From a virus: a stretch of 47,030 nucleotides of DNA. Shown here one piece after another: positions 1 through 47,030 of the stretch (position 1 is its first letter; each line of letters begins with the position of its first letter). The notes under the pieces were generated by a model, which was given only the letters and a program-made list of their open reading frames with translations, ran no database searches and had not been told where the DNA came from. The DNA is taken from IMG/VR virus record IMGVR_UViG_3300032291_002336, positions 1 to 47,030 of that record. One strand, written 5' to 3'. The position numbers and the translations under genes were made by a program.

Positions 1-140
1 AATTTAGTAACTTGACGAGCACCTTTACAGGCAATACATGGTGCCTGTATATTAGGTTTATCGTATTCTATATCATTATATGTGCTGGATGATTCTACAG
101 AGCGAAAGCCTGAGCCTTCGCATTTAGGACAATCTATCAT
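1..140 (-). CDS. DnaJ-type zinc-finger protein, partial (runs off left edge)
   Basis: The ATG at 140-138 opens a frame that stays open to the window edge (46 codons seen). Two Cys-rich knuckles are visible, CPKCEGSGF near residue 4 and CIACKGAR near residue 37, which match the CxxCxGxG zinc-binding repeats of the DnaJ central domain. Such stand-alone fragments are common small phage proteins. The start lies inside the last 17 bases of the upstream gene (124-483), so the two are probably translationally coupled. The function is not known, and the C-terminus is outside the window. Confidence 0.6.
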   Translation of the reverse strand, partial: MIDCPKCEGSGFRSVESSSTYNDIEYDKPNIQAPCIACKGARQVTK

Positions 141-483
141 TCAACCATTTTTTCACACCATCTTGAATTAACTCTGCTAATTTATATTCATCAATTGAAA
201 TATCATCAAGTTCAATTCTTTTATTATATATACTAACTTCAAAATCTTCAATACAATCCATTATTTGATTATAAGATGGTATTAACATAAAATCTCCTAT
301 GTTATCATTATCTAACTCTTCAATTAATTGATTAATTACTAAATTTTTAGATTCATCACTAACTGTAGTTACTTCAACTAAATCTAAACTTTCAACCAAT
401 GCTATAACACTATCAAGTCCTAATGAAACTGAACCAACTAAATTCATGGTTCTTAATGTGTGTAATGTTTCTTCTTTTGTCAT
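124..483 (-). CDS. Hypothetical acidic protein, 119 aa
   Basis: I do not recognise the family. The protein is acidic, Leu/Ile-rich and predicted largely helical, with no Cys motifs or membrane segment. It has its own promoter at 505-531 and an A-rich leader directly before ATG. It ends 17 bases inside the following zinc-finger gene. The size and single-gene promoter match the run of early-type genes that follows. Confidence 0.7.
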   Translation of the reverse strand: MTKEETLHTLRTMNLVGSVSLGLDSVIALVESLDLVEVTTVSDESKNLVINQLIEELDNDNIGDFMLIPSYNQIMDCIEDFEVSIYNKRIELDDISIDEYKLAELIQDGVKKWLNDRLS

Positions 484-504
484 ATCTTTATCTTTTTATC
501 TATA

Positions 505-531
505 CGTTAATATACAATTAGGATTTTGATA
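505..531 (-). promoter_or_regulatory. Class I phage promoter (gene 124-483)
   Basis: On the minus strand the site reads TATCAAAATCC, an A/T spacer, then GTATATTAACG. The ATG follows about 20 bases downstream. It belongs to a family of about 30 such sites in this window. Confidence 0.65.
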
Positions 532-718
532 AATCAATTACTTCTTCAACTTCAAATTCTGATGAAAGTTCATCTTCATCAATATTAAGTATACTATCAA
601 AAGCATCCACATCCCCATCCATCACCATTCCTAAAGCCTGTTCCTCATTTTCTGCCCAAACTTCATATATCCAAGTATATGTTGCTGGTCTTTCTTCTAA
701 AATTGTAAATTTTTTCAT
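518..718 (-). CDS. Hypothetical acidic protein, 66 aa
   Basis: A small, strongly acidic protein of unknown family. An aromatic-rich N-terminal strand region (TYTWIYEVWAENEEQA) is followed by an Asp/Glu-rich C-terminal half. The pattern of a beta strand plus EEQALGMV helix resembles small phage proteins with a ferredoxin-like or double-psi fold, but this is only an impression. Its 3' end overlaps the promoter of the next gene downstream. Confidence 0.65.
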   Translation of the reverse strand: MKKFTILEERPATYTWIYEVWAENEEQALGMVMDGDVDAFDSILNIDEDELSSEFEVEEVIDLSKS

Positions 719-744
719 ATCTTTTTTTTAATTATTTATTTATA

Positions 745-771
745 CGTTAATATACGAGTTGGATTTTGACT
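745..771 (-). promoter_or_regulatory. Class I phage promoter (gene 518-718)
   Basis: Reads GTCAAAATCC, spacer, GTATATTAACG, followed by a T/A-rich leader to ATG at 718. Confidence 0.65.
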
Positions 772-772
772 A

Positions 773-928
773 TTAAAATACAATAAAATCAATAGCCATT
801 TCGCTGGTTATTTTTCCATTTCTGACTATTTCATAATTTGGATCCATTCCTGAACTCATAATATCCTCAATTAATTCATCTAATGAGTTAAATGTTTTAG
901 TATAATATTTACAATTTAATCCCCACAT
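773..928 (-). CDS. Small hypothetical protein, 51 aa
   Basis: The ATG at 928-926 begins MWGLNCKYYTKTFNSLDEL and ends at TAA 775-773. Its start is three bases after the stop of gene 932-1138, so it looks translationally coupled to that gene and shares its promoter. The NSLDELIEDIMSSGMDPNYEIVRNG part looks like a short helix followed by a hairpin. No family is recognised. Confidence 0.55.
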   Translation of the reverse strand: MWGLNCKYYTKTFNSLDELIEDIMSSGMDPNYEIVRNGKITSEMAIDFIVF

Positions 929-931
929 AAT

Positions 932-1138
932 CTATTGTTTTTTAGCAAATTTATCCTTTTTAGTATTATCTTTAACAATCTTAATTAAATCATCAATAGT
1001 ACCATTTGCAAATCCTTCACTGAATATGTGATGTTTACCTTTATCAGTAGCTGCTTTGATATCAACTAAATAAGATTCTCTTAATAATTCTAAACCTGTT
1101 ACTAGATTGTAACTTTCGAAACCGTTAAATTTTTTCAT
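932..1138 (-). CDS. Hypothetical protein, 68 aa
   Basis: Small soluble protein with a lysine-rich C-terminus (KDNTKKDKFAKKQ). No recognised domain. First gene of a two-gene unit with 773-928 under the promoter at 1161-1188. Confidence 0.65.
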   Translation of the reverse strand: MKKFNGFESYNLVTGLELLRESYLVDIKAATDKGKHHIFSEGFANGTIDDLIKIVKDNTKKDKFAKKQ

Positions 1139-1160
1139 ATCGTTTTTTTAATTATCTATA

Positions 1161-1188
1161 CCATTAATGTACGAGGTGGATTCTGACT
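1161..1188 (-). promoter_or_regulatory. Class I phage promoter (genes 932-1138, 773-928)
   Basis: Reads GTCAGAATCCACC, spacer, GTACATTAATGG. The core is a one-base variant of TATATTAACG. Confidence 0.6.
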
Positions 1189-1369
1189 ATTGATCTCCTA
1201 ATATTTCATTCAATATTAATTGAAAATATGCTTTGACATCACTTAATTCAAAACCTTCTAATTCTAAATCGTTTGTAATATTTTCTAAAGCGTTTTTAAA
1301 TAAATCTAAATCTCTTAAATTTATTAAACCTTCAATCATTACTAATGTGTCGTAATCTAATTTTTTCAT
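1187..1369 (-). CDS. Hypothetical protein, 60 aa
   Basis: An all-alpha-looking acidic protein (IEGLINLRDLDLFKNAL ... AYFQLILNEIL). Unknown family. Its stop codon lies inside the promoter of the downstream gene, as with most neighbours. Confidence 0.65.
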   Translation of the reverse strand: MKKLDYDTLVMIEGLINLRDLDLFKNALENITNDLELEGFELSDVKAYFQLILNEILGDQ

Positions 1370-1390
1370 ATCGTTTTTTTTTTATCTTAT

Positions 1391-1418
1391 ACGTTAATAT
1401 ACAATTAGGATTTTGACA
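1391..1418 (-). promoter_or_regulatory. Class I phage promoter (gene 1187-1369)
   Basis: Reads GTCAAAATCC, TAATT spacer, GTATATTAACG; leader to ATG is T/A-rich. Confidence 0.65.
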
Positions 1419-1626
1419 ATTCAATCAGTTTTAGAATTTGCTTTACATCTTCTATAACTCTAAATCCTCCATTATTATGAGTTGTGACACCTACTGATGT
1501 ATGTTCTGCTTCATCAACACTTCCATAACTCATTTTTTCAGGAACTCTAAACATATGTCCTATAAAGTCAGGATTAATAAATACAGGTTTTGAATCTTTT
1601 AAGTTTGTTAATCTAATAAATTTCAT
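1405..1626 (-). CDS. FlbD/YvrJ-like small protein, 73 aa
   Basis: The N-terminal MKFIRLTNLKDSKPVFINPD pattern (beta hairpin with 'KPVFINPDFI') resembles the small FlbD-like family also found in phages and Bacteroidetes. A gap of polar sequence follows, then VIEDVKQILKLI as a C-terminal helix. Function in phage is unknown. Monocistronic under the promoter at 1651-1678. Confidence 0.6.
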   Translation of the reverse strand: MKFIRLTNLKDSKPVFINPDFIGHMFRVPEKMSYGSVDEAEHTSVGVTTHNNGGFRVIEDVKQILKLIELSKS

Positions 1627-1650
1627 ATCTTTATTTTTTAATTATCTAAT

Positions 1651-1678
1651 ACGTTAATATACAATTAGGATTCTGACT
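1651..1678 (-). promoter_or_regulatory. Class I phage promoter (gene 1405-1626)
   Basis: Reads GTCAGAATCC, TAATT spacer, GTATATTAACG. Confidence 0.65.
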
Positions 1679-2084
1679 ATTTTAATCTTTTATATATTTT
1701 ACCTAAATTATTATCTGTATAAATACATTCCTTAAATTCATTTCTTGATCCCCAAATCTCAGCTTTATTTGAATGTCCTGATTTTGGAGTAACAGTCCAA
1801 ACTACATCTCCACTTTCAATATCACATATTCTGAAATCATCATATAATTGACCTCTCATAGGACAGTTATTTTTAAAGAATACATAATGTTTATCAACAT
1901 CAATATTAAACTTCTCTACAAATTTTCTAGTTTGTTTAAATAATTTTTCTGATTTGGCTTTTAATGATTTGTCTTTACAGAACCAATCATAGAAGTTGTA
2001 ACAATTATCATTTATATTACCACTACTATCAATAATAATTCCTTCTTTAAATTTTTCTAATTGTGTTTTTAATGTAGTTATCAT
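1677..2084 (-). CDS. Hypothetical protein, 135 aa
   Basis: Soluble, lysine-rich protein with a helical N-terminal half and a C-terminal half rich in beta-prone residues (DVVWTVTPKSG ... AEIWGSRNEF). Cys residues at about 28, 36, 54, 67 and 121 do not form a clear zinc motif. Unknown family. Confidence 0.65.
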   Translation of the reverse strand: MITTLKTQLEKFKEGIIIDSSGNINDNCYNFYDWFCKDKSLKAKSEKLFKQTRKFVEKFNIDVDKHYVFFKNNCPMRGQLYDDFRICDIESGDVVWTVTPKSGHSNKAEIWGSRNEFKECIYTDNNLGKIYKRLK

Positions 2085-2108
2085 ATCTTTTTGTTTTAAT
2101 TATCTATA

Positions 2109-2136
2109 CCATTAATATATAAAAGTGATTCTGACT
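2109..2136 (-). promoter_or_regulatory. Class I phage promoter (gene 1677-2084)
   Basis: Reads GTCAGAATCAC, spacer, ATATATTAATGG. Confidence 0.6.
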
Positions 2137-2332
2137 ATTCTTCATAAATAAAATATTCATCTAAAATACCATCTTCATTATATACAATTAAAGCTTTTTT
2201 AAGATCTTCATAATCAATTAAATCATTAATAATCCAAACTTCAGTGTCAGTATCAAATTCATCAACCCTAATTTTAATAAATACATTTTTACCTAAACAT
2301 TCTTCTAACGTAAAATTCATTTTAAACATCAT
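2135..2332 (-). CDS. Hypothetical protein, 65 aa
   Basis: Small acidic beta-rich protein (KNVFIKIRVDEFDTDTEVWIINDLIDYEDLKKALIVYNEDG). Two in-frame ATGs lie close together (MMFKM), and the first fits the promoter spacing. Unknown family. Confidence 0.65.
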   Translation of the reverse strand: MMFKMNFTLEECLGKNVFIKIRVDEFDTDTEVWIINDLIDYEDLKKALIVYNEDGILDEYFIYEE

Positions 2333-2354
2333 ATTTGTTTTTTAATTATCTAAT

Positions 2355-2382
2355 GCGTTAATATACTAAAGGAATTCTGATT
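2355..2382 (-). promoter_or_regulatory. Class I phage promoter (gene 2135-2332)
   Basis: Reads ATCAGAATTCC, spacer, GTATATTAACGC. Confidence 0.6.
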
Positions 2383-2385
2383 ATT

Positions 2386-2550
2386 CTAATTATTTATAAC
2401 ATCATTCTTAAAATCCTCTACTGCTTGTAATGAATCATCCCCTGACATCCAACAATCCATTAAATAGTTTAATAAACTTTCTGGAGTTACTCCATAATTA
2501 TTTTCTAATTCTTCTCTTAAATCAAATGCTTTTACTCTATTTGTTTTCAT
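2386..2550 (-). CDS. Small hypothetical protein, 54 aa
   Basis: ATG at 2550-2548, stop TAG at 2388-2386. It begins MKTNRVKAFDLREELENNYG and continues as an acidic helical protein. The flanking promoter, A-rich leader and coding pattern match the neighbouring genes, which supports it despite its size. Unknown family. Confidence 0.6.
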   Translation of the reverse strand: MKTNRVKAFDLREELENNYGVTPESLLNYLMDCWMSGDDSLQAVEDFKNDVINN

Positions 2551-2564
2551 ATCTTTTTATCTAA

Positions 2565-2593
2565 TACGTTAATATACAATTAAGATTGTGACG
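2565..2593 (-). promoter_or_regulatory. Class I phage promoter (gene 2386-2550)
   Basis: Reads GTCACAATCTTAATT then GTATATTAACG. Confidence 0.65.
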
Positions 2594-2783
2594 GAGCAAA
2601 CATTTTTGCTCCATGATTCATAAATGCAATCCATTCATCTAATCCCATTGATTCAACTAATTGACGTTTTAAGTTATAATATTCCTGACGTGCAATATCA
2701 CGTTCGTGATAAGATTCTAGGTGGTCTGAATCCCATTTAACATCAATTAATTTTCTTAAAATTTGGCTTTGTTCGTTTGTCAT
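2580..2783 (-). CDS. Hypothetical protein, 67 aa
   Basis: Helical soluble protein with many charged and aromatic residues (WDSDHLESYHERDIARQEYYNLKRQL). Codon use is more GC-rich than its neighbours. Unknown family. Confidence 0.65.
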   Translation of the reverse strand: MTNEQSQILRKLIDVKWDSDHLESYHERDIARQEYYNLKRQLVESMGLDEWIAFMNHGAKMFAPSQS

Positions 2784-2802
2784 ATCTTTATCTAATTATC
2801 TT

Positions 2803-2832
2803 ATACGTGAATGTAAGAAAGGGGCTTTGACA
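2803..2832 (-). promoter_or_regulatory. Class I phage promoter overlapping a terminator hairpin
   Basis: Reads GTCAAAGCCCC, spacer, TTACATTCACG. The TGTCA box forms the loop and the right arm overlaps the stem of the terminator at 2821-2838. Confidence 0.55.
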
Positions 2833-2838
2833 AGCCCC
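2821..2838 (-). terminator. Intrinsic terminator after gene 2849-3148
   Basis: On the minus strand GGGGCTT, a short loop, AAGCCCC, then TTTCTT. It lies 11 bases after the stop of the upstream gene and shares bases with the next promoter. Confidence 0.7.
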
Positions 2839-2848
2839 ATTTATTTTA

Positions 2849-3148
2849 TTATTCAATCCAACTTAAAACTAAATCTTCACCTTCAACATATAAACTTAAT
2901 TCACAATTATAATCTTCATCAATAAATTTAAAAACTTTATTATCACTTAATATATTTTTAATTTCAAAATACAAATCTACACTTTCATCATCATATAAAT
3001 CATAATCACCTCTTTCACATTCTTCCCATCTACTTTCTAATCTTTCACCTTTAGGATATTCATTATCATTTCCTTCATTAAATTCCATAAACATTTCATT
3101 ACCAATGTTCATTAATTTTTCAATTTCTTCTTTTTTAAAATCTTTCAT
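2849..3148 (-). CDS. Hypothetical acidic protein, 99 aa
   Basis: Very acidic protein with a helical N-terminus (FKKEEIEKLMNIGNEMFMEF) and a beta-rich C-terminus (CELSLYVEGEDLVLSWIE). High negative charge is typical of phage host-takeover and inhibitor proteins, but no family is recognised. It ends at a clear hairpin terminator. Confidence 0.65.
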   Translation of the reverse strand: MKDFKKEEIEKLMNIGNEMFMEFNEGNDNEYPKGERLESRWEECERGDYDLYDDESVDLYFEIKNILSDNKVFKFIDEDYNCELSLYVEGEDLVLSWIE

Positions 3149-3171
3149 ATCTTTTGTTTTAATTATCTATA

Positions 3172-3200
3172 CCGTTAATATACTAAAGTGATTCTGACTT
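3172..3200 (-). promoter_or_regulatory. Class I phage promoter (gene 2849-3148)
   Basis: Reads GTCAGAATCAC, spacer, GTATATTAACGG. Confidence 0.65.
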
Positions 3201-3203
3201 AAA

Positions 3204-3566
3204 TCATCTTCCATACATCATTTTATTAATATCATCAATACTAAATAATTTAAAATCACTATCATCCCTACTATTATTAAAAGTATCTCTAAAAAAATCT
3301 TCTATACTATATTCAAAACAATCAAAATTTAAATCATATTTAATCAAAATATTACTCCATTCAATCATTTTTAAATATAATATACCTTCATCAGCTTTTA
3401 AATCTTCTAAAACTATATCTCTATTTTCAAAAGTATTATCATTCCAAAATTCATTAATATCATTAATAAATTCTAATTCTAATTCTTTATCAAACTCAAG
3501 TTCTTTAACATTTAATAATTCACCATTTTTAATCATTTCTACAAAATCTTTTAATTCTTTTTTCAT
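3204..3566 (-). CDS. Hypothetical acidic protein, 120 aa
   Basis: Strongly acidic (Asp/Glu-rich), Asn-rich and helical. No cysteine motif and no membrane segment. Similar overall composition to the 2849-3148 product, so the two may belong to one loose family of acidic early proteins. Confidence 0.65.
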   Translation of the reverse strand: MKKELKDFVEMIKNGELLNVKELEFDKELELEFINDINEFWNDNTFENRDIVLEDLKADEGILYLKMIEWSNILIKYDLNFDCFEYSIEDFFRDTFNNSRDDSDFKLFSIDDINKMMYGR

Positions 3567-3588
3567 ATCTTTTTTTTAATTATCTAAT

Positions 3589-3617
3589 ACGTTAATATAC
3601 TAAAGTGATTCTGACTA
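3589..3617 (-). promoter_or_regulatory. Class I phage promoter (gene 3204-3566)
   Basis: Reads GTCAGAATCAC, spacer, GTATATTAACG. Confidence 0.65.
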
Positions 3618-4070
3618 TTCGCTTTTCTTACGCCTTCCCCGTGGTAGACCATTTATGACATAAGGTTTATTCTTACGTAATGCTGGATCAATTGATGGCC
3701 TACCACGTTTTCCTGTTCCACCTACTTTAGGAACTTTAACATCCCCACCTTTGCGCCCGCGCTTCAAGCCGGACTTGTTCGTCTCAATATCTGTTTTGTG
3801 ACGACGTTTAATTATTTCTGGATGTAGTATTAATTGGTCTAAATAATATGCTCTAAAATCACCTGTTGGACCAGCCACTTCATATCCACCTTCCAACCAA
3901 CCAGGCGTTCCTGGATCGTGTTGTGCAACAAAAGTAAACATAATTTTACGATCCTCAAAATATGGTGCTGGTAATACACGTATACCTTTAGTAAACATTT
4001 TATATATTGGTTCTACGTTTGTGTATGCTTTACGTGGACCAAACCTAGTTTCTTTTTCAATTATTCTCAT
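3615..4070 (-). CDS. Basic AT-hook-like DNA-binding protein, 151 aa
   Basis: I place the start at ATG 4070-4068 (MRIIEKETRFGPRKAY), two bases after the promoter core, so the mRNA may be leaderless. A longer upstream frame would run through the promoter. The N-terminal 95 residues are unknown (GTPGWLEGGYEVAGP, aromatic and Pro rich). The last 50 residues are very basic, with KRGRPS, RGRKGG and PRGRRKK, the pattern of AT-hook minor-groove binders. Codon use in the tail is clearly more GC-rich than its neighbours. It could coat or organise AT-rich phage or host DNA; this is inference. Confidence 0.65.
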   Translation of the reverse strand: MRIIEKETRFGPRKAYTNVEPIYKMFTKGIRVLPAPYFEDRKIMFTFVAQHDPGTPGWLEGGYEVAGPTGDFRAYYLDQLILHPEIIKRRHKTDIETNKSGLKRGRKGGDVKVPKVGGTGKRGRPSIDPALRKNKPYVINGLPRGRRKKSE

Positions 4071-4072
4071 AT

Positions 4073-4098
4073 CATTAATATACAAAATTGATTTGGAC
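4073..4098 (-). promoter_or_regulatory. Class I phage promoter, leaderless arrangement (gene 3615-4070)
   Basis: Reads GTCCAAATCAATTTT then GTATATTAATGAT, with the ATG beginning immediately after the core. Tandem TTTTGTA boxes continue upstream. Confidence 0.6.
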
Positions 4099-4143
4099 AA
4101 AACTAATTTATACAAAATTCTTTATACAAAACTTATAAAATAA

Positions 4144-4161
4144 TGCGGTGGGGTCCTTTAT
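4144..4161. repeat. 18-bp direct repeat, copy 1
   Basis: TGCGGTGGGGTCCTTTAT, identical to 4219-4236. A shorter related GCGGTG occurs near 4675. The repeat is much more GC-rich than its surroundings. Confidence 0.75.
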
Positions 4162-4218
4162 TTTCTTTGTAAAAAACTATTTACGCGTACAAAATCGCAT
4201 TTAAACCGCGATTTATTT

Positions 4219-4236
4219 TGCGGTGGGGTCCTTTAT
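4219..4236. repeat. 18-bp direct repeat, copy 2
   Basis: Exact copy of 4144-4161, 75 bases away, immediately followed by ACAAAA boxes. Confidence 0.75.
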
Positions 4237-4404
4237 ACAAAACTCTACACAAAACTTATTTATATAAATGCGCATAAACGCAATATATTGCATATTTGGT
4301 GTACAAAACCATTATTATACAAAACCACTTGTACAAAATTCTACACAAAATTACACACCTATTGCTAGGGACGCGGGTGAAAGCGCAATATGTTGTGTAA
4401 AAAA

Positions 4405-4581
4405 TTACTTATTTTTAAATTGATCCTTAACAAAACCAATTGCAAGTACAATAGCTAATGCAATCCAGAATGCTTTTAGTACAAACCACGCTTTATTACA
4501 CAAAATGTATTTATCTTTAAATAAATAACAAATAAAATTAAATAATAAAAATAATAATGCAAAAAATTCGTTTGTTTCCAT
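4405..4581 (-). CDS. Small two-helix membrane protein, 58 aa
   Basis: The start at 4581 (METNEFFALLFLLF) lies three bases after a promoter core, so the transcript is nearly leaderless. Two hydrophobic segments are visible: about residues 6-20 and 33-50 (AWFVLKAFWIALAIVLAIGF). A positively charged tail (KDQFKNK) follows. No family is recognised. It is the only gene inside the ACAAAA repeat zone. Confidence 0.55.
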   Translation of the reverse strand: METNEFFALLFLLFNFICYLFKDKYILCNKAWFVLKAFWIALAIVLAIGFVKDQFKNK

Positions 4582-4583
4582 AC

Positions 4584-4610
4584 CATTAATGTACAAAATT
4601 GATTGCGACA
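4584..4610 (-). promoter_or_regulatory. Class I phage promoter (gene 4405-4581)
   Basis: Reads GTCGCAATCAATTTT then GTACATTAATGG, directly abutting the ATG. Confidence 0.6.
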
Positions 4611-4945
4611 AAACAAGTCTGTACAAAACTCTATACAAAATCGCGCAGGAACGTCAATAAAACCAACGATTATGCGGTGAAGTATATACTTTATCGATGA
4701 AAATGTGGTGTTTGTCGCGGAGAGAGTGTGGGGTTTTGTTTTTAATACAAACATTACACACACAACACTATCCACATACTATACACATTTCGTTGTACAA
4801 AACCTATCTTTTCGGGCGCCCTAAACTCTATGTTCGTTACACAAAACCTCGTTTGTCACACACTACATATAACCGTTTATACAAAACTCTTATCACTCCT
4901 CACACACAATACTGCGCAATTTGTTGGTATCCGTTGAATTAACGT

Positions 4946-5146
4946 TTATTTGTCCATTACTTCAATAGATTTAATCATAGTACGTTCAATTGGATACATT
5001 GCTACCTTCACCATCTCTCCATTTTGGGGATTATTAACAAAATCATACGTTCTAGTATCATTATTTACCTTTAATATATCAGCATTAACAACATACAATT
5101 GGTTTGGATTGGATCCACCAATCACCTCTAAATAATATTTTTTCAT
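4946..5146 (-). CDS. Hypothetical protein, 66 aa (paralogue of 6271-6444)
   Basis: Begins MKKYYLEVIGGSNPNQLYVVNAD and ends YPIERTMIKSIEVMDK. The 6271-6444 product shares KKYY(L/I)EVIGG, LYVVNA and YPI(E/D)RT(M/I)IKSIE, so these are diverged copies. Short beta-rich protein, family unknown. No class I promoter is seen upstream, and it follows the gene at 5260-5364. Confidence 0.7.
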   Translation of the reverse strand: MKKYYLEVIGGSNPNQLYVVNADILKVNNDTRTYDFVNNPQNGEMVKVAMYPIERTMIKSIEVMDK

Positions 5147-5259
5147 GTTTATCTTATTTCTAATTCCTTACCTTTCAATACAAAAAATATATTTTGTAAT
5201 TGATGTACATACTCCACTTGTGGCATTGACCTCCTCACCACATACCCTCGTTTCCTATT

Positions 5260-5364
5260 TCATAATAAATTTTCAACTGCTTTAATTATTCCATAAATGA
5301 TATAGGCAAATACTGCTGATGCAATAATCCATTTTAAAAAATCCATTGTTTTTGTTTGTTTCAT
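5260..5364 (-). CDS. Single-pass membrane peptide, 34 aa
   Basis: ATG at 5364-5362, TGA at 5262-5260. Short polar start, then a hydrophobic helix (WIIASAVFAYIIYGII) from about residue 12 to 28 and a short charged end. Phages of this kind often encode such tiny membrane peptides. Assignment rests on composition and on the matching A-rich leader. Confidence 0.45.
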   Translation of the reverse strand: MKQTKTMDFLKWIIASAVFAYIIYGIIKAVENLL

Positions 5365-5430
5365 AATTTCTATTTCTTTATTTTTTTATATTTCTGGATT
5401 TTATTATTCTCTACCCCCAGATGTGTATTA

Positions 5431-5514
5431 CTAATATTCATCACTCTCACCGTATCGGTTCCTGAGTATGTTAGTTATTAGATTATTTAGTTTTAGTTCA
5501 TTTATCCTTATCAT
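5431..5514 (-). CDS. Possible 27-aa peptide after class II promoter
   Basis: ATG at 5514-5512 and TAG at 5433-5431 give MIRINELKLNNLITNILRNR and seven further residues. It is the first open frame after the class II promoter-like motif at 5551-5582, and an A-rich stretch precedes it. Too short to judge by composition; it might be a leader peptide or nothing. Confidence 0.25.
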   Translation of the reverse strand: MIRINELKLNNLITNILRNRYGESDEY

Positions 5515-5550
5515 TATTTTTGGTTTTTAAGTTTGGTTAGTGAGGGGTAT

Positions 5551-5582
5551 TCGATATAAAGGTTCGGTTATTAATGAGTTAT
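5551..5582 (-). promoter_or_regulatory. Class II promoter-like motif, copy 1
   Basis: On the minus strand TAACTCATTAATAACCGAAC followed by CTTTATATCG. It matches the sites at 14315-14345 and 14763-14793 over about 30 bases. Confidence 0.55.
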
Positions 5583-5590
5583 CGGCAACC

Positions 5591-5779
5591 CTAATCGACA
5601 GCACGAAAGACACGCCATCCACCAGAGATTAATCCATAAAGAGTTAATACCATTGATGTCCAATCATACCAATCTCTTGGCTTACCAATTTTGATTTCAA
5701 TTATGTGAATAGCAAATCCACTTCCACAAATCAGGACTAAAATTAAGCCCCAAATAAAACTTCTTGTTTCTTTATTCAT
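5591..5779 (-). CDS. Two-helix membrane protein, 62 aa
   Basis: Hydrophobic segment 1 spans about residues 7-26 (FIWGLILVLICGSGFAIHII) and segment 2 about residues 40-56 (SMVLTLYGLISGGWRVF), with a basic linker (KIGKPRDW). Family not recognised. A small holin-like or inner-membrane role is possible but not shown. Driven by the promoter at 5839-5866 with a long A-rich leader. Confidence 0.6.
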   Translation of the reverse strand: MNKETRSFIWGLILVLICGSGFAIHIIEIKIGKPRDWYDWTSMVLTLYGLISGGWRVFRAVD

Positions 5780-5838
5780 TTTGTTGTTTATTGTTTATCG
5801 TTTTTAAATTAAATTTATTATTTATTTTAATTATTATA

Positions 5839-5866
5839 CCTTAATATACGATATTAATTATGACAT
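5839..5866 (-). promoter_or_regulatory. Class I phage promoter (gene 5591-5779)
   Basis: Reads GTCATAATTAATATC then GTATATTAAGG; leader of about 55 A-rich bases to the ATG. Confidence 0.6.
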
Positions 5867-5874
5867 AACAACTA

Positions 5875-6057
5875 CTATTCCTGCTCAGGTTGAATATCAT
5901 TTAATTGTTGACGTACCCAATACATCATCTCATTTAATATGATTGTTTTATTCTCATCACCCAATTTATCGTATTTGGATTTTACGCTTACAATCTTGTT
6001 TGCACCCACCGATATACTGAATTTATATTTATTATCCTTATCCTTATTTGATTTCAT
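5875..6057 (-). CDS. Hypothetical protein, 60 aa
   Basis: Lys/Asp-rich start (MKSNKDKDNKYKFSISVG), then a helix (NKTIILNEMMYWVRQQL) and an acidic tail. Unknown family. The ATG overlaps the last codons of gene 6054-6257 by four bases (ATGA-type coupling). Confidence 0.6.
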   Translation of the reverse strand: MKSNKDKDNKYKFSISVGANKIVSVKSKYDKLGDENKTIILNEMMYWVRQQLNDIQPEQE

Positions 6058-6257
6058 TTTATTTCTTTTATGTGATTTTTATATTCTATCCAGAATCCCA
6101 AAGCTACAATTATATTCATTCCTAATGAAGAAACTATTTCAATAACATCATGATATACATTTAAACTTAAATGTACATGCCCCATAGTCCAAAAAGGAAT
6201 AGATAAATTACTAGCTATCCATGTAATAGTGAACGTTATAAACTTCTTCATATGCAT
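6054..6257 (-). CDS. Two-helix membrane protein, 67 aa
   Basis: Hydrophobic stretches at about residues 6-20 (ITFTITWIASNLSIPFW) and 37-56 (VIEIVSSLGMNIIVALGF) with His-containing loops. Two possible starts (MHM) differ by two codons. Coupled to 5875-6057 downstream. Function unknown. Confidence 0.6.
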   Translation of the reverse strand: MHMKKFITFTITWIASNLSIPFWTMGHVHLSLNVYHDVIEIVSSLGMNIIVALGFWIEYKNHIKEIK

Positions 6258-6270
6258 AATGAATTAGGCA

Positions 6271-6444
6271 TTATTTAATATCCTCTATTGATTTAATAAT
6301 CGTTCTATCAATTGGGTATAGGGCAACTGTATCTTCACCTTCTGAAAATATGTAACATCCTTTTGAATTAATCTCCATAGTACTAGCATTCACAACATAT
6401 AGTGATTTTGCTCCTCCTATTACTTCTATATAGTATTTTTTCAT
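6271..6444 (-). CDS. Hypothetical protein, 57 aa (paralogue of 4946-5146)
   Basis: I use ATG 6444-6442 (MKKYYIEVIGGAKSLYVVNA) because it aligns with the start of the 4946-5146 paralogue. A longer upstream frame overlaps gene 6446-7264 entirely. The closing YPIDRTIIKSIEDIK is shared. Starts two bases after the stop of 6446-7264, implying coupling. Family unknown. Confidence 0.7.
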   Translation of the reverse strand: MKKYYIEVIGGAKSLYVVNASTMEINSKGCYIFSEGEDTVALYPIDRTIIKSIEDIK

Positions 6445-6445
6445 A

Positions 6446-7264
6446 TTATTTCTTTTTAAATTGTTCAAACCATAAATTAAATGCATAATCTTGTTTTTCT
6501 TCATAATCCAAACCATCAGGATAAATTATATCAGGAGATAAATCATCAAATCTTTCTCTTGTCATCCAACCTTGGGAATATGATTGTTTTAAATCTTCCT
6601 CGCTATGCATTCTTTCAGCTTGCCATTTAGCACCCTTAATAAACATTTTTATTGAAGGAAATCCTTTATTTTCTTCAGTAGAGTCATATGCTATTCTTTC
6701 AGCAGCTTCTTCAAGTGTTTCTTGTGGTGGTTCATCATTAAGATTGTCCACTGCATTATCTATTCCATCATGGTCTGAAATATAAATAATTTCATCTTCT
6801 TCAAGAGTGGTTTCTTGTTTAGGTTCTTCTTGTTGCATTTCAAATTGATTATCGGGAATAGAAACCCAATATCCTTCATTGTTAGTTTCGGTAAGTCTAA
6901 TCCACCCATATCCAACCTCAACAAACTCACAACTTGGATTCCTAACAAACCATTCTAAAAACTCATCATTAATAGCTTGTACCCCTTCTGCGATTAAGTC
7001 TTGGTCTGTTGTTAGGATGATTTTATAATATCTAACCCCAAAATCCCAAAAGAAATTAGGAGTAACTAATGTTGGTTGTTCATTACCTCTAATCATCCAA
7101 TCTCCATCTTTAATCTCTTCATCAGAAGTGATGTAGATGTTTTGACGAATTAAGAATGATTTAATGTCATTTGTTATTGTACCTATTTTTGAAAGTACAA
7201 GAACATTATCAATTTTGCAAATTGTACTCGGTTTGTCTGTTGGTAATACGTGTATATTTTTCAT
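6446..7264 (-). CDS. Conserved phage protein with acidic linker, 272 aa
   Basis: Start at 7264 (MKNIHVLPTDKPSTIC) chosen over an upstream ATG that would overlap gene 7261-7584. The N-terminal 'NIHVLPTDKPS ... NIYITSDEEIKDGDW' block is, from memory, a recurrent Flavobacterium/Bacteroidetes phage protein start. A glutamate-rich linker follows (about residues 150-200), then a C-terminal EEAAERIAY...FIKGAKWQAERM motif, a short helix seen at the end of many phage hypothetical proteins, and an aromatic tail. No enzymatic function is known. Confidence 0.75.
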   Translation of the reverse strand: MKNIHVLPTDKPSTICKIDNVLVLSKIGTITNDIKSFLIRQNIYITSDEEIKDGDWMIRGNEQPTLVTPNFFWDFGVRYYKIILTTDQDLIAEGVQAINDEFLEWFVRNPSCEFVEVGYGWIRLTETNNEGYWVSIPDNQFEMQQEEPKQETTLEEDEIIYISDHDGIDNAVDNLNDEPPQETLEEAAERIAYDSTEENKGFPSIKMFIKGAKWQAERMHSEEDLKQSYSQGWMTRERFDDLSPDIIYPDGLDYEEKQDYAFNLWFEQFKKK

Positions 7265-7584
7265 AATTTTTCTTTTACAATTTCTATCAACTTGACCAAA
7301 CATTCAAGTTCTGCTTCTTCATAAGTAAATTCAGATGGACTATTACCATTGTTTCCATATAAAAATCCATGTTCAGAGCCACCCACAAAAGCATTATAAA
7401 TACCTTTTACACCTCCTCTATCAATATAACAATTTAAATTATACTTCTCTCTAAACCATTTTAAAACTAATGCTTGCTCCATTATTCTATGAGAATTATT
7501 TAATTCTAAAGCATCTAATTCTTCAACAGTATACTCTGTATAATGTTTGTAACCAAGTTTTTTTAATTCTTTAAATATTTTCAT
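7261..7584 (-). CDS. Hypothetical protein, 107 aa
   Basis: Soluble alpha/beta protein with a central GGVKGIYNAFVGGSEHGFLYG Gly/aromatic segment and a C-terminal helix (YEEAELECLVKLIEIVKEKL). This layout is common in phage-encoded hypothetical proteins of Bacteroidetes. No function known. Its ATG overlaps the possible 26-aa frame at 7571-7651. Confidence 0.65.
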   Translation of the reverse strand: MKIFKELKKLGYKHYTEYTVEELDALELNNSHRIMEQALVLKWFREKYNLNCYIDRGGVKGIYNAFVGGSEHGFLYGNNGNSPSEFTYEEAELECLVKLIEIVKEKL

Positions 7585-7651
7585 TTGTTATGTATTTAAA
7601 AGTGAATCCACTACATTGTTTTTGTTTGTAGGGTGTAAATTCTTTTTCCAT
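7571..7651 (-). CDS. Possible 26-aa peptide
   Basis: ATG 7651-7649 lies two bases after the TAA of gene 7654-7875 and the frame ends inside gene 7261-7584: MEKEFTPYKQKQCSGFTFKY plus six residues. The tight spacing on both sides suggests coupled translation. Composition cannot confirm it. Confidence 0.3.
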   Translation of the reverse strand: MEKEFTPYKQKQCSGFTFKYITNENI

Positions 7652-7653
7652 AA

Positions 7654-7875
7654 TTAAATAATGTAATCTACTAAATGTACAGACTTAATTTTGACATTAG
7701 TAATTGGTGTTCGGTCAATTGTTACTTGCAATCCAAATGATGGGAAGAATTCATTTGGTCCTATAAATTGACAGGTGCCAATATATCTACCTTTATCATT
7801 TTCAACAGATATTCGTTTCCCTAAGAATTGTTCTTGCAATTTAAGTATTGCTTGCTGATCTAATGTCTGTTTCAT
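7654..7875 (-). CDS. Hypothetical protein, 73 aa
   Basis: Probable small beta-barrel: KRISVENDKGRYIGTCQFIG ... LQVTIDRTPITNVKIKSVHLV. It resembles an Sm/KOW-like or carrier-regulator fold in strand pattern only. No family assigned. First gene after the class I promoter at 7901-7930. Confidence 0.65.
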   Translation of the reverse strand: MKQTLDQQAILKLQEQFLGKRISVENDKGRYIGTCQFIGPNEFFPSFGLQVTIDRTPITNVKIKSVHLVDYII

Positions 7876-7900
7876 AACCTTTATTTATTTTAATTATTAT

Positions 7901-7930
7901 ACCTTAATATACGATATTAATTGGGGTAGC
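7901..7930 (-). promoter_or_regulatory. Class I phage promoter (gene 7654-7875)
   Basis: Core GTATATTAAGG with the AATTAATATC spacer identical to 5839-5866. The TGTCA box is replaced by the hairpin arm of 7923-7950. Confidence 0.5.
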
Positions 7931-7950
7931 TCACATTAGTGGCTATCCCC
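7923..7950 (-). terminator. Hairpin at the end of the RNA ligase gene
   Basis: GGGG(A)TAGC ... GCTACCCC, 8 bp with one bulge, overlapping the ligase stop codon and running into the next promoter. There is no good T-run, so termination strength is uncertain. Confidence 0.45.
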
Positions 7951-9069
7951 AACATTATGTTTTTCACTATATATACTATAGTCTGGATTAATGACTTTAG
8001 CTATTCTTTGGCGTTCACCAGATATATGTTTAATTACAATACCTTCTTCAGGTACTTTAGTTCCTGGAATGAAGTTATTGAATGTGAATTTATCTTGTAT
8101 CTCTTGAGACCATACACCTCTATGTAATATTTCAACATAAGGTAATGATAAGGGTTGAGTAATTATAAAATTAGCTCTAATCATATTTAAATATTCTCCA
8201 TTCATCTTTATATCAAACCCAGCAAATTTAATTTCATCTAATCCATAATCATAATTTTTTTGGATACCTGGACCATATATTTCTCCATACAATACTATAC
8301 CTTCACCTATATCTATAGGGTTATGTCTTCTAACCCAATTCCATAATTTAGATTTAATATTATATTTCTTTTCAATATCATACCAAACATTAGTATCATA
8401 GAATCCTTGTGATTCAGATCCTTTCTCAACATTATGAGATCCAACTATAAATTCATATTCAAGCCATTTATCAGCTAATCTAAAGAATTTCTTAACTTTA
8501 TCTAATAATGATAATTTAGTTTTCTTTACAATACCATAACGAGAATTAGTTCCATGAATTTTTCTCGTTATTTCTACCATATCTTCTTCAGTAAACATTC
8601 CATTAACATTCTTTAAATTAGGAAACTTATAATATACATGGAAGTTAGGATTATCCTTATATTTAATCTTACGACCTGATGCTAATTGAATTTGTTTAAC
8701 TGGTGGTTCATATTTAAAGATTTGTAAAATATCCATACAGTCACTACCTTCAACTAATTTGCGTTTGGTTGAAATATTAGCATACATAAATGGAATAATC
8801 AAACATTCACTATATACTCCTTTTAATTTAACAGTACGTACACGTCCACCTTTACGTAAGTAATTAGTTACGTTCATTTCGTTTGATAGACTTTCAGGAA
8901 TAATAGCGTCTGTAGTAGCAACTACTACTAAATCATCTACTTTGTATTCTCCTTTTTTAGTAATACAATTCCATCCTCCAATTATTACTAATTCAATATT
9001 ATCAGCATCCTCAATTGGTTTTATTTCATTTATTTTTGCAACGTAGCAAACTGAATTATTATTCTCCAT
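7936..9069 (-). CDS. RNA ligase, Rnl5 (DraRnl)-type
   Basis: Nucleotidyltransferase that seals 3'-OH/5'-phosphate RNA ends by adenylylation. An N-terminal OB-type domain (about residues 7-110; CYVAKINEIKPIEDADNIE is typical of this clade) precedes the adenylation domain. Motif I is KIHGTN (about residue 170, Lys the nucleotidyl acceptor), motif III LYGEIYGPG, motif IV EGIVIKH and motif V with Lys in RIAKVINPDY. The length of 377 aa fits the DraRnl group. Neighbouring kinase and phosphoesterase genes suggest an RNA-end-healing set that could mend tRNAs cut by host anticodon nucleases, which fits the large phage tRNA array nearby. Confidence 0.85.
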   Translation of the reverse strand: MENNNSVCYVAKINEIKPIEDADNIELVIIGGWNCITKKGEYKVDDLVVVATTDAIIPESLSNEMNVTNYLRKGGRVRTVKLKGVYSECLIIPFMYANISTKRKLVEGSDCMDILQIFKYEPPVKQIQLASGRKIKYKDNPNFHVYYKFPNLKNVNGMFTEEDMVEITRKIHGTNSRYGIVKKTKLSLLDKVKKFFRLADKWLEYEFIVGSHNVEKGSESQGFYDTNVWYDIEKKYNIKSKLWNWVRRHNPIDIGEGIVLYGEIYGPGIQKNYDYGLDEIKFAGFDIKMNGEYLNMIRANFIITQPLSLPYVEILHRGVWSQEIQDKFTFNNFIPGTKVPEEGIVIKHISGERQRIAKVINPDYSIYSEKHNVGDSH

Positions 9070-9259
9070 TTTTTATTATATTAGTAAGTTGGCTTATAAC
9101 TTCTTCTTGATATTCAATATGATTATAACATAGTTGTAATTGTTTTTCATATTTTGAAATCAATTTATCTTGATTTAATATTATATTTTGATTAATATCA
9201 AGTTGTTCTTTTAAATTATCTACAATTTCTTGTTGTAGTTGTTCGATTTCTTTACTCAT
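9059..9259 (-). CDS. Coiled-coil protein, 66 aa
   Basis: Almost the whole sequence is a Gln/Glu/Ile/Leu heptad-like helix (EIEQLQQEIVDNLKEQLDIN ... ISQLTNII). Likely an oligomerising partner, perhaps of the ligase whose start it overlaps by about 10 bases. No family assigned. Confidence 0.65.
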   Translation of the reverse strand: MSKEIEQLQQEIVDNLKEQLDINQNIILNQDKLISKYEKQLQLCYNHIEYQEEVISQLTNIIKNGE

Positions 9260-9279
9260 AACCTTTATTTAATTATTAT

Positions 9280-9306
9280 ACTTAAATATAAGTAATTAAT
9301 CCTGAC
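9280..9306 (-). promoter_or_regulatory. Class I phage promoter (genes 9059-9259, 7936-9069)
   Basis: Reads GTCAGGATTAATTACT then TATATTTAAG, a divergent core. It would drive the coiled-coil gene and the RNA ligase together. Confidence 0.5.
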
Positions 9307-9307
9307 T

Positions 9308-9718
9308 TTACAACTTTATTGAAAATCTATTCTTCATTTTTTCAATAGTCTCAATAGGCACATTATGAATTGATTTACTACCATGTCTATTCTCCACAAT
9401 TAATGATACAACTTGATAATTATATTTTTTAGCTAATTCCAAATATGGTTCTAATTCTTTTTCTGTTGTTGATGTATTTGATACTACAATTTCAGAATAC
9501 CATTTCCCATTAGATAATATATTTTCTCCCATCGCTTGTTCTACTCTAGATTGACATGATTTATGAGCATCATGTAATTTAGAGGCATCAAAATTATATT
9601 TACCATCTTCATCATAGAAGTATTGATCTGCTTCAAATATATTATTTGAAAACATATAATTAGCAAATGTTGATTTTCCTGAACCTGGTAATCCTCTTAA
9701 TAGTATTAGTGTTTTCAT
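9308..9718 (-). CDS. P-loop kinase, polynucleotide-kinase-like
   Basis: Start at ATG 9718 (MKTLILLRGLPGSGKSTFAN), just after the stop of 9720-10373. Walker A GLPGSGKST at residues 9-17. FEADQYFYDEDGKYNFD and LHDAHKSCQSR follow, a pattern found in the T4 Pnk-like/N4BP2-like kinases. DE...D and VVSNTST (Walker-B-like strand end) are visible. At 136 aa it holds only the kinase domain, without a fused phosphatase. Placed between an RNA ligase and a phosphoesterase, it likely phosphorylates 5'-OH RNA ends during repair (inference). Confidence 0.75.
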   Translation of the reverse strand: MKTLILLRGLPGSGKSTFANYMFSNNIFEADQYFYDEDGKYNFDASKLHDAHKSCQSRVEQAMGENILSNGKWYSEIVVSNTSTTEKELEPYLELAKKYNYQVVSLIVENRHGSKSIHNVPIETIEKMKNRFSIKL

Positions 9719-9719
9719 T

Positions 9720-10373
9720 TTATTTATAATTTTCAATCACCTCATGATGGTCAAATTTAAACATACTTTTGATTGGTTGTTCTTCCATAAGAGATAATAC
9801 TCTAAACATATTAATTGGGTATAAGTTATTACCATCTACACCTACATCCATCATCTTACCTTCACCAATTCGTTCATTAGCTTCAAAATGGACATGCCCA
9901 TGTAAATGAATATCACCTCGAGCCATATTGTTCCAACTCGCAATCGGAAAATGCATTAATACAAATGATTTTTCCCCACTCCCCAACATACCATTATCCC
10001 ATTTAACATTCAGTTCTAAGTATTTGTTTACTGAACTAAATATAGATTGAATATTATCTTTATTTCTCTCAATATGGTGATCATGATTACCAGTAATAAG
10101 ATGGACATTTTCACATTCGATTTGATTTCTGAATTTTTGTATTTGTTCAAATCCACCAAATGACCAATCACCTAAATGGAATAAAATATCATCTTGACCT
10201 ACTACTTCATTGATATTATTTACCAATGTATTATTCATTTGCTCTAATGATTTAAATTCTCTACAAGTTACAGGATCAATCCATTGAGTAGTGGATGAAC
10301 AGATGTTTGAATGGTTGTAGTGAGTATCACTAGTAAACCATAATTTTTGACCTCTATTTAATGTAATTTTCAT
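9720..10373 (-). CDS. Calcineurin-like metallophosphoesterase, 217 aa
   Basis: Two-metal phosphoesterase motifs are complete: SDTHYNH (about 15-21), LGDWSFGG (about 66), GNHDHH (about 95), HFPI (about 141) and HLHGHVH (about 156). The DTHYNH...HLHGHVH type is frequent in phages and in small bacterial phosphoesterases. Its place directly ahead of the kinase and RNA ligase suggests 3'-end or 2',3'-cyclic phosphate removal in RNA repair, but a nucleotide phosphatase role is equally possible. Confidence 0.8.
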   Translation of the reverse strand: MKITLNRGQKLWFTSDTHYNHSNICSSTTQWIDPVTCREFKSLEQMNNTLVNNINEVVGQDDILFHLGDWSFGGFEQIQKFRNQIECENVHLITGNHDHHIERNKDNIQSIFSSVNKYLELNVKWDNGMLGSGEKSFVLMHFPIASWNNMARGDIHLHGHVHFEANERIGEGKMMDVGVDGNNLYPINMFRVLSLMEEQPIKSMFKFDHHEVIENYK

Positions 10374-10388
10374 GTTTATATCTTATTA

Positions 10389-10418
10389 TATTGGAATATA
10401 ATTAATTTATTTTGATAT
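10389..10418 (-). promoter_or_regulatory. Class I phage promoter (genes 9720-10373, 9308-9718)
   Basis: Reads TATCAAAATAAATTAAT then TATATTCCAATATAAT. The start box is inside the end of gene 10407-11102. Confidence 0.5.
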
Positions 10419-11102
10419 TTCAAATATATTTCCGTTATTATTTATTTGACCGAATTTACCATCAGTAACAATAGAGCCATTTGAATATATTGTATTGTGA
10501 TCAGCAAACTTAATATATCCCTGATTAATAACTCCAGTCATATTATGAATGTGACCAAAGCATACTAATTTAGGATTGAGTTGTCTAATTCTTTTCTTTA
10601 AAGATAAATCACCACACATTTCTAAATTACGATTTTTATCGTAAGATATATCTAGTATTCCTTTAGGTGGACCATGAGTTACAATTATATCTGTATCTTC
10701 CGGTATTTGTTCCCATACTTTATATATTTTAGCTCTATCTCTATTAAATGCCCATCCAAATCCAAATGATGGAGTATATGGACTTCCCCATATTTTAATT
10801 CCCTCTATTATTACTTCATCATCATATAAATGAATAATTCCATTATCTATAAAATCTGCACTAACGACTAATCTTTTCTCAATTGAGGTATCATGATTAC
10901 CAGCTACAAATATTTTATATTTAATATCAAGTTCACCAAACCATTTTAAAAATTTTAACACCTCAAATGAATTAGGTAGTGGTTCTCTAGGATTAGAACA
11001 ATCACCACTAAATATAACTACATCTATATTTTCAGGTATAGTTAACATCTCATGGAATGTATGAGTATCACTAATATGCCAAATTTTTAATTTATTTTTC
11101 AT
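10407..11102 (-). CDS. MPPED-like metallophosphoesterase, 231 aa
   Basis: Start at 11102 (MKNKLKIWHISDTHTFHEML) preferred over an ATG nine codons upstream because an A-rich leader precedes it. Motifs in order: HISDTHTFH (about 8), FSGDCSNPREP (about 32), VAGNHDTS (about 66), VTHGPP (about 143), FGHIHN (about 185). The SGDxSxP and THGPP blocks are typical of the MPPED1/2-like class III cyclic-nucleotide phosphodiesterase group. Substrate in the phage unknown. Confidence 0.8.
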   Translation of the reverse strand: MKNKLKIWHISDTHTFHEMLTIPENIDVVIFSGDCSNPREPLPNSFEVLKFLKWFGELDIKYKIFVAGNHDTSIEKRLVVSADFIDNGIIHLYDDEVIIEGIKIWGSPYTPSFGFGWAFNRDRAKIYKVWEQIPEDTDIIVTHGPPKGILDISYDKNRNLEMCGDLSLKKRIRQLNPKLVCFGHIHNMTGVINQGYIKFADHNTIYSNGSIVTDGKFGQINNNGNIFEISK

Positions 11103-11116
11103 AATCTTTATTTTAT

Positions 11117-11194
11117 TTATATTATCCAAATTACTATTAACATAGTAATAATAAATAATACTAATGCAATTAATTCATCTTTTTTATCTTTCAT
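11117..11194 (-). CDS. Membrane micropeptide, 25 aa
   Basis: ATG 11194-11192, TAA 11119-11117. MKDKKDE is followed by a single hydrophobic helix (LIALVLFIITMLIVIWII). A class I promoter at 11209-11238 precedes it with the usual spacing, so the gene is probably real despite its size. Role unknown. Confidence 0.5.
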   Translation of the reverse strand: MKDKKDELIALVLFIITMLIVIWII

Positions 11195-11208
11195 ATTATT
11201 TTTATTTA

Positions 11209-11238
11209 ATACATTAATATACGATTTGGATTCTGATT
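11209..11238 (-). promoter_or_regulatory. Class I phage promoter (gene 11117-11194)
   Basis: Reads ATCAGAATCCAAATC then GTATATTAATG. It overlaps the stop of gene 11237-11869. Confidence 0.6.
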
Positions 11239-11869
11239 AATCCCACCAACTTCTCATTCCTGATCCATCAAACCATTCTCCCCAAATATCATTATTTTTC
11301 TGTTCTTCTTTAGTTTTTAATTTTAAAAGGTGTGCGTATTGTTTAATGTCTTGACCTTCAAATATTTGCCAAAGTTCTTTCCATTCTTGTTCTTCAATTT
11401 TATTAGCGTATGCATATATTTTATCTCTATGTTCCTTTTCGGCAGGTGTATCGTTATCAACCATTCTAAATGAAGTACTATTTTCTATTGGTTCAAATTC
11501 TAAAGATCTATCAGATAATTCACCAAATTCCACTTCAGCTCGTTCAATATAATCTCCATCAATTTTAGATTTAAGAATTTGGATTGCTCTATGAATTTTA
11601 GCTACTTTCTTTAATCGAGATGAATTTATCTCAATACCATCTTTCTCTAACTTAACAACCATAATACTCAAAGAACGATGAAGCATTTGTAATGTGAAAG
11701 TATAATCCCACCATTGATGTTGATATAGTTCTTTACGAAAGCGCCAAATATTTTTAAAGAAGTTAGGTATGCCTATAGTTAAGGCATCTTTAACTTTCCA
11801 TAGTTTAGTATCATACCAGAAAAAATCTACAATCTTTTCAAGTACTGAATTTTCGTATTTTATTTTCAT
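11237..11869 (-). CDS. Hypothetical protein, 210 aa
   Basis: Large helical, Trp-rich protein (FFWYDTKLWKVKDAL ... WWDYTFTLQMLHRSLSIMVVKLEKDG ... GSGMRSWWD). The central 'WDYTFTLQMLHRSL' and C-terminal Trp-rich tail recall a conserved hypothetical family of large environmental phages. No catalytic motif is seen. Starts one base or so from the membrane gene 11874-12218, suggesting an operon. Confidence 0.7.
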   Translation of the reverse strand: MKIKYENSVLEKIVDFFWYDTKLWKVKDALTIGIPNFFKNIWRFRKELYQHQWWDYTFTLQMLHRSLSIMVVKLEKDGIEINSSRLKKVAKIHRAIQILKSKIDGDYIERAEVEFGELSDRSLEFEPIENSTSFRMVDNDTPAEKEHRDKIYAYANKIEEQEWKELWQIFEGQDIKQYAHLLKLKTKEEQKNNDIWGEWFDGSGMRSWWD

Positions 11870-11873
11870 ATTT

Positions 11874-12218
11874 TTAAATTTTCCAGAATATTTGAATTAA
11901 TATTATTATTGTTGCTAATACTAAACATACTAATGTTTTAGCTGATAAATCTTCGTTGAACCATAATTTAGACATTACAATAAATATTACCATTCCAATT
12001 CCAAATCCAATTAATCTACTGGGCCATAATTGTCCATCGTAATGTGCTACTATATGTTTTACTGATAGTAAAAATAGATAAGCGATTGGTACTCCTAAAA
12101 ATGATACAATAAATGGATTATTCTTCATCCATTCTATCTTAAATTGTCCCTGAAATTGAAAGAATGTTATTATTTGAGCTAATGATCCTAGTAATATTCC
12201 TAGTATTAATTTATTCAT
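11874..12218 (-). CDS. Four-helix membrane protein, 114 aa
   Basis: Hydrophobic helices at about residues 3-20, 38-56, 68-86 and 95-113, with short polar loops (ALFQFQGQFKIEW-like, VKHIVAHYDGQLWPS). Looks like a small phage membrane protein of unknown function. It precedes 11237-11869 with a four-base gap. Confidence 0.65.
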   Translation of the reverse strand: MNKLILGILLGSLAQIITFFQFQGQFKIEWMKNNPFIVSFLGVPIAYLFLLSVKHIVAHYDGQLWPSRLIGFGIGMVIFIVMSKLWFNEDLSAKTLVCLVLATIIILIQIFWKI

Positions 12219-12225
12219 AACTTTT

Positions 12226-12459
12226 CTATTTCTTAATCTTAAAGTTTCCTAACTTCTCTACCAATTCCTCCATTGTGTATTCTGGAACATCAAAACCCAG
12301 TGTCACTCCAGTTGAATCTTTGTAGGTTAATTGATTACCATTTGAATCATAAGTGTATTCATAAATAAATCCATATAAATCTTTGCAAAATTTATAGATT
12401 CTTTTACCATCCTTATTAAATAATTCTAAATTCTCTGTTTTTCCTAAAATGTTTTTCAT
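12226..12459 (-). CDS. YD-like repeat protein, one repeat, 77 aa
   Basis: N-terminal MKNILGKTENLELFNKDGKR, then one 21-residue unit (YEYTYDSNGNQLTYKDSTG) and a conserved end (VPEYTMEELVEKLGNFKIKK). It is a short version of the 12765-13124 paralogue, which carries three units. The unit resembles RHS/YD repeats (YxYDxNGNxLTY). Likely a beta-sheet ligand-binding or secreted protein; no signal peptide seen. Confidence 0.7.
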   Translation of the reverse strand: MKNILGKTENLELFNKDGKRIYKFCKDLYGFIYEYTYDSNGNQLTYKDSTGVTLGFDVPEYTMEELVEKLGNFKIKK

Positions 12460-12487
12460 AATTTTTCTATTTATTTTAATTATTATA

Positions 12488-12514
12488 CCTTAATATACTA
12501 ATTATATTTTGATA
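12488..12514 (-). promoter_or_regulatory. Class I phage promoter (gene 12226-12459)
   Basis: Reads TATCAAAATATAATTA then GTATATTAAGG. Confidence 0.55.
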
Positions 12515-12528
12515 AAACAACTATTATT

Positions 12529-12762
12529 TTATCTTCTATATACTGTTATGGTAACATTATTCCCTTCAGGAATAGAATAGTAATATAATCCTGTTAATTC
12601 TTTTATATATCCATCATCTGTTCTAACAATAGTTCGATATGTTGCATCACCCATTTTATCAGAAGTTACTACATGACTCAATACAGTAGCTTTAACTTTT
12701 ATCTCTTTCATACATCCTAAACTAAATAAGGATATAATTATTAATAATAAAATGTTTTTCAT
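12529..12762 (-). CDS. Lipoprotein, 77 aa
   Basis: A signal peptide with a lipobox is visible: MKNILLLIIISLFSLGC, with Cys17 the lipidation site. The mature part is a small beta-rich domain (KVKATVLSHVVTS ... TIVRTDDGYIKELTG ... NNVTITVYRR). Phage lipoproteins of this size can block superinfection or act at the outer membrane in lysis; neither is shown. Sits between the two YD-repeat paralogues. Confidence 0.75.
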   Translation of the reverse strand: MKNILLLIIISLFSLGCMKEIKVKATVLSHVVTSDKMGDATYRTIVRTDDGYIKELTGLYYYSIPEGNNVTITVYRR

Positions 12763-12764
12763 TA

Positions 12765-13124
12765 TTATTTTTTAATTTTAAAATTGCCTATTTTCTCTAC
12801 TAATTGCTCCATTGTAAATTCGGGGATGTCGAAACCTCGTGTTACTCCATTTGAATCTTTGTACGTTAATCTATTACCATTTAAATCACGAGTGTATTCA
12901 GAACTAAATCCATTTGAATCTTTATAGGTTAATTCTTTACCATTTGAATCATAAGTGTATTCAGAACTAAATCCATCTGAACTTTTGTAGGTTAATTGAT
13001 TACCGTTTGAATTACGAGTGTATTCATAACTAAATCCATCTGAACTTTTGTAAAAATTATACAATAATATACCATCCTTATTAAATAATTCTAATTTTTC
13101 TGTTGTTCCAAAAATATTTTTCAT
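12765..13124 (-). CDS. YD-like repeat protein, three repeats, 119 aa
   Basis: Same ends as 12226-12459 (MKNIFGTTEKLELFNKDGIL start; VEKIGNFKIKK end) but with three tandem 21-residue units of the form (S/D)S(D/N)GFSxEYTxDxNGNxLTYK at about residues 27-89 and a fourth partial unit. At the DNA level the 63-base units are visibly alike. Unit number probably changes by recombination. Function unknown. Confidence 0.75.
   Translation of the reverse strand: MKNIFGTTEKLELFNKDGILLYNFYKSSDGFSYEYTRNSNGNQLTYKSSDGFSSEYTYDSNGKELTYKDSNGFSSEYTRDLNGNRLTYKDSNGVTRGFDIPEFTMEQLVEKIGNFKIKK
12830..13050. repeat. 63-base tandem coding repeats
   Basis: Three to four tandem copies of a 63-base unit encoding the YD-like repeat; the recurring core is ATTTGAATC...GTGTATTCA with few substitutions. 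One copy occurs in the paralogue near 12310-12370. Confidence 0.7.
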
Positions 13125-13131
13125 AATTTTT

Positions 13132-13362
13132 CTATTTCTTAATAACTTTACGTATTCTATTGAATAATTTTTCTAAATCCTCAACACTATCAATGGACCA
13201 TTTTTCAGTTTTTAAAATGAAGAAACAATCCTCATCTCTATCAATACCTAATGAACTTTGAGCTTCAATAATTAGAGTTTCAAAATCATCTTGATCCGAA
13301 AGACAATTTGCATCTTGACTAAATTTAAATGTTGCTTTTTCTAATATTATTTCTTCTTCCAT
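13132..13362 (-). CDS. Hypothetical acidic protein, 76 aa
   Basis: Acidic alpha/beta protein (ILEKATFKFSQDANCLSDQD ... IDSVEDLEKLFNRIRKVIKK). Its start overlaps the stop of 13362-13517 as TAATG, indicating coupling. Unknown family. Confidence 0.65.
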   Translation of the reverse strand: MEEEIILEKATFKFSQDANCLSDQDDFETLIIEAQSSLGIDRDEDCFFILKTEKWSIDSVEDLEKLFNRIRKVIKK

Positions 13363-13517
13363 TATAATTCTAATTTTACGTATCTAATTCCATCTACTGT
13401 TTCTCTCACATTATCTGGTTTAACATAAGGCCATAATTCATTAATATTATTACTATTTGTTAAATCATTGCTTGGAGTCTTTGATAATTGTATCATATAC
13501 TCTAATGTATTTTGCAT
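13362..13517 (-). CDS. Small hypothetical protein, 51 aa
   Basis: ATG 13517-13515, TAA 13364-13362. MQNTLEYMIQLSKTPSNDLT is followed by WPYVKPDNVRETVDGIRYVK. Its stop overlaps the next ATG by one base, which supports it as a real gene. Unknown family. Confidence 0.55.
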   Translation of the reverse strand: MQNTLEYMIQLSKTPSNDLTNSNNINELWPYVKPDNVRETVDGIRYVKLEL

Positions 13518-13525
13518 TATTATAA

Positions 13526-13798
13526 TCATTTTGCTAAATATTTAATAATACCATTTAAAGCCTCTTCATTATATCCCAAATATAGTTTTTTAATATTATC
13601 TCTATAATTAACAAAGTATTCTAATACTCTATCTATTTTATTATCATAAAGTAAAAGATATCTATCAATATCACGACGTATTGTACGCTTACCTGCGCTA
13701 GATAACGTTATATTCAACGATATCTCAACGGATTGGTATACTGTATTAAGATGCTGTTTACCTATTGATATAGGTTGAAGATTAAGTGTTTCTTTCAT
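13526..13798 (-). CDS. Hypothetical protein, 90 aa
   Basis: Helical protein with a basic middle (SSAGKRTIRRDIDRYLLLYDNKIDRVLEYFVNYRDNIKKLYLGY). Codons in the basic part are GC-richer. A nucleic-acid-binding role is possible. Promoter core lies two bases before the ATG, so the mRNA is probably leaderless. Confidence 0.65.
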   Translation of the reverse strand: MKETLNLQPISIGKQHLNTVYQSVEISLNITLSSAGKRTIRRDIDRYLLLYDNKIDRVLEYFVNYRDNIKKLYLGYNEEALNGIIKYLAK

Positions 13799-13800
13799 AT

Positions 13801-13828
13801 CATTAATATACTAAATAGATTGTGATAT
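13801..13828 (-). promoter_or_regulatory. Class I phage promoter, leaderless arrangement (gene 13526-13798)
   Basis: Reads ATCACAATCTATTTA then GTATATTAATGAT directly before ATG. Confidence 0.6.
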
Positions 13829-14104
13829 TTTTAATTCTTTTATATGTTTACAATCATTACCATTTGACTTTGCTTTGTAATATCCTTGGCATCCACATAT
13901 ATATTTTTTAGATACAGCATCATAACGAGTGTTATAACCATTATCTACAATAACTGGTTTTGGTTTAGGTGTAAATTTAATCCAATTAATATCTTCAAGT
14001 TTAGTATTTGATGGTACCTCAATCCATTGAGGAACAACATACGTTTTATTATCTAATCCTGAATATAAACGTGGGGGGATAATTGATGTAACTGTATATT
14101 TCAT
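13811..14104 (-). CDS. SWIM-type zinc-finger protein, 97 aa
   Basis: The C-terminal third reads KYICGCQGYYKAKSNGNDCKH, i.e. CxC...CxH, the SWIM zinc-finger signature used for DNA or protein binding. The N-terminal 60 residues are Pro-rich and beta-like (SIIPPRLYSGLDNKTYVVPQWIEVPS). Function in phage unknown. Confidence 0.65.
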   Translation of the reverse strand: MKYTVTSIIPPRLYSGLDNKTYVVPQWIEVPSNTKLEDINWIKFTPKPKPVIVDNGYNTRYDAVSKKYICGCQGYYKAKSNGNDCKHIKELKISQSI

Positions 14105-14120
14105 AACCTTTTTATCTTAT

Positions 14121-14148
14121 ACATTAATATATGAGAAGGGTTGTGATT
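14121..14148 (-). promoter_or_regulatory. Class I phage promoter (gene 13811-14104)
   Basis: Reads ATCACAACCCTTCTC then ATATATTAATG. Confidence 0.55.
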
Positions 14149-14164
14149 AACCAACCTTAAATTG

Positions 14165-14298
14165 TAGTCAGGACAGGATTCGAACCTGTAAGCCAAAGTG
14201 CCAGAGGCTAATGCCACCCACGAACTTCGGACTGTCTTATTTAAACTCGCTTCCAACTACGAGTTGGCTTTTGCGTTTACCAATTCCGCCACCTGACT
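14165..14298 (-). tRNA. Oversized tRNA-Leu-like gene (134 nt), anticodon unresolved
   Basis: Acceptor AGTCAGG pairs with CCTGACT. A Leu-type D arm (TGGCGGAATTGGTAAACGC) and a perfect T arm (ACAGG TTCGAAT CCTGT) are intact. Between them lie about 85 bases, some 35-45 more than a class II tRNA needs, with alternative perfect hairpins CCAAC/GTTGG and AACTCG/CGAGTT and a TTTAAAT loop-like segment. I cannot place a standard anticodon arm. It has its own class II promoter and sits 10 kb from the tRNA array. Confidence 0.55.
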
Positions 14299-14314
14299 AT
14301 ATTAATTGTATATA

Positions 14315-14345
14315 CGATATAAACCTTCGGTTAGTGATTGGTTAG
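14315..14345 (-). promoter_or_regulatory. Class II promoter-like motif, copy 2 (tRNA-like gene)
   Basis: Reads TAACCAATCACTAACCGAAG then GTTTATATCG, about 17 bases before the tRNA-like gene. Confidence 0.55.
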
Positions 14346-14353
14346 CAGTAATA

Positions 14354-14734
14354 CTAATGAATACCCATAATACGTTCAGCATTGGACTTACCTAATTTTC
14401 GTAATAATTCTTCAAAAATTCTAATCTCTTTTGATACGGAGATATTATTATATTTTCCACTCATTGACCTATTTGGGAAGGCATCTTTTAATAGTTTTAT
14501 AATTTCTTCTCTGCTATAAACAGGGAATTTATAAGCATAGTATTCTGGGTATTCTTGTGCTTTACAAAAATATTCAGGATTTTGAGTAACTTGACCAGCA
14601 GATAGGTGGTTTATTTTATATGGAGAAACCCAGCATTTTTTTTCATAATAAAAGGCATTTTGACTTTCATCCCAAATAACTTCCGTTCCAACAGCTGCAT
14701 CTGGTAATTCTTTTATAATAATATATTTTTCCAT
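14354..14734 (-). CDS. Hypothetical protein, 126 aa
   Basis: Start at 14734 (MEKYIIIKELPDAAVGTEVI) chosen because a longer frame would run across the class II promoter motif. Begins like a small beta domain (DAAVGTEVIWDESQNAFYY), then a helical Arg/Lys-rich end (EEIIKLLKDAFPNRS ... ELLRKLGKSNAER). Unknown family, but the first half resembles phage 'KDLPDGTPAGTI'-type small proteins. Confidence 0.6.
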   Translation of the reverse strand: MEKYIIIKELPDAAVGTEVIWDESQNAFYYEKKCWVSPYKINHLSAGQVTQNPEYFCKAQEYPEYYAYKFPVYSREEIIKLLKDAFPNRSMSGKYNNISVSKEIRIFEELLRKLGKSNAERIMGIH

Positions 14735-14762
14735 TTTTTCTTTATTTTTATGTTTGATTAGT

Positions 14763-14793
14763 GCAATATAAAGGTTCGGGTAGTGATGAGTTA
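14763..14793 (-). promoter_or_regulatory. Class II promoter-like motif, copy 3 (gene 14354-14734)
   Basis: Reads TAACTCATCACTACCCGAAC then CTTTATATTG; A-rich leader of about 28 bases to ATG. Confidence 0.55.
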
Positions 14794-14808
14794 TACTCAA
14801 TTAAAAAA

Positions 14809-14955
14809 TTATTTTGAGTTATATAATATATTCCATTCAGTATATGTATTTGATAATAATTCTTCTATTGTAATCCCAAATCTTATACAATCACCTAAAC
14901 ATATTTTGTAAAAATTCACACTTCTTTCGTTTATTATATATTCTGAAAATGTCAT
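14809..14955 (-). CDS. Small hypothetical protein, 48 aa
   Basis: ATG 14955-14953, TAA 14811-14809. Begins MTFSEYIINERSVNFYKICL and continues as a mixed helical peptide. Preceded by the hairpin-containing leader module 14956-15058, which is also found before 15052-15318. Unknown family. Confidence 0.5.
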   Translation of the reverse strand: MTFSEYIINERSVNFYKICLGDCIRFGITIEELLSNTYTEWNILYNSK

Positions 14956-15058
14956 ATTTGTATTTTTAATTTATAAAATAATTTTTTAACTAAGTATAAC
15001 AAAGTGTAAAAAACATTAAAACTATTTTTTACACTCAACCGTTATAAACAATTAAATT
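14956..15058 (-). promoter_or_regulatory. Hairpin leader module, copy 1
   Basis: Order on the minus strand: GTTTATAACGGTTGAGTGTA, a perfect 10-bp hairpin GTGTAAAAAA/TTTTTTACAC, then TTGTTATACTTAGTTAA and an A-rich leader. The flanking blocks recur at 15319-15436 with a different hairpin. Confidence 0.5.
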
Positions 15059-15318
15059 ATTTTTCGGAACAAATCATCTTTATCCAAAAAAATATCATCT
15101 TGATTATACCAATCATAACTTGTACTATGTTTCTGTTCATTCACAATAACCAAGTAGTCTATCATTATTCCATCCATTTCTTTCATATTGTTGTTTCCAT
15201 CAAAATATGGAAGTGAATGAAGTACTCTAATTTTTTCAATCTTACTTTTGAAGATTTTTTTGGATAAAAGGATATACACTTCTTGTCCAATTTCGTACTT
15301 TACATTGTAATTTTTCAT
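15052..15318 (-). CDS. Hypothetical protein, 88 aa
   Basis: Begins NYNVKYEIGQEVYILLSKKI, the usual start of small SH3/KOW-like beta-barrel proteins ('IGQEVYIL'). Beta-rich throughout with an acidic end (YNQDDIFLDKDDLF). No specific family assigned. Driven by leader module 15319-15436. Confidence 0.6.
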   Translation of the reverse strand: MKNYNVKYEIGQEVYILLSKKIFKSKIEKIRVLHSLPYFDGNNNMKEMDGIMIDYLVIVNEQKHSTSYDWYNQDDIFLDKDDLFRKII

Positions 15319-15436
15319 ATAAAATAATTTAACAGTTTATAACAAGGTATATATGAAATACCTTATAAAGTTTATACTAAATTTTAAAGTTTGTGGTAAG
15401 GTACTACATATACACCCAACCGTTATAAACAATAAA
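15319..15436 (-). promoter_or_regulatory. Hairpin leader module, copy 2
   Basis: GTTTATAACGGTTGGGTGTA, a perfect 7-bp hairpin AAGGTAT/ATACCTT, then TTGTTATAAACTGTTAA and ATTATTTTATA before the ATG. Same block order as 14956-15058, although the hairpin sequence differs. Confidence 0.5.
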
Positions 15437-15685
15437 TTAAAATTTGTTCCATCCCAATCTATTTCTCAATCTTTCAACCCAATCAGAAAAAGATTTTTCT
15501 TTCTCCTTATCAATAGGTTTATCTTCTCTCAAATGTTTTGGTACAACTTTATTATACCCTTCTGTTACTTTATCAGAAAAATCTTGTTCTGTCCAATCTA
15601 CATTAACATTTACTTGTTGTGATGTAATATTACCATCTTTATCAGTAGTAATTTTAGTCGTTTTAGTGTTTCCGTTGTATTTCAT
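15437..15685 (-). CDS. Hypothetical protein, 82 aa
   Basis: Polar N-terminal hairpin (NTKTTKITTDKDGNITSQQVNVNVDW) followed by a charged helix (EKEKSFSDWVERLRNRLG). Unknown family. Monocistronic behind promoter 15716-15743. Confidence 0.6.
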   Translation of the reverse strand: MKYNGNTKTTKITTDKDGNITSQQVNVNVDWTEQDFSDKVTEGYNKVVPKHLREDKPIDKEKEKSFSDWVERLRNRLGWNKF

Positions 15686-15715
15686 AATTTTAATTTACAT
15701 ATCTTCTCATCTTAT

Positions 15716-15743
15716 ATGTGAATGTAATAAGGGGACTCTGACG
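15716..15743 (-). promoter_or_regulatory. Class I phage promoter within a terminator hairpin
   Basis: Reads GTCAGAGTCCCC, spacer, TTACATTCACAT. The GTCA box forms the loop of the hairpin at 15731-15750. Confidence 0.5.
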
Positions 15744-15750
15744 AGTCCCC
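15731..15750 (-). terminator. Intrinsic terminator after the DUF932 gene
   Basis: GGGGACT/AGTCCCC stem followed by TTATTA, seven bases after the stop of 15758-16543. Overlaps the next promoter. Confidence 0.7.
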
Positions 15751-15757
15751 GGTACTA

Positions 15758-16543
15758 CTATGCAAACGCATACTCATTAGCCACTTCCCAAAGATCTTTA
15801 TTAATATTTAGATCTTGAGTGAAATTTTTAATTGATCTGGCTTTACGGTTTTTTCTTCCATAGCTAAAATTACCATTAATCAATTTTTCCTGAACACGAT
15901 TGAAAACAGACCATAAATCATTACCTTCATCCTCAACACGTTCAACTACTAATAATCCATTAATATCAACTACAGTTTCTGATTTATCGTTATTGAAACG
16001 AAGTTGTGATGCTTTAGTTGCAAATTCAACTACTTGTTCATCACTTAATTCAGTAGTTTTAAATATATTAATTTTCTCTACTAAATTTGGTAATTTTTCA
16101 ATTACACCTGTAATTTTTAATTGTAATTCCTCAAATGAGTAACCAGTATGACGAATTGAAACTTTAGCGAAATCTTGATCACTAATTACTAATCCATTCT
16201 CACAAACGAATCTAATTAATCCAACTTGAAAATGGAATGCATTTTTTCCATCATGTGAATTAGTTAATAATACTGTTGGTTGAACATCATCACCATCTTC
16301 ACCTTTAATCATAATATTAGGATTGGTAAATGTGATTAAGTGTTTTTGATAACCTACATTCTTACGAGCCTTAACTTGTTTAGCTTCGGTTGGTTGCCAA
16401 CCTAATTTCATTAAATCCTCAATTACTACTGATGTTGGAATGTGAGTGTAACGTTCAGTTGTAGTTTCAGGTGAAGCTTGCATTGTAAATGCAGTTGGAC
16501 ATTTTTCTTTAACTTGATCTAATGTTAATGTTTGATTTTTCAT
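15758..16543 (-). CDS. DUF932 (phage/plasmid-like TIGR03299) protein, 261 aa
   Basis: The pattern TEAKQVKARKNVGYQKHLITF ... VLLTNSHDGKNAFHFQVGLIRFVCENGLV ... RHTGYS is the DUF932 core: a beta-rich domain with the SHDG and 'R.VC.NGL' blocks. DUF932 proteins are common in plasmids and phages, often near DNA-processing genes; their biochemistry is not established. Well expressed in appearance: strong class I promoter upstream and strong terminator downstream. Confidence 0.8.
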   Translation of the reverse strand: MKNQTLTLDQVKEKCPTAFTMQASPETTTERYTHIPTSVVIEDLMKLGWQPTEAKQVKARKNVGYQKHLITFTNPNIMIKGEDGDDVQPTVLLTNSHDGKNAFHFQVGLIRFVCENGLVISDQDFAKVSIRHTGYSFEELQLKITGVIEKLPNLVEKINIFKTTELSDEQVVEFATKASQLRFNNDKSETVVDINGLLVVERVEDEGNDLWSVFNRVQEKLINGNFSYGRKNRKARSIKNFTQDLNINKDLWEVANEYAFA

Positions 16544-16578
16544 AACCTTTTTGTTTTTATTTGTTTTAATTATTTAAT

Positions 16579-16605
16579 ACGTTAATATACGAGGTGGATT
16601 GTGAC
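16579..16605 (-). promoter_or_regulatory. Class I phage promoter (gene 15758-16543)
   Basis: Reads GTCACAATCCACCTC then GTATATTAACG. Confidence 0.65.
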
Positions 16606-16606
16606 A

Positions 16607-16786
16607 CTACACTGATTTTTTCCTTCTACCAGGATTAAAATTAGGATCAGGCACTTCAGCAGTCATCAAATAATTAGATATAACAACAGCGTGTTCTTGA
16701 GAAGGGACAGGCATTTTTAAACCATCTCCAACTACATACCATTCACCATCAATTTGTTCAGGAATAATTTTTATCTTTTTTTCCAT
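16607..16786 (-). CDS. Small hypothetical protein, 59 aa
   Basis: ATG 16786-16784, TAG 16609-16607. MEKKIKIIPEQIDGEWYVVG leads a short beta domain; the C-terminus is basic (NPGRRKKSV). Promoter core lies immediately before the ATG. Unknown family. Confidence 0.55.
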   Translation of the reverse strand: MEKKIKIIPEQIDGEWYVVGDGLKMPVPSQEHAVVISNYLMTAEVPDPNFNPGRRKKSV

Positions 16787-16788
16787 AT

Positions 16789-16815
16789 ATTCAATATATG
16801 AAATGGATTATGACT
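16789..16815 (-). promoter_or_regulatory. Class I phage promoter (gene 16607-16786)
   Basis: Reads GTCATAATCCATTTC then ATATATTGAATAT, abutting the ATG. Confidence 0.55.
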
Positions 16816-17356
16816 ACTTAAGCATCTTTCTTAATTTATTAATATAGTTAGGATCCTCAGCATAGTTTGCTTTTAAATATTGAAAATATTCTTCTTTTGT
16901 ATTTACATTATTTAAATATCTACACTGCCATAATGCAAAATCTAACACTGATTCTCTCCAATTATCATAATAAGCGTGACCATGTTGTTCTCCTTTATTA
17001 GTTGAAGAGCGTTTAGTTGCTGTTTTCATCCCAAATAAATTATTATTTTCTTTAAATATTCTAGATTTAAAGCCACTTGTTTCTAATCTTGCTTGAGCAT
17101 AAACAATATCAGGAAACTGAATATTTAATTCATCTAAATAATCTTTTAATTTATCTATTTTAAAGGGATCAACTTTTTCAACTATAATTGATCGTTCTTC
17201 ATTTGAAAGTGTTTTTACACCTTCTTTTTTACCATATTTAAATGATATAAATGCTGTAATTATAATTAATAATATTATTGTTAAAAATGTTGTTAAGACA
17301 TATTTTAAAAATACATTTTTAAATAATAGTTCTTTTTTATTAAATTTGTAAATCAT
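16814..17356 (-). CDS. Membrane-anchored glucosaminidase-type cell-wall hydrolase, 180 aa
   Basis: One N-terminal transmembrane helix (about residues 18-40, VLTTFLTIILLIIITAFISF) precedes a GH73-like lysozyme domain. QARLETSGFKSRIFKENNNLFGMK carries the catalytic Glu and the N-(N/L)-FG-K motif of flagellar/FlgJ-like N-acetylglucosaminidases. W-R-ES-DFALWQ and YA-DPNYINKL complete the family pattern. Likely cleaves host peptidoglycan, either as a signal-anchored endolysin or during infection. Follows 17373-17624 closely. Confidence 0.8.
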   Translation of the reverse strand: MIYKFNKKELLFKNVFLKYVLTTFLTIILLIIITAFISFKYGKKEGVKTLSNEERSIIVEKVDPFKIDKLKDYLDELNIQFPDIVYAQARLETSGFKSRIFKENNNLFGMKTATKRSSTNKGEQHGHAYYDNWRESVLDFALWQCRYLNNVNTKEEYFQYLKANYAEDPNYINKLRKMLK

Positions 17357-17372
17357 AAGTTATTGTTTTAGA

Positions 17373-17624
17373 TTAAAAATTAAAAAATTTAGACACGTTG
17401 CCTATTTTAGGTACTTGTGTTTTTAGTTTTATTAATTGCTCTTTCCTTACTTGAGCTTTAGATTTATGTTTTTTCTTTTTAAATGTAATATTTTTATTGT
17501 GACAATTTATAAATGCTTCTTCTCGAAGCGCTTGTGCATTTTGTTGTTTAATAAATAATAATAGATTAGCTATACGCTGATCGTAATTTTCAAATCCATC
17601 TGTATATTCTTCATTTTTTATCAT
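17373..17624 (-). CDS. Hypothetical basic protein, 83 aa
   Basis: C-terminal half strongly basic (ITFKKKKHKSKAQVRKEQLIKLKTQVPKIG); N-terminal half helical (NLLLFIKQQNAQALREEAF). Suggests nucleic-acid binding. No family assigned. Its start overlaps the end of the phosphoribosyltransferase gene by 14 bases. Confidence 0.6.
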   Translation of the reverse strand: MIKNEEYTDGFENYDQRIANLLLFIKQQNAQALREEAFINCHNKNITFKKKKHKSKAQVRKEQLIKLKTQVPKIGNVSKFFNF

Positions 17625-18021
17625 TTTTTAAATAATCCTGAATTGGTCTAGCATCGTCTTTTTCCCATGGATAACTCATCCATATATTATCAGGTACTAT
17701 TTCTGCATAATATGTTGGAATATGTTCTGATTGTAATTTATAATGTAATACAGCAGTATTCCAAGATGTATATTGGCTTAATGTTTCTCCTGAATCAGCA
17801 ATATCATCAACAATTAATACATCAATATATGGGACTGTATTTAGTTTATCACTAGATATATATTTTAAATTTGTTTTATGAGATAACATAACTGCAGGAA
17901 TTAATCCTCCTCTAGCTAATCCTGTTACATATGTTGGTTGTGTTGGGTAGCTATTAATTTCAATAGCTAATTTATCAACTAAATGATTAACATCATCCCA
18001 AGATAAATAAATTTTATTCAT
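17611..18021 (-). CDS. Type I phosphoribosyltransferase, 136 aa
   Basis: The PRPP loop VLIVDDIADSGETL (about residues 68-81) and the upstream TGLARGGLIPAVMLSHK segment define a purine/xanthine-type PRTase. Salvages a base with PRPP to a nucleotide, probably supplying phage DNA synthesis. Short (usual 150-180 aa), so the variable hood is reduced. ATG overlaps the stop of 18021-18176 as TAATG. Confidence 0.8.
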   Translation of the reverse strand: MNKIYLSWDDVNHLVDKLAIEINSYPTQPTYVTGLARGGLIPAVMLSHKTNLKYISSDKLNTVPYIDVLIVDDIADSGETLSQYTSWNTAVLHYKLQSEHIPTYYAEIVPDNIWMSYPWEKDDARPIQDYLKNDKK

Positions 18022-18176
18022 TATAAATCATCTAATAAGTGATCAATTTTATTTACTATTTTTGCTTTAATACTAATAGTATTTCCTAAAGTATCAACAT
18101 CCTCAATTTCATGTAATATTTCAATTAATTGAAGTATTGTATTTAGTATTTCATGATTGATTTTTTCTGTAGCCAT
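18021..18176 (-). CDS. Small helical protein, 51 aa
   Basis: ATG 18176-18174, TAA 18023-18021. MATEKINHEILNTILQLIEI is followed by an acidic helical stretch. The one-base overlap with the next gene supports translation. Unknown family. Confidence 0.55.
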   Translation of the reverse strand: MATEKINHEILNTILQLIEILHEIEDVDTLGNTISIKAKIVNKIDHLLDDL

Positions 18177-18178
18177 AA

Positions 18179-18397
18179 TTATGAATTTGGTTTTCTAGAT
18201 ATTAATACTTCTAAAAATTCAGGAGCATATTTTTCTAATAATTTATAATAATATTCTTGTTTCCAAATTTTATCGTCTGTAGTTTTATCTATAATTAAAT
18301 CTCTATAAGCAGCAGCCATTTCATAACGTTCTGTTTTAACACACCAATCTAAACGTTCTTGAAAGATATCAGTAATTGATTTTTTCATATTAAACAT
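18179..18397 (-). CDS. UVR-motif protein, 72 aa
   Basis: DIFQERLDWCVKTERYEMAAAYRDLI matches the UvrB/UvrC (UVR) helical hairpin, in which 'A...E.YE.AA..RD.I' is the contact surface. Stand-alone UVR proteins can mediate protein-protein contacts. Two starts are possible (18397 or 18388); the first overlaps the end of queE. Confidence 0.6.
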   Translation of the reverse strand: MFNMKKSITDIFQERLDWCVKTERYEMAAAYRDLIIDKTTDDKIWKQEYYYKLLEKYAPEFLEVLISRKPNS

Positions 18398-19220
18398 TTA
18401 ATGTTTTATCCCACGCTGAAATATGTAATCTAGTCATTCCAATGAATTTATATTTCTTAGCCATCTCTAAACAGAATTGAGTACGCTCATGGAAATCGGT
18501 TTGTGAGTCTAATCCAGGCATACAAATTACATTCTTCAACGGTATATTAAATGGTGTTACGAAGTCACGGAATAATTCAAGTACATCATCTTCGGTTGAA
18601 ATAACGAATTTAAATTGATAATTTTTATGTTCCATAATGCGTTTGATGGCATCAGGTTTAACACGTTGCTTCTCAGTCATTCCTGAGTTAGTTAGCTTAG
18701 GGGAACAATTAATTTGATTTAAAATCCGAAATAATTCATCATTAATTACTAATGTACCATTGGTTTCTATTTCACTATAAGTATATCCGATAAAGTCTTT
18801 TTCCTTCCAATACTTATGAAAATTAACAATTGCTATTTGATGATCTTTCATTGTTGGTTCTCCACCAGTCCATATTAAATGAATAGTTCCATTTAAAATA
18901 TCTTGATATATACCTTGTTCTTTCCATTGATCAATTAAGTATTGAAATTCCTTATCTTCACCTCTCCAAGCCCATTGAGATGTACTATCACACGTCCAGC
19001 TAGCTTTACCTTCTAATTCTAAATCGCCTTTAAATATCTCTCCATCTTCTAATTCTTTAGCATTAATTAATGCTTTTAAATAACGGCTTGACATACCGCA
19101 AGTTAAATTACATAGTCCTAAGCGAATGAAATATGATGGTACTCCTGTTGATCGACCTTCTCCCTGTACTGAGTAGAAGTCGCTACTAATCATTAATTTA
19201 TCTGGACTTATTTTGCTCAT
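18390..19220 (-). CDS. queE: 7-carboxy-7-deazaguanine synthase (QueE), radical SAM
   Basis: Radical SAM enzyme that ring-contracts 6-carboxy-tetrahydropterin to CDG, the first 7-deazaguanine. FYSVQGEGRSTGVPSYFIRLGLCNLTC (residues 15-41) and WTGGEP (about 117) are QueE hallmarks. The Fe-S cysteines are C37, C41 and a third, C77 in SWTCD, after an insertion of about 35 residues where the canonical motif is shorter. ETNG and SPKLTNSG follow. In phages such genes feed queuosine-like DNA modification, but queC, queD, folE and a DNA transglycosylase are absent here; they may be elsewhere or taken from the host. Confidence 0.85.
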   Translation of the reverse strand: MSKISPDKLMISSDFYSVQGEGRSTGVPSYFIRLGLCNLTCGMSSRYLKALINAKELEDGEIFKGDLELEGKASWTCDSTSQWAWRGEDKEFQYLIDQWKEQGIYQDILNGTIHLIWTGGEPTMKDHQIAIVNFHKYWKEKDFIGYTYSEIETNGTLVINDELFRILNQINCSPKLTNSGMTEKQRVKPDAIKRIMEHKNYQFKFVISTEDDVLELFRDFVTPFNIPLKNVICMPGLDSQTDFHERTQFCLEMAKKYKFIGMTRLHISAWDKTLNV

Positions 19221-19221
19221 A

Positions 19222-19374
19222 TTATTTTATATTTTTAAATATTTTATATTCTGATTTTGGAACATATTTAAAGATTCCTGAATCTACACGTTTATCTGCT
19301 TCTTTATTTTCCAGACGATAGATTGTACCTAAGATATTATTAGGTGTTGCTTTGATTACTTTTACACACTTCAT
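19222..19374 (-). CDS. Small hypothetical protein, 50 aa
   Basis: ATG 19374-19372, TAA 19224-19222. MKCVKVIKATPNNILGTIYR begins a small basic beta-rich protein. Lies between 19382-19627 and queE in one transcription direction. Unknown family. Confidence 0.5.
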   Translation of the reverse strand: MKCVKVIKATPNNILGTIYRLENKEADKRVDSGIFKYVPKSEYKIFKNIK

Positions 19375-19381
19375 ATTATTT

Positions 19382-19627
19382 TTATTTTAATTCTATAGTT
19401 CTATTTATAAATTGATCATAATCTTCCCATATAATTTCCCCATCATCATCAAATGCTAATAAACATCTATCTTCATGATTTCTCATTATTGCTATAAATC
19501 CAAATCCTTCACATATCATTGAAATATAATTATTTTTAGGTAATTTTTCAAATTCTTCAAAAATATCAAAATCAAAAGACATCTCTGGATCATTTATATC
19601 ACACCATTGTTTACTATAATCTGCCAT
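19382..19627 (-). CDS. Hypothetical acidic protein, 81 aa
   Basis: Acidic alpha/beta protein (MSFDFDIFEEFEKLPKNNYI ... RCLLAFDDDGEIIWEDYDQF). No recognised domain. Three-base gap from 19630-19869 upstream. Confidence 0.6.
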   Translation of the reverse strand: MADYSKQWCDINDPEMSFDFDIFEEFEKLPKNNYISMICEGFGFIAIMRNHEDRCLLAFDDDGEIIWEDYDQFINRTIELK

Positions 19628-19629
19628 AA

Positions 19630-19869
19630 TTATTTTATATTTGTTCCATTTTTAATTGCATCAACTGCTTTATTGAATTGTTTCATTACACCAGCTATTG
19701 ATTTATAATAGGTATTTATACGTGTTTTCCTATTACCTGATAAAGTACCATAGCTAAAGAGATACTTAGTTTTTAATTTAAAATTTTTATCTAAATAATC
19801 TTCTCGAGTAACATAAACGACATTATCGTTTTGGTGAAATTCTATTATAATATTTTCTATTACATCCAT
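19630..19869 (-). CDS. Hypothetical protein, 79 aa
   Basis: Mixed alpha/beta protein with a basic stretch (FSYGTLSGNRKTRINTYYKSIAGVMKQFNKAVDAI). Family unknown. First gene behind promoter 19887-19914. Confidence 0.6.
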   Translation of the reverse strand: MDVIENIIIEFHQNDNVVYVTREDYLDKNFKLKTKYLFSYGTLSGNRKTRINTYYKSIAGVMKQFNKAVDAIKNGTNIK

Positions 19870-19886
19870 ATAACTATTTATTTAAA

Positions 19887-19914
19887 TTCAATATAACTAA
19901 TTTATTTTGACATT
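19887..19914 (-). promoter_or_regulatory. Class I phage promoter (gene 19630-19869)
   Basis: Reads GTCAAAATAAATTAGT then TATATTGAAT; A-rich leader to ATG. Confidence 0.5.
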
Positions 19915-20612
19915 GAAAATTTTGAATATATAATAATTTCAAATTTATTTTCATTATATATTATATAGCTATTATTTTCAATCCAATCTCCACAATTTAA
20001 ATAATGTATATTATCTATTATTTTATCTTCAGGTTTGTGGATATGACCACATATAACCCCTATACATTTTCTTTTTTTAGCTTGATATGCTAATTGATTT
20101 TCAAAAGATGTTATAAACTTAACAGCATTCTTTACATTATCTTTAGCCCATTTACTTATTGATTTTTTATATCCAAATTTTTTAATAAAACGATCTATAT
20201 TTATTGCTAACTCATACCCCGTAGATCCAAGATGTGCTAACCACTTCATATTCATAATCCCATCATATTTATCACCATGAGTTATATAATACTCATTCCA
20301 AATAAATTCATCACATATTAATATATTTTCTCCAAAATCAGTTGGAGTATAGTGTCTTAAAAATTCATCATGATTTCCTGTTATATATACGACTTTGGTA
20401 CCTTTCTTTGAATATGAAAGTATTTTCCTAATAATATTAGTATAATCTTGGTTCCAATAATGTCTTTTTTTAAGTAACCAACCATCAATAAAGTCACCAA
20501 CTATAAATAAAATTTCAGGTTCATATTGTTTTAATGTTTGTAATAATTGTTCTGCATTAGATCCTCTACTTCCTAAATGAATATCAGATATAAATAATGC
20601 TTTTATTTTCAT
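19902..20612 (-). CDS. LpxH-like calcineurin phosphoesterase, 236 aa
   Basis: ATG at 20612 (MKIKALFISDIHLGSRGSNA) preferred over a TTG two codons earlier. Motifs SDIHLGSRGS (about 8), VGDFIDGW (about 39), TGNHDEFLR (about 77), THGDKYD (about 112) and CGHIHKPED (about 188) match the UDP-2,3-diacylglucosamine diphosphatase (LpxH)/YbbF-like branch, including the 'LGSRG...LL...HYW' region. Host version works in lipid A synthesis. A phage copy might alter lipid A or act on nucleotides; not decidable here. Confidence 0.8.
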   Translation of the reverse strand: MKIKALFISDIHLGSRGSNAEQLLQTLKQYEPEILFIVGDFIDGWLLKKRHYWNQDYTNIIRKILSYSKKGTKVVYITGNHDEFLRHYTPTDFGENILICDEFIWNEYYITHGDKYDGIMNMKWLAHLGSTGYELAINIDRFIKKFGYKKSISKWAKDNVKNAVKFITSFENQLAYQAKKRKCIGVICGHIHKPEDKIIDNIHYLNCGDWIENNSYIIYNENKFEIIIYSKFSMSK

Positions 20613-20625
20613 AATCAATAATGTG

Positions 20626-21057
20626 TTATATAAATTTAATTTGATTAAATATATTTTCAGGAAGATTATTTTGAAGATATTCTTTCCAATAATTATTTAC
20701 TGTTACATCTTTAATTAAATTCATAATATTTGATGGTCTTAAATCTCCAACATTTGTAGTATATTCTTCTTCATACCCATATTCTTCACCTGGTGCTCCT
20801 GAGTATTTAAATGGAGTTAATGGAGGTAAATCTTTACTATTAAAAGTTAATCTTACTCCTACTTCTTGATCCTCATCATTAAATTCTCTAAAAGCCCATA
20901 AATTAGGATCTGAAGTAAATGATATTTGTTTGAATTTTGGATCTGCCTTAATGGTATTTGTTTTTATCATATTTACAAAATATTTAGGTAATGTAAAATG
21001 ATATACTAATGCAGGTATATTTTGAGATTCACTCAATAAATCAATTAATTTTATCAT
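20626..21057 (-). CDS. Possible ADP-ribosyltransferase-fold protein, 143 aa
   Basis: PALVYHFTLPKYFVNMIKTNTIK followed by ISFTSDPNLWAF has the layout H-T...I...(I/L)-x-FT-S of DarT/RES-like small ART-fold proteins, with a later GVRLTFNSKDL strand and EEEYTT. The key catalytic residues cannot be fixed by eye, so this is a weak guess. MIKLIDLLSE starts, as here, also occur on virion-associated phage proteins. Confidence 0.4.
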   Translation of the reverse strand: MIKLIDLLSESQNIPALVYHFTLPKYFVNMIKTNTIKADPKFKQISFTSDPNLWAFREFNDEDQEVGVRLTFNSKDLPPLTPFKYSGAPGEEYGYEEEYTTNVGDLRPSNIMNLIKDVTVNNYWKEYLQNNLPENIFNQIKFI

Positions 21058-21078
21058 ATATATAAATATTGATTGATT

Positions 21079-21783
21079 TTAATTATTTAATATTCTCAAT
21101 ATTGTACGTTCTCCACAGCTAAATTGCTTTCGTAGCTTTTCCAAACTATATCCTAATGCTCTAAGAGCTTTTACCTCTTTTTCAAATTCCCATACTGGGC
21201 TTTTTTTGGTTCCTTTCATATGTGATGACTTTCCTTTTTTTGCTTCACTTATTTTCCTGGAATGTTCTTCAGTTCTAGGAGGTTTAGGTTTTTTTAATTT
21301 TTGCTTAGTTTCTTCGCTTCTGGGTTTTCCTAGATGCGATTCTCTTTGTTTTTGTCTGTATTCCTCTGTTTGATGAAAATTGTGCGATAATCTCTTTTCA
21401 ATTGTTTCTTTTGACTGTTTTACTCCTTTTCTATATTCCCTTAAAAGGTGTTTATGAGCATCGCTTTTTTTATATCTCAACTTTTCACGTAACTCTTCAG
21501 AAGGATTTTCAATACCCTCTCCCCCATCTGTCATATTAACTAAGGTTCCTGTCCCTAGATCTCTCCTTCCATATTCTTTTATTAGACTTTTTTCTAAATT
21601 GCAAGCTTCTTCCCAAATAACGTCTTCTTTAAAAATAACAACTTTATATCCTACTTTATTTACTATCCATTTCCAATGTTTGTTACGACCGGATTGACTG
21701 TGAGCTCTTTCTTTCTTTTTTCCAATTCCTATATAAAAAATTTGATCAGTATCCTTTCTTATATGTGCGTATACTATTGCCAT
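21079..21783 (-). CDS. GIY-YIG homing endonuclease with NUMOD3 repeats, 234 aa
   Basis: GIY-YIG domain at residues 1-95: VYAHI...IFYIGIGKKKERAHSQ (Arg/His), WEEACNLEKSLIKEYGR with the catalytic Glu, and LVNMTDGGEGI. Residues 100-200 hold several NUMOD3-like DNA-binding units (SEELREKLR, SKETIEKRL, SEETKQKLKK, TEEHSRKISEAKKGK). A C-terminal helix-turn-helix (RALGYSLEKLRKQFSCGERTILRIL) follows. Layout is that of free-standing homing enzymes such as those beside T4 td. It sits directly next to thyA, a classic target. Confidence 0.85.
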   Translation of the reverse strand: MAIVYAHIRKDTDQIFYIGIGKKKERAHSQSGRNKHWKWIVNKVGYKVVIFKEDVIWEEACNLEKSLIKEYGRRDLGTGTLVNMTDGGEGIENPSEELREKLRYKKSDAHKHLLREYRKGVKQSKETIEKRLSHNFHQTEEYRQKQRESHLGKPRSEETKQKLKKPKPPRTEEHSRKISEAKKGKSSHMKGTKKSPVWEFEKEVKALRALGYSLEKLRKQFSCGERTILRILNN

Positions 21784-21846
21784 ATTGTCTCTTTATAATA
21801 AATATCATAAAAAATACATTAACGGTACTTTAATTGCGATATGTGG

Positions 21847-23076
21847 TTAGTTCGAGAGATCAGCTTTAATCGATGGATGTGATTGATAATTTTCTATAAT
21901 AAAGCAATTAGATGACCATATATGTAAATTATCAATTATTGATATTTTTTTACCAATTGCTGGTTCAAAAATATTTAATGTTGGTAATGGATAAGATTCT
22001 TTTCCAATTTGTTCTTTAGCTTGTTCAATGTGGTTTGAATATAAATGAACGTCACCCAAATTTCCAATCAATTCATCAGGAATCATATTAACTTCTTTAG
22101 CAATAATTTCTAATAATAAACCATAACTTGCAATGTTAAATGGTAATCCTAAAAATGTATCTACACTTCTTTGATTCCACATTAATGATATTGCTCTAGT
22201 TGGAATATTAACATCATCACAAGTTTTTTTAATTATTTCAAGTATTTTTTTACCAGATTTATAATTTTTTGCATTACTATTCAATAAACCACTATAACCT
22301 TTTTTTTCCAAAATAGATTGTCTTTCTCCTAAACTAATCTCTCTAGTATAAACTTGAAATCCATAATGACAAGGTGGTAAAACCATTTGGTCTAATTCAC
22401 CTACATTCCAAGCAGATACCATCAATCTTCTACTATCAGGATTTGTTTTAAGTTCATTGATTAGGTTTTGGATTTGGTCTATTTCTGTATGATAACCATA
22501 AGCTATTCCTATATTTTTATTAATTAATATAGAATCACAAAAACTACCAAAACTAGGTCCACATTCCTCTCCATAATTTGCACTCCAAATTTCGGAATGT
22601 TTTTTCCAAGCAGCGTCAAAATCAAACCCTTTAGGTTCCATTCTTGGTACAGCCCAACTTCTCCATTGTTTACCATATATTGGTCCTAATTCTCCCCACT
22701 TGTTAGCAAATTCCTCATCTGTTTTGATTTTGTTGATAAATTGTTCTTGTGAATAAGGTTCATATAAATGAGTTTTAGAATGTTCATTAGCCCATTTTAA
22801 ATAATTCTTATAAGCATCTCCATCCCAAATATGACAATCATAATCTAATAGGAACTTGATGTTAGTATCACCTCTTAAAAACCATAGAAGTTCCGTAACG
22901 ATTGATTTCCAATGCATCTTTTTTGTAGTGATTAATGGAAATCCCTCACTCATTTTATGACGGATTTGTTTACCAAATATTGATATAGTACCTGTACCAG
23001 TTCTATCTTGTTTTGTTATCCCGTTATTAATGATATCTTGAAGTAAATCTGTATATTGTTTATCTAATTTATTCAT
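21847..23076 (-). CDS. thyA: Thymidylate synthase (ThyA type) with two insertions, 409 aa
   Basis: Methylates dUMP to dTMP with methylene-tetrahydrofolate. QDRTGTGT (folate/dUMP Arg), LLWFLRGDTNI, ELGPIYGKQWR, NPDSRRLMVSAWN, the catalytic Cys in LPPCHYGFQVY, RSVDTFLGLPFNIASYG and HLYSNHIEQ are all present. Length is about 145 residues above the usual 264: one insertion lies after GKQWRSW (about 155-205) and another after QVYTREI (about 250-295), plus a long C-terminal part. Start MNKLDKQY chosen because an ATG five codons earlier overlaps the upstream stop. No intron is evident; the frame is open throughout. Confidence 0.9.
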   Translation of the reverse strand: MNKLDKQYTDLLQDIINNGITKQDRTGTGTISIFGKQIRHKMSEGFPLITTKKMHWKSIVTELLWFLRGDTNIKFLLDYDCHIWDGDAYKNYLKWANEHSKTHLYEPYSQEQFINKIKTDEEFANKWGELGPIYGKQWRSWAVPRMEPKGFDFDAAWKKHSEIWSANYGEECGPSFGSFCDSILINKNIGIAYGYHTEIDQIQNLINELKTNPDSRRLMVSAWNVGELDQMVLPPCHYGFQVYTREISLGERQSILEKKGYSGLLNSNAKNYKSGKKILEIIKKTCDDVNIPTRAISLMWNQRSVDTFLGLPFNIASYGLLLEIIAKEVNMIPDELIGNLGDVHLYSNHIEQAKEQIGKESYPLPTLNIFEPAIGKKISIIDNLHIWSSNCFIIENYQSHPSIKADLSN

Positions 23077-23080
23077 ATTA

Positions 23081-23308
23081 TCATAAATCAAAACTTATAT
23101 TTTCATCATTTATTAATTGATTTAGTTGTTCTCTACATTTTAAATATGCATTATAAGTATCCTCACTCATAGTATCAGGTGCATGTTTTGTCTGTCCTCG
23201 TAACCATTGATCCATATCCCATAAAACTGAATGCATTTTTCCAGCATTATTTACTAATTCATATTCTATATTATCTTCCGGTAGATTAAATTCTAATATT
23301 GCTTTCAT
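23081..23308 (-). CDS. Hypothetical protein, 75 aa
   Basis: LPEDNIEYELVNNAGKMHSVLWDMDQWLRGQTKHAP is a pattern found in a conserved small phage family: acidic strand, then a helix and a DxWLR segment; C-terminal half helical. From memory, similar proteins occur near nucleotide-metabolism genes in phages. Function unknown. Just upstream of thyA. Confidence 0.65.
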   Translation of the reverse strand: MKAILEFNLPEDNIEYELVNNAGKMHSVLWDMDQWLRGQTKHAPDTMSEDTYNAYLKCREQLNQLINDENISFDL

Positions 23309-23495
23309 ATATTGTCATATTTAAATAACGTATTGTATTTAATTCTTTAGTTAATTTATAATCACCATATTGTTTTTCAAACTGCCATATCAATTTACCT
23401 GTTGTTTCATATTGATTCCAATTAACACATGATGGAATAACTTTATCTTTAATCCAATTAAATACATCGTATTTGTTTTTACTTTTAGCTGCCAT
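23286..23495 (-). CDS. Hypothetical protein, 69 aa
   Basis: Basic, aromatic-rich helical protein (KNKYDVFNWIKDKVIPSCVN ... LTKELNTIRYLNMTI). Overlaps the following gene by 23 bases. Unknown family. Confidence 0.6.
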   Translation of the reverse strand: MAAKSKNKYDVFNWIKDKVIPSCVNWNQYETTGKLIWQFEKQYGDYKLTKELNTIRYLNMTIYESNIRI

Positions 23496-23498
23496 AAT

Positions 23499-23702
23499 CT
23501 ATATTTTAATTAATTCAATTTGTTTTTCAGGAAACCAATCTCTAAGTGCTTTAGGATGAGATGTATCATTTATATACTTAAATTCATTTGCATCATTAGA
23601 CCATAATGGATAACCATCCTTATATCCTGCAAATACTCTCATGTTTTGATCGAATGCAGCATATTGGTTAGGATGAATAAACGGTATTTTATTTTTTTTC
23701 AT
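23499..23702 (-). CDS. Hypothetical protein, 67 aa
   Basis: IPFIHPNQYAAFDQNMRVFAGYKDGYPLWSND has Pro/aromatic strands; LRDWFPEKQIELIKI ends in a helix. Unknown family. Promoter 23707-23733 is immediately before the start. Confidence 0.6.
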   Translation of the reverse strand: MKKNKIPFIHPNQYAAFDQNMRVFAGYKDGYPLWSNDANEFKYINDTSHPKALRDWFPEKQIELIKI

Positions 23703-23706
23703 ACAT

Positions 23707-23733
23707 AGAAATATAATAAAATAATCCTGACTA
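23707..23733 (-). promoter_or_regulatory. Class I phage promoter (gene 23499-23702)
   Basis: Reads GTCAGGATTATTTTA then TATATTTCTATG. Very short leader. Likely drives the block through thyA. Confidence 0.5.
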
Positions 23734-23740
23734 GACTATT

Positions 23741-24247
23741 TTATTTAACTAATGAATCAGCAGCATATGAAGCAGACATAGCATCAGGTTTACATCTTAC
23801 TCTATATCCCATTCCTTCTGCCCAACCAGTAGCTTGAGCAAGTACATCATTTGATCTATATTTTGGATCAGGATTCATATCTAAATCAATAACATCAACG
23901 TTTATTCCATTAGTACGTAACATTTCAGCCACCTCGATTGACTTCCAGGCTTCATTTAGTAAACGTTTTGATCTGTGGTCTTTACGCTCAGATTCTGTGA
24001 TGGTGTATGGTCTATCTGATGATTCTGTTTTATATAGAACATGTCCACCTTTACCAATACCTGAATCATAATCAGTTTTATGTAGTAATATAACCGTAGC
24101 GTATTGTGTTTTACGCTTTCTGTTTTGTGAATCTGAACCAATAATTACTTCAATGAAGTGAGTATTTTCAAATTGTTTAATATAATCTTTAATGTATGAG
24201 ATTATATCTATAACAGGTTTTCCAGAAGATAAAATTTTAAATTCCAT
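23741..24247 (-). CDS. Y-family RNase H-like protein (YkuK/DUF458), 168 aa
   Basis: FIEVIIGSDSQNRKRKTQYATVILLHK gives the first Asp strand; GGHVLYKTE...SERKDHRSKRLLNEAWKSIEVAEML and VDVIDLDMNPDPKYRSNDVLAQATGWAEGMGYRVRCKPDAMSASYAADSL complete the RNase H-like fold with conserved D-x-D-x-NP and KP-A...AD. Matches the YkuK group of predicted nucleases. Biological substrate unknown. Confidence 0.75.
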   Translation of the reverse strand: MEFKILSSGKPVIDIISYIKDYIKQFENTHFIEVIIGSDSQNRKRKTQYATVILLHKTDYDSGIGKGGHVLYKTESSDRPYTITESERKDHRSKRLLNEAWKSIEVAEMLRTNGINVDVIDLDMNPDPKYRSNDVLAQATGWAEGMGYRVRCKPDAMSASYAADSLVK

Positions 24248-24266
24248 AACATTAAGTTTGATATAG

Positions 24267-24340
24267 TACCCAGAGAGGGATTCGAACCCTCACCTTACGA
24301 CTTCTAAGGCCGCTGCGTCTGCCAGTTCCGCCACCCAGGT
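24267..24340 (-). tRNA. tRNA-Leu(UAG)
   Basis: Acceptor ACCTGGG with G-T wobbles to CTGGGT, Leu D arm, anticodon loop CTTAGAA (stem GCGGC/GTCGT), T arm GAGGG TTCGAAT CCCTC. Variable region only five bases, unusually short for a Leu tRNA. CCA not encoded. Confidence 0.75.
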
Positions 24341-24347
24341 ATTTTTG

Positions 24348-24458
24348 CTGTAGTGAAGGGATTCGAACCACTCACGAGGACTTTAGCTTTAACAGTTTAT
24401 CAGTTGTTCCTCACCCTCGAGACAAGAGGTGCATGTCTGCCAATTTCATCACACTACA
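24348..24458 (-). tRNA. Oversized tRNA-Leu-like gene (111 nt)
   Basis: Acceptor TGTAGTG/CACTACA is perfect and the D arm has the Leu-type AATTGGCAGA loop. After it comes a bulged hairpin (CACCTC/GAGGGTG), about 35 unexplained bases and a weak T arm with TTCGAAT. If the hairpin were the anticodon arm, the loop TTGTCTC would read GUC; I do not trust this. Possibly degenerate or interrupted. Confidence 0.45.
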
Positions 24459-24472
24459 ATATTTAATTTTAA

Positions 24473-24591
24473 TATTTAGAACAGGATTCGAACCTGTATT
24501 TTATATCATCTAGAATAATATAAAAGCTTACGTTGTTTTTATAGAGTGGTGTCACCCCACAGCAGCGTCTAACCAATTTCGCCATCTAAAT
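24473..24591 (-). tRNA. Oversized tRNA-Leu-like gene (119 nt)
   Basis: Acceptor ATTTAGA/TCTAAAT, Leu D arm (TGGCGAAATTGGTTAGACGC) and a perfect T arm (ACAGG TTCGAAT CCTGT) enclose about 75 bases. These contain GTGG/CCAC and competing perfect stems TATAAAA/TTTTATA and TTTTATAT/ATATAAAA. Anticodon cannot be placed. Same T arm as the copy at 14165-14298. Confidence 0.5.
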
Positions 24592-24596
24592 ATTAG

Positions 24597-24676
24597 TACC
24601 CCAGGAGGGACTCGAACCCTCACCCTTTCGGACTGACGCTTAAAGCCAGCGTGACTACCAATTCCACCACCGAGGC
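24597..24676 (-). tRNA. tRNA-Leu(UAA)
   Basis: Anticodon arm CTGGC TTTAAGC GTCAG, class II variable arm TCCGAAAGGGT, T arm GAGGG TTCGAGT CCCTC, Leu D loop. CCA not encoded. Confidence 0.85.
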
Positions 24677-24680
24677 AATT

Positions 24681-24705
24681 AAAAAGATCTGAGATTACAA
24701 TCTTG
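24681..24705 (-). terminator. Intrinsic terminator of the giant RNA
   Basis: AAGAT, 11-base loop, ATCTT then TTTTT on the minus strand, just before tRNA-Leu(UAA). Confidence 0.6.
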
Positions 24706-25578
24706 ACGTCAAAGCTTTTGAGACATTATTTATTCTTCTCTTATCCAGGAACTTTTGATCCCTACTCTGACAATGCTGGTTATTTAAGTGAACCACTCTT
24801 TGAGCTACTTTTATTGAACTACTCTCCTCCTAATCACCCCTATTCAAGCTTGCAGGCCTGATTCGTACTTGCGGTACTATAAGTCTTTCAAAAGAATCAT
24901 TCTCAACTTGCGGTCTTGAATGGCATGGAACATCTCCATACTATGTAAGCATCTTTCGTTCGTAGCTGGTAAGCGCTTAAGCTTAATTTGTTTTTTGATT
25001 TTGCATCACAAGCAAATTTAGTTTAGACTTATGGATTATGAAAGTAGTGGCTTACCCTAAGCTTTGTTATCTTTTGAACAACAAAATACTCAACTACTCT
25101 CTGAAGTATCCCTACCTCCATACTTTAAGAAATCTTCTCAACAAAAACCTTGGTAGATTAGTTTTGAGGACAATAACAGCACCACCTGTACATCATCTTA
25201 CCTTTCGATTTTAAGATTTCTCTTATATTGAATAACGCAATTGTATACTTGGAGGTATATTTCTTGCATATATTCTACAGGTTATTCTTATTGCTCTTCC
25301 GAGCTCAATCAGACGACCCACATCGCCTAATCATCGATCCACTTTCCCTACAGTGTCACCCTCGGTACTAAAGGATAAATGATATCCTGCTTGCCTACTT
25401 AACATCTCACGATGCGCAAATTAGTTCAGTCAAACTAATTCACTTTATACCGCTTTCACGGTTTATTTAACGACTATAGGCCGCCGAGTGTTATTTACTA
25501 ACCTGTCCAATCTTAGCCGAAGCCTTAACAATCCAGGTTAGATGGATAACAATATTTTCAAAGAACGTATTTGTTTCT
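24681..25578 (-). ncRNA. Giant structured RNA (about 0.9 kb), GOLLD/ROOL-like candidate
   Basis: No usable open frame, yet GC is higher than in flanking genes and perfect complementary pairs abound: CTAACCTG (25534-25541) with CAGGTTAG (25498-25505) enclosing a C(TTCG)G tetraloop; ACCGT-GAAA-GCGGT; AATTAGTT/AACTAATT (25419-25440); GCTC-GGAA-GAGC; AAGTAT/ATACTT; ATCTTA/TAAGAT; ATGGA/TCCAT; GGTAAGC/GCTTACC. GNRA and UUCG loops are typical of ornate RNAs. A class I promoter precedes it and a terminator ends it. GOLLD and ROOL RNAs (known families) are of this size and lie beside phage tRNAs. Family membership is inference. Confidence 0.65.
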
Positions 25579-25581
25579 ATA

Positions 25582-25608
25582 TTATCAATATACAAACGTT
25601 GTTTTGCT
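25582..25608 (-). promoter_or_regulatory. Class I-like promoter of the giant RNA
   Basis: AGCAAAACAACGTTT then GTATATTGATAAT. The core fits; the TGTCA box is absent. Confidence 0.5.
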
Positions 25609-25852
25609 AGGCCAAATTTCTTTTACCTTTTTTTAACCACTTGCTTTCAGACCAACATGGTTTAATCATTTCAGGAGTTTTTATTAGCCACATTTGATCT
25701 CCATAATGTCCGAAATTTTTCAGATAATTTATTTTACCTAAAATAGCCCACCAACATCCATTTTTATCTTTTTCAAACATAGATATTGGAAATTCTTTCC
25801 ATCCATCTTTGTTTTTTGTGTTAATAATATCACCAATTTTTAATCCAAACAT
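25607..25852 (-). CDS. Hypothetical protein inside the RNA array, 81 aa
   Basis: Start at 25852 (MFGLKIGDIINTKNKDGWKE); a longer frame would run through the tRNA-Thr gene. Beta-rich, with aromatic cluster (GCWWAILGKINYLKNFGHYGDQMWLI) and a basic tail (SKWLKKGKRN). One of only two genes inside the array. Unknown family; an RNA-binding role would be plausible. Confidence 0.6.
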   Translation of the reverse strand: MFGLKIGDIINTKNKDGWKEFPISMFEKDKNGCWWAILGKINYLKNFGHYGDQMWLIKTPEMIKPCWSESKWLKKGKRNLA

Positions 25853-25867
25853 ACATTTTATTTTTTG

Positions 25868-25939
25868 AGCTCTCAACCGGAATCGAACCGATTTTTCCTG
25901 GTTACAAATCAGGTACATCGCCTGCAATGTTTTGAGAGC
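25868..25939 (-). tRNA. tRNA-Thr(UGU)
   Basis: Acceptor GCTCTCA/TGAGAGC, loop TTTGTAA with stem CCTGA/CCAGG (one A-C mismatch next to the loop), T arm ATCGG TTCGATT CCGGT. Confidence 0.8.
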
Positions 25940-25946
25940 AGATAAG

Positions 25947-26024
25947 TAATTAGGGCCGGATTCGAACCGGATAAGCAACCATTCTATTGGACTCGGAACC
26001 TTCCCTCATTACACCCACCTAATT
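25947..26024 (-). tRNA. tRNA-like gene, isotype undetermined
   Basis: Nine-base acceptor extension GTAATTAGG/CCTAATTAC and T arm CCGG TTCGAAT CCGG are clear. The central part has no standard 7-base anticodon loop with a matching stem, so it may be degenerate or of unusual shape. Confidence 0.5.
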
Positions 26025-26031
26025 ACTTTTG

Positions 26032-26105
26032 TACAGCGTACGAGGTTCGAACTCGTAATCTTTACCGTGAAAGGGTAACGACTTAACCAATTTGTCCAAC
26101 GCTGC
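26032..26105 (-). tRNA. tRNA-Glu(UUC)
   Basis: Acceptor GCAGCGT/ACGCTGT, anticodon arm TTACC CTTTCAC GGTAA, T arm ACGAG TTCGAAC CTCGT. Confidence 0.9.
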
Positions 26106-26113
26106 ATTTAAAA

Positions 26114-26251
26114 AATGACTAATAGACTTTATCAGGAATCTTGCTCTACGCTTCACACACCATTAGAGAGATGAACATTACTGTTTATCCTTAGTGTGTA
26201 CCCTTGCGTCACGTCTCTCCACGCTTATCTACTTACGCTTTTTTAGTCATT
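26114..26251 (-). ncRNA. Compact structured RNA, probably pseudoknotted (138 nt)
   Basis: Closed by a perfect 9-bp helix (26114-26122 with 26243-26251, AATGACTAA/TTAGTCATT). Inside, ACACAC (26155-26160) pairs with GTGTGT (26194-26199), while GAGAGA (26166-26171) can pair with TCTCTC (26214-26219); the two helices cross, which would make a pseudoknot. No frame and no tRNA signature. Lies between tRNA-Tyr and tRNA-Glu. Confidence 0.55.
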
Positions 26252-26325
26252 GTGGGGTGGAGGAGTCACGATCTCCATGTGGTTTGGTTTTACAGACCAT
26301 CCAACGTACCCTGCGCATCACCCCA
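26252..26325 (-). tRNA. tRNA-Tyr(GUA)
   Basis: Acceptor TGGGGTG/CACCCCA, anticodon arm TGGT CTGTAAA ACCA with GUA, variable segment, T arm GGAG/CTCC with an atypical loop ATCGTGA. Confidence 0.75.
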
Positions 26326-26337
26326 ATTAAAAATATA

Positions 26338-26418
26338 TAGCAGAGGTAGGATTTGAACCGTTTTATACGACCTGAAGTTTATGAGACTCCCGAGATAGAC
26401 CATCTTCTCCACTCTGCT
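26338..26418 (-). tRNA. tRNA-Met(CAU), copy 1
   Basis: Acceptor AGCAGAG/CTCTGCT, anticodon arm GGAGT CTCATAA ACTTC, long variable region; T loop TTCAAAT but a weak T stem. CAU could also be an Ile tRNA whose C34 is modified by TilS. Confidence 0.7.
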
Positions 26419-26424
26419 ATATAC

Positions 26425-26865
26425 TCACATATTTTTTAATAAATCTTGAAATTTTTTTTCATTTTCTTCCCAATGTAATATCCTATGACAATTAGCACAT
26501 AATATATCACATTTATCAATTTCTTTTTTAATTTCTTCAACTGATTTTCCATTATATAATTCACTTCCTATAGTGAAATCCTTTTGCTTAGGATCTTTGT
26601 GATGAAAATCAATAACGGCGGGGTGTTGAAATCCACATTTTGAACATGATAATGTTGCTTTATATTCCTTATACCATTCGGTTTGATTTCTCTTATATAA
26701 TTTATTTCTGTTATTGTATTTTTTTTTATTATTATTATAATCAATTTTTACCGTATCTCTCATACATTTTTTACAATATGAAGATTTACCATCTTTTAAA
26801 TTATAATTATTAACCCCGAACTCATTTAGTTCTTTATCTTCTTTACATTTACTACATTTCTTCAT
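26425..26865 (-). CDS. HNH endonuclease, 146 aa
   Basis: N-terminal zinc finger CSKCKEDKELNEF...YCKKC (residues 4-34), then the HNH domain CSKCGFQHPAVIDFHHKDP (about 75-93) and CDILCANCHRILHWEE (about 120-136). The HH, N and H catalytic residues and the CxxC/CxxC zinc site are all present. A free-standing homing enzyme that has invaded the tRNA array; it has its own promoter at 26931-26957. Confidence 0.85.
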   Translation of the reverse strand: MKKCSKCKEDKELNEFGVNNYNLKDGKSSYCKKCMRDTVKIDYNNNKKKYNNRNKLYKRNQTEWYKEYKATLSCSKCGFQHPAVIDFHHKDPKQKDFTIGSELYNGKSVEEIKKEIDKCDILCANCHRILHWEENEKKFQDLLKNM

Positions 26866-26930
26866 GATAATAAATATATAAAAGGTTCGATTCCATAAAA
26901 AAATTGAACTTAATATTTCAAGATAATATC

Positions 26931-26957
26931 ATTAATATACAACAAATATTATGATAA
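26931..26957 (-). promoter_or_regulatory. Class I phage promoter (HNH gene)
   Basis: Reads ATCATAATATTTGTT then GTATATTAATGAT. Downstream, GAACCTTTTATATATT at 26876-26892 resembles the class II core. Confidence 0.55.
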
Positions 26958-26972
26958 TCCAAATTTATTTTG

Positions 26973-27044
26973 CTGCTTTGTTAGGACTCGAACCTAAATA
27001 AAGTGATTAACAGTCACCCGTAATAGCCTTTATACGACAAAGCA
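26973..27044 (-). tRNA. tRNA-Asn(GUU)
   Basis: Acceptor TGCTTTG/CAAAGCA, anticodon arm GGTGA CTGTTAA TCACT, T arm TTAGG TTCGAGT CCTAA. Confidence 0.9.
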
Positions 27045-27048
27045 TTAT

Positions 27049-27125
27049 TGGCGGCACTAACGGGATTCGAACCCGTACCACACGGCGTGACAAGCCGGTA
27101 TTGTAATCCATTCAACCATAATGCC
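27049..27125 (-). tRNA. tRNA-Asp(GUC)
   Basis: Acceptor GGCATTA/TAGTGCC, stem CGGC/GCCG around loop TTGTCAC, T arm ACGGG TTCGAAT CCCGT; the 3' end GCCA is encoded here. Confidence 0.85.
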
Positions 27126-27135
27126 AATTTTTAAA

Positions 27136-27211
27136 GTTGTGATAACGAGACTCGAACTCGTAACCTTGACTGTATAAGAGTCCTGCGCTGACCAATTGCG
27201 CCATATCACAA
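27136..27211 (-). tRNA. tRNA-Ile(UAU)
   Basis: Acceptor TTGTGAT/ATCACAA, anticodon loop CTTATAC, T arm ACGAG TTCGAGT CTCGT. UAU would read AUA directly without lysidine, rare in bacteria but known in AT-rich phages. Confidence 0.8.
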
Positions 27212-27215
27212 TATG

Positions 27216-27289
27216 TGTTTATAAAGAGACTCGAACTCTTAACCTTCCACGTATCAGGCGGATGCTCCAACCAATTGAGCTATATAAAC
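27216..27289 (-). tRNA. tRNA-Ile(GAU)
   Basis: Acceptor GTTTATA/TATAAAC, anticodon arm TCCGC CTGATAC GTGGA, T arm AAGAG TTCGAGT CTCTT. Confidence 0.9.
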
Positions 27290-27294
27290 ATATG

Positions 27295-27381
27295 CGGAAG
27301 ATATAGGTAACGATCCTATCCAAGCTTTTATACCTGACCTTAGTTTAGCAAACTAGTGCAATACCTCTCTGCCAATCTTCC
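27295..27381 (-). tRNA. tRNA-Ser(GCU)
   Basis: Class II. Acceptor GGAAGAT/ATCTTCC, loop TTGCTAA between TAGT/ACTA, long variable arm, T arm ATAGG/CCTAT with loop ATCGTTA. Confidence 0.8.
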
Positions 27382-27437
27382 AATAGGGCCCGATACCTCA
27401 ACTTTCACCTGCTCGAGCCGACACAGGATTGGAGGAG

Positions 27438-27512
27438 GGTGTTTATTGAGATTCGAACTCAAACTAACAGAATCACAATCTGACGTGCTTAACCATTAAC
27501 ACTATAAACACC
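27438..27512 (-). tRNA. tRNA-His(GUG)
   Basis: Acceptor with the extra G-1 paired to C73 (GGTGTTTA/TAAACACC), loop TTGTGAT, T arm TTGAG TTCGAAT CTCAA. Confidence 0.9.
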
Positions 27513-27549
27513 ATATAAAGCCAATCTAGCTCGGCCAACACATCGAATG

Positions 27550-27637
27550 CGGAAGATAAGAGAGTCCAACTCTTACAGGCCCTCACAGACCCCTAGCGCT
27601 TTTCAAGAGCGTGTACCTCAGTCAACTGGGATCTTCC
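27550..27637 (-). tRNA. tRNA-Ser(UGA)
   Basis: Class II. Acceptor GGAAGAT/ATCTTCC as in tRNA-Ser(GCU), anticodon arm CGCT CTTGAAA AGCG, long variable arm, T arm AAGAG TTGGACT CTCTT. Confidence 0.85.
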
Positions 27638-27640
27638 AAT

Positions 27641-27720
27641 TTAAGGGTAAGAAGTCCTCTATGTTGTAGTACCGTAATGGTCGTACTCTTATACATTCCT
27701 TTCTCAAGGGAACAACACAT
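27641..27720 (-). other. Structured spacer without a gene
   Basis: Between tRNA-Ser(UGA) and tRNA-Gln. Hairpins GTAC...GTAC and TTCC/GGAA are visible on the minus strand. No tRNA signature and no convincing frame. Confidence 0.4.
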
Positions 27721-27722
27721 TG

Positions 27723-27794
27723 ATGACCTATTAGGATTCGAACCTAAACAAACTGGCTCAAAACCAGTTGTGCTAACCATTACACCATAGGTCA
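27723..27794 (-). tRNA. tRNA-Gln(UUG)
   Basis: Acceptor TGACCTA/TAGGTCA, anticodon arm ACTGG TTTTGAG CCAGT, T arm TTAGG TTCGAAT CCTAA. Confidence 0.9.
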
Positions 27795-27802
27795 ATATTA
27801 AG

Positions 27803-27874
27803 AGCGCATGGAGAATTTCGAAATCTCGACCCTCGGTTTGGAAAACCAATGCTCTGCCTCTGAGCTACACACGC
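27803..27874 (-). tRNA. tRNA-Gly(UCC)
   Basis: Acceptor GCGTGTG/CATGCGC, anticodon arm TTGGT TTTCCAA ACCGA, T arm GAGA/TCTC with TTCGAAA loop. Confidence 0.85.
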
Positions 27875-27879
27875 TTATG

Positions 27880-27951
27880 TAGTTCCTACAAGACTCGAAC
27901 TTGTAACCTTTGCCATGTAAAGACATTGCTCTTCCATTGAGCTAAGGAACT
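27880..27951 (-). tRNA. tRNA-Val(UAC)
   Basis: Acceptor AGTTCCT/AGGAACT, anticodon loop TTTACAT, T arm ACAAG TTCGAGT CTTGT. Same acceptor as tRNA-Arg(ACG). Confidence 0.85.
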
Positions 27952-27957
27952 ATATTG

Positions 27958-28032
27958 TGGAGAAGATGGAAATCGAATCCATCACAAACTGCTTGCAAAG
28001 CAGTCTCGCCTAGCCTTGGAACATGCTCCCCC
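27958..28032 (-). tRNA. tRNA-Ala(UGC)
   Basis: Acceptor GGGGGAG/CTTCTCC with the G3-U70 wobble that AlaRS recognises, anticodon arm ACTGC TTTGCAA GCAGT, T arm ATGGA TTCGATT TCCAT. The D arm is irregular. Confidence 0.85.
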
Positions 28033-28038
28033 ATTTTG

Positions 28039-28111
28039 AGCACCATACAAGATTCAAACTTGTATCATCTCGTTAGAAGCGAGATATTCTTTTCCATTGA
28101 ACTAATGGTGC
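28039..28111 (-). tRNA. tRNA-Arg(UCU)
   Basis: Acceptor GCACCAT/ATGGTGC, anticodon arm TCTCG CTTCTAA CGAGA, T arm ACAAG TTTGAAT CTTGT. Confidence 0.9.
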
Positions 28112-28162
28112 AATTTAGCCTAGATGTCAAAGATCAATTTATAGTACTTCACAATACTTTTG

Positions 28163-28236
28163 TCGGGTAAGCGGGACTCGAACCCACAACCTCCGCATCC
28201 CAAATGCGGTAATCTACTCAATTGATATACTACCCG
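28163..28236 (-). tRNA. tRNA-Pro(UGG)
   Basis: Acceptor CGGGTAG/TTACCCG, anticodon arm CCGCA TTTGGGA TGCGG, T arm GTGGG TTCGAGT CCCGC. Confidence 0.9.
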
Positions 28237-28287
28237 TTTTTAATATATCTAAAGATAATAATTTTATTTCAATTATCCAACTTTATT

Positions 28288-28359
28288 GTACCGTGTTTCG
28301 GTATCGAACCGAATTGACATTCCTTATGAGAGAATGTTGTTAAACCTCAACCCACGGCA
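28288..28359 (-). tRNA. tRNA-Met(CAU), copy 2
   Basis: Acceptor TGCCGTG/CACGGTA, anticodon arm ATTCT CTCATAA GGAAT, T arm TTCGG TTCGATA CCGAA. Initiator, elongator or Ile2 identity cannot be told from sequence alone; no three G-C pairs at the anticodon stem, so not a standard initiator. Confidence 0.8.
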
Positions 28360-28364
28360 TTTTG

Positions 28365-28437
28365 TAGTTCCTACTGGATTCAAACCAGTAATCCTTGATC
28401 CGTAGTCAAGAGGTTTATTCAGTTAGCCTAAGGAACT
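28365..28437 (-). tRNA. tRNA-Arg(ACG)
   Basis: Acceptor AGTTCCT/AGGAACT, anticodon arm CTTGA CTACGGA TCAAG, T arm ACTGG TTTGAAT CCAGT. A34 would need deamination to inosine by host TadA. Confidence 0.9.
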
Positions 28438-28463
28438 AGGTCGAGCGGTTTATCTTATTTTAA

Positions 28464-28490
28464 GACGAGTACCGCCCATACTCTCGTCGT
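28464..28490 (-). terminator. Hairpin after the tmRNA
   Basis: GACGAG, 13-base loop, CTCGTC then TTAAAAT on the minus strand, directly after the tmRNA 3' end. It may be a processing signal or weak terminator. Confidence 0.4.
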
Positions 28491-28493
28491 TTG

Positions 28494-29021
28494 TGGAGGT
28501 GCTGGGTTTCGAACCCAGGTCCTGTTCCGTCAGTTATACCACAATTTATTACAAGCTTAGATCTAATATATAAAGGCTCTGCGACGTAGCTAACTTACTT
28601 TTATTGTAAGTATTTTTGATTTACCCTGCTTTCACACCCATCACTCCTAAAGAGCTGTCAGTATCAAGGTACCTTTTTATATTTAATCAGTAAAGGGCCG
28701 ACCGATTTTTCAAACGATCTATTCCACCATCTGGTTCCTATTTTAACATTGTTACCAGCAACTGTGACGAATTCACTTGTATTAGAGCAGCATTCTGAAC
28801 GTGGCTCTGTTTGTAACCCTTATGTTCCTAGGTTGGTTACTACCTGAATAGATTAAGCAGCTACTGCTAAATCCGCTCCAACAAAAGACATTGCATCTTC
28901 GAAAGAGAAAGTTGACTTGTTGTCATTTATTATTCGAACGTACATTTTATAGTGCTATACCATTCATTGCACTGCTTGTTGTATTACACTTTAATCGACC
29001 AGTCAATTCCATGTCACCCCC
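28494..29021 (-). ncRNA. ssrA: Phage-encoded tmRNA (SsrA RNA), about 528 nt
   Basis: The 5' end GGGGGTGACATGGAATTGAC resembles the tmRNA acceptor/D-loop consensus. About 500 bases downstream the T arm (CTGGG TTCGAAA CCCAG) is followed by CACCTCC, which pairs with GGGGGTG over seven positions, with a G3-U70 wobble, the AlaRS identity element. Next to the termini GTGTAATACAACAAG and a CTTGT...TTGTGGTAT segment can form the long H2-type helix. A tag frame ends GADLAVAA followed by TAA at 28855-28853, an Ala-rich proteolysis tag. GTAACC/GGTTAC and AGAGC/GCTCT downstream may be pseudoknots. About 150 nt longer than usual. CCA not encoded. Confidence 0.8.
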
Positions 29022-29045
29022 ATAAATCAAAGAACTAATCTTTTG

Positions 29046-29118
29046 CGTAAGTGATAGGACTCGAACCTATAGCCTTTAGTTTTGGAGACTACTGCACTAC
29101 CAATTGTGCTACACTTAC
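29046..29118 (-). tRNA. tRNA-Trp(CCA)
   Basis: Acceptor GTAAGTG/CACTTAC, anticodon arm TAGT CTCCAAA ACTA, T arm ATAGG TTCGAGT CCTAT. Confidence 0.9.
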
Positions 29119-29123
29119 TTTTG

Positions 29124-29196
29124 TACCCCCGGACAGAATCGAACTGTCACAACATATGTTAAAAGCATATTGCTCTACCAATTAAGCTACGAAGGT
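29124..29196 (-). tRNA. tRNA-Lys(UUU)
   Basis: Acceptor ACCTTCG/CGGGGGT (wobble-rich), anticodon arm ATATG CTTTTAA CATAT, T arm GACAG TTCGATT CTGTC. Confidence 0.9.
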
Positions 29197-29272
29197 GTTT
29201 TATTTCCCTCGTTTACTTAGAGGGTATTACTGTTTATACTTTTTCATTTTTATTTTTAATTTTATATATTTG

Positions 29273-29345
29273 TGGTACTCCTCGGTATCGAACCGAGTCC
29301 TCTGGATTTTCAGTCCAGTGCTTCTACCAAGTTAGCTTGAGCACC
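29273..29345 (-). tRNA. tRNA-Phe(GAA)
   Basis: Acceptor GGTGCTC/GAGTACC, anticodon arm CTGGA CTGAAAA TCCAG, T arm CTCGG TTCGATA CCGAG. Confidence 0.9.
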
Positions 29346-29391
29346 CTTTATATTGTTTTTTTCACACGGGGAACAATATTAAACCCACCTG

Positions 29392-29462
29392 AGGTTAGGA
29401 TAGGTATCGAACCTACTATAGTAAGTTTTGCAGACTTACCGACCACCTTGATCAACCTAACC
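29392..29462 (-). tRNA. tRNA-Cys(GCA)
   Basis: Acceptor GGTTAGG/CCTAACC, anticodon arm TAAGT CTGCAAA ACTTA, T arm GTAGG TTCGATA CCTAT. First gene of the array after its promoter. Confidence 0.9.
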
Positions 29463-29475
29463 GTTTTTTATTATA

Positions 29476-29503
29476 ATCGAATATACAATTTTTATTGTGA
29501 CAA
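29476..29503 (-). promoter_or_regulatory. Class I promoter of the tRNA/tmRNA array
   Basis: Reads TGTCACAATAAAAATT then GTATATTCGATTA, 14 bases before tRNA-Cys. Class I elements recur inside the array at 26931 and 25582. Confidence 0.6.
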
Positions 29504-29505
29504 AA

Positions 29506-29537
29506 CAAAAAGCCCTGACTTTCTGGATCAGGGCTTT
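29506..29537 (-). terminator. Intrinsic terminator ahead of the array
   Basis: AAAGCCCTGA, 9-base loop, TCAGGGCTTT then TTG on the minus strand; a strong 10-bp stem that isolates the array promoter from upstream transcription. Confidence 0.75.
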
Positions 29538-29561
29538 CGATTATGTATTTTAGTTATTTAT

Positions 29562-29684
29562 TTATATCAATACTGTATCTTTTAACCCTGTGATAGTTTT
29601 ATAATCCCAATTACAAACCATGCCTTCCCCTTGCGTTTGAATCGCGGGTATCGAAAGTTGAATATGTAAGCTAAATCGTTTCAT
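29562..29684 (-). CDS. Small hypothetical protein, 40 aa
   Basis: ATG 29684-29682, TAA 29564-29562. MKRFSLHIQLSIPAIQTQGE leads, followed by CNWDYKTITGLKDTV. A-rich leader before and a strong terminator after it support expression. Codon use is more GC-rich than nearby genes. Unknown family. Confidence 0.45.
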   Translation of the reverse strand: MKRFSLHIQLSIPAIQTQGEGMVCNWDYKTITGLKDTVLI

Positions 29685-29729
29685 TATTATTATTTATTAT
29701 AAATATATGTAAATTTTAAAAAATGTAAA

Positions 29730-29933
29730 TTATTGTAAAACTTCTAAAATTTTAGAAGCACCTGCTGATTTAATTTCAAAATCTTCTTCTGATTGCTCTC
29801 TTAGATATTTAACTGTTCTAGCTTCAGCCTCAGTTACTGATTGAGCATCTACTAAATACATATAACTTTGGCGTTTGATTTTACCTTTATCGTCTTCGGT
29901 TTTAAACTCAACTTTTACTTGAAAATACTTCAT
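29730..29933 (-). CDS. DUF4494-like protein, 67 aa
   Basis: FQVKVEFKTEDDKGKIKRQSYMYLVDAQSVTEAEARTVKYL fits the DUF4494 pattern (beta strand pair ending YLVDA.S.TEAEAR). The family is frequent in Bacteroidetes and their phages and plasmids; function unknown. Confidence 0.65.
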   Translation of the reverse strand: MKYFQVKVEFKTEDDKGKIKRQSYMYLVDAQSVTEAEARTVKYLREQSEEDFEIKSAGASKILEVLQ

Positions 29934-29938
29934 AATTT

Positions 29939-30220
29939 TTAAATTGTTTCGTAAATTGAATAATCAAATATTAATGTTCTATGTTTAAATAATTGTTTTG
30001 TAAATACACGTCTGTTTTTGTAATCTTCAAAACTTTCATCCTCCATTCTTTCAGGTTTTAAAGCCATGTAGTAATCTACATCATCATTACTTAATTGAAC
30101 ATGGTCTGAAAATAATACCATTTTAGTAGCGCTTAATGATAATTGTTTGGAGAGTGCTACTTGTTTAAGTTCTTTAGGAATTTCAAATTCCGCATACTTG
30201 TTTGCTAAATCATAACTCAT
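29939..30220 (-). CDS. Hypothetical protein, 93 aa
   Basis: Helical soluble protein (ELKQVALSKQLSLSATKMVL ... RMEDESFEDYKNRRVFTKQLFKHRTLIFDY). Five bases upstream of the DUF4494-like gene, one operon. Unknown family. Confidence 0.65.
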   Translation of the reverse strand: MSYDLANKYAEFEIPKELKQVALSKQLSLSATKMVLFSDHVQLSNDDVDYYMALKPERMEDESFEDYKNRRVFTKQLFKHRTLIFDYSIYETI

Positions 30221-30242
30221 TTTTATTTATTTATGTTTATGT

Positions 30243-30268
30243 ATTCAATGTAATGCCTTACCCTGACA
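30243..30268 (-). promoter_or_regulatory. Class I phage promoter (gene 29939-30220)
   Basis: Reads TGTCAGGGTAAGGCAT then TACATTGAATAC. Confidence 0.5.
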
Positions 30269-30295
30269 TCTCCAAATTTATAGTTAAATTTTCTA

Positions 30296-30886
30296 CTATA
30301 CTATATCTTTAGATTCAATTAAAGTGTATGTAAATGAAGCACCATGTATTTTAGCTGATGATCTACATATTGTCATAAATTCCTCAAAGTCTGCTGCACG
30401 TTTAAATACTTGACATCCTTCAGACCAATTCTCAACATACGTACTATCAGCCCCAGCTTTATGAATATTAATACCGAATATTCCTTCTTGAATCTTAGAT
30501 TCATCATAAGTCATATCTTTATTTGCATCACGATATACTTTAACAGGTTTTTGTTGTTTAAGTGCTTCGTATTTACCTTGATGCAGTCCTATTGTATGTG
30601 AACCTATATATTGACCTTCTACTAATCTAGCAACACCAGCAGCATTATGAAATTCTTTAACACCTTTAGTACCGGGGTCTGTAGTATTAGCCCATTCCTT
30701 ATAGGTCCATATTCCGTTTACTTTATATGAAACAGTAATAACATCATCAAATACATTTGATACTTTATTACCTGTTGCTGAGTTGCGTACTCCAACAATA
30801 TTTAAATCAAAGTCTTTAGCTCCTTCAAACCAAACGTAGCCTTTAGCTTTAATTACTTTTTCAATTTGTTCTTTAGATAGTTTCAT
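30296..30886 (-). CDS. L,D-transpeptidase-like cell-wall enzyme / endolysin candidate, 196 aa
   Basis: GINIHKAGADSTYVENWSEGCQVF (about residues 145-168) carries the H...S-x-GC signature of YkuD-type L,D-transpeptidases, with Cys as nucleophile and the upstream His conserved. The rest (SNVFDDVITVSYKVNGIWTYKEWANTTDPG, GSHTIGLHQGKYEAL) matches a phage-specific branch often labelled endolysin or peptidoglycan-modifying enzyme. Directly followed upstream by two small membrane proteins, so a lysis role is likely. Confidence 0.65.
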   Translation of the reverse strand: MKLSKEQIEKVIKAKGYVWFEGAKDFDLNIVGVRNSATGNKVSNVFDDVITVSYKVNGIWTYKEWANTTDPGTKGVKEFHNAAGVARLVEGQYIGSHTIGLHQGKYEALKQQKPVKVYRDANKDMTYDESKIQEGIFGINIHKAGADSTYVENWSEGCQVFKRAADFEEFMTICRSSAKIHGASFTYTLIESKDIV

Positions 30887-31191
30887 TTTTTGTTTGTTTC
30901 TACTCCCTCTTTTGTACCAAAGTAATAAGAGAAAATCATTAATACAAGTGTTTTAATTAAGTCAAATAATTGTGCATTTTGTTCATCAGGTAATAATTTT
31001 ATTTGAAAAGCTATTATTTTATCAACTATAAATAACGCTACTAATGCTGTAAAAACTAATAAAATAAAACGAACTAATATCTCCTGAGTGTTACTGGAGA
31101 ACATACGATATACAAAATATACAGAACCGCCTATGACAGATAATGCCAATAGTATTCTTGCTACCATTATATATCCACCTTCACTAAACAT
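30883..31191 (-). CDS. Small membrane protein, holin-like, 102 aa
   Basis: ATG at 31191 (MFSEGGYIMVARILLALSVI) chosen because an AAGAAAG stretch precedes it and a longer frame overlaps the upstream gene. Hydrophobic segments at about residues 10-30, 38-58 and 78-94, and a polar KEGVETNKK tail. Overlaps 30296-30886 by four bases. Position and topology suggest a holin, unproven. Confidence 0.6.
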   Translation of the reverse strand: MFSEGGYIMVARILLALSVIGGSVYFVYRMFSSNTQEILVRFILLVFTALVALFIVDKIIAFQIKLLPDEQNAQLFDLIKTLVLMIFSYYFGTKEGVETNKK

Positions 31192-31414
31192 CTTTCTTCT
31201 TAAATATTTTTTCAATTCCGGAAATTCCAAAACATCCTAATACTAATAATTGGAATGAATTATAAATGGTATCACTAATAACTAATTGCTTACCAAGGTA
31301 TCCAGTTATTAAATCTGTAATAGCAAATATAACCATTATTGAAAATGCCATGAATCCAACTACTGATTTTTCATTGATATCATTACTGTCTTTAAAAATG
31401 TCTGAGAATTTCAT
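31184..31414 (-). CDS. Small membrane protein, holin-like, 76 aa
   Basis: MKFSDIFKDSNDINEKSVVG, then two hydrophobic segments (about residues 19-38 FMAFSIMVIFAITDLITGYL and 47-66) and a basic end (KIFKKKDV). Similar short proteins of marine and Bacteroidetes phages are described only as putative membrane or holin proteins. Overlaps the next gene by eight bases. Confidence 0.65.
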   Translation of the reverse strand: MKFSDIFKDSNDINEKSVVGFMAFSIMVIFAITDLITGYLGKQLVISDTIYNSFQLLVLGCFGISGIEKIFKKKDV

Positions 31415-31499
31415 ATGTTTTAATTTTTTAAGTGTTTAGCAACCTTAATTAATAAAACTAAAATACTATTATTTGTTGATAAATATTAATGAACAATGA

Positions 31500-31520
31500 A
31501 AGCCCCAAAAAATGGAGCTT
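31500..31520 (-). terminator. Terminator after 31541-32131
   Basis: AAGCTCC, loop of Ts, GGGGCTT then TC on the minus strand; 7-bp stem. Confidence 0.6.
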
Positions 31521-31540
31521 AAATAATTTTTTTAGATATT

Positions 31541-32131
31541 TTATATTAATCCTAATGCTTTCATATTAGATAAAGCTTCATCATCTAATTCCCATTCAAA
31601 TGGTTTTGCTAATACAGTTTGATTAGTTTCGATATGACGGATTTGATCATTAGTAAGAGGATCAGCAACATATAAGAAGTAACAATTATAACATAATATT
31701 TCTAAATTATCTAATATATAATTTGATTTACTTCCATCTTTAAAATGTAATAATGTTGGTGTTTTATAGTCTGTTACTCTACGTTCATTACATCCACAAG
31801 TATAGCATTCATCTCTTAAAAATCCCTCAGCAATACCTCTAATTTTAATTTTTGTTGTAGTGAATGATTCATACCCAACACCATCTTCAAATATTAATTT
31901 AACATTTGGTTCTCTTCGTCTATTAGGAAGAAATTTTGGAATACCTTTACCACACTGATTTTTATGTAGATCAAACAGATTTTGTCCTGTTTCTTCATCA
32001 TTAAATAACTTAGCGTATGGTTTATAATGCTGATATGAACATCCTAGATATCGAGCAGCAGCTCTATTACTTTTAGTATGACGAATTGCTCTAAGAATAT
32101 CTTCTTTAAATAATTCTTTTTTAGCAGGCAT
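31541..32131 (-). CDS. HTH protein with degenerate HNH domain, 196 aa
   Basis: Residues 8-38 (EDILRAIRHTKSNRAAARYLGCSYQHYKPYAKL) form a helix-turn-helix resembling the Fis/HTH of homing-type proteins. Residues 108-150 carry CYTCGCNERRV and LLHFKDGSKSNYILDNLEILCYNCYFLY: the zinc CxxC/CxxC and the NLEILC strand are kept, but the HH becomes HF and the final catalytic His becomes Tyr. It probably binds DNA without cutting. Possibly a transcription factor derived from an HNH enzyme. Confidence 0.7.
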   Translation of the reverse strand: MPAKKELFKEDILRAIRHTKSNRAAARYLGCSYQHYKPYAKLFNDEETGQNLFDLHKNQCGKGIPKFLPNRRREPNVKLIFEDGVGYESFTTTKIKIRGIAEGFLRDECYTCGCNERRVTDYKTPTLLHFKDGSKSNYILDNLEILCYNCYFLYVADPLTNDQIRHIETNQTVLAKPFEWELDDEALSNMKALGLI

Positions 32132-32136
32132 ATAAC

Positions 32137-32565
32137 TTATTTATTTTTATATATTTTATCTATATTTTGAATTAAATTCCATAAATCATTTACATTATCT
32201 AAAATTACAGGATTCCCATTTGAATCATTAATATATATAATATTTCCTTCTTGATCTATTCTATCATAAACATAAAAGAATACTATTTCAGCAATATTTT
32301 TTCCAAAATGTAATAATAACAAATCATCAATCGTATCATAAAATACTTCATCATATTTAGTTAAATCTATATCTAAATCAATATTTAACATATTTGAACG
32401 CATATTTAGTTTTTCTAAACTTAATATTATTTTAAAAAATAAATCTCGTTGAATATCTAATTCAGTTCTTTTTTTTCTTTTAATTTTAAAATCCGCATTA
32501 AGAATATTTTCTAAAGATTGCTTAATACCCTCTACTTCTTCTGGAAGTTTATTTTCTAATTTCAT
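32137..32565 (-). CDS. Hypothetical protein, 142 aa
   Basis: Mostly helical (KQSLENILNADFKIKRKKRTELDIQRDLFFKIILSLEKL), then a beta-hairpin region (IVFFYVYDRIDQEGNIIYINDSNGN) typical of phage baseplate or neck accessory proteins in shape only. Unknown family. ATG overlaps upstream stop. Confidence 0.65.
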   Translation of the reverse strand: MKLENKLPEEVEGIKQSLENILNADFKIKRKKRTELDIQRDLFFKIILSLEKLNMRSNMLNIDLDIDLTKYDEVFYDTIDDLLLLHFGKNIAEIVFFYVYDRIDQEGNIIYINDSNGNPVILDNVNDLWNLIQNIDKIYKNK

Positions 32566-32861
32566 AACGAATCTATTATATTTTTTATTTCAAAACATTT
32601 ATTATATTCTTCTAAATTTTCATAATGTGTTAAAGCTGATTCTAAAGATGGTTTCCATTGTTTTTTATCTAAACTAACCATATATTCACTATCATTTATT
32701 ATAAATAATGATATATCTCTTTTTTTCTTTTTTAATCCATCTTTTACAGCACATATTAATTCATTCATTACTATTTCTCTAATATACGGATTTTTCTCTA
32801 CATCTTGATATGTAGCAGTATTATCCAATGTTATTCTAAAAATTGGGACTTGTCTTGACAT
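32562..32861 (-). CDS. Hypothetical protein, 99 aa
   Basis: Alpha/beta protein with basic centre (CAVKDGLKKKKRDISLFIINDSEYMVSLDKKQWKPSLESAL). Unknown family. Four-base overlap with 32137-32565. Confidence 0.65.
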   Translation of the reverse strand: MSRQVPIFRITLDNTATYQDVEKNPYIREIVMNELICAVKDGLKKKKRDISLFIINDSEYMVSLDKKQWKPSLESALTHYENLEEYNKCFEIKNIIDSL

Positions 32862-32877
32862 AAATTAATTATTTATA

Positions 32878-33168
32878 CTATTTTTCAGAAGTGTCACCTG
32901 ATAAAGCATTCTTTATCAGTAATCTAATGTCTTGAATACTAATTAAAAATCCAATAATATTATCATAAGGAACATCAGTATCAGTATTTGCTGTTAGCTT
33001 ATATGGTGCTAATCCAGTATTTAATTTATTTTGTAACTTTTGTGTTAATTGAGCTTTTTCATCACCTTCTATAGTATTAGGTAATATAAATTGGACTTTG
33101 ATACCTTTTTTAGTTTCGTTTTTATTTATATCTACTTTTAATTTCGGTTTTATATTTTCTAAGGCCAT
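32878..33168 (-). CDS. Hypothetical protein, 96 aa
   Basis: Begins LENIKPKLKVDINKNETKKG; beta-strand pairs followed by a helix (EKAQLTQKLQNKLNTGL). Unknown; in T4-like phages such proteins are often structural. Last gene before the glycan operon. Confidence 0.65.
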   Translation of the reverse strand: MALENIKPKLKVDINKNETKKGIKVQFILPNTIEGDEKAQLTQKLQNKLNTGLAPYKLTANTDTDVPYDNIIGFLISIQDIRLLIKNALSGDTSEK

Positions 33169-33176
33169 GTTTATTA

Positions 33177-34322
33177 TTATTTTGGTATAAATATTAACGA
33201 TTTTGTATTTGATTCAATTTGGTTAATGGTAATTTTAAATATATCTAATTCAAATGTACCAACTTCTCCTGATTCAGTTATAATATCTGATAGATTAGTT
33301 AATATATTGAATGATTCGTTAGTTAATTTAGTTCCATCAAATTCAACTATAATATCATTTTCACTAATTGGGTCATTATATTTTGAAGTTAAAATACGTT
33401 TTTTTAGATCATATGAAGTATTTTTCTGTTCTACTTCATAATAATATGCAAATAAAACACCCATTTCATCATCCGTGTATAATCTATCACACCATGGTTC
33501 TAAGGCAGCCATCATATCATAATTACATTTATCTACAACATAAGCAATATTGTAGCGTTTATTATGTATTAAATTTCTAAAACCCCATTTGCGAATAAAA
33601 TTTTTATTTGAATTAACTTCTATTAATTTGCTTTTATTTTCATATTCTTCTGAAAATCTAGACGTTTTACTTACAAAATGATAACATATAGCATCTAATG
33701 AAGTAAATTGATTTAAACCATATAGTTTAAGTCTTAATATTAAATCATCATCCTCACAAAACATAGGATTAAATAAATTATCCATTCCCCCAATCTGTAA
33801 TAGTACTTCTCTACGTAAACACATAAAGAATGTAATACCTGGTTCTATTTTATCTTTGTATTCAGATTGTTTTTCCTTAGTAAATTGATATAATTTATCT
33901 TTATTAAATGTTTTTAAATCAGTTCCTAAATCCTGAATTAATTTTCCAGGACGTTCATGTCCCGCAAATATAGGGGGTTCTATTGTTGTGTATGATACTA
34001 CATTATTTGGAGATACATGTTTTTCTAAATTCTCTAAAAATCCAGGAGCTAAAACAATATCATTATGAAGATAAGCTACATATTCTTTAGTAGCTAATTT
34101 AGTAGCTTTATTAAATGTATCTGAAAATGTTTTATTTTCAGGTGAATAGAAATAATTTACATTTTTATCATTTAGTGAATTTAACCATTCATGTGTTCCA
34201 TCTGTAGATCCATAACTTACAAAACATATTTCAACCTCAGGATATAATTCTCTAGTTGTTGAGTAGAAGTGTTTGTTGTAGTTTAAATTATTTTTTAATC
34301 CTACTAAAAGTGATATATTCAT
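33177..34322 (-). CDS. Family 2 glycosyltransferase, 381 aa
   Basis: GT-A fold: MNISLLVGLKNNLNYN...EVEICFVSYGSTDGTHEWL at the start, FSDTFNKATKLATKEYVAYLHNDIVLAPGFLENL (residues about 68-100) with the DxD-like HNDIV motif, and a later GGMDNLFNPMFCEDDDLILRLKLYG acceptor segment (ED). Transfers a sugar from a nucleotide donor. First of the glycan cluster; stop overlaps the next start (ATGA). Confidence 0.8.
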   Translation of the reverse strand: MNISLLVGLKNNLNYNKHFYSTTRELYPEVEICFVSYGSTDGTHEWLNSLNDKNVNYFYSPENKTFSDTFNKATKLATKEYVAYLHNDIVLAPGFLENLEKHVSPNNVVSYTTIEPPIFAGHERPGKLIQDLGTDLKTFNKDKLYQFTKEKQSEYKDKIEPGITFFMCLRREVLLQIGGMDNLFNPMFCEDDDLILRLKLYGLNQFTSLDAICYHFVSKTSRFSEEYENKSKLIEVNSNKNFIRKWGFRNLIHNKRYNIAYVVDKCNYDMMAALEPWCDRLYTDDEMGVLFAYYYEVEQKNTSYDLKKRILTSKYNDPISENDIIVEFDGTKLTNESFNILTNLSDIITESGEVGTFELDIFKITINQIESNTKSLIFIPK

Positions 34323-35191
34323 TATTTATTAATTATTTTATTATATAATTCAATATGTTGTTGTGCTACATATTTACTATCAAATTGTTGAATATTATCG
34401 GGTTCAATTAAATCAATCCCATTTACATTACCATTTTTATTAATATAATAAACATATCCAGGTACTCCACAACATAATCCTTCTAATGTAGTTCTTCCTA
34501 ATAAAATTCCAGCTGTAAAATCAACATCTTTAACTATTAATTCAGTATCCCATCGTTTATCAATATATTTTATATTGGGATGTTTAAAATCATATTTACT
34601 TTCACTCATTATCATTAAATCCCAATCATTTTCAATACAGTGATTTACTAAATGAGATATAGCTTCAAATCTAATATTATCTAATACCTCTCCCACAAAT
34701 ATACCTGTGGTTTTTTCGTAAGATACACGGTTATCTAAATTAAATCTACTAGTATCAACAGGATTATATATTAATGATACTTTATTTGGATCAATGTTAT
34801 ATTCATTAATTAACATATCAACAATTGGTTGTCTTATACCAATATAATGAGATATTCTTGGGTCTAATATTGGATCTTCAGATCTAATTTCTGAATGGAT
34901 TATACTAATAATAGGAGTATTAGGATATATATTAAGAAGAAAATCATTTACTTGAGGTTGACTTGCTACTATAATATCAAATTGTTCTTTATTATTTATA
35001 TTTTTAGAACTAATTTGTTTAATACCAATATCATTAAGTTTTATTCTTATTTGATCTTTACTATCAATTTCTCTTAAAGTAAATAATGTAATGTCTATAT
35101 CATTATTATGTAGTTCTTTAGCTAATTCATAGTGATATAATTCACTACCCCCTAATCCATTTGCATTTAAACACCCTAAAAGTATTTTCAT
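34322..35191 (-). CDS. GT4-like glycosyltransferase, 289 aa
   Basis: GT-B start MKILLGCLNANGLGGSELYHYELAKEL with the GG-(S/A)E motif, then IYNPVDTSRFN and a C-terminal donor domain ending GRTTLEGLCCGVPGYVYY, which matches the 'EG...G.P' donor-binding loop. Donor and acceptor unknown. Overlaps both neighbours by four bases. Confidence 0.75.
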   Translation of the reverse strand: MKILLGCLNANGLGGSELYHYELAKELHNNDIDITLFTLREIDSKDQIRIKLNDIGIKQISSKNINNKEQFDIIVASQPQVNDFLLNIYPNTPIISIIHSEIRSEDPILDPRISHYIGIRQPIVDMLINEYNIDPNKVSLIYNPVDTSRFNLDNRVSYEKTTGIFVGEVLDNIRFEAISHLVNHCIENDWDLMIMSESKYDFKHPNIKYIDKRWDTELIVKDVDFTAGILLGRTTLEGLCCGVPGYVYYINKNGNVNGIDLIEPDNIQQFDSKYVAQQHIELYNKIINK

Positions 35192-35772
35192 ATTTTTACA
35201 TATGTTAAAAAGTTTCTATCTATTGCTTCATTATAATCTCGAAATCCGTCTTGTAAATCAGAATACGATGGTAATTGATATGCAATCATAGGATCACACA
35301 TATATATGTTATTATCAGGCATTAATTTAGTATAACATACATCTATTTCAACATCAAGTTGTAAATTTAAAATAGTATCATAAAATTGTTCATGAACTAT
35401 ATATGCATGTGTTGTATAAGCACCCGATAATTTAACTAATGTTGGGGTAATTTTGTATGCATTTGAATTTAAATTAGCTCCTAGATATAACATATCCCAT
35501 TGTCTAGTTTGAACTTCAGTTAATGCTCTATCAAATATTTCTATACAATCTTCAGTAAATATCGCATCATCTTCTAGAATTAATACATATGGTAAATTAT
35601 TATCTTTTGCTCGTTGTATACATTTTAAATGGGATAAGAAACATGTTTTTGATTCATCTCGTATAGCAGATACAATTTCATATGATACTTGAGGTAATTT
35701 TGTTATCTCAGTTAATATATGTGATTTTAAATCTGTACGATTATCTAGATTTATTATGTATGCTTGTATCAT
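35188..35772 (-). CDS. GT25-type glycosyltransferase, 194 aa
   Basis: AYIINLDNRTDLKSHILTEI at the start and LSHLKCIQRAKDNNLPYVLILEDDAIFTEDC (residues about 47-77) are the GT25 (LPS galactosyl-/procollagen galactosyltransferase) hallmarks, including LSH and the LEDDA metal motif. WDMLYLGAN and GAYTTHAYIV follow as in the family. Likely adds galactose or a similar sugar. Confidence 0.85.
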   Translation of the reverse strand: MIQAYIINLDNRTDLKSHILTEITKLPQVSYEIVSAIRDESKTCFLSHLKCIQRAKDNNLPYVLILEDDAIFTEDCIEIFDRALTEVQTRQWDMLYLGANLNSNAYKITPTLVKLSGAYTTHAYIVHEQFYDTILNLQLDVEIDVCYTKLMPDNNIYMCDPMIAYQLPSYSDLQDGFRDYNEAIDRNFLTYVKI

Positions 35773-35782
35773 TTGAATCTTT

Positions 35783-36754
35783 TTATTTGTATATAGTTAA
35801 CCAACTGTCAATCATTTCATCCATCATACTTTCAAATGTATATGTTGGAGACCATCCTAATTCTGTACGTATCTTTGTCGAATCTCCTTTAAGATATGGT
35901 AATTCTTCAGGTCGTAAAAACTTTTCGTTTTGTACCACAAACAGTTTGTAGTCTAGTCCTAATTTACTAAATACATATTTACACATATCACGAACTGATC
36001 TAGTCTCTCCAGTAGCAACTACATAGTCGCCAGGCTGATCTTGTTGCATGATTAAATGCATTGCTCTTACATAATCATATGAATGTCCCCAATCTCGGTA
36101 TGCATCCATGTTTCCTAACTCTAATTCATCTAATTTTCCTAAACTAATCATTACAGCAGCTTTAACTACTTTATTTGTAACGAAGTTAGATCCACGTCGA
36201 GGTGATTCATGATTAAACAAAATACCATTACTCGCATGAAGCTTATAAGCATTACGATAGTTTCGTACAATATTATATCCAAATACTTTAGTACATCCAT
36301 ATGGTGATACCGGGTTCATCGGTGTAGTTTCTCGTTGAAATCCATCTGCATCAACTGAAGACCCAAACATTTCAGAACTACTTGCTTGATAAAATTTAGA
36401 TTTAGGACATGCACGCCTATATGCTTCTAATACATTTAAAACACCTAATGCATTTGTTTGTGCCGTAAATTGAGGAATGTCATAACTTATTCGTACGTGA
36501 CTTTGTGCTGCAATATTGTATATTTCGTCTGGTTGAATTTTATCTAATAAATGTTCTATACTCGATTGATCTAACAAGTCTCCATAATATACATGAATAT
36601 TTCCTCTTATATTATCTAGTCTAGATTGCTGATATTCTGGTGTTGAATTTCTTCGAATAATACCATGAACTTCATATCCTAGATCTAATAGATATTCTGT
36701 TAGATAAGATCCGTCTTGACCTCCTATACCTGTAATAAATGCTTTTTTTATCAT
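35783..36754 (-). CDS. gmd: GDP-mannose 4,6-dehydratase
   Basis: Converts GDP-D-mannose to GDP-4-keto-6-deoxymannose. N-terminal NAD(P) motif TGIGGQDGSYLTEYLL (9-24), GIIRRNST, catalytic SSSEMFG (about 123) and YxxxK as YGCTK (about 149), FNHESPRRG, DWGHSYDYVRAM and LGWSP near the end. Length 323 matches the family. Product could go to GDP-fucose, GDP-rhamnose or GDP-perosamine; the aminotransferase next door favours the last. Confidence 0.9.
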   Translation of the reverse strand: MIKKAFITGIGGQDGSYLTEYLLDLGYEVHGIIRRNSTPEYQQSRLDNIRGNIHVYYGDLLDQSSIEHLLDKIQPDEIYNIAAQSHVRISYDIPQFTAQTNALGVLNVLEAYRRACPKSKFYQASSSEMFGSSVDADGFQRETTPMNPVSPYGCTKVFGYNIVRNYRNAYKLHASNGILFNHESPRRGSNFVTNKVVKAAVMISLGKLDELELGNMDAYRDWGHSYDYVRAMHLIMQQDQPGDYVVATGETRSVRDMCKYVFSKLGLDYKLFVVQNEKFLRPEELPYLKGDSTKIRTELGWSPTYTFESMMDEMIDSWLTIYK

Positions 36755-37344
36755 AATTTTTTAAATATTTTCATTTGTGTTAAATCTGGCCAATCGGTTA
36801 CAACCCACTGCCTAGGTGTATTGTTTATTGCTGATGGTAGTTTATCTAGACCTAGTTGTGCAGTCTCAGGTGTCATATAATAGTGATATCCTATAGTATC
36901 AATATCTTGATCTCGCCATGGATGATCTGGGTGTCTTCCATCATATGACATTTTTTTTATTTTAATTGCAGCTTCTTTATCATCAGTTAAAAGTATGCCG
37001 CCTCGACCTAATGATAGATGTTTTTGAAATTGAAAACTAACTCCCATTAATGTACCAGGAATATAACTATTTGGTTTCCAAAGTACTGCTGCGTCAATTA
37101 CGTTATCTGTTACATAATAATAATCTATCCAATTTTCATCTTTCCAAAATAAGTCTATATTTAATTTATCGGCTAGAAATGGTATCGATAAATAGGTATG
37201 CTTCGGTACTCGTATATAGTCTGTATTTGTATATCGAAGTGCTAGTTCAACACCATGTGTACAACTATCAACTGCTATAGCATATGGAGCTCCGTAGAAT
37301 TCAGCAATTTGTTTTTCAAATTTATTTATTATATTAAAGCTCAT
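36751..37344 (-). CDS. Short DegT/DnrJ-type aminotransferase, 197 aa
   Basis: EKQIAEFYGAPYAIAVDSCTHGVELAL and IRVPKHTYLSIPFLADK give the cofactor-site start; FQFQKHLSLGRGGILLTDD holds the PLP-binding Lys. Family members run 360-400 aa; here the C-terminal small domain is nearly missing and the end (DWPDLTQMKIFKKL) is abrupt. Coupled to gmd by a four-base overlap, it would be expected to make GDP-perosamine or a related amino sugar, if still active. Confidence 0.7.
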   Translation of the reverse strand: MSFNIINKFEKQIAEFYGAPYAIAVDSCTHGVELALRYTNTDYIRVPKHTYLSIPFLADKLNIDLFWKDENWIDYYYVTDNVIDAAVLWKPNSYIPGTLMGVSFQFQKHLSLGRGGILLTDDKEAAIKIKKMSYDGRHPDHPWRDQDIDTIGYHYYMTPETAQLGLDKLPSAINNTPRQWVVTDWPDLTQMKIFKKL

Positions 37345-37861
37345 AACCTAATTTTTTTGCGTTTTTAATTATTTTATAATTGTCTATTTTCTTTACAAGT
37401 ATTGCTGGGTTTCCTTTATATACTCCCCACTCTTCTGTATCTCCTATTAACAAACTACCAGCTGTTAGAAGTACTCCCTTTCTTAATCTAGATCCTGGGA
37501 GGACTATTGCATTAGTACCGATATTAGAAAACTCATCCATTATTATTGGTTCTATAATTTGAGTACCTTTATACTCTTTTGGTATCATAGCGCCAAATAA
37601 TCCAGAATCATCAAATCTATCTGAACCACATACGATCCTAGCACCAGCCATTATGTTATTAAATCCTTTAGCAATAAAATTAGCTTCTTTACCACCAATA
37701 ATTGTAACATATGGGCCAATATGAATATAATTACCAATTGATATATTAGTAGTACAATAAAAACCTTTATCTATCGCTACATGAAAACCTTCAATAATAT
37801 TATCTTGTTTGATTAATACATCTGTATCTATATATACATCTTTATTGATAATTGTAAGCAT
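37334..37861 (-). CDS. Hexapeptide-repeat acyltransferase, 175 aa
   Basis: Left-handed beta-helix hexads (VYIDTDVLIKQDNI, ISIGNYIHIGPYVTIIGG, PIIMDEFSNIGTNAIVLPGSRLRKGVLLTAGSL) with an xG.PA end (YKGNPAILVKK). Resembles PerB/VioB-like and CAT-XAT sugar O/N-acyltransferases. Next to a GDP-sugar aminotransferase it could N-acylate the amino sugar. Confidence 0.8.
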   Translation of the reverse strand: MLTIINKDVYIDTDVLIKQDNIIEGFHVAIDKGFYCTTNISIGNYIHIGPYVTIIGGKEANFIAKGFNNIMAGARIVCGSDRFDDSGLFGAMIPKEYKGTQIIEPIIMDEFSNIGTNAIVLPGSRLRKGVLLTAGSLLIGDTEEWGVYKGNPAILVKKIDNYKIIKNAKKLGYEL

Positions 37862-37874
37862 ATATTTTATAAAT

Positions 37875-38495
37875 TTATTTTATTAAATACCATGATTCCC
37901 AAACAAATGGATAATCAAAATTAATTTTAAAACCATTTTTAATTAACCCCTCTTTGATTTTATCTCGGCGTTCGATATCATTTTCAATCCCTAAATGAAA
38001 TTGAATTTGAATATTTTTAAATTTATTTATAGAGCCAGTTTGTAACATATTTTCTAATAGTGGGTATTCATCCCCTTCTATATTTACTTGTAATAAGTCA
38101 ACACTATTTAATTTAAATATACTTAATACTGTATCGATTGTATTAAATTTAACTTGTATCGATTCATCATTAATTAGATTTGATGATGTACCATCAGCAC
38201 TTAGGAATATATTTCCATCTTTGTCATTTGAATTAACACCAACATTTAATAATTTAACTTTAGGATTATCCTTAAATTTAGAAACCATATTGTTATAAAA
38301 ACTAGGTACTGGTTCTAAAATATAGACATATGGATTGTATTTATCAATCATTTGTTGTGCCCATACTCCAGTATAACCACCTAAATCCATTATAATAGAT
38401 TCTTCAGTTAAATCATAACTTATATTATAAGTATAATCGCCTTTGTCAGCAAACCATCGATTAAGTTCTTGTGGACTTAATGTTAATTTATTCAT
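37875..38495 (-). CDS. FkbM-type SAM methyltransferase, 206 aa
   Basis: IIMDLGGYTGVWAQQMIDKYNPYVYILEPVPSFYNNM is the SAM-binding motif I region of the FkbM family (D-GG-x-G..., E-P). LLQVNIEGDEYPLLENM is the second conserved block. Likely O-methylates a sugar hydroxyl in the glycan made by the neighbours. Confidence 0.8.
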   Translation of the reverse strand: MNKLTLSPQELNRWFADKGDYTYNISYDLTEESIIMDLGGYTGVWAQQMIDKYNPYVYILEPVPSFYNNMVSKFKDNPKVKLLNVGVNSNDKDGNIFLSADGTSSNLINDESIQVKFNTIDTVLSIFKLNSVDLLQVNIEGDEYPLLENMLQTGSINKFKNIQIQFHLGIENDIERRDKIKEGLIKNGFKINFDYPFVWESWYLIK

Positions 38496-38905
38496 TATAA
38501 AAATGTTTTATCTAATGCCTGTCCTTCATATGGACCAGTTTTATATTCATATACGATTGTATCTTCTTCTAGTATTTCATATGTGTGTCCACCATATAAA
38601 GTAAAACTAGCATCACCAGCTTTTAATATTGGTGTTGATATTATAGTATCATCGATATCATAAAAAATACATTTAACACTACCTTTAATTACAATCCAAG
38701 ATTCTTGAGCGATTTGTAATTCATAATGTCTTTCTTTTGTTATATGTTTGTGTGGTTTAAATGTTGTTCCCTTAGACATTTTAAGTGTAGCACATTGAAT
38801 AAAGTTATCTTCTGGTATGATTTCTTGTCTTTTTTCTATTTCATACAATCTATTGATTATATGTAATAATTTTCCTTCTTCTACATTTGAATATATCTTT
38901 TCCAT
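38495..38905 (-). CDS. Cupin protein (WbuC/sugar-epimerase-like), 136 aa
   Basis: FKPHKHITKERHYELQIAQESWIVIKGSVKCIFYD shows a double-stranded beta-helix with metal-site His (HKH). SFTLYGGHTYEILEEDTIVYEYKTGPYEG completes the barrel. Similar cupins sit in O-antigen clusters as regulators or sugar isomerases. Single-domain, catalytic role unclear. Confidence 0.75.
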   Translation of the reverse strand: MEKIYSNVEEGKLLHIINRLYEIEKRQEIIPEDNFIQCATLKMSKGTTFKPHKHITKERHYELQIAQESWIVIKGSVKCIFYDIDDTIISTPILKAGDASFTLYGGHTYEILEEDTIVYEYKTGPYEGQALDKTFL

Positions 38906-38921
38906 AATTTTTAAAATTTAA

Positions 38922-39731
38922 TTAAACATCTAATGTTATCCAATCAATTGGAAATAAATCTGATGTATTGTAATCTAAGTATGCAGGTCCAAACCATCTT
39001 TTTGGAGCTATTACTTGTTTATTATTTGATTCATTTAAATATGCAGCCCACCAACTAAAACTACTATTGCATATTATATTATCACTACATAAACTCATTA
39101 TATATAAATCTATCCAATCAACGTTAGTAGTAAAAAATTGTTTATTCGGTAAGAAATCAAACATATTAGCGCAACCTAGTAGATCATCGCTAAAAATTAT
39201 ATATTCTTTATCTAAACCAATTATTTTAGCTGCGGTTTTATAATATTCAATAGTTTGTTGTGGATGATGATCTGGATATTGTAAATAATCACCTCTCCTA
39301 ACATGTATAGAAACTAAATTTGTAACATCAAAATATGTAGATGTTATTAATTCCTTAATTTTATTAGTTGGCTTAAATAAATCGCATATATACTGTTTAT
39401 TATTTTTAAAATATTTTTCACTCTGATAATGACCACATATTAATAAATTTGATCCAGGTTTATATGTTATTGGATCATAATGGAATCCGGACTGATTAAA
39501 TATATTATAATTTATTGGTAAATTATCAATAAACTGAATATTTCGTAATATATTATCATAATATACTCGATAATCATTATAACCTTTAGTTGCAACTATA
39601 TCCGCAGGTCGTATGAATTCATTAGAAAATATATAATCTATATCATTATCTAATGCTAAACTTATTGCAGCTGCTAGCTTGAACATAACATTTCCAATCC
39701 CACCTTGATGATTTGTAGATATAAAATTCAT
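38922..39731 (-). CDS. GT11 alpha-1,2-fucosyltransferase-like, 269 aa
   Basis: GGIGNVMFKLAAAISLALDN at the start, VSIHVRRGDYLQYP (about 139-152) and IICNSSFSWWAAYLN (about 219-233) are the three conserved GT11 motifs. Adds fucose (GDP-fucose) or a related deoxy sugar. Fits a gmd-containing pathway, since gmd is the first step to GDP-fucose. Confidence 0.85.
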   Translation of the reverse strand: MNFISTNHQGGIGNVMFKLAAAISLALDNDIDYIFSNEFIRPADIVATKGYNDYRVYYDNILRNIQFIDNLPINYNIFNQSGFHYDPITYKPGSNLLICGHYQSEKYFKNNKQYICDLFKPTNKIKELITSTYFDVTNLVSIHVRRGDYLQYPDHHPQQTIEYYKTAAKIIGLDKEYIIFSDDLLGCANMFDFLPNKQFFTTNVDWIDLYIMSLCSDNIICNSSFSWWAAYLNESNNKQVIAPKRWFGPAYLDYNTSDLFPIDWITLDV

Positions 39732-40360
39732 TACAATGTACTATAATAGTTATTTTGTTTTTCTTGTCTTTCTATTGTTTTAGGATGATGCAAAGCCCAA
39801 TCCTCAGTACTATATGGTAAAGATACAATTTCTTTTTTAATATTCAAAGTCTCATGCACTTTACCTTCCCAACATATTTCAGGAATGTTTTGAAAGATAC
39901 GAATTTGAAAATCAGGCCAATTTATTCTTTTATTATCATCCACTCTCCATCCCCATTTAGCAATATGTTCTTTAGTTAATCCTTCTACAGTATTTACTCT
40001 TGGTAAAGCATATGCTTTTACTTCAGGATTCATTTCAATTAATTCATGGATATTATTTATAAGAGTTTCTGATGGAATTTCATCAGCATCAATGTTAAAA
40101 ATATAATCACCATTACACATACGATTTAATTCATTTTTCCATTCAGCAAAATTGTTTTGGAATGCTGATTCTTTTAATGTAATCCAATTTGAAGAAGAAA
40201 AACGATATAATTGGTCTAACGTCCAATGATGAACTTTAGGTTTATCTAACAATACACATATTTCATCTTGAGATTGTTTATGTTTATGAATAAAATGAAT
40301 TAAATCAATAGGTTCATTTATTTCTGAACTTATAGTAATAGCATAACTAATTGATGGCAT
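39731..40360 (-). CDS. GT2/WaaE-like glycosyltransferase, 209 aa
   Basis: SISYAITISSEINEPIDLIHFI, FAEWKNELNRMCNGDYIFNIDADEIPSETLINNI (about 68-102, DxDE metal motif) and PDFQIRIFQNIPEICWEGKVHETL match the small GT2 group to which WaaE/KdtX belong. Likely a core-sugar transferase. Confidence 0.75.
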   Translation of the reverse strand: MPSISYAITISSEINEPIDLIHFIHKHKQSQDEICVLLDKPKVHHWTLDQLYRFSSSNWITLKESAFQNNFAEWKNELNRMCNGDYIFNIDADEIPSETLINNIHELIEMNPEVKAYALPRVNTVEGLTKEHIAKWGWRVDDNKRINWPDFQIRIFQNIPEICWEGKVHETLNIKKEIVSLPYSTEDWALHHPKTIERQEKQNNYYSTL

Positions 40361-40361
40361 A

Positions 40362-40793
40362 TTATTTTATGTTAAAATATCCAACATAATCTAGTGCTTC
40401 CATAAAGTCTTTTTCTTCAAAATATTGTATAGTACTCATATCAGCTCTATGGGTGGAATTAGGAAATATTATTTTTTCTTCTTCCGTTATTTCAATTGAT
40501 TTAACAGCGGCCCACTTCCAGTCATCTACTGATGTACCATCAGCAAATACCATTGATTTATCGTCTAATGTTACGGAATTTGGGTACCAATTCAATCCAG
40601 TATCGTCAGTAAATTTTAAATCTTTATATAGATTAGGCATTACATCTTCAGTTTTAATTATATTCTCTGCTGTCATAAATGTATTAGTAGTGAAACCACA
40701 TCCAAGACAAACCCATATAACTATTTTATCATCAGATATTTCAGAGCAGGCATTTGATCCACATCTTTTACAAGTTACTAATTTTTCTATCAT
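40362..40793 (-). CDS. Zinc-ribbon protein, 143 aa
   Basis: CKRCGSNACSEI and CLGCGFTTN (residues about 8-36) form a CxxC/CxxC ribbon. The rest is a beta-rich domain (TGLNWYPNSVTLDDKSMVFADGTSVDDWKWAAVKSIEI...). Known from large marine phages as a conserved protein of unknown role. Confidence 0.7.
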   Translation of the reverse strand: MIEKLVTCKRCGSNACSEISDDKIVIWVCLGCGFTTNTFMTAENIIKTEDVMPNLYKDLKFTDDTGLNWYPNSVTLDDKSMVFADGTSVDDWKWAAVKSIEITEEEKIIFPNSTHRADMSTIQYFEEKDFMEALDYVGYFNIK

Positions 40794-41344
40794 TATTTTT
40801 TATCTATTATAAAGGTTGAATTATCTATTCTAACATTAAATTTATCTTTAGGGAGAAATTTATCAATTGCTCTTTGAAAAAAGCTTTTTCTCATATTACC
40901 GGCACCATCATTTGTATAGGATTTAAAAAATAGATTATCTAAATCTGATTTCTCAAAATATGGTAATACTTCGTCTTTAAGTATTTTAGATATAGTATCT
41001 AAATAATATTTACCTTGTATTGCTTCTTTATTTCTAGCGAATCCTTTTTCAGTTTCAGGAAAATAAAAATCTAATACCCAATACTTATTATCTAAACCTT
41101 GTTTTTTTAAAGTTACTACTAATATAGGATCATTATTTTGCTTTTCTATTTTCCATATTTTTTGACCATCAGACATATTACTTTCTTCATAATTATATGC
41201 CAAATCAGGATTTAAGAATTCATATAATCCTTTATTAGCTTTATCATAATATTCATCTAATGAATGAGTTTCATTCAATATTTTAGAATCGTTAATAAAA
41301 GATAATTCTATCCATCTATTTAAATCAAATCTCTTATATTTCAT
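40793..41344 (-). CDS. Hypothetical protein, 183 aa
   Basis: Alpha/beta protein (RWIELSFINDSKILNETHSLDEYYDKANKGLYEFL ... WVLDFYFPETEKGFARNKEAIQGKYYLDTISKIL). Located inside the glycan operon with single-base overlaps, so likely co-functional. No motif recognised. Confidence 0.65.
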   Translation of the reverse strand: MKYKRFDLNRWIELSFINDSKILNETHSLDEYYDKANKGLYEFLNPDLAYNYEESNMSDGQKIWKIEKQNNDPILVVTLKKQGLDNKYWVLDFYFPETEKGFARNKEAIQGKYYLDTISKILKDEVLPYFEKSDLDNLFFKSYTNDGAGNMRKSFFQRAIDKFLPKDKFNVRIDNSTFIIDKK

Positions 41345-42642
41345 TATACTTTATCTAATGTTGGTAATGTAATTTTTTTAAGAGTTGGTAATTTTAATTC
41401 TAGTGGTTTTGGAACATTTTTATCTAATATACTAATTAACAATTCTCCCATTTTATCTAAATTAAATTCTGTACGGGAACGATACGATTGTTTTTTTGCT
41501 CCATCAATATATTTCTTATAGTTATTATAAACATCTGTTAATATAATAGATGCTTGTTTATAATCAACAGTAAACCATCCTGATTCTGGTATTAGCATAT
41601 TTTGTACTACAGCACTTGGATGAATTTGGTTTACAGTTCCTGGTAGTAATGTAGACATATTAGGAGATAAATAATCTAAATGACCACTCCAATTAGAAGC
41701 AATAACTGGTTTTTGTGAGATAGTAGATTCTAATAAAGGACGACCATAACCTTCACCTTTAGTAAATGATACAAATGCTTTTACTTTAGGATGATTATAC
41801 AATTCATTTATTTCTTCATCTGTAAATTCACCATGTAATAAATAAACATTAGGTAAATTATTACCTCCAACAGCAACTCGTATTGCTTGAATTTTAGATA
41901 GCATTTCATCTCTATCCATAATTGAAGAGGTAGCTGATTGTGTTTTTATTATTAATCCAGGTTTAGTAGTTTTATTTTTAAATGTTTCTAGAAATGTCTT
42001 AATTAACATTCCAATATCTTTTCTATCTTGCCCTAATTCACCTTGAAGCCAATGTCCAACAAATAAATAATTAAATTTCTCCTCAATATTATTTAATTGA
42101 TCAAATAGATCTTTAGATTGAAATTCTTCAATTTTCTTATAAATGTTAGTATTAACTCCTTCAAATAAGACTTCACATGGTTTTGTTAATTCAACTATAC
42201 TTTCAATTTGTTTTGTTTGAGAATTACGTTTTTCAAATTTAGATTGTTGGAATACTGTTTTAGCGTGATTAGATGATACTAAATTCAAATCCATTCTATT
42301 TAAACCTTCAATCCAAGAGGCATCACAGACTGTAGTTTCAATCCCAGCAGTCATACCAATATTAAATTTACCTACTGGTTGAAACTCATTTGGAACGGTT
42401 AATTGAATCCATACATCTGGTTGTTTTGGTAGTTGAGGATCTGTCAAAATACAATCCAACATTTGTTTATGTTCAGGATTGTCTGCTTTTAGAAATCCGA
42501 ATGGAGTATTTCCCCAACGTTGGGATAATATTTTAACTTCATACTTTTCAGATTTTAATAATACTTTAACTATATCTCTTGCTCTTCCTCCATAGCCTGA
42601 AAAGGTATCTAATGGGCAACTTATAACTAATAATGGTTTCAT
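41344..42642 (-). CDS. Glycosyltransferase (GT4/GT-B), 432 aa
   Basis: VISCPLDTFSGYGGRARDIVKVLL at the start (GYGG loop), GEGYGRPLLESTISQKPVIASNWSGHLDYL near residue 290, the donor-binding E-G-x-G-x-P-x-LE block of retaining GT-B enzymes. A second GT4 follows upstream. Acceptor unknown. Confidence 0.85.
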   Translation of the reverse strand: MKPLLVISCPLDTFSGYGGRARDIVKVLLKSEKYEVKILSQRWGNTPFGFLKADNPEHKQMLDCILTDPQLPKQPDVWIQLTVPNEFQPVGKFNIGMTAGIETTVCDASWIEGLNRMDLNLVSSNHAKTVFQQSKFEKRNSQTKQIESIVELTKPCEVLFEGVNTNIYKKIEEFQSKDLFDQLNNIEEKFNYLFVGHWLQGELGQDRKDIGMLIKTFLETFKNKTTKPGLIIKTQSATSSIMDRDEMLSKIQAIRVAVGGNNLPNVYLLHGEFTDEEINELYNHPKVKAFVSFTKGEGYGRPLLESTISQKPVIASNWSGHLDYLSPNMSTLLPGTVNQIHPSAVVQNMLIPESGWFTVDYKQASIILTDVYNNYKKYIDGAKKQSYRSRTEFNLDKMGELLISILDKNVPKPLELKLPTLKKITLPTLDKV

Positions 42643-42644
42643 AT

Positions 42645-44105
42645 TTATTTTGATAAAACTGTTTTAACGTAATGCAATGGTTGGTTAGGGGTTTCTACTT
42701 TAATTAATTCAAATGATTGTCTTGGTTTAAATTTATTTAGTGTTTCCTCAACACCATCAATAATATTTTTAGACATCCATCTAGAAGATTGCATTGATTC
42801 ATCTGAAGTAACCCATTTGCGAGCTTCATTACACATTATCTTATATACTCTAGGATTTAAGGTTTTCATTTTATAAAGTTCATTTATTTGAGTAGCAATA
42901 TCTTCAGAAGATGCTCTATCATCAAATATATAAGGTGTTGGAACTGAACCTACAATACTTATATTACTTGGAAATACTGGTAGTGCCCATGGTCCATGCT
43001 CTTTATATTTACCTCTATGATTTGATCCAAATTCTTCAGTAAATTTAATTAATTCATCATTTTCATCTCTAAATGCCATTTGATCTTGCATTCCACCAGT
43101 TACAGTAGCAATAATTGGTTTTCCACACATCATTGCCTCTGTTAATGATAATCCCCAACCTTCATTTGAACTAATTAAAGCACAACCATCTGTAGCATTA
43201 TAAAGTAAATTCATTGATGGTGTTGGATATCTATTTTGATCAAATATAATGTTATATTTTGTATTATATCCAAATAACATATCTTTAACAGCATTTAAAT
43301 CTGTACCGTTTTCATCAACTATTTGAGTATGTAATACTAATGCACATTTCTCTGCTTTATTTTCAGATAATTGATCAATAAATATTTTCCACGCTAACAT
43401 TAAATCAGAAACACATTTGCGTCTAATGTTACGAGCATTATATAATAGAGAAAAATCATATTCTTTACCACTATATAATGATTTTTTAAAATCCTGTAAT
43501 GTTAAATATTCAAGTTGATCGCTTGTAATAGGAAAGAAATGATCTTCATTAATTCCATGAGGAACATATTTAATTGTTTTATCTTTTGCTTTATCACCTA
43601 ATACAACACGATTAATGTTTTCTGTTTGCTTTGATATAGCTAATAATCCATCACATGATTCATAATATGGTTTATTATACATTGGATAAGGCAAATCATC
43701 CCAAATATTAAGATAAAGTAAAGGTATCTTTTTTCTAATCTCATGTTCCATTTGAAATAACCAAGTCCAATATCTTGGATCAGTAAATATCATAATAGCG
43801 TCTGGTTTTTCTATATCCATTATTTGTTTTAAAATAGTAGGATCCCCATAACCATTAAGAGGATATAAATAAACACTAGCATCTGTAAGACCTGTTTGTT
43901 TATTAGTATCATCGTTTAAATCAAATCGTTTACCTTGATCAGGGTGTTGAATAGCACCACCCATATTTACCCAATTAAAATGGTGGGAAGTACCTATTAC
44001 TATTTCACGAGCCATAGTGGATATACCAGATGTCATTCTAATATCATCACACATTAATAGAATTTTTTTACGTTGTTCTCTAGGAATATAACCTTCTTTA
44101 TTCAT
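42645..44105 (-). CDS. Glycosyltransferase (GT4/GT-B), 486 aa
   Basis: KKILLMCDDIRMTSGISTMAREIV and a C-terminal ATDGCALISSNEGWGLSLTEAMMCGKPIIATVTGGMQDQM (about 305-345) are typical GT-B; the EGWGLSLTEAMxCGKP(I) block is the donor site. The length is near the maximum for the family. Similar enzymes occur in large T4-like cyanophages and marine phages. Confidence 0.85.
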   Translation of the reverse strand: MNKEGYIPREQRKKILLMCDDIRMTSGISTMAREIVIGTSHHFNWVNMGGAIQHPDQGKRFDLNDDTNKQTGLTDASVYLYPLNGYGDPTILKQIMDIEKPDAIMIFTDPRYWTWLFQMEHEIRKKIPLLYLNIWDDLPYPMYNKPYYESCDGLLAISKQTENINRVVLGDKAKDKTIKYVPHGINEDHFFPITSDQLEYLTLQDFKKSLYSGKEYDFSLLYNARNIRRKCVSDLMLAWKIFIDQLSENKAEKCALVLHTQIVDENGTDLNAVKDMLFGYNTKYNIIFDQNRYPTPSMNLLYNATDGCALISSNEGWGLSLTEAMMCGKPIIATVTGGMQDQMAFRDENDELIKFTEEFGSNHRGKYKEHGPWALPVFPSNISIVGSVPTPYIFDDRASSEDIATQINELYKMKTLNPRVYKIMCNEARKWVTSDESMQSSRWMSKNIIDGVEETLNKFKPRQSFELIKVETPNQPLHYVKTVLSK

Positions 44106-44119
44106 GTTTTATTTATATT

Positions 44120-44311
44120 TTATTTTTGTTCTGGTAGTTGTGTATCTAGTTGATTATGAATATCTATTCTAAATTTTTCATCTGTTAGGTATAAGTACAT
44201 ACATCTTTCTGTTAATTTTTGAATACTAAATTTATACTTTATACATGATATTTTGAATTCCTCGAACAAATCTTCAGGAATTTTAACACTTGTTAATTGC
44301 ATCTTTGCCAT
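44120..44311 (-). CDS. Ribbon-helix-helix DNA-binding protein, 63 aa
   Basis: LTSVKIPEDLFEEFKISCIKYKFSIQKLTERCMYLYLTD follows the RHH pattern: strand (SVKIP), helix A, turn, helix B. Such proteins bind operator DNA as dimers. Located between the glycan operon and the nuclease gene, so it may regulate one of them. Confidence 0.6.
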   Translation of the reverse strand: MAKMQLTSVKIPEDLFEEFKISCIKYKFSIQKLTERCMYLYLTDEKFRIDIHNQLDTQLPEQK

Positions 44312-44357
44312 AATTTATATATTTTAAGTTAATTACTATATATAAATATATACAAAC

Positions 44358-45302
44358 TTAAGAAGATGCAATTTGATCACAATGAATAGTATTAGCATAT
44401 GGACACCATTTACATGATTTTTCTCCTACATTTTTAATATATTGCTTTTCTATTGGTTTTCCAAGCGAATCAAAACAATCTTTAGCAAATAGTTCTAATT
44501 TATCGACTACTTTCTTTCTCTTACCTTTACCACTTGCTGGCTTAAATTGTTGTATTCTAGGGATTATAAAATCATCAGTATCATATATTTTACGCTTAAC
44601 AATAAAAAATTCTACTTCAATTTTTTCAACATCAAAATTATATTGTTTAGCAAAGAATTCCTTATATAGTAATATTTGAGCTACTTTTAATTCATCTTTT
44701 TTTTCTTTATCAGACCATCCACGAGTAGATGTTTTTATATCGTATATATAAAGTTTATCTAAATCAATATCATATATTACAACGTCTATAAATCCCTTTA
44801 GGAAAATATTGTTTGAAACGTTGACTAACAGTGGTAATTCAATACCTACTAATTTACATCCCCTATTTGAAAAATATTTATTACGTTTCTTTTTAAACCA
44901 TTCTAAAATTGCTTTTCCATCCTCAAAGAATTCTCTCATTTCTACTGCATTTGAGATATGTTCTTTTGTTTTATCATAATGGTCTTGATATAATTCAATA
45001 AACCGGTTTTGAAAATATTCATCTAATTTAATAGTATGATCAGCATATACTCCAGATTGATTAAACATTACTGTCAGATAATTCTGAAGAGTCTCATGCA
45101 TAGCAGTTCCAAATAAAGTATGAATACTGTTAGAATAAGGGTTTAAATTCAATACATAGCTATTGTACCACTGGTGATTGCAAGTAGCGTATACTGAAAA
45201 TTGAGAATATGATATTGCTTTTTGGTAAGCATAATTTAATTCTGGTGGTTTATGATATAGAATTTTAAGTTCAACATCCGTTAAGGGAGTATTTTTGGCC
45301 AT
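44358..45302 (-). CDS. Cas4/RecB-like PD-(D/E)XK exonuclease, 314 aa
   Basis: SYSQFSVYATCNHQWYNSYVL (first cluster Cys), GTAMHETLQNYL (His), KGFIDVVIYDIDLDKLYIYDIKTSTRGW (about 172-200; D...(D/E)xK) and a C-terminal CKWCPYANTIHCD give the 4Fe-4S cysteine set of Cas4/AddB-like nucleases. Likely acts on DNA ends in recombination and packaging. Helicase partner not seen here. Confidence 0.8.
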   Translation of the reverse strand: MAKNTPLTDVELKILYHKPPELNYAYQKAISYSQFSVYATCNHQWYNSYVLNLNPYSNSIHTLFGTAMHETLQNYLTVMFNQSGVYADHTIKLDEYFQNRFIELYQDHYDKTKEHISNAVEMREFFEDGKAILEWFKKKRNKYFSNRGCKLVGIELPLLVNVSNNIFLKGFIDVVIYDIDLDKLYIYDIKTSTRGWSDKEKKDELKVAQILLYKEFFAKQYNFDVEKIEVEFFIVKRKIYDTDDFIIPRIQQFKPASGKGKRKKVVDKLELFAKDCFDSLGKPIEKQYIKNVGEKSCKWCPYANTIHCDQIASS

Positions 45303-45306
45303 TATA

Positions 45307-45723
45307 TTATTTTTTCCATTTACCCATTTTAACTAAAAGGGCAATAATTGAATAATTAGATAGGTCTATATAAGCATCCTCTACAGGTTCATTATCTAAT
45401 GAATTATTTTTATTCAACAATATTAATTGTTTTAAACGTTGCATTTTATCCATTGAGCGGATCCAAATTGCTGTTAAAGATAAATTAACATCTTCTTTAG
45501 TTTCTAAATTAGATCCCATAGCAATATTACCTAAACCATAGGATAACATCTTTTTAGCAAATAGTTCATATTGTTCCTCTTGTATTATTTTAAATCCGTC
45601 AGCTAATTCAGGATATTCATTTTCGAAGTCTTTAATAAAATTATGTGGTTGTTTATTTTCCATCTGTTGTTCTAATAATGTTGTAAATTCTTTAAAATAT
45701 TCGGATTTGTTTATATATCCCAT
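45307..45723 (-). CDS. DUF1599-like (Nmad1) protein, 138 aa
   Basis: QYELFAKKMLSYGLGNIAMG...VNLSLTAIWIRSMDKMQRLKQLILLN and EPVEDAYIDLSNYSIIALLV follow the DUF1599 layout (KxxDYG, R..DK..R, E...D..DLINY..I). This all-alpha NTP-pyrophosphatase-like family is linked to modified-nucleotide metabolism in phages. The DYG is altered to SYG. Could act with a base-modification pathway (compare QueE). Confidence 0.55.
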   Translation of the reverse strand: MGYINKSEYFKEFTTLLEQQMENKQPHNFIKDFENEYPELADGFKIIQEEQYELFAKKMLSYGLGNIAMGSNLETKEDVNLSLTAIWIRSMDKMQRLKQLILLNKNNSLDNEPVEDAYIDLSNYSIIALLVKMGKWKK

Positions 45724-45729
45724 ATAAAT

Positions 45730-46113
45730 TTATTTTCCGTTAATTTGTTGAGTTATTATTTCTAATTCTTCTTTAGGTAACATATCAATATATTCTTTAG
45801 CTTCTTTCTTAGATACTTCAAAATATTGTTGTACAGCTTCTATTTCCTCAACATTGTAGTCTTGTTTAGTATTTGACTTAATATATTTTAAATACATATA
45901 TTGTTTAGGAATAATATCTTTATATAAATTATATAAATATTCCCCTTTCATTTGCCAAGTGTTTTTCTGTACTACATTAACTACTTCAACATAGTCTTGA
46001 CTCATGCTAAGGAAGCGATTAATCATATAATTATTCCATCCTTCATCACCTAAATAAGGACCTTTTTGTGTAGTAATATTTTTTAAATGAGAAAATATAT
46101 TTTGATTATTCAT
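45730..46113 (-). CDS. Clamp-loader small subunit, gp62-like
   Basis: The pattern 'WNNYMINRFLSMSQDYVEVVNVVQ ... YLYNLYKDIIPKQYMYLKYIKSNTK ... IEAVQQYFEVSKKEAKEYIDML' fits the T4 gp62 family: (N)R.LS, (I)IP, K...K, short C-terminal helices. T4 gp62 with gp44 loads the sliding clamp. A gp44-like gene lies 528 bases away, which supports the call. Confidence 0.65.
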   Translation of the reverse strand: MNNQNIFSHLKNITTQKGPYLGDEGWNNYMINRFLSMSQDYVEVVNVVQKNTWQMKGEYLYNLYKDIIPKQYMYLKYIKSNTKQDYNVEEIEAVQQYFEVSKKEAKEYIDMLPKEELEIITQQINGK

Positions 46114-46133
46114 TTATATGTTTTTAAATAATG

Positions 46134-46421
46134 TTAGTAAAATTTAGAATTATCACCACTTTTTAACTGAAGAATTTCATTCTCTAATTTTGTAATGCGT
46201 TCTTCCATTGAAGTGTTGTGATTAATTATTTTAAATAATATTTTTTGAAATTCTAAATTTTTATCACCTTGTTTATTAAATTTATAATGAAGAGCATCTA
46301 TTTCATTTTTATATCGTTTTTCCAGATTTTTAATGTCTCTATCAATATTTTCAAGAGAGATTAAAAATATAAAAACAAGTCCAACACATAATGTTAAAAG
46401 AGTTATAACTGTCGTTACCAT
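46134..46421 (-). CDS. Membrane-anchored coiled-coil protein, 95 aa
   Basis: N-terminal transmembrane helix (TVITLLTLCVGLVFIFLI) then a long Lys/Glu/Leu helix (RDIKNLEKRYKNEIDAL ... MEERITKLENEILQLK) of coiled-coil type. Sits between the two clamp-loader genes; function unknown. Confidence 0.65.
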   Translation of the reverse strand: MVTTVITLLTLCVGLVFIFLISLENIDRDIKNLEKRYKNEIDALHYKFNKQGDKNLEFQKILFKIINHNTSMEERITKLENEILQLKSGDNSKFY

Positions 46422-46423
46422 GA

Positions 46424-46639
46424 TTATTTAGGTAAATTTTTAGGTAAGAATTCCTCATTTACATGTCCGCATTTGGAACATGTAAATACTGGAACAGGTA
46501 TAATAGCATCTTGGGAAGTACCTGTTAAGAATCTTGATGCTTTACGTAATAATACTCCTTCTTGGAATACTTCGTTTTGACATTCATCACACGATGCTGC
46601 GGTGGTTTTATCTAGACTGATGTTTAGTTGTTGTTCCAT
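46424..46639 (-). CDS. Zinc-ribbon protein, 71 aa
   Basis: CDECQNEVFQ and CSKCGHVNEEF form a CxxC...CxxC zinc ribbon about 36 residues apart. Found in T4-like phages next to the clamp loader as a short conserved protein. Function unknown. Confidence 0.7.
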   Translation of the reverse strand: MEQQLNISLDKTTAASCDECQNEVFQEGVLLRKASRFLTGTSQDAIIPVPVFTCSKCGHVNEEFLPKNLPK

Positions 46640-46640
46640 T

Positions 46641-47030
46641 TTATCCTTTTATTAATTGTTTTTTATTTAATTCTAATATTTTAGCAATTGCAGCCGCAAA
46701 ATTAATTTCTTTATCAGGTACTACACCTGCTCTCCAAATAAAATCATCTAATACTACTGAAATTTCAGCATCATGTCCATATGAATATTTATCTAAATTA
46801 TCAAATAAAAAGCGATATGCTGTTTGGAAATCATCAACTTGAGCATCAGCTACTAATTGACGAATATCATACCATGCTTTTTTATCTCTACTTGATAATA
46901 TAGTTGTTAATTTATTTAACCAATCAGTACTTGATACAGTAAATTTAAATTGATTATCTTTAGTTCCTGCTTGTAGATTTTTAATGATTGAACGAATATC
47001 AGGATATGAATCTTTAATTAATGCTGCTAC
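46641..47030 (-). CDS. Clamp-loader large subunit, gp44-like, C-terminal part
   Basis: Frame open to the window edge; TAA at 46643-46641, 129 codons seen. AALIKDSYPDIRSIIKNLQ, FDNLDKYSYGHDAEISVVLDDFIWRAG and DKEINFAAAIAKIL are the AAA+ lid and C-terminal collar segments of the RFC/gp44 small-subunit family. With gp62 it opens the sliding clamp at primer ends using ATP. The N-terminal ATPase part lies beyond the window. Confidence 0.8.
   Translation of the reverse strand, partial: VAALIKDSYPDIRSIIKNLQAGTKDNQFKFTVSSTDWLNKLTTILSSRDKKAWYDIRQLVADAQVDDFQTAYRFLFDNLDKYSYGHDAEISVVLDDFIWRAGVVPDKEINFAAAIAKILELNKKQLIKG

Follow-up and report, generated by a model that had tools for sequence, protein, structure and literature searches.

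The window, i.e., the whole stretch of 47,030 nucleotides of viral DNA analysed here, encodes on its minus strand an RNA whose identity as a GOLLD we regard as certain for all practical purposes, and positions 25586 to 24680 of that strand likely constitute a complete GOLLD transcription unit of a Bacteroidota phage, with boxA-aided synthesis and assembly of the product into a cage. Beyond GOLLD membership, what is new here is the rRNA-like boxA leader. Such a leader would fit an RNA required to be abundant as well as long and untranslated; GOLLD cages are larger than ribosomes, and the boxA suggests a route to bulk amounts of long untranslated RNA. Bacteroidota is suggested as the host phylum by the type of promoter, by a 71% match at the DNA level to a gene of a Flavobacterium phage and by a DUF4494 protein.

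A GOLLD RNA within a tRNA array

A preliminary description of the window had reported, between 24681 and 25578, nearly 900 nt without a gene, GC-richer than the surroundings and holding a giant structured RNA within a tRNA array, either GOLLD/ROOL-like or of a new class, on a strand that was not named. No open reading frame of at least 60 aa was found in this stretch on either strand, and the homologues conserve no frame, so that a protein-coding function was rejected. The GC content of 24686-25498 is 0.374, compared with 0.285 for the whole window, and 5.8% of 813-nt windows are equally GC-rich. The minus strand encodes the RNA of this gene-free stretch, its folding stability relative to dinucleotide shuffles reaching a z of -3.8; a plus-strand RNA was rejected, since its z was just -1.6 and no plus-strand model match was obtained. 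Of the covariance models proposed in the description, that of GOLLD (Rfam RF02032) matched 24686-25101 on the minus strand over positions 1-416 of 416, with 252.3 bits (gathering score 150; E 9.8e-71), and this full match removes the new class from consideration; ROOL gave no Rfam match at the gathering threshold or at E up to 10, and HEARO had no match in the stretch. The transcript inferred here runs from about 25586 to about 24680, close to the proposed borders. GOLLD RNAs are phage-borne and often found near tRNAs, and the window RNA lies inside a tRNA array called on the minus strand by ARAGORN; a tRNA or tmRNA occurs within 1.5 kb in 26 of the 69 relatives having 1.5 kb on both flanks. 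The features of the locus, in the direction of transcription, are as follows:

25867-25939, minus strand: tRNA-Thr(tgt), 5' of GOLLD (ARAGORN)
25593-25600, minus strand: candidate -7 element of a promoter, AACGTTTG, one mismatch from TAnnTTTG and located 27 nt upstream of the boxA core
25555-25566, minus strand: boxA-like, putative antitermination signal GTTCTTTGAAAA, a conserved leader element
25489-25551, minus strand: hairpin of the 5' leader, with GTTATT/AATAAC as its closing pairing and an inner loop of the UUCG type (folding)
25102-25500 (about), minus strand: GOLLD 5' domain, which forms the cage cap in the solved relative (68-94% identity, 14 covarying pairs)
24686-25101, minus strand: GOLLD 3' domain, which forms the cage ring in the solved relative (RF02032 match, 23 covarying pairs)
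24986-25026, minus strand: variable A/U-rich linker of ~41 nt inside the 3' domain, with no tRNA inside (alignment)
24981-24982, minus strand: J13/15 side (GC) of the kissing contact with L20 (24981-24911 covariation)
24949-24953, minus strand: 5' strand, GAUGC, of a long-range helix (24949-24776 covariation)
24910-24911, minus strand: L20 loop side (GC) of the J13/15 contact (24981-24911 covariation)
24772-24776, minus strand: 3' strand, GCAUU, of the long-range helix (24949-24776 covariation)
24680-24702, minus strand: final covarying hairpin and U-tract, terminator-like, stopping 3 nt before tRNA-Leu (covariation)
24596-24676, minus strand: tRNA-Leu(taa), immediately 3' of GOLLD (ARAGORN)

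A putative boxA in the leader

An unbiased count of all 8-mers was carried out in 44 non-redundant GOLLD leaders (<85% identity). The top enriched 8-mer was GTTCTTTG, present in 40 of the 44 leaders where the remainder of those loci would predict 0.45, and the next independent signal, TTTGTAAAA, is part of TAnnTTTG, the -7 promoter consensus of Bacteroidota. The form TTCYTTRA occurs in 41 leaders, the remaining three being at one mismatch, and TTCTTTGA was seen upstream of nearly all homologues. TAnnTTTG lies at most 60 nt upstream of the boxA-like element in 29 of the 44 leaders, most often at a spacing of 27-29 nt, with some leaders in which 38-57 nt separate the two. A conserved GTTCTTTGAAA element sits between promoter and RNA; for the clade, the order of promoter and then boxA is displayed by those 29 leaders, and by the window with one mismatch in its promoter.

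The preliminary description had attributed to the RNA a promoter core of its own. A sigma-70 promoter was rejected, as the consensus scan returned 7 sites versus 6.6 in shuffles, i.e., no excess; what survives of the claim is the Bacteroidota-type promoter found upstream in most relatives. Taken alone, the -7 element of the window, with no clear -33 element in its upstream region, may be considered a promoter only tentatively. Folding of the leader (25586-25484) yielded an MFE of -19.1 kcal/mol, and an ATTATC/GATAAT pairing equivalent to the leader hairpin is present in many relatives and missing where boxA lies 18-23 nt from the domain.

The same element in rRNA and tmRNA leaders

Leaders of rRNA were sampled from Bacteroidota records in a plasmid collection (n=9). 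The GTTCTTTGAA core is identical in seven of these nine 16S leaders, and TAnnTTTG precedes it in six of the seven. The cores read GAGTTCTTTGAGA in Parabacteroides, GAGTTCTTTGAAA in both Phocaeicola and Segatella, GAGTTCTTTGAAT in Prevotella, ACGTTCTTTGAAT in Hymenobacter, AAGTTCTTTGAGT in Rufibacter and AAGTTCTTTGAAT in Aureibacter; the Flavobacterium leader differs (TTCCTTGA), and that of Flammeovirga has a one-base insertion in the boxA core. GOLLD and rRNA leaders are alike in that, in most, TAnnTTTG is followed by GTTCTTTGA ahead of a long structured untranslated RNA, and differ in that the RNA is pre-rRNA in the latter, with boxA 138-222 nt before 16S. In E. coli, the rrnH boxA is TGCTCTTTAACAA, and the gammaproteobacterial consensus is GYTCTTTAANA, according to a study in which non-coding RNAs were left out of consideration (PMC5725501). 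Two further reports describe boxA as bound by NusB/NusE, with Rho being countered (PMC4807359), and link the rRNA-type antitermination complex to rRNA folding as well (PMC6614801).

Among 12 tmRNAs located in GOLLD loci, GTTCTTTRA ends 5-6 nt before GGGG in six, four others (two of them distinct) are at one mismatch, and two are without the element. A boxA-like GTTCTTTGA is also present at 29035-29027 directly upstream of the window tmRNA (28493-29021, minus strand), between a tRNA and the tmRNA and with no TAnnTTTG nearby. This tmRNA measures 529 nt, compared with ~360-410 nt in relatives, and its called tag, VTNRATFRMLL*, is odd; the tag may have been miscalled, or an insertion may be present in the gene.

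By sequence and position, the GTTCTTTGAAAA element is very probably a boxA. The main competing explanation, which we consider unlikely, is that GTTCTTTGA is a promoter-proximal DNA element or an initial-transcribed sequence needed by the phage or host polymerase, with no part in antitermination. This would account for its nearly always following the promoter at a preferred spacing, and for its presence before a few phage protein genes; however, the element is letter for letter the rRNA boxA of the host phylum, its distance to TAnnTTTG is considerably larger in some leaders, and the copy at the window tmRNA has no such promoter in its vicinity. Much less credible is that the element belongs, as a conserved 5' tail, to the GOLLD fold or its intermolecular contacts and is no transcription signal. 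Its conservation is extreme, and in the clade it invariably lies 5' of GOLLD, but between 18 and 121 nt separate it from the GOLLD domain, a variation which argues that it is not part of the fold; further, GOLLDs elsewhere are without it, and unrelated tmRNAs carry it.

A boxA is not, on the other hand, a property of all GOLLDs. The GOLLDs of Acinetobacter phages (Bestia, YMC13/03/R2096, P577, Ab15 and vB_AciJM_313) and of Streptococcus phage Javan636 share the 3' domain (207-245 bits), have 5' blocks in which a similarity is recognisable and are located within or beside tRNAs, but they have no boxA and are preceded by a tRNA at their 5' side. Thus, GOLLD in itself does not require boxA, and a GOLLD-wide boxA was rejected, the element being absent as well from its expected place in L033 and L034, two loci in which the GOLLD 3' domain is joined to another 5' region.

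Two covarying domains

The RF02032 model describes just the conserved GOLLD 3' domain, the 5' part being without an Rfam family. The 5' domain of the window is common to 12 other GOLLD loci at 68-94% identity, and its pattern alone retrieved at least 119 viral loci. In whole-record searches of 50 records from the loci found with this pattern, 48 contained the full GOLLD 3' domain, and hence the 5' domain is also GOLLD. The exceptions were L123, where the match lies ~300 nt from the contig end, and L164, a match in a bacterial genome that probably arose by chance. It was the sole bacterial match of the pattern and had no GOLLD model match, and on this search a GOLLD in bacterial genomes was rejected. 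Carriers of GOLLD include contigs of 296-304 kb and one phage record of 634,780 bp.

For covariation, 73 homologues at <95% identity were aligned. For the 5' domain, RNAalifold predicted 109 pairs, of which 86 show two-sided changes; the corresponding figures for the 3' domain are 107 and 81. The helices seen in the preliminary description proved to be real, with 94.8% of the predicted pairs being canonical among the homologues, a fraction that dropped from 0.948 to 0.38-0.43 when partners were moved 1-3 columns. For every pair of columns, the score of an APC-corrected G-test was compared with those from 30 null alignments, generated by randomly redistributing the substitutions of each tree branch; this was done with our own script, built on the principle of R-scape and distinct from that program. 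The covariation check that had been proposed gave a strong signal in both domains: 37 pairs covary at E<0.05, 14 inside the ~400-nt 5' domain, 23 inside the 3' domain and none across the two. This agrees with the separately folding 5' domain of ~420 nt that characterizes GOLLD, and with the solved GOLLD, whose cap is made of the 5' regions and whose ring is made of the 3' regions.

One covarying pair, 24981-24911 (score 87.1, threshold 81.8; 99% canonical; G-C in 46 and C-G in 24 sequences), falls outside the nested structure and joins J13/15 and L20, the partners of an intermolecular kissing contact that constitutes bridge B7 of the env-38 GOLLD 14-mer (PMC12286853); by analogy, this contact would be intermolecular in the window RNA as well. 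Another pair, 24949-24776 (score 85.0, 99% canonical), belongs to the GAUGC/GCAUU long-range helix, which is unmarked in the Rfam consensus structure. The A/U-rich linker occupies about positions 76-116 of the 3' domain, and the disordered linker of env-38 (nt 497-538) lies 77-118 nt into a 3' region that begins at 421 (PMC12286853). A hairpin loop holding UGCA was seen, not placeable in register with the palindromic loop L21a (bridge B8) of env-38.

That the window holds a GOLLD relic, decayed or unexpressed, is highly improbable, marginally more so than the fold-based explanation of the leader element. Its 252 bits are below the score of most relatives (mostly 278-327), but the window RNA has all of its major helices paired, and a close relative (94% identical; contig of 113,980 bp) keeps the pairs and lies in the same tRNA setting. 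The window RNA is neither ROOL nor a new giant-RNA class: for this to be otherwise, a chance that we take as negligible, one would have to set the coverage of only half of the RNA by Rfam, with no family for the 5' part, above a 252-bit full-length GOLLD match, two domains linked in 48 of 50 records and a ROOL model unmatched at any threshold.

The 3' end

The two strongest covarying pairs, 24701-24687 (138.6) and 24700-24688 (127.5), are both found in the last hairpin, after which five or more T occur in the next 10 nt in 62 of the 73 homologues, versus a background of 18%. The preliminary description had proposed an intrinsic terminator; the consensus terminator scan detected 3 sites versus 1.1 expected, none at the GOLLD 3' end, and the part of the claim that stands is the conserved hairpin with its U-tract. 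Since the hairpin of the window ends just before tRNA-Leu, the 3' end may be produced by termination or by RNase P cleavage.

Comparison with solved giant RNAs

The window RNA resembles the env-38 14-mer (PMC12286853) in its domain order, full-model 3' domain, place and length of the linker, covarying J13/15-L20 contact, tRNA neighbours and phage-borne nature. It differs in having its own rRNA-like leader with boxA, which is not mentioned in the GOLLD texts consulted, and in that its 14-mer is predicted by analogy. ROOL is likewise a giant phage RNA found near tRNAs and forming cages (8-mer), but with another sequence and fold and with no match in the window. A literature search covering mainly papers outside subscription journals found no paper treating boxA together with GOLLD or ROOL.

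Proposed synthesis and assembly

Host RNA polymerase would initiate near 25586, and the boxA of the nascent RNA would be bound by host NusB-NusE(S10) and other Nus factors. The polymerase thus modified would resist Rho and pausing, so that the ~0.8-kb untranslated RNA could be completed in quantity, and Nus-modified transcription would perhaps also aid GOLLD folding. The hairpin with its U-tract would stop transcription, or RNase P would free the 3' end at tRNA-Leu. GOLLD copies would then assemble into a hollow, RNA-only cage, with ~14 chains in the solved relative and the linker inside. We infer that host rRNA-type antitermination helps to produce the full-length cage RNA. By analogy with the solved relative, cage formation by the window GOLLD is to be expected with good confidence.

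The GOLLD 14-mer cage is hollow and composed of RNA only, and GOLLD reportedly pulls down ribosomes (PMC12286853); GOLLD builds up during lytic growth and is dispensable for phage production in one Lactobacillus brevis prophage (PMC7567579). As to the use of the cage, a lytic-phase compartment, or a sponge tied to translation through tRNAs or ribosomes, may be put forward as a speculative suggestion. The boxA of this clade predicts dependence on host Nus factors and would tie GOLLD to rRNA assembly, which fits the ribosome pull-down.

Further units with promoter and boxA

A scan of all loci for promoter plus boxA identified 85 GOLLDs and, under a simple rule, 18 tmRNAs (more being recognized by eye). 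Several unclassified RNAs, some transcripts bearing tRNAs and a few protein genes were also detected. Because the loci had been selected for GOLLD, none of these counts should be read as a rate. A boxA as a general leader of tRNA arrays was rejected, occurring in just 3 of 25 arrays. As the signal is present in 5' UTRs of phage protein genes, it is not limited to non-coding RNAs. We lean towards the view, with less assurance than for the window unit itself, that a large group of Bacteroidota phages places the host rRNA pair of promoter and boxA ahead of stable non-coding RNAs (GOLLD, tmRNA and several undescribed ones), which would thereby pass through the antitermination and folding machinery of host rRNA; if true, the pair of promoter and boxA would serve as a beacon for finding unknown phage RNAs.

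A conserved RNA of ~140-200 nt (GTCCGTAGGGC...GTGAGGAAAGTGACTACGGG...) with its own promoter and boxA was observed in L126:4124, L105:3236, L136 (minus strand) 5749, L087, L090, L132 and L163, being directly upstream of GOLLD in L126, L105 and L136. The L126 copy had no Rfam match at E 1, and GAGGAAAGT in this RNA is reminiscent, by its sequence, of RNase P RNA. In L137 (minus strand) 1684, L086 and L070:6005, another promoter and boxA unit begins with an RNA closed by CTACTCAAG/CTTGAGTAG and continues with a tRNA-like sequence. The protein genes with promoter and boxA in their 5' UTRs are those of L142:382, L145, L151 and L117 (MSEDNFNEVE...), and of L136 and L116 (MSNETQVID...).

Other observations at the locus

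An 81-aa open reading frame at 25607-25852 (minus strand), between tRNA-Thr and GOLLD, had no Pfam match and was absent from all other fetched loci (tblastn). Two tRNA-like genes with long variable arms, uncalled by ARAGORN and possibly degenerate, occupy 24348-24466 and 24470-24595 (minus strand). Between tRNA-Glu and a tRNA-like gene, a structured element of ~140 nt (26110-26250, minus strand) with the closing helix TGACTAAAA/TTTTAGTCA had no Rfam match, and a 68% identical copy of it was found in L075 over 149 nt (E 3e-11). Finally, the thymidylate synthase exceeds the stretch matched to phrog_160 by ~130 aa and adjoins a NUMOD3 protein (21847-23091 and 21079-21783, minus strand), an arrangement for which an intein or an insertion is a possible explanation.
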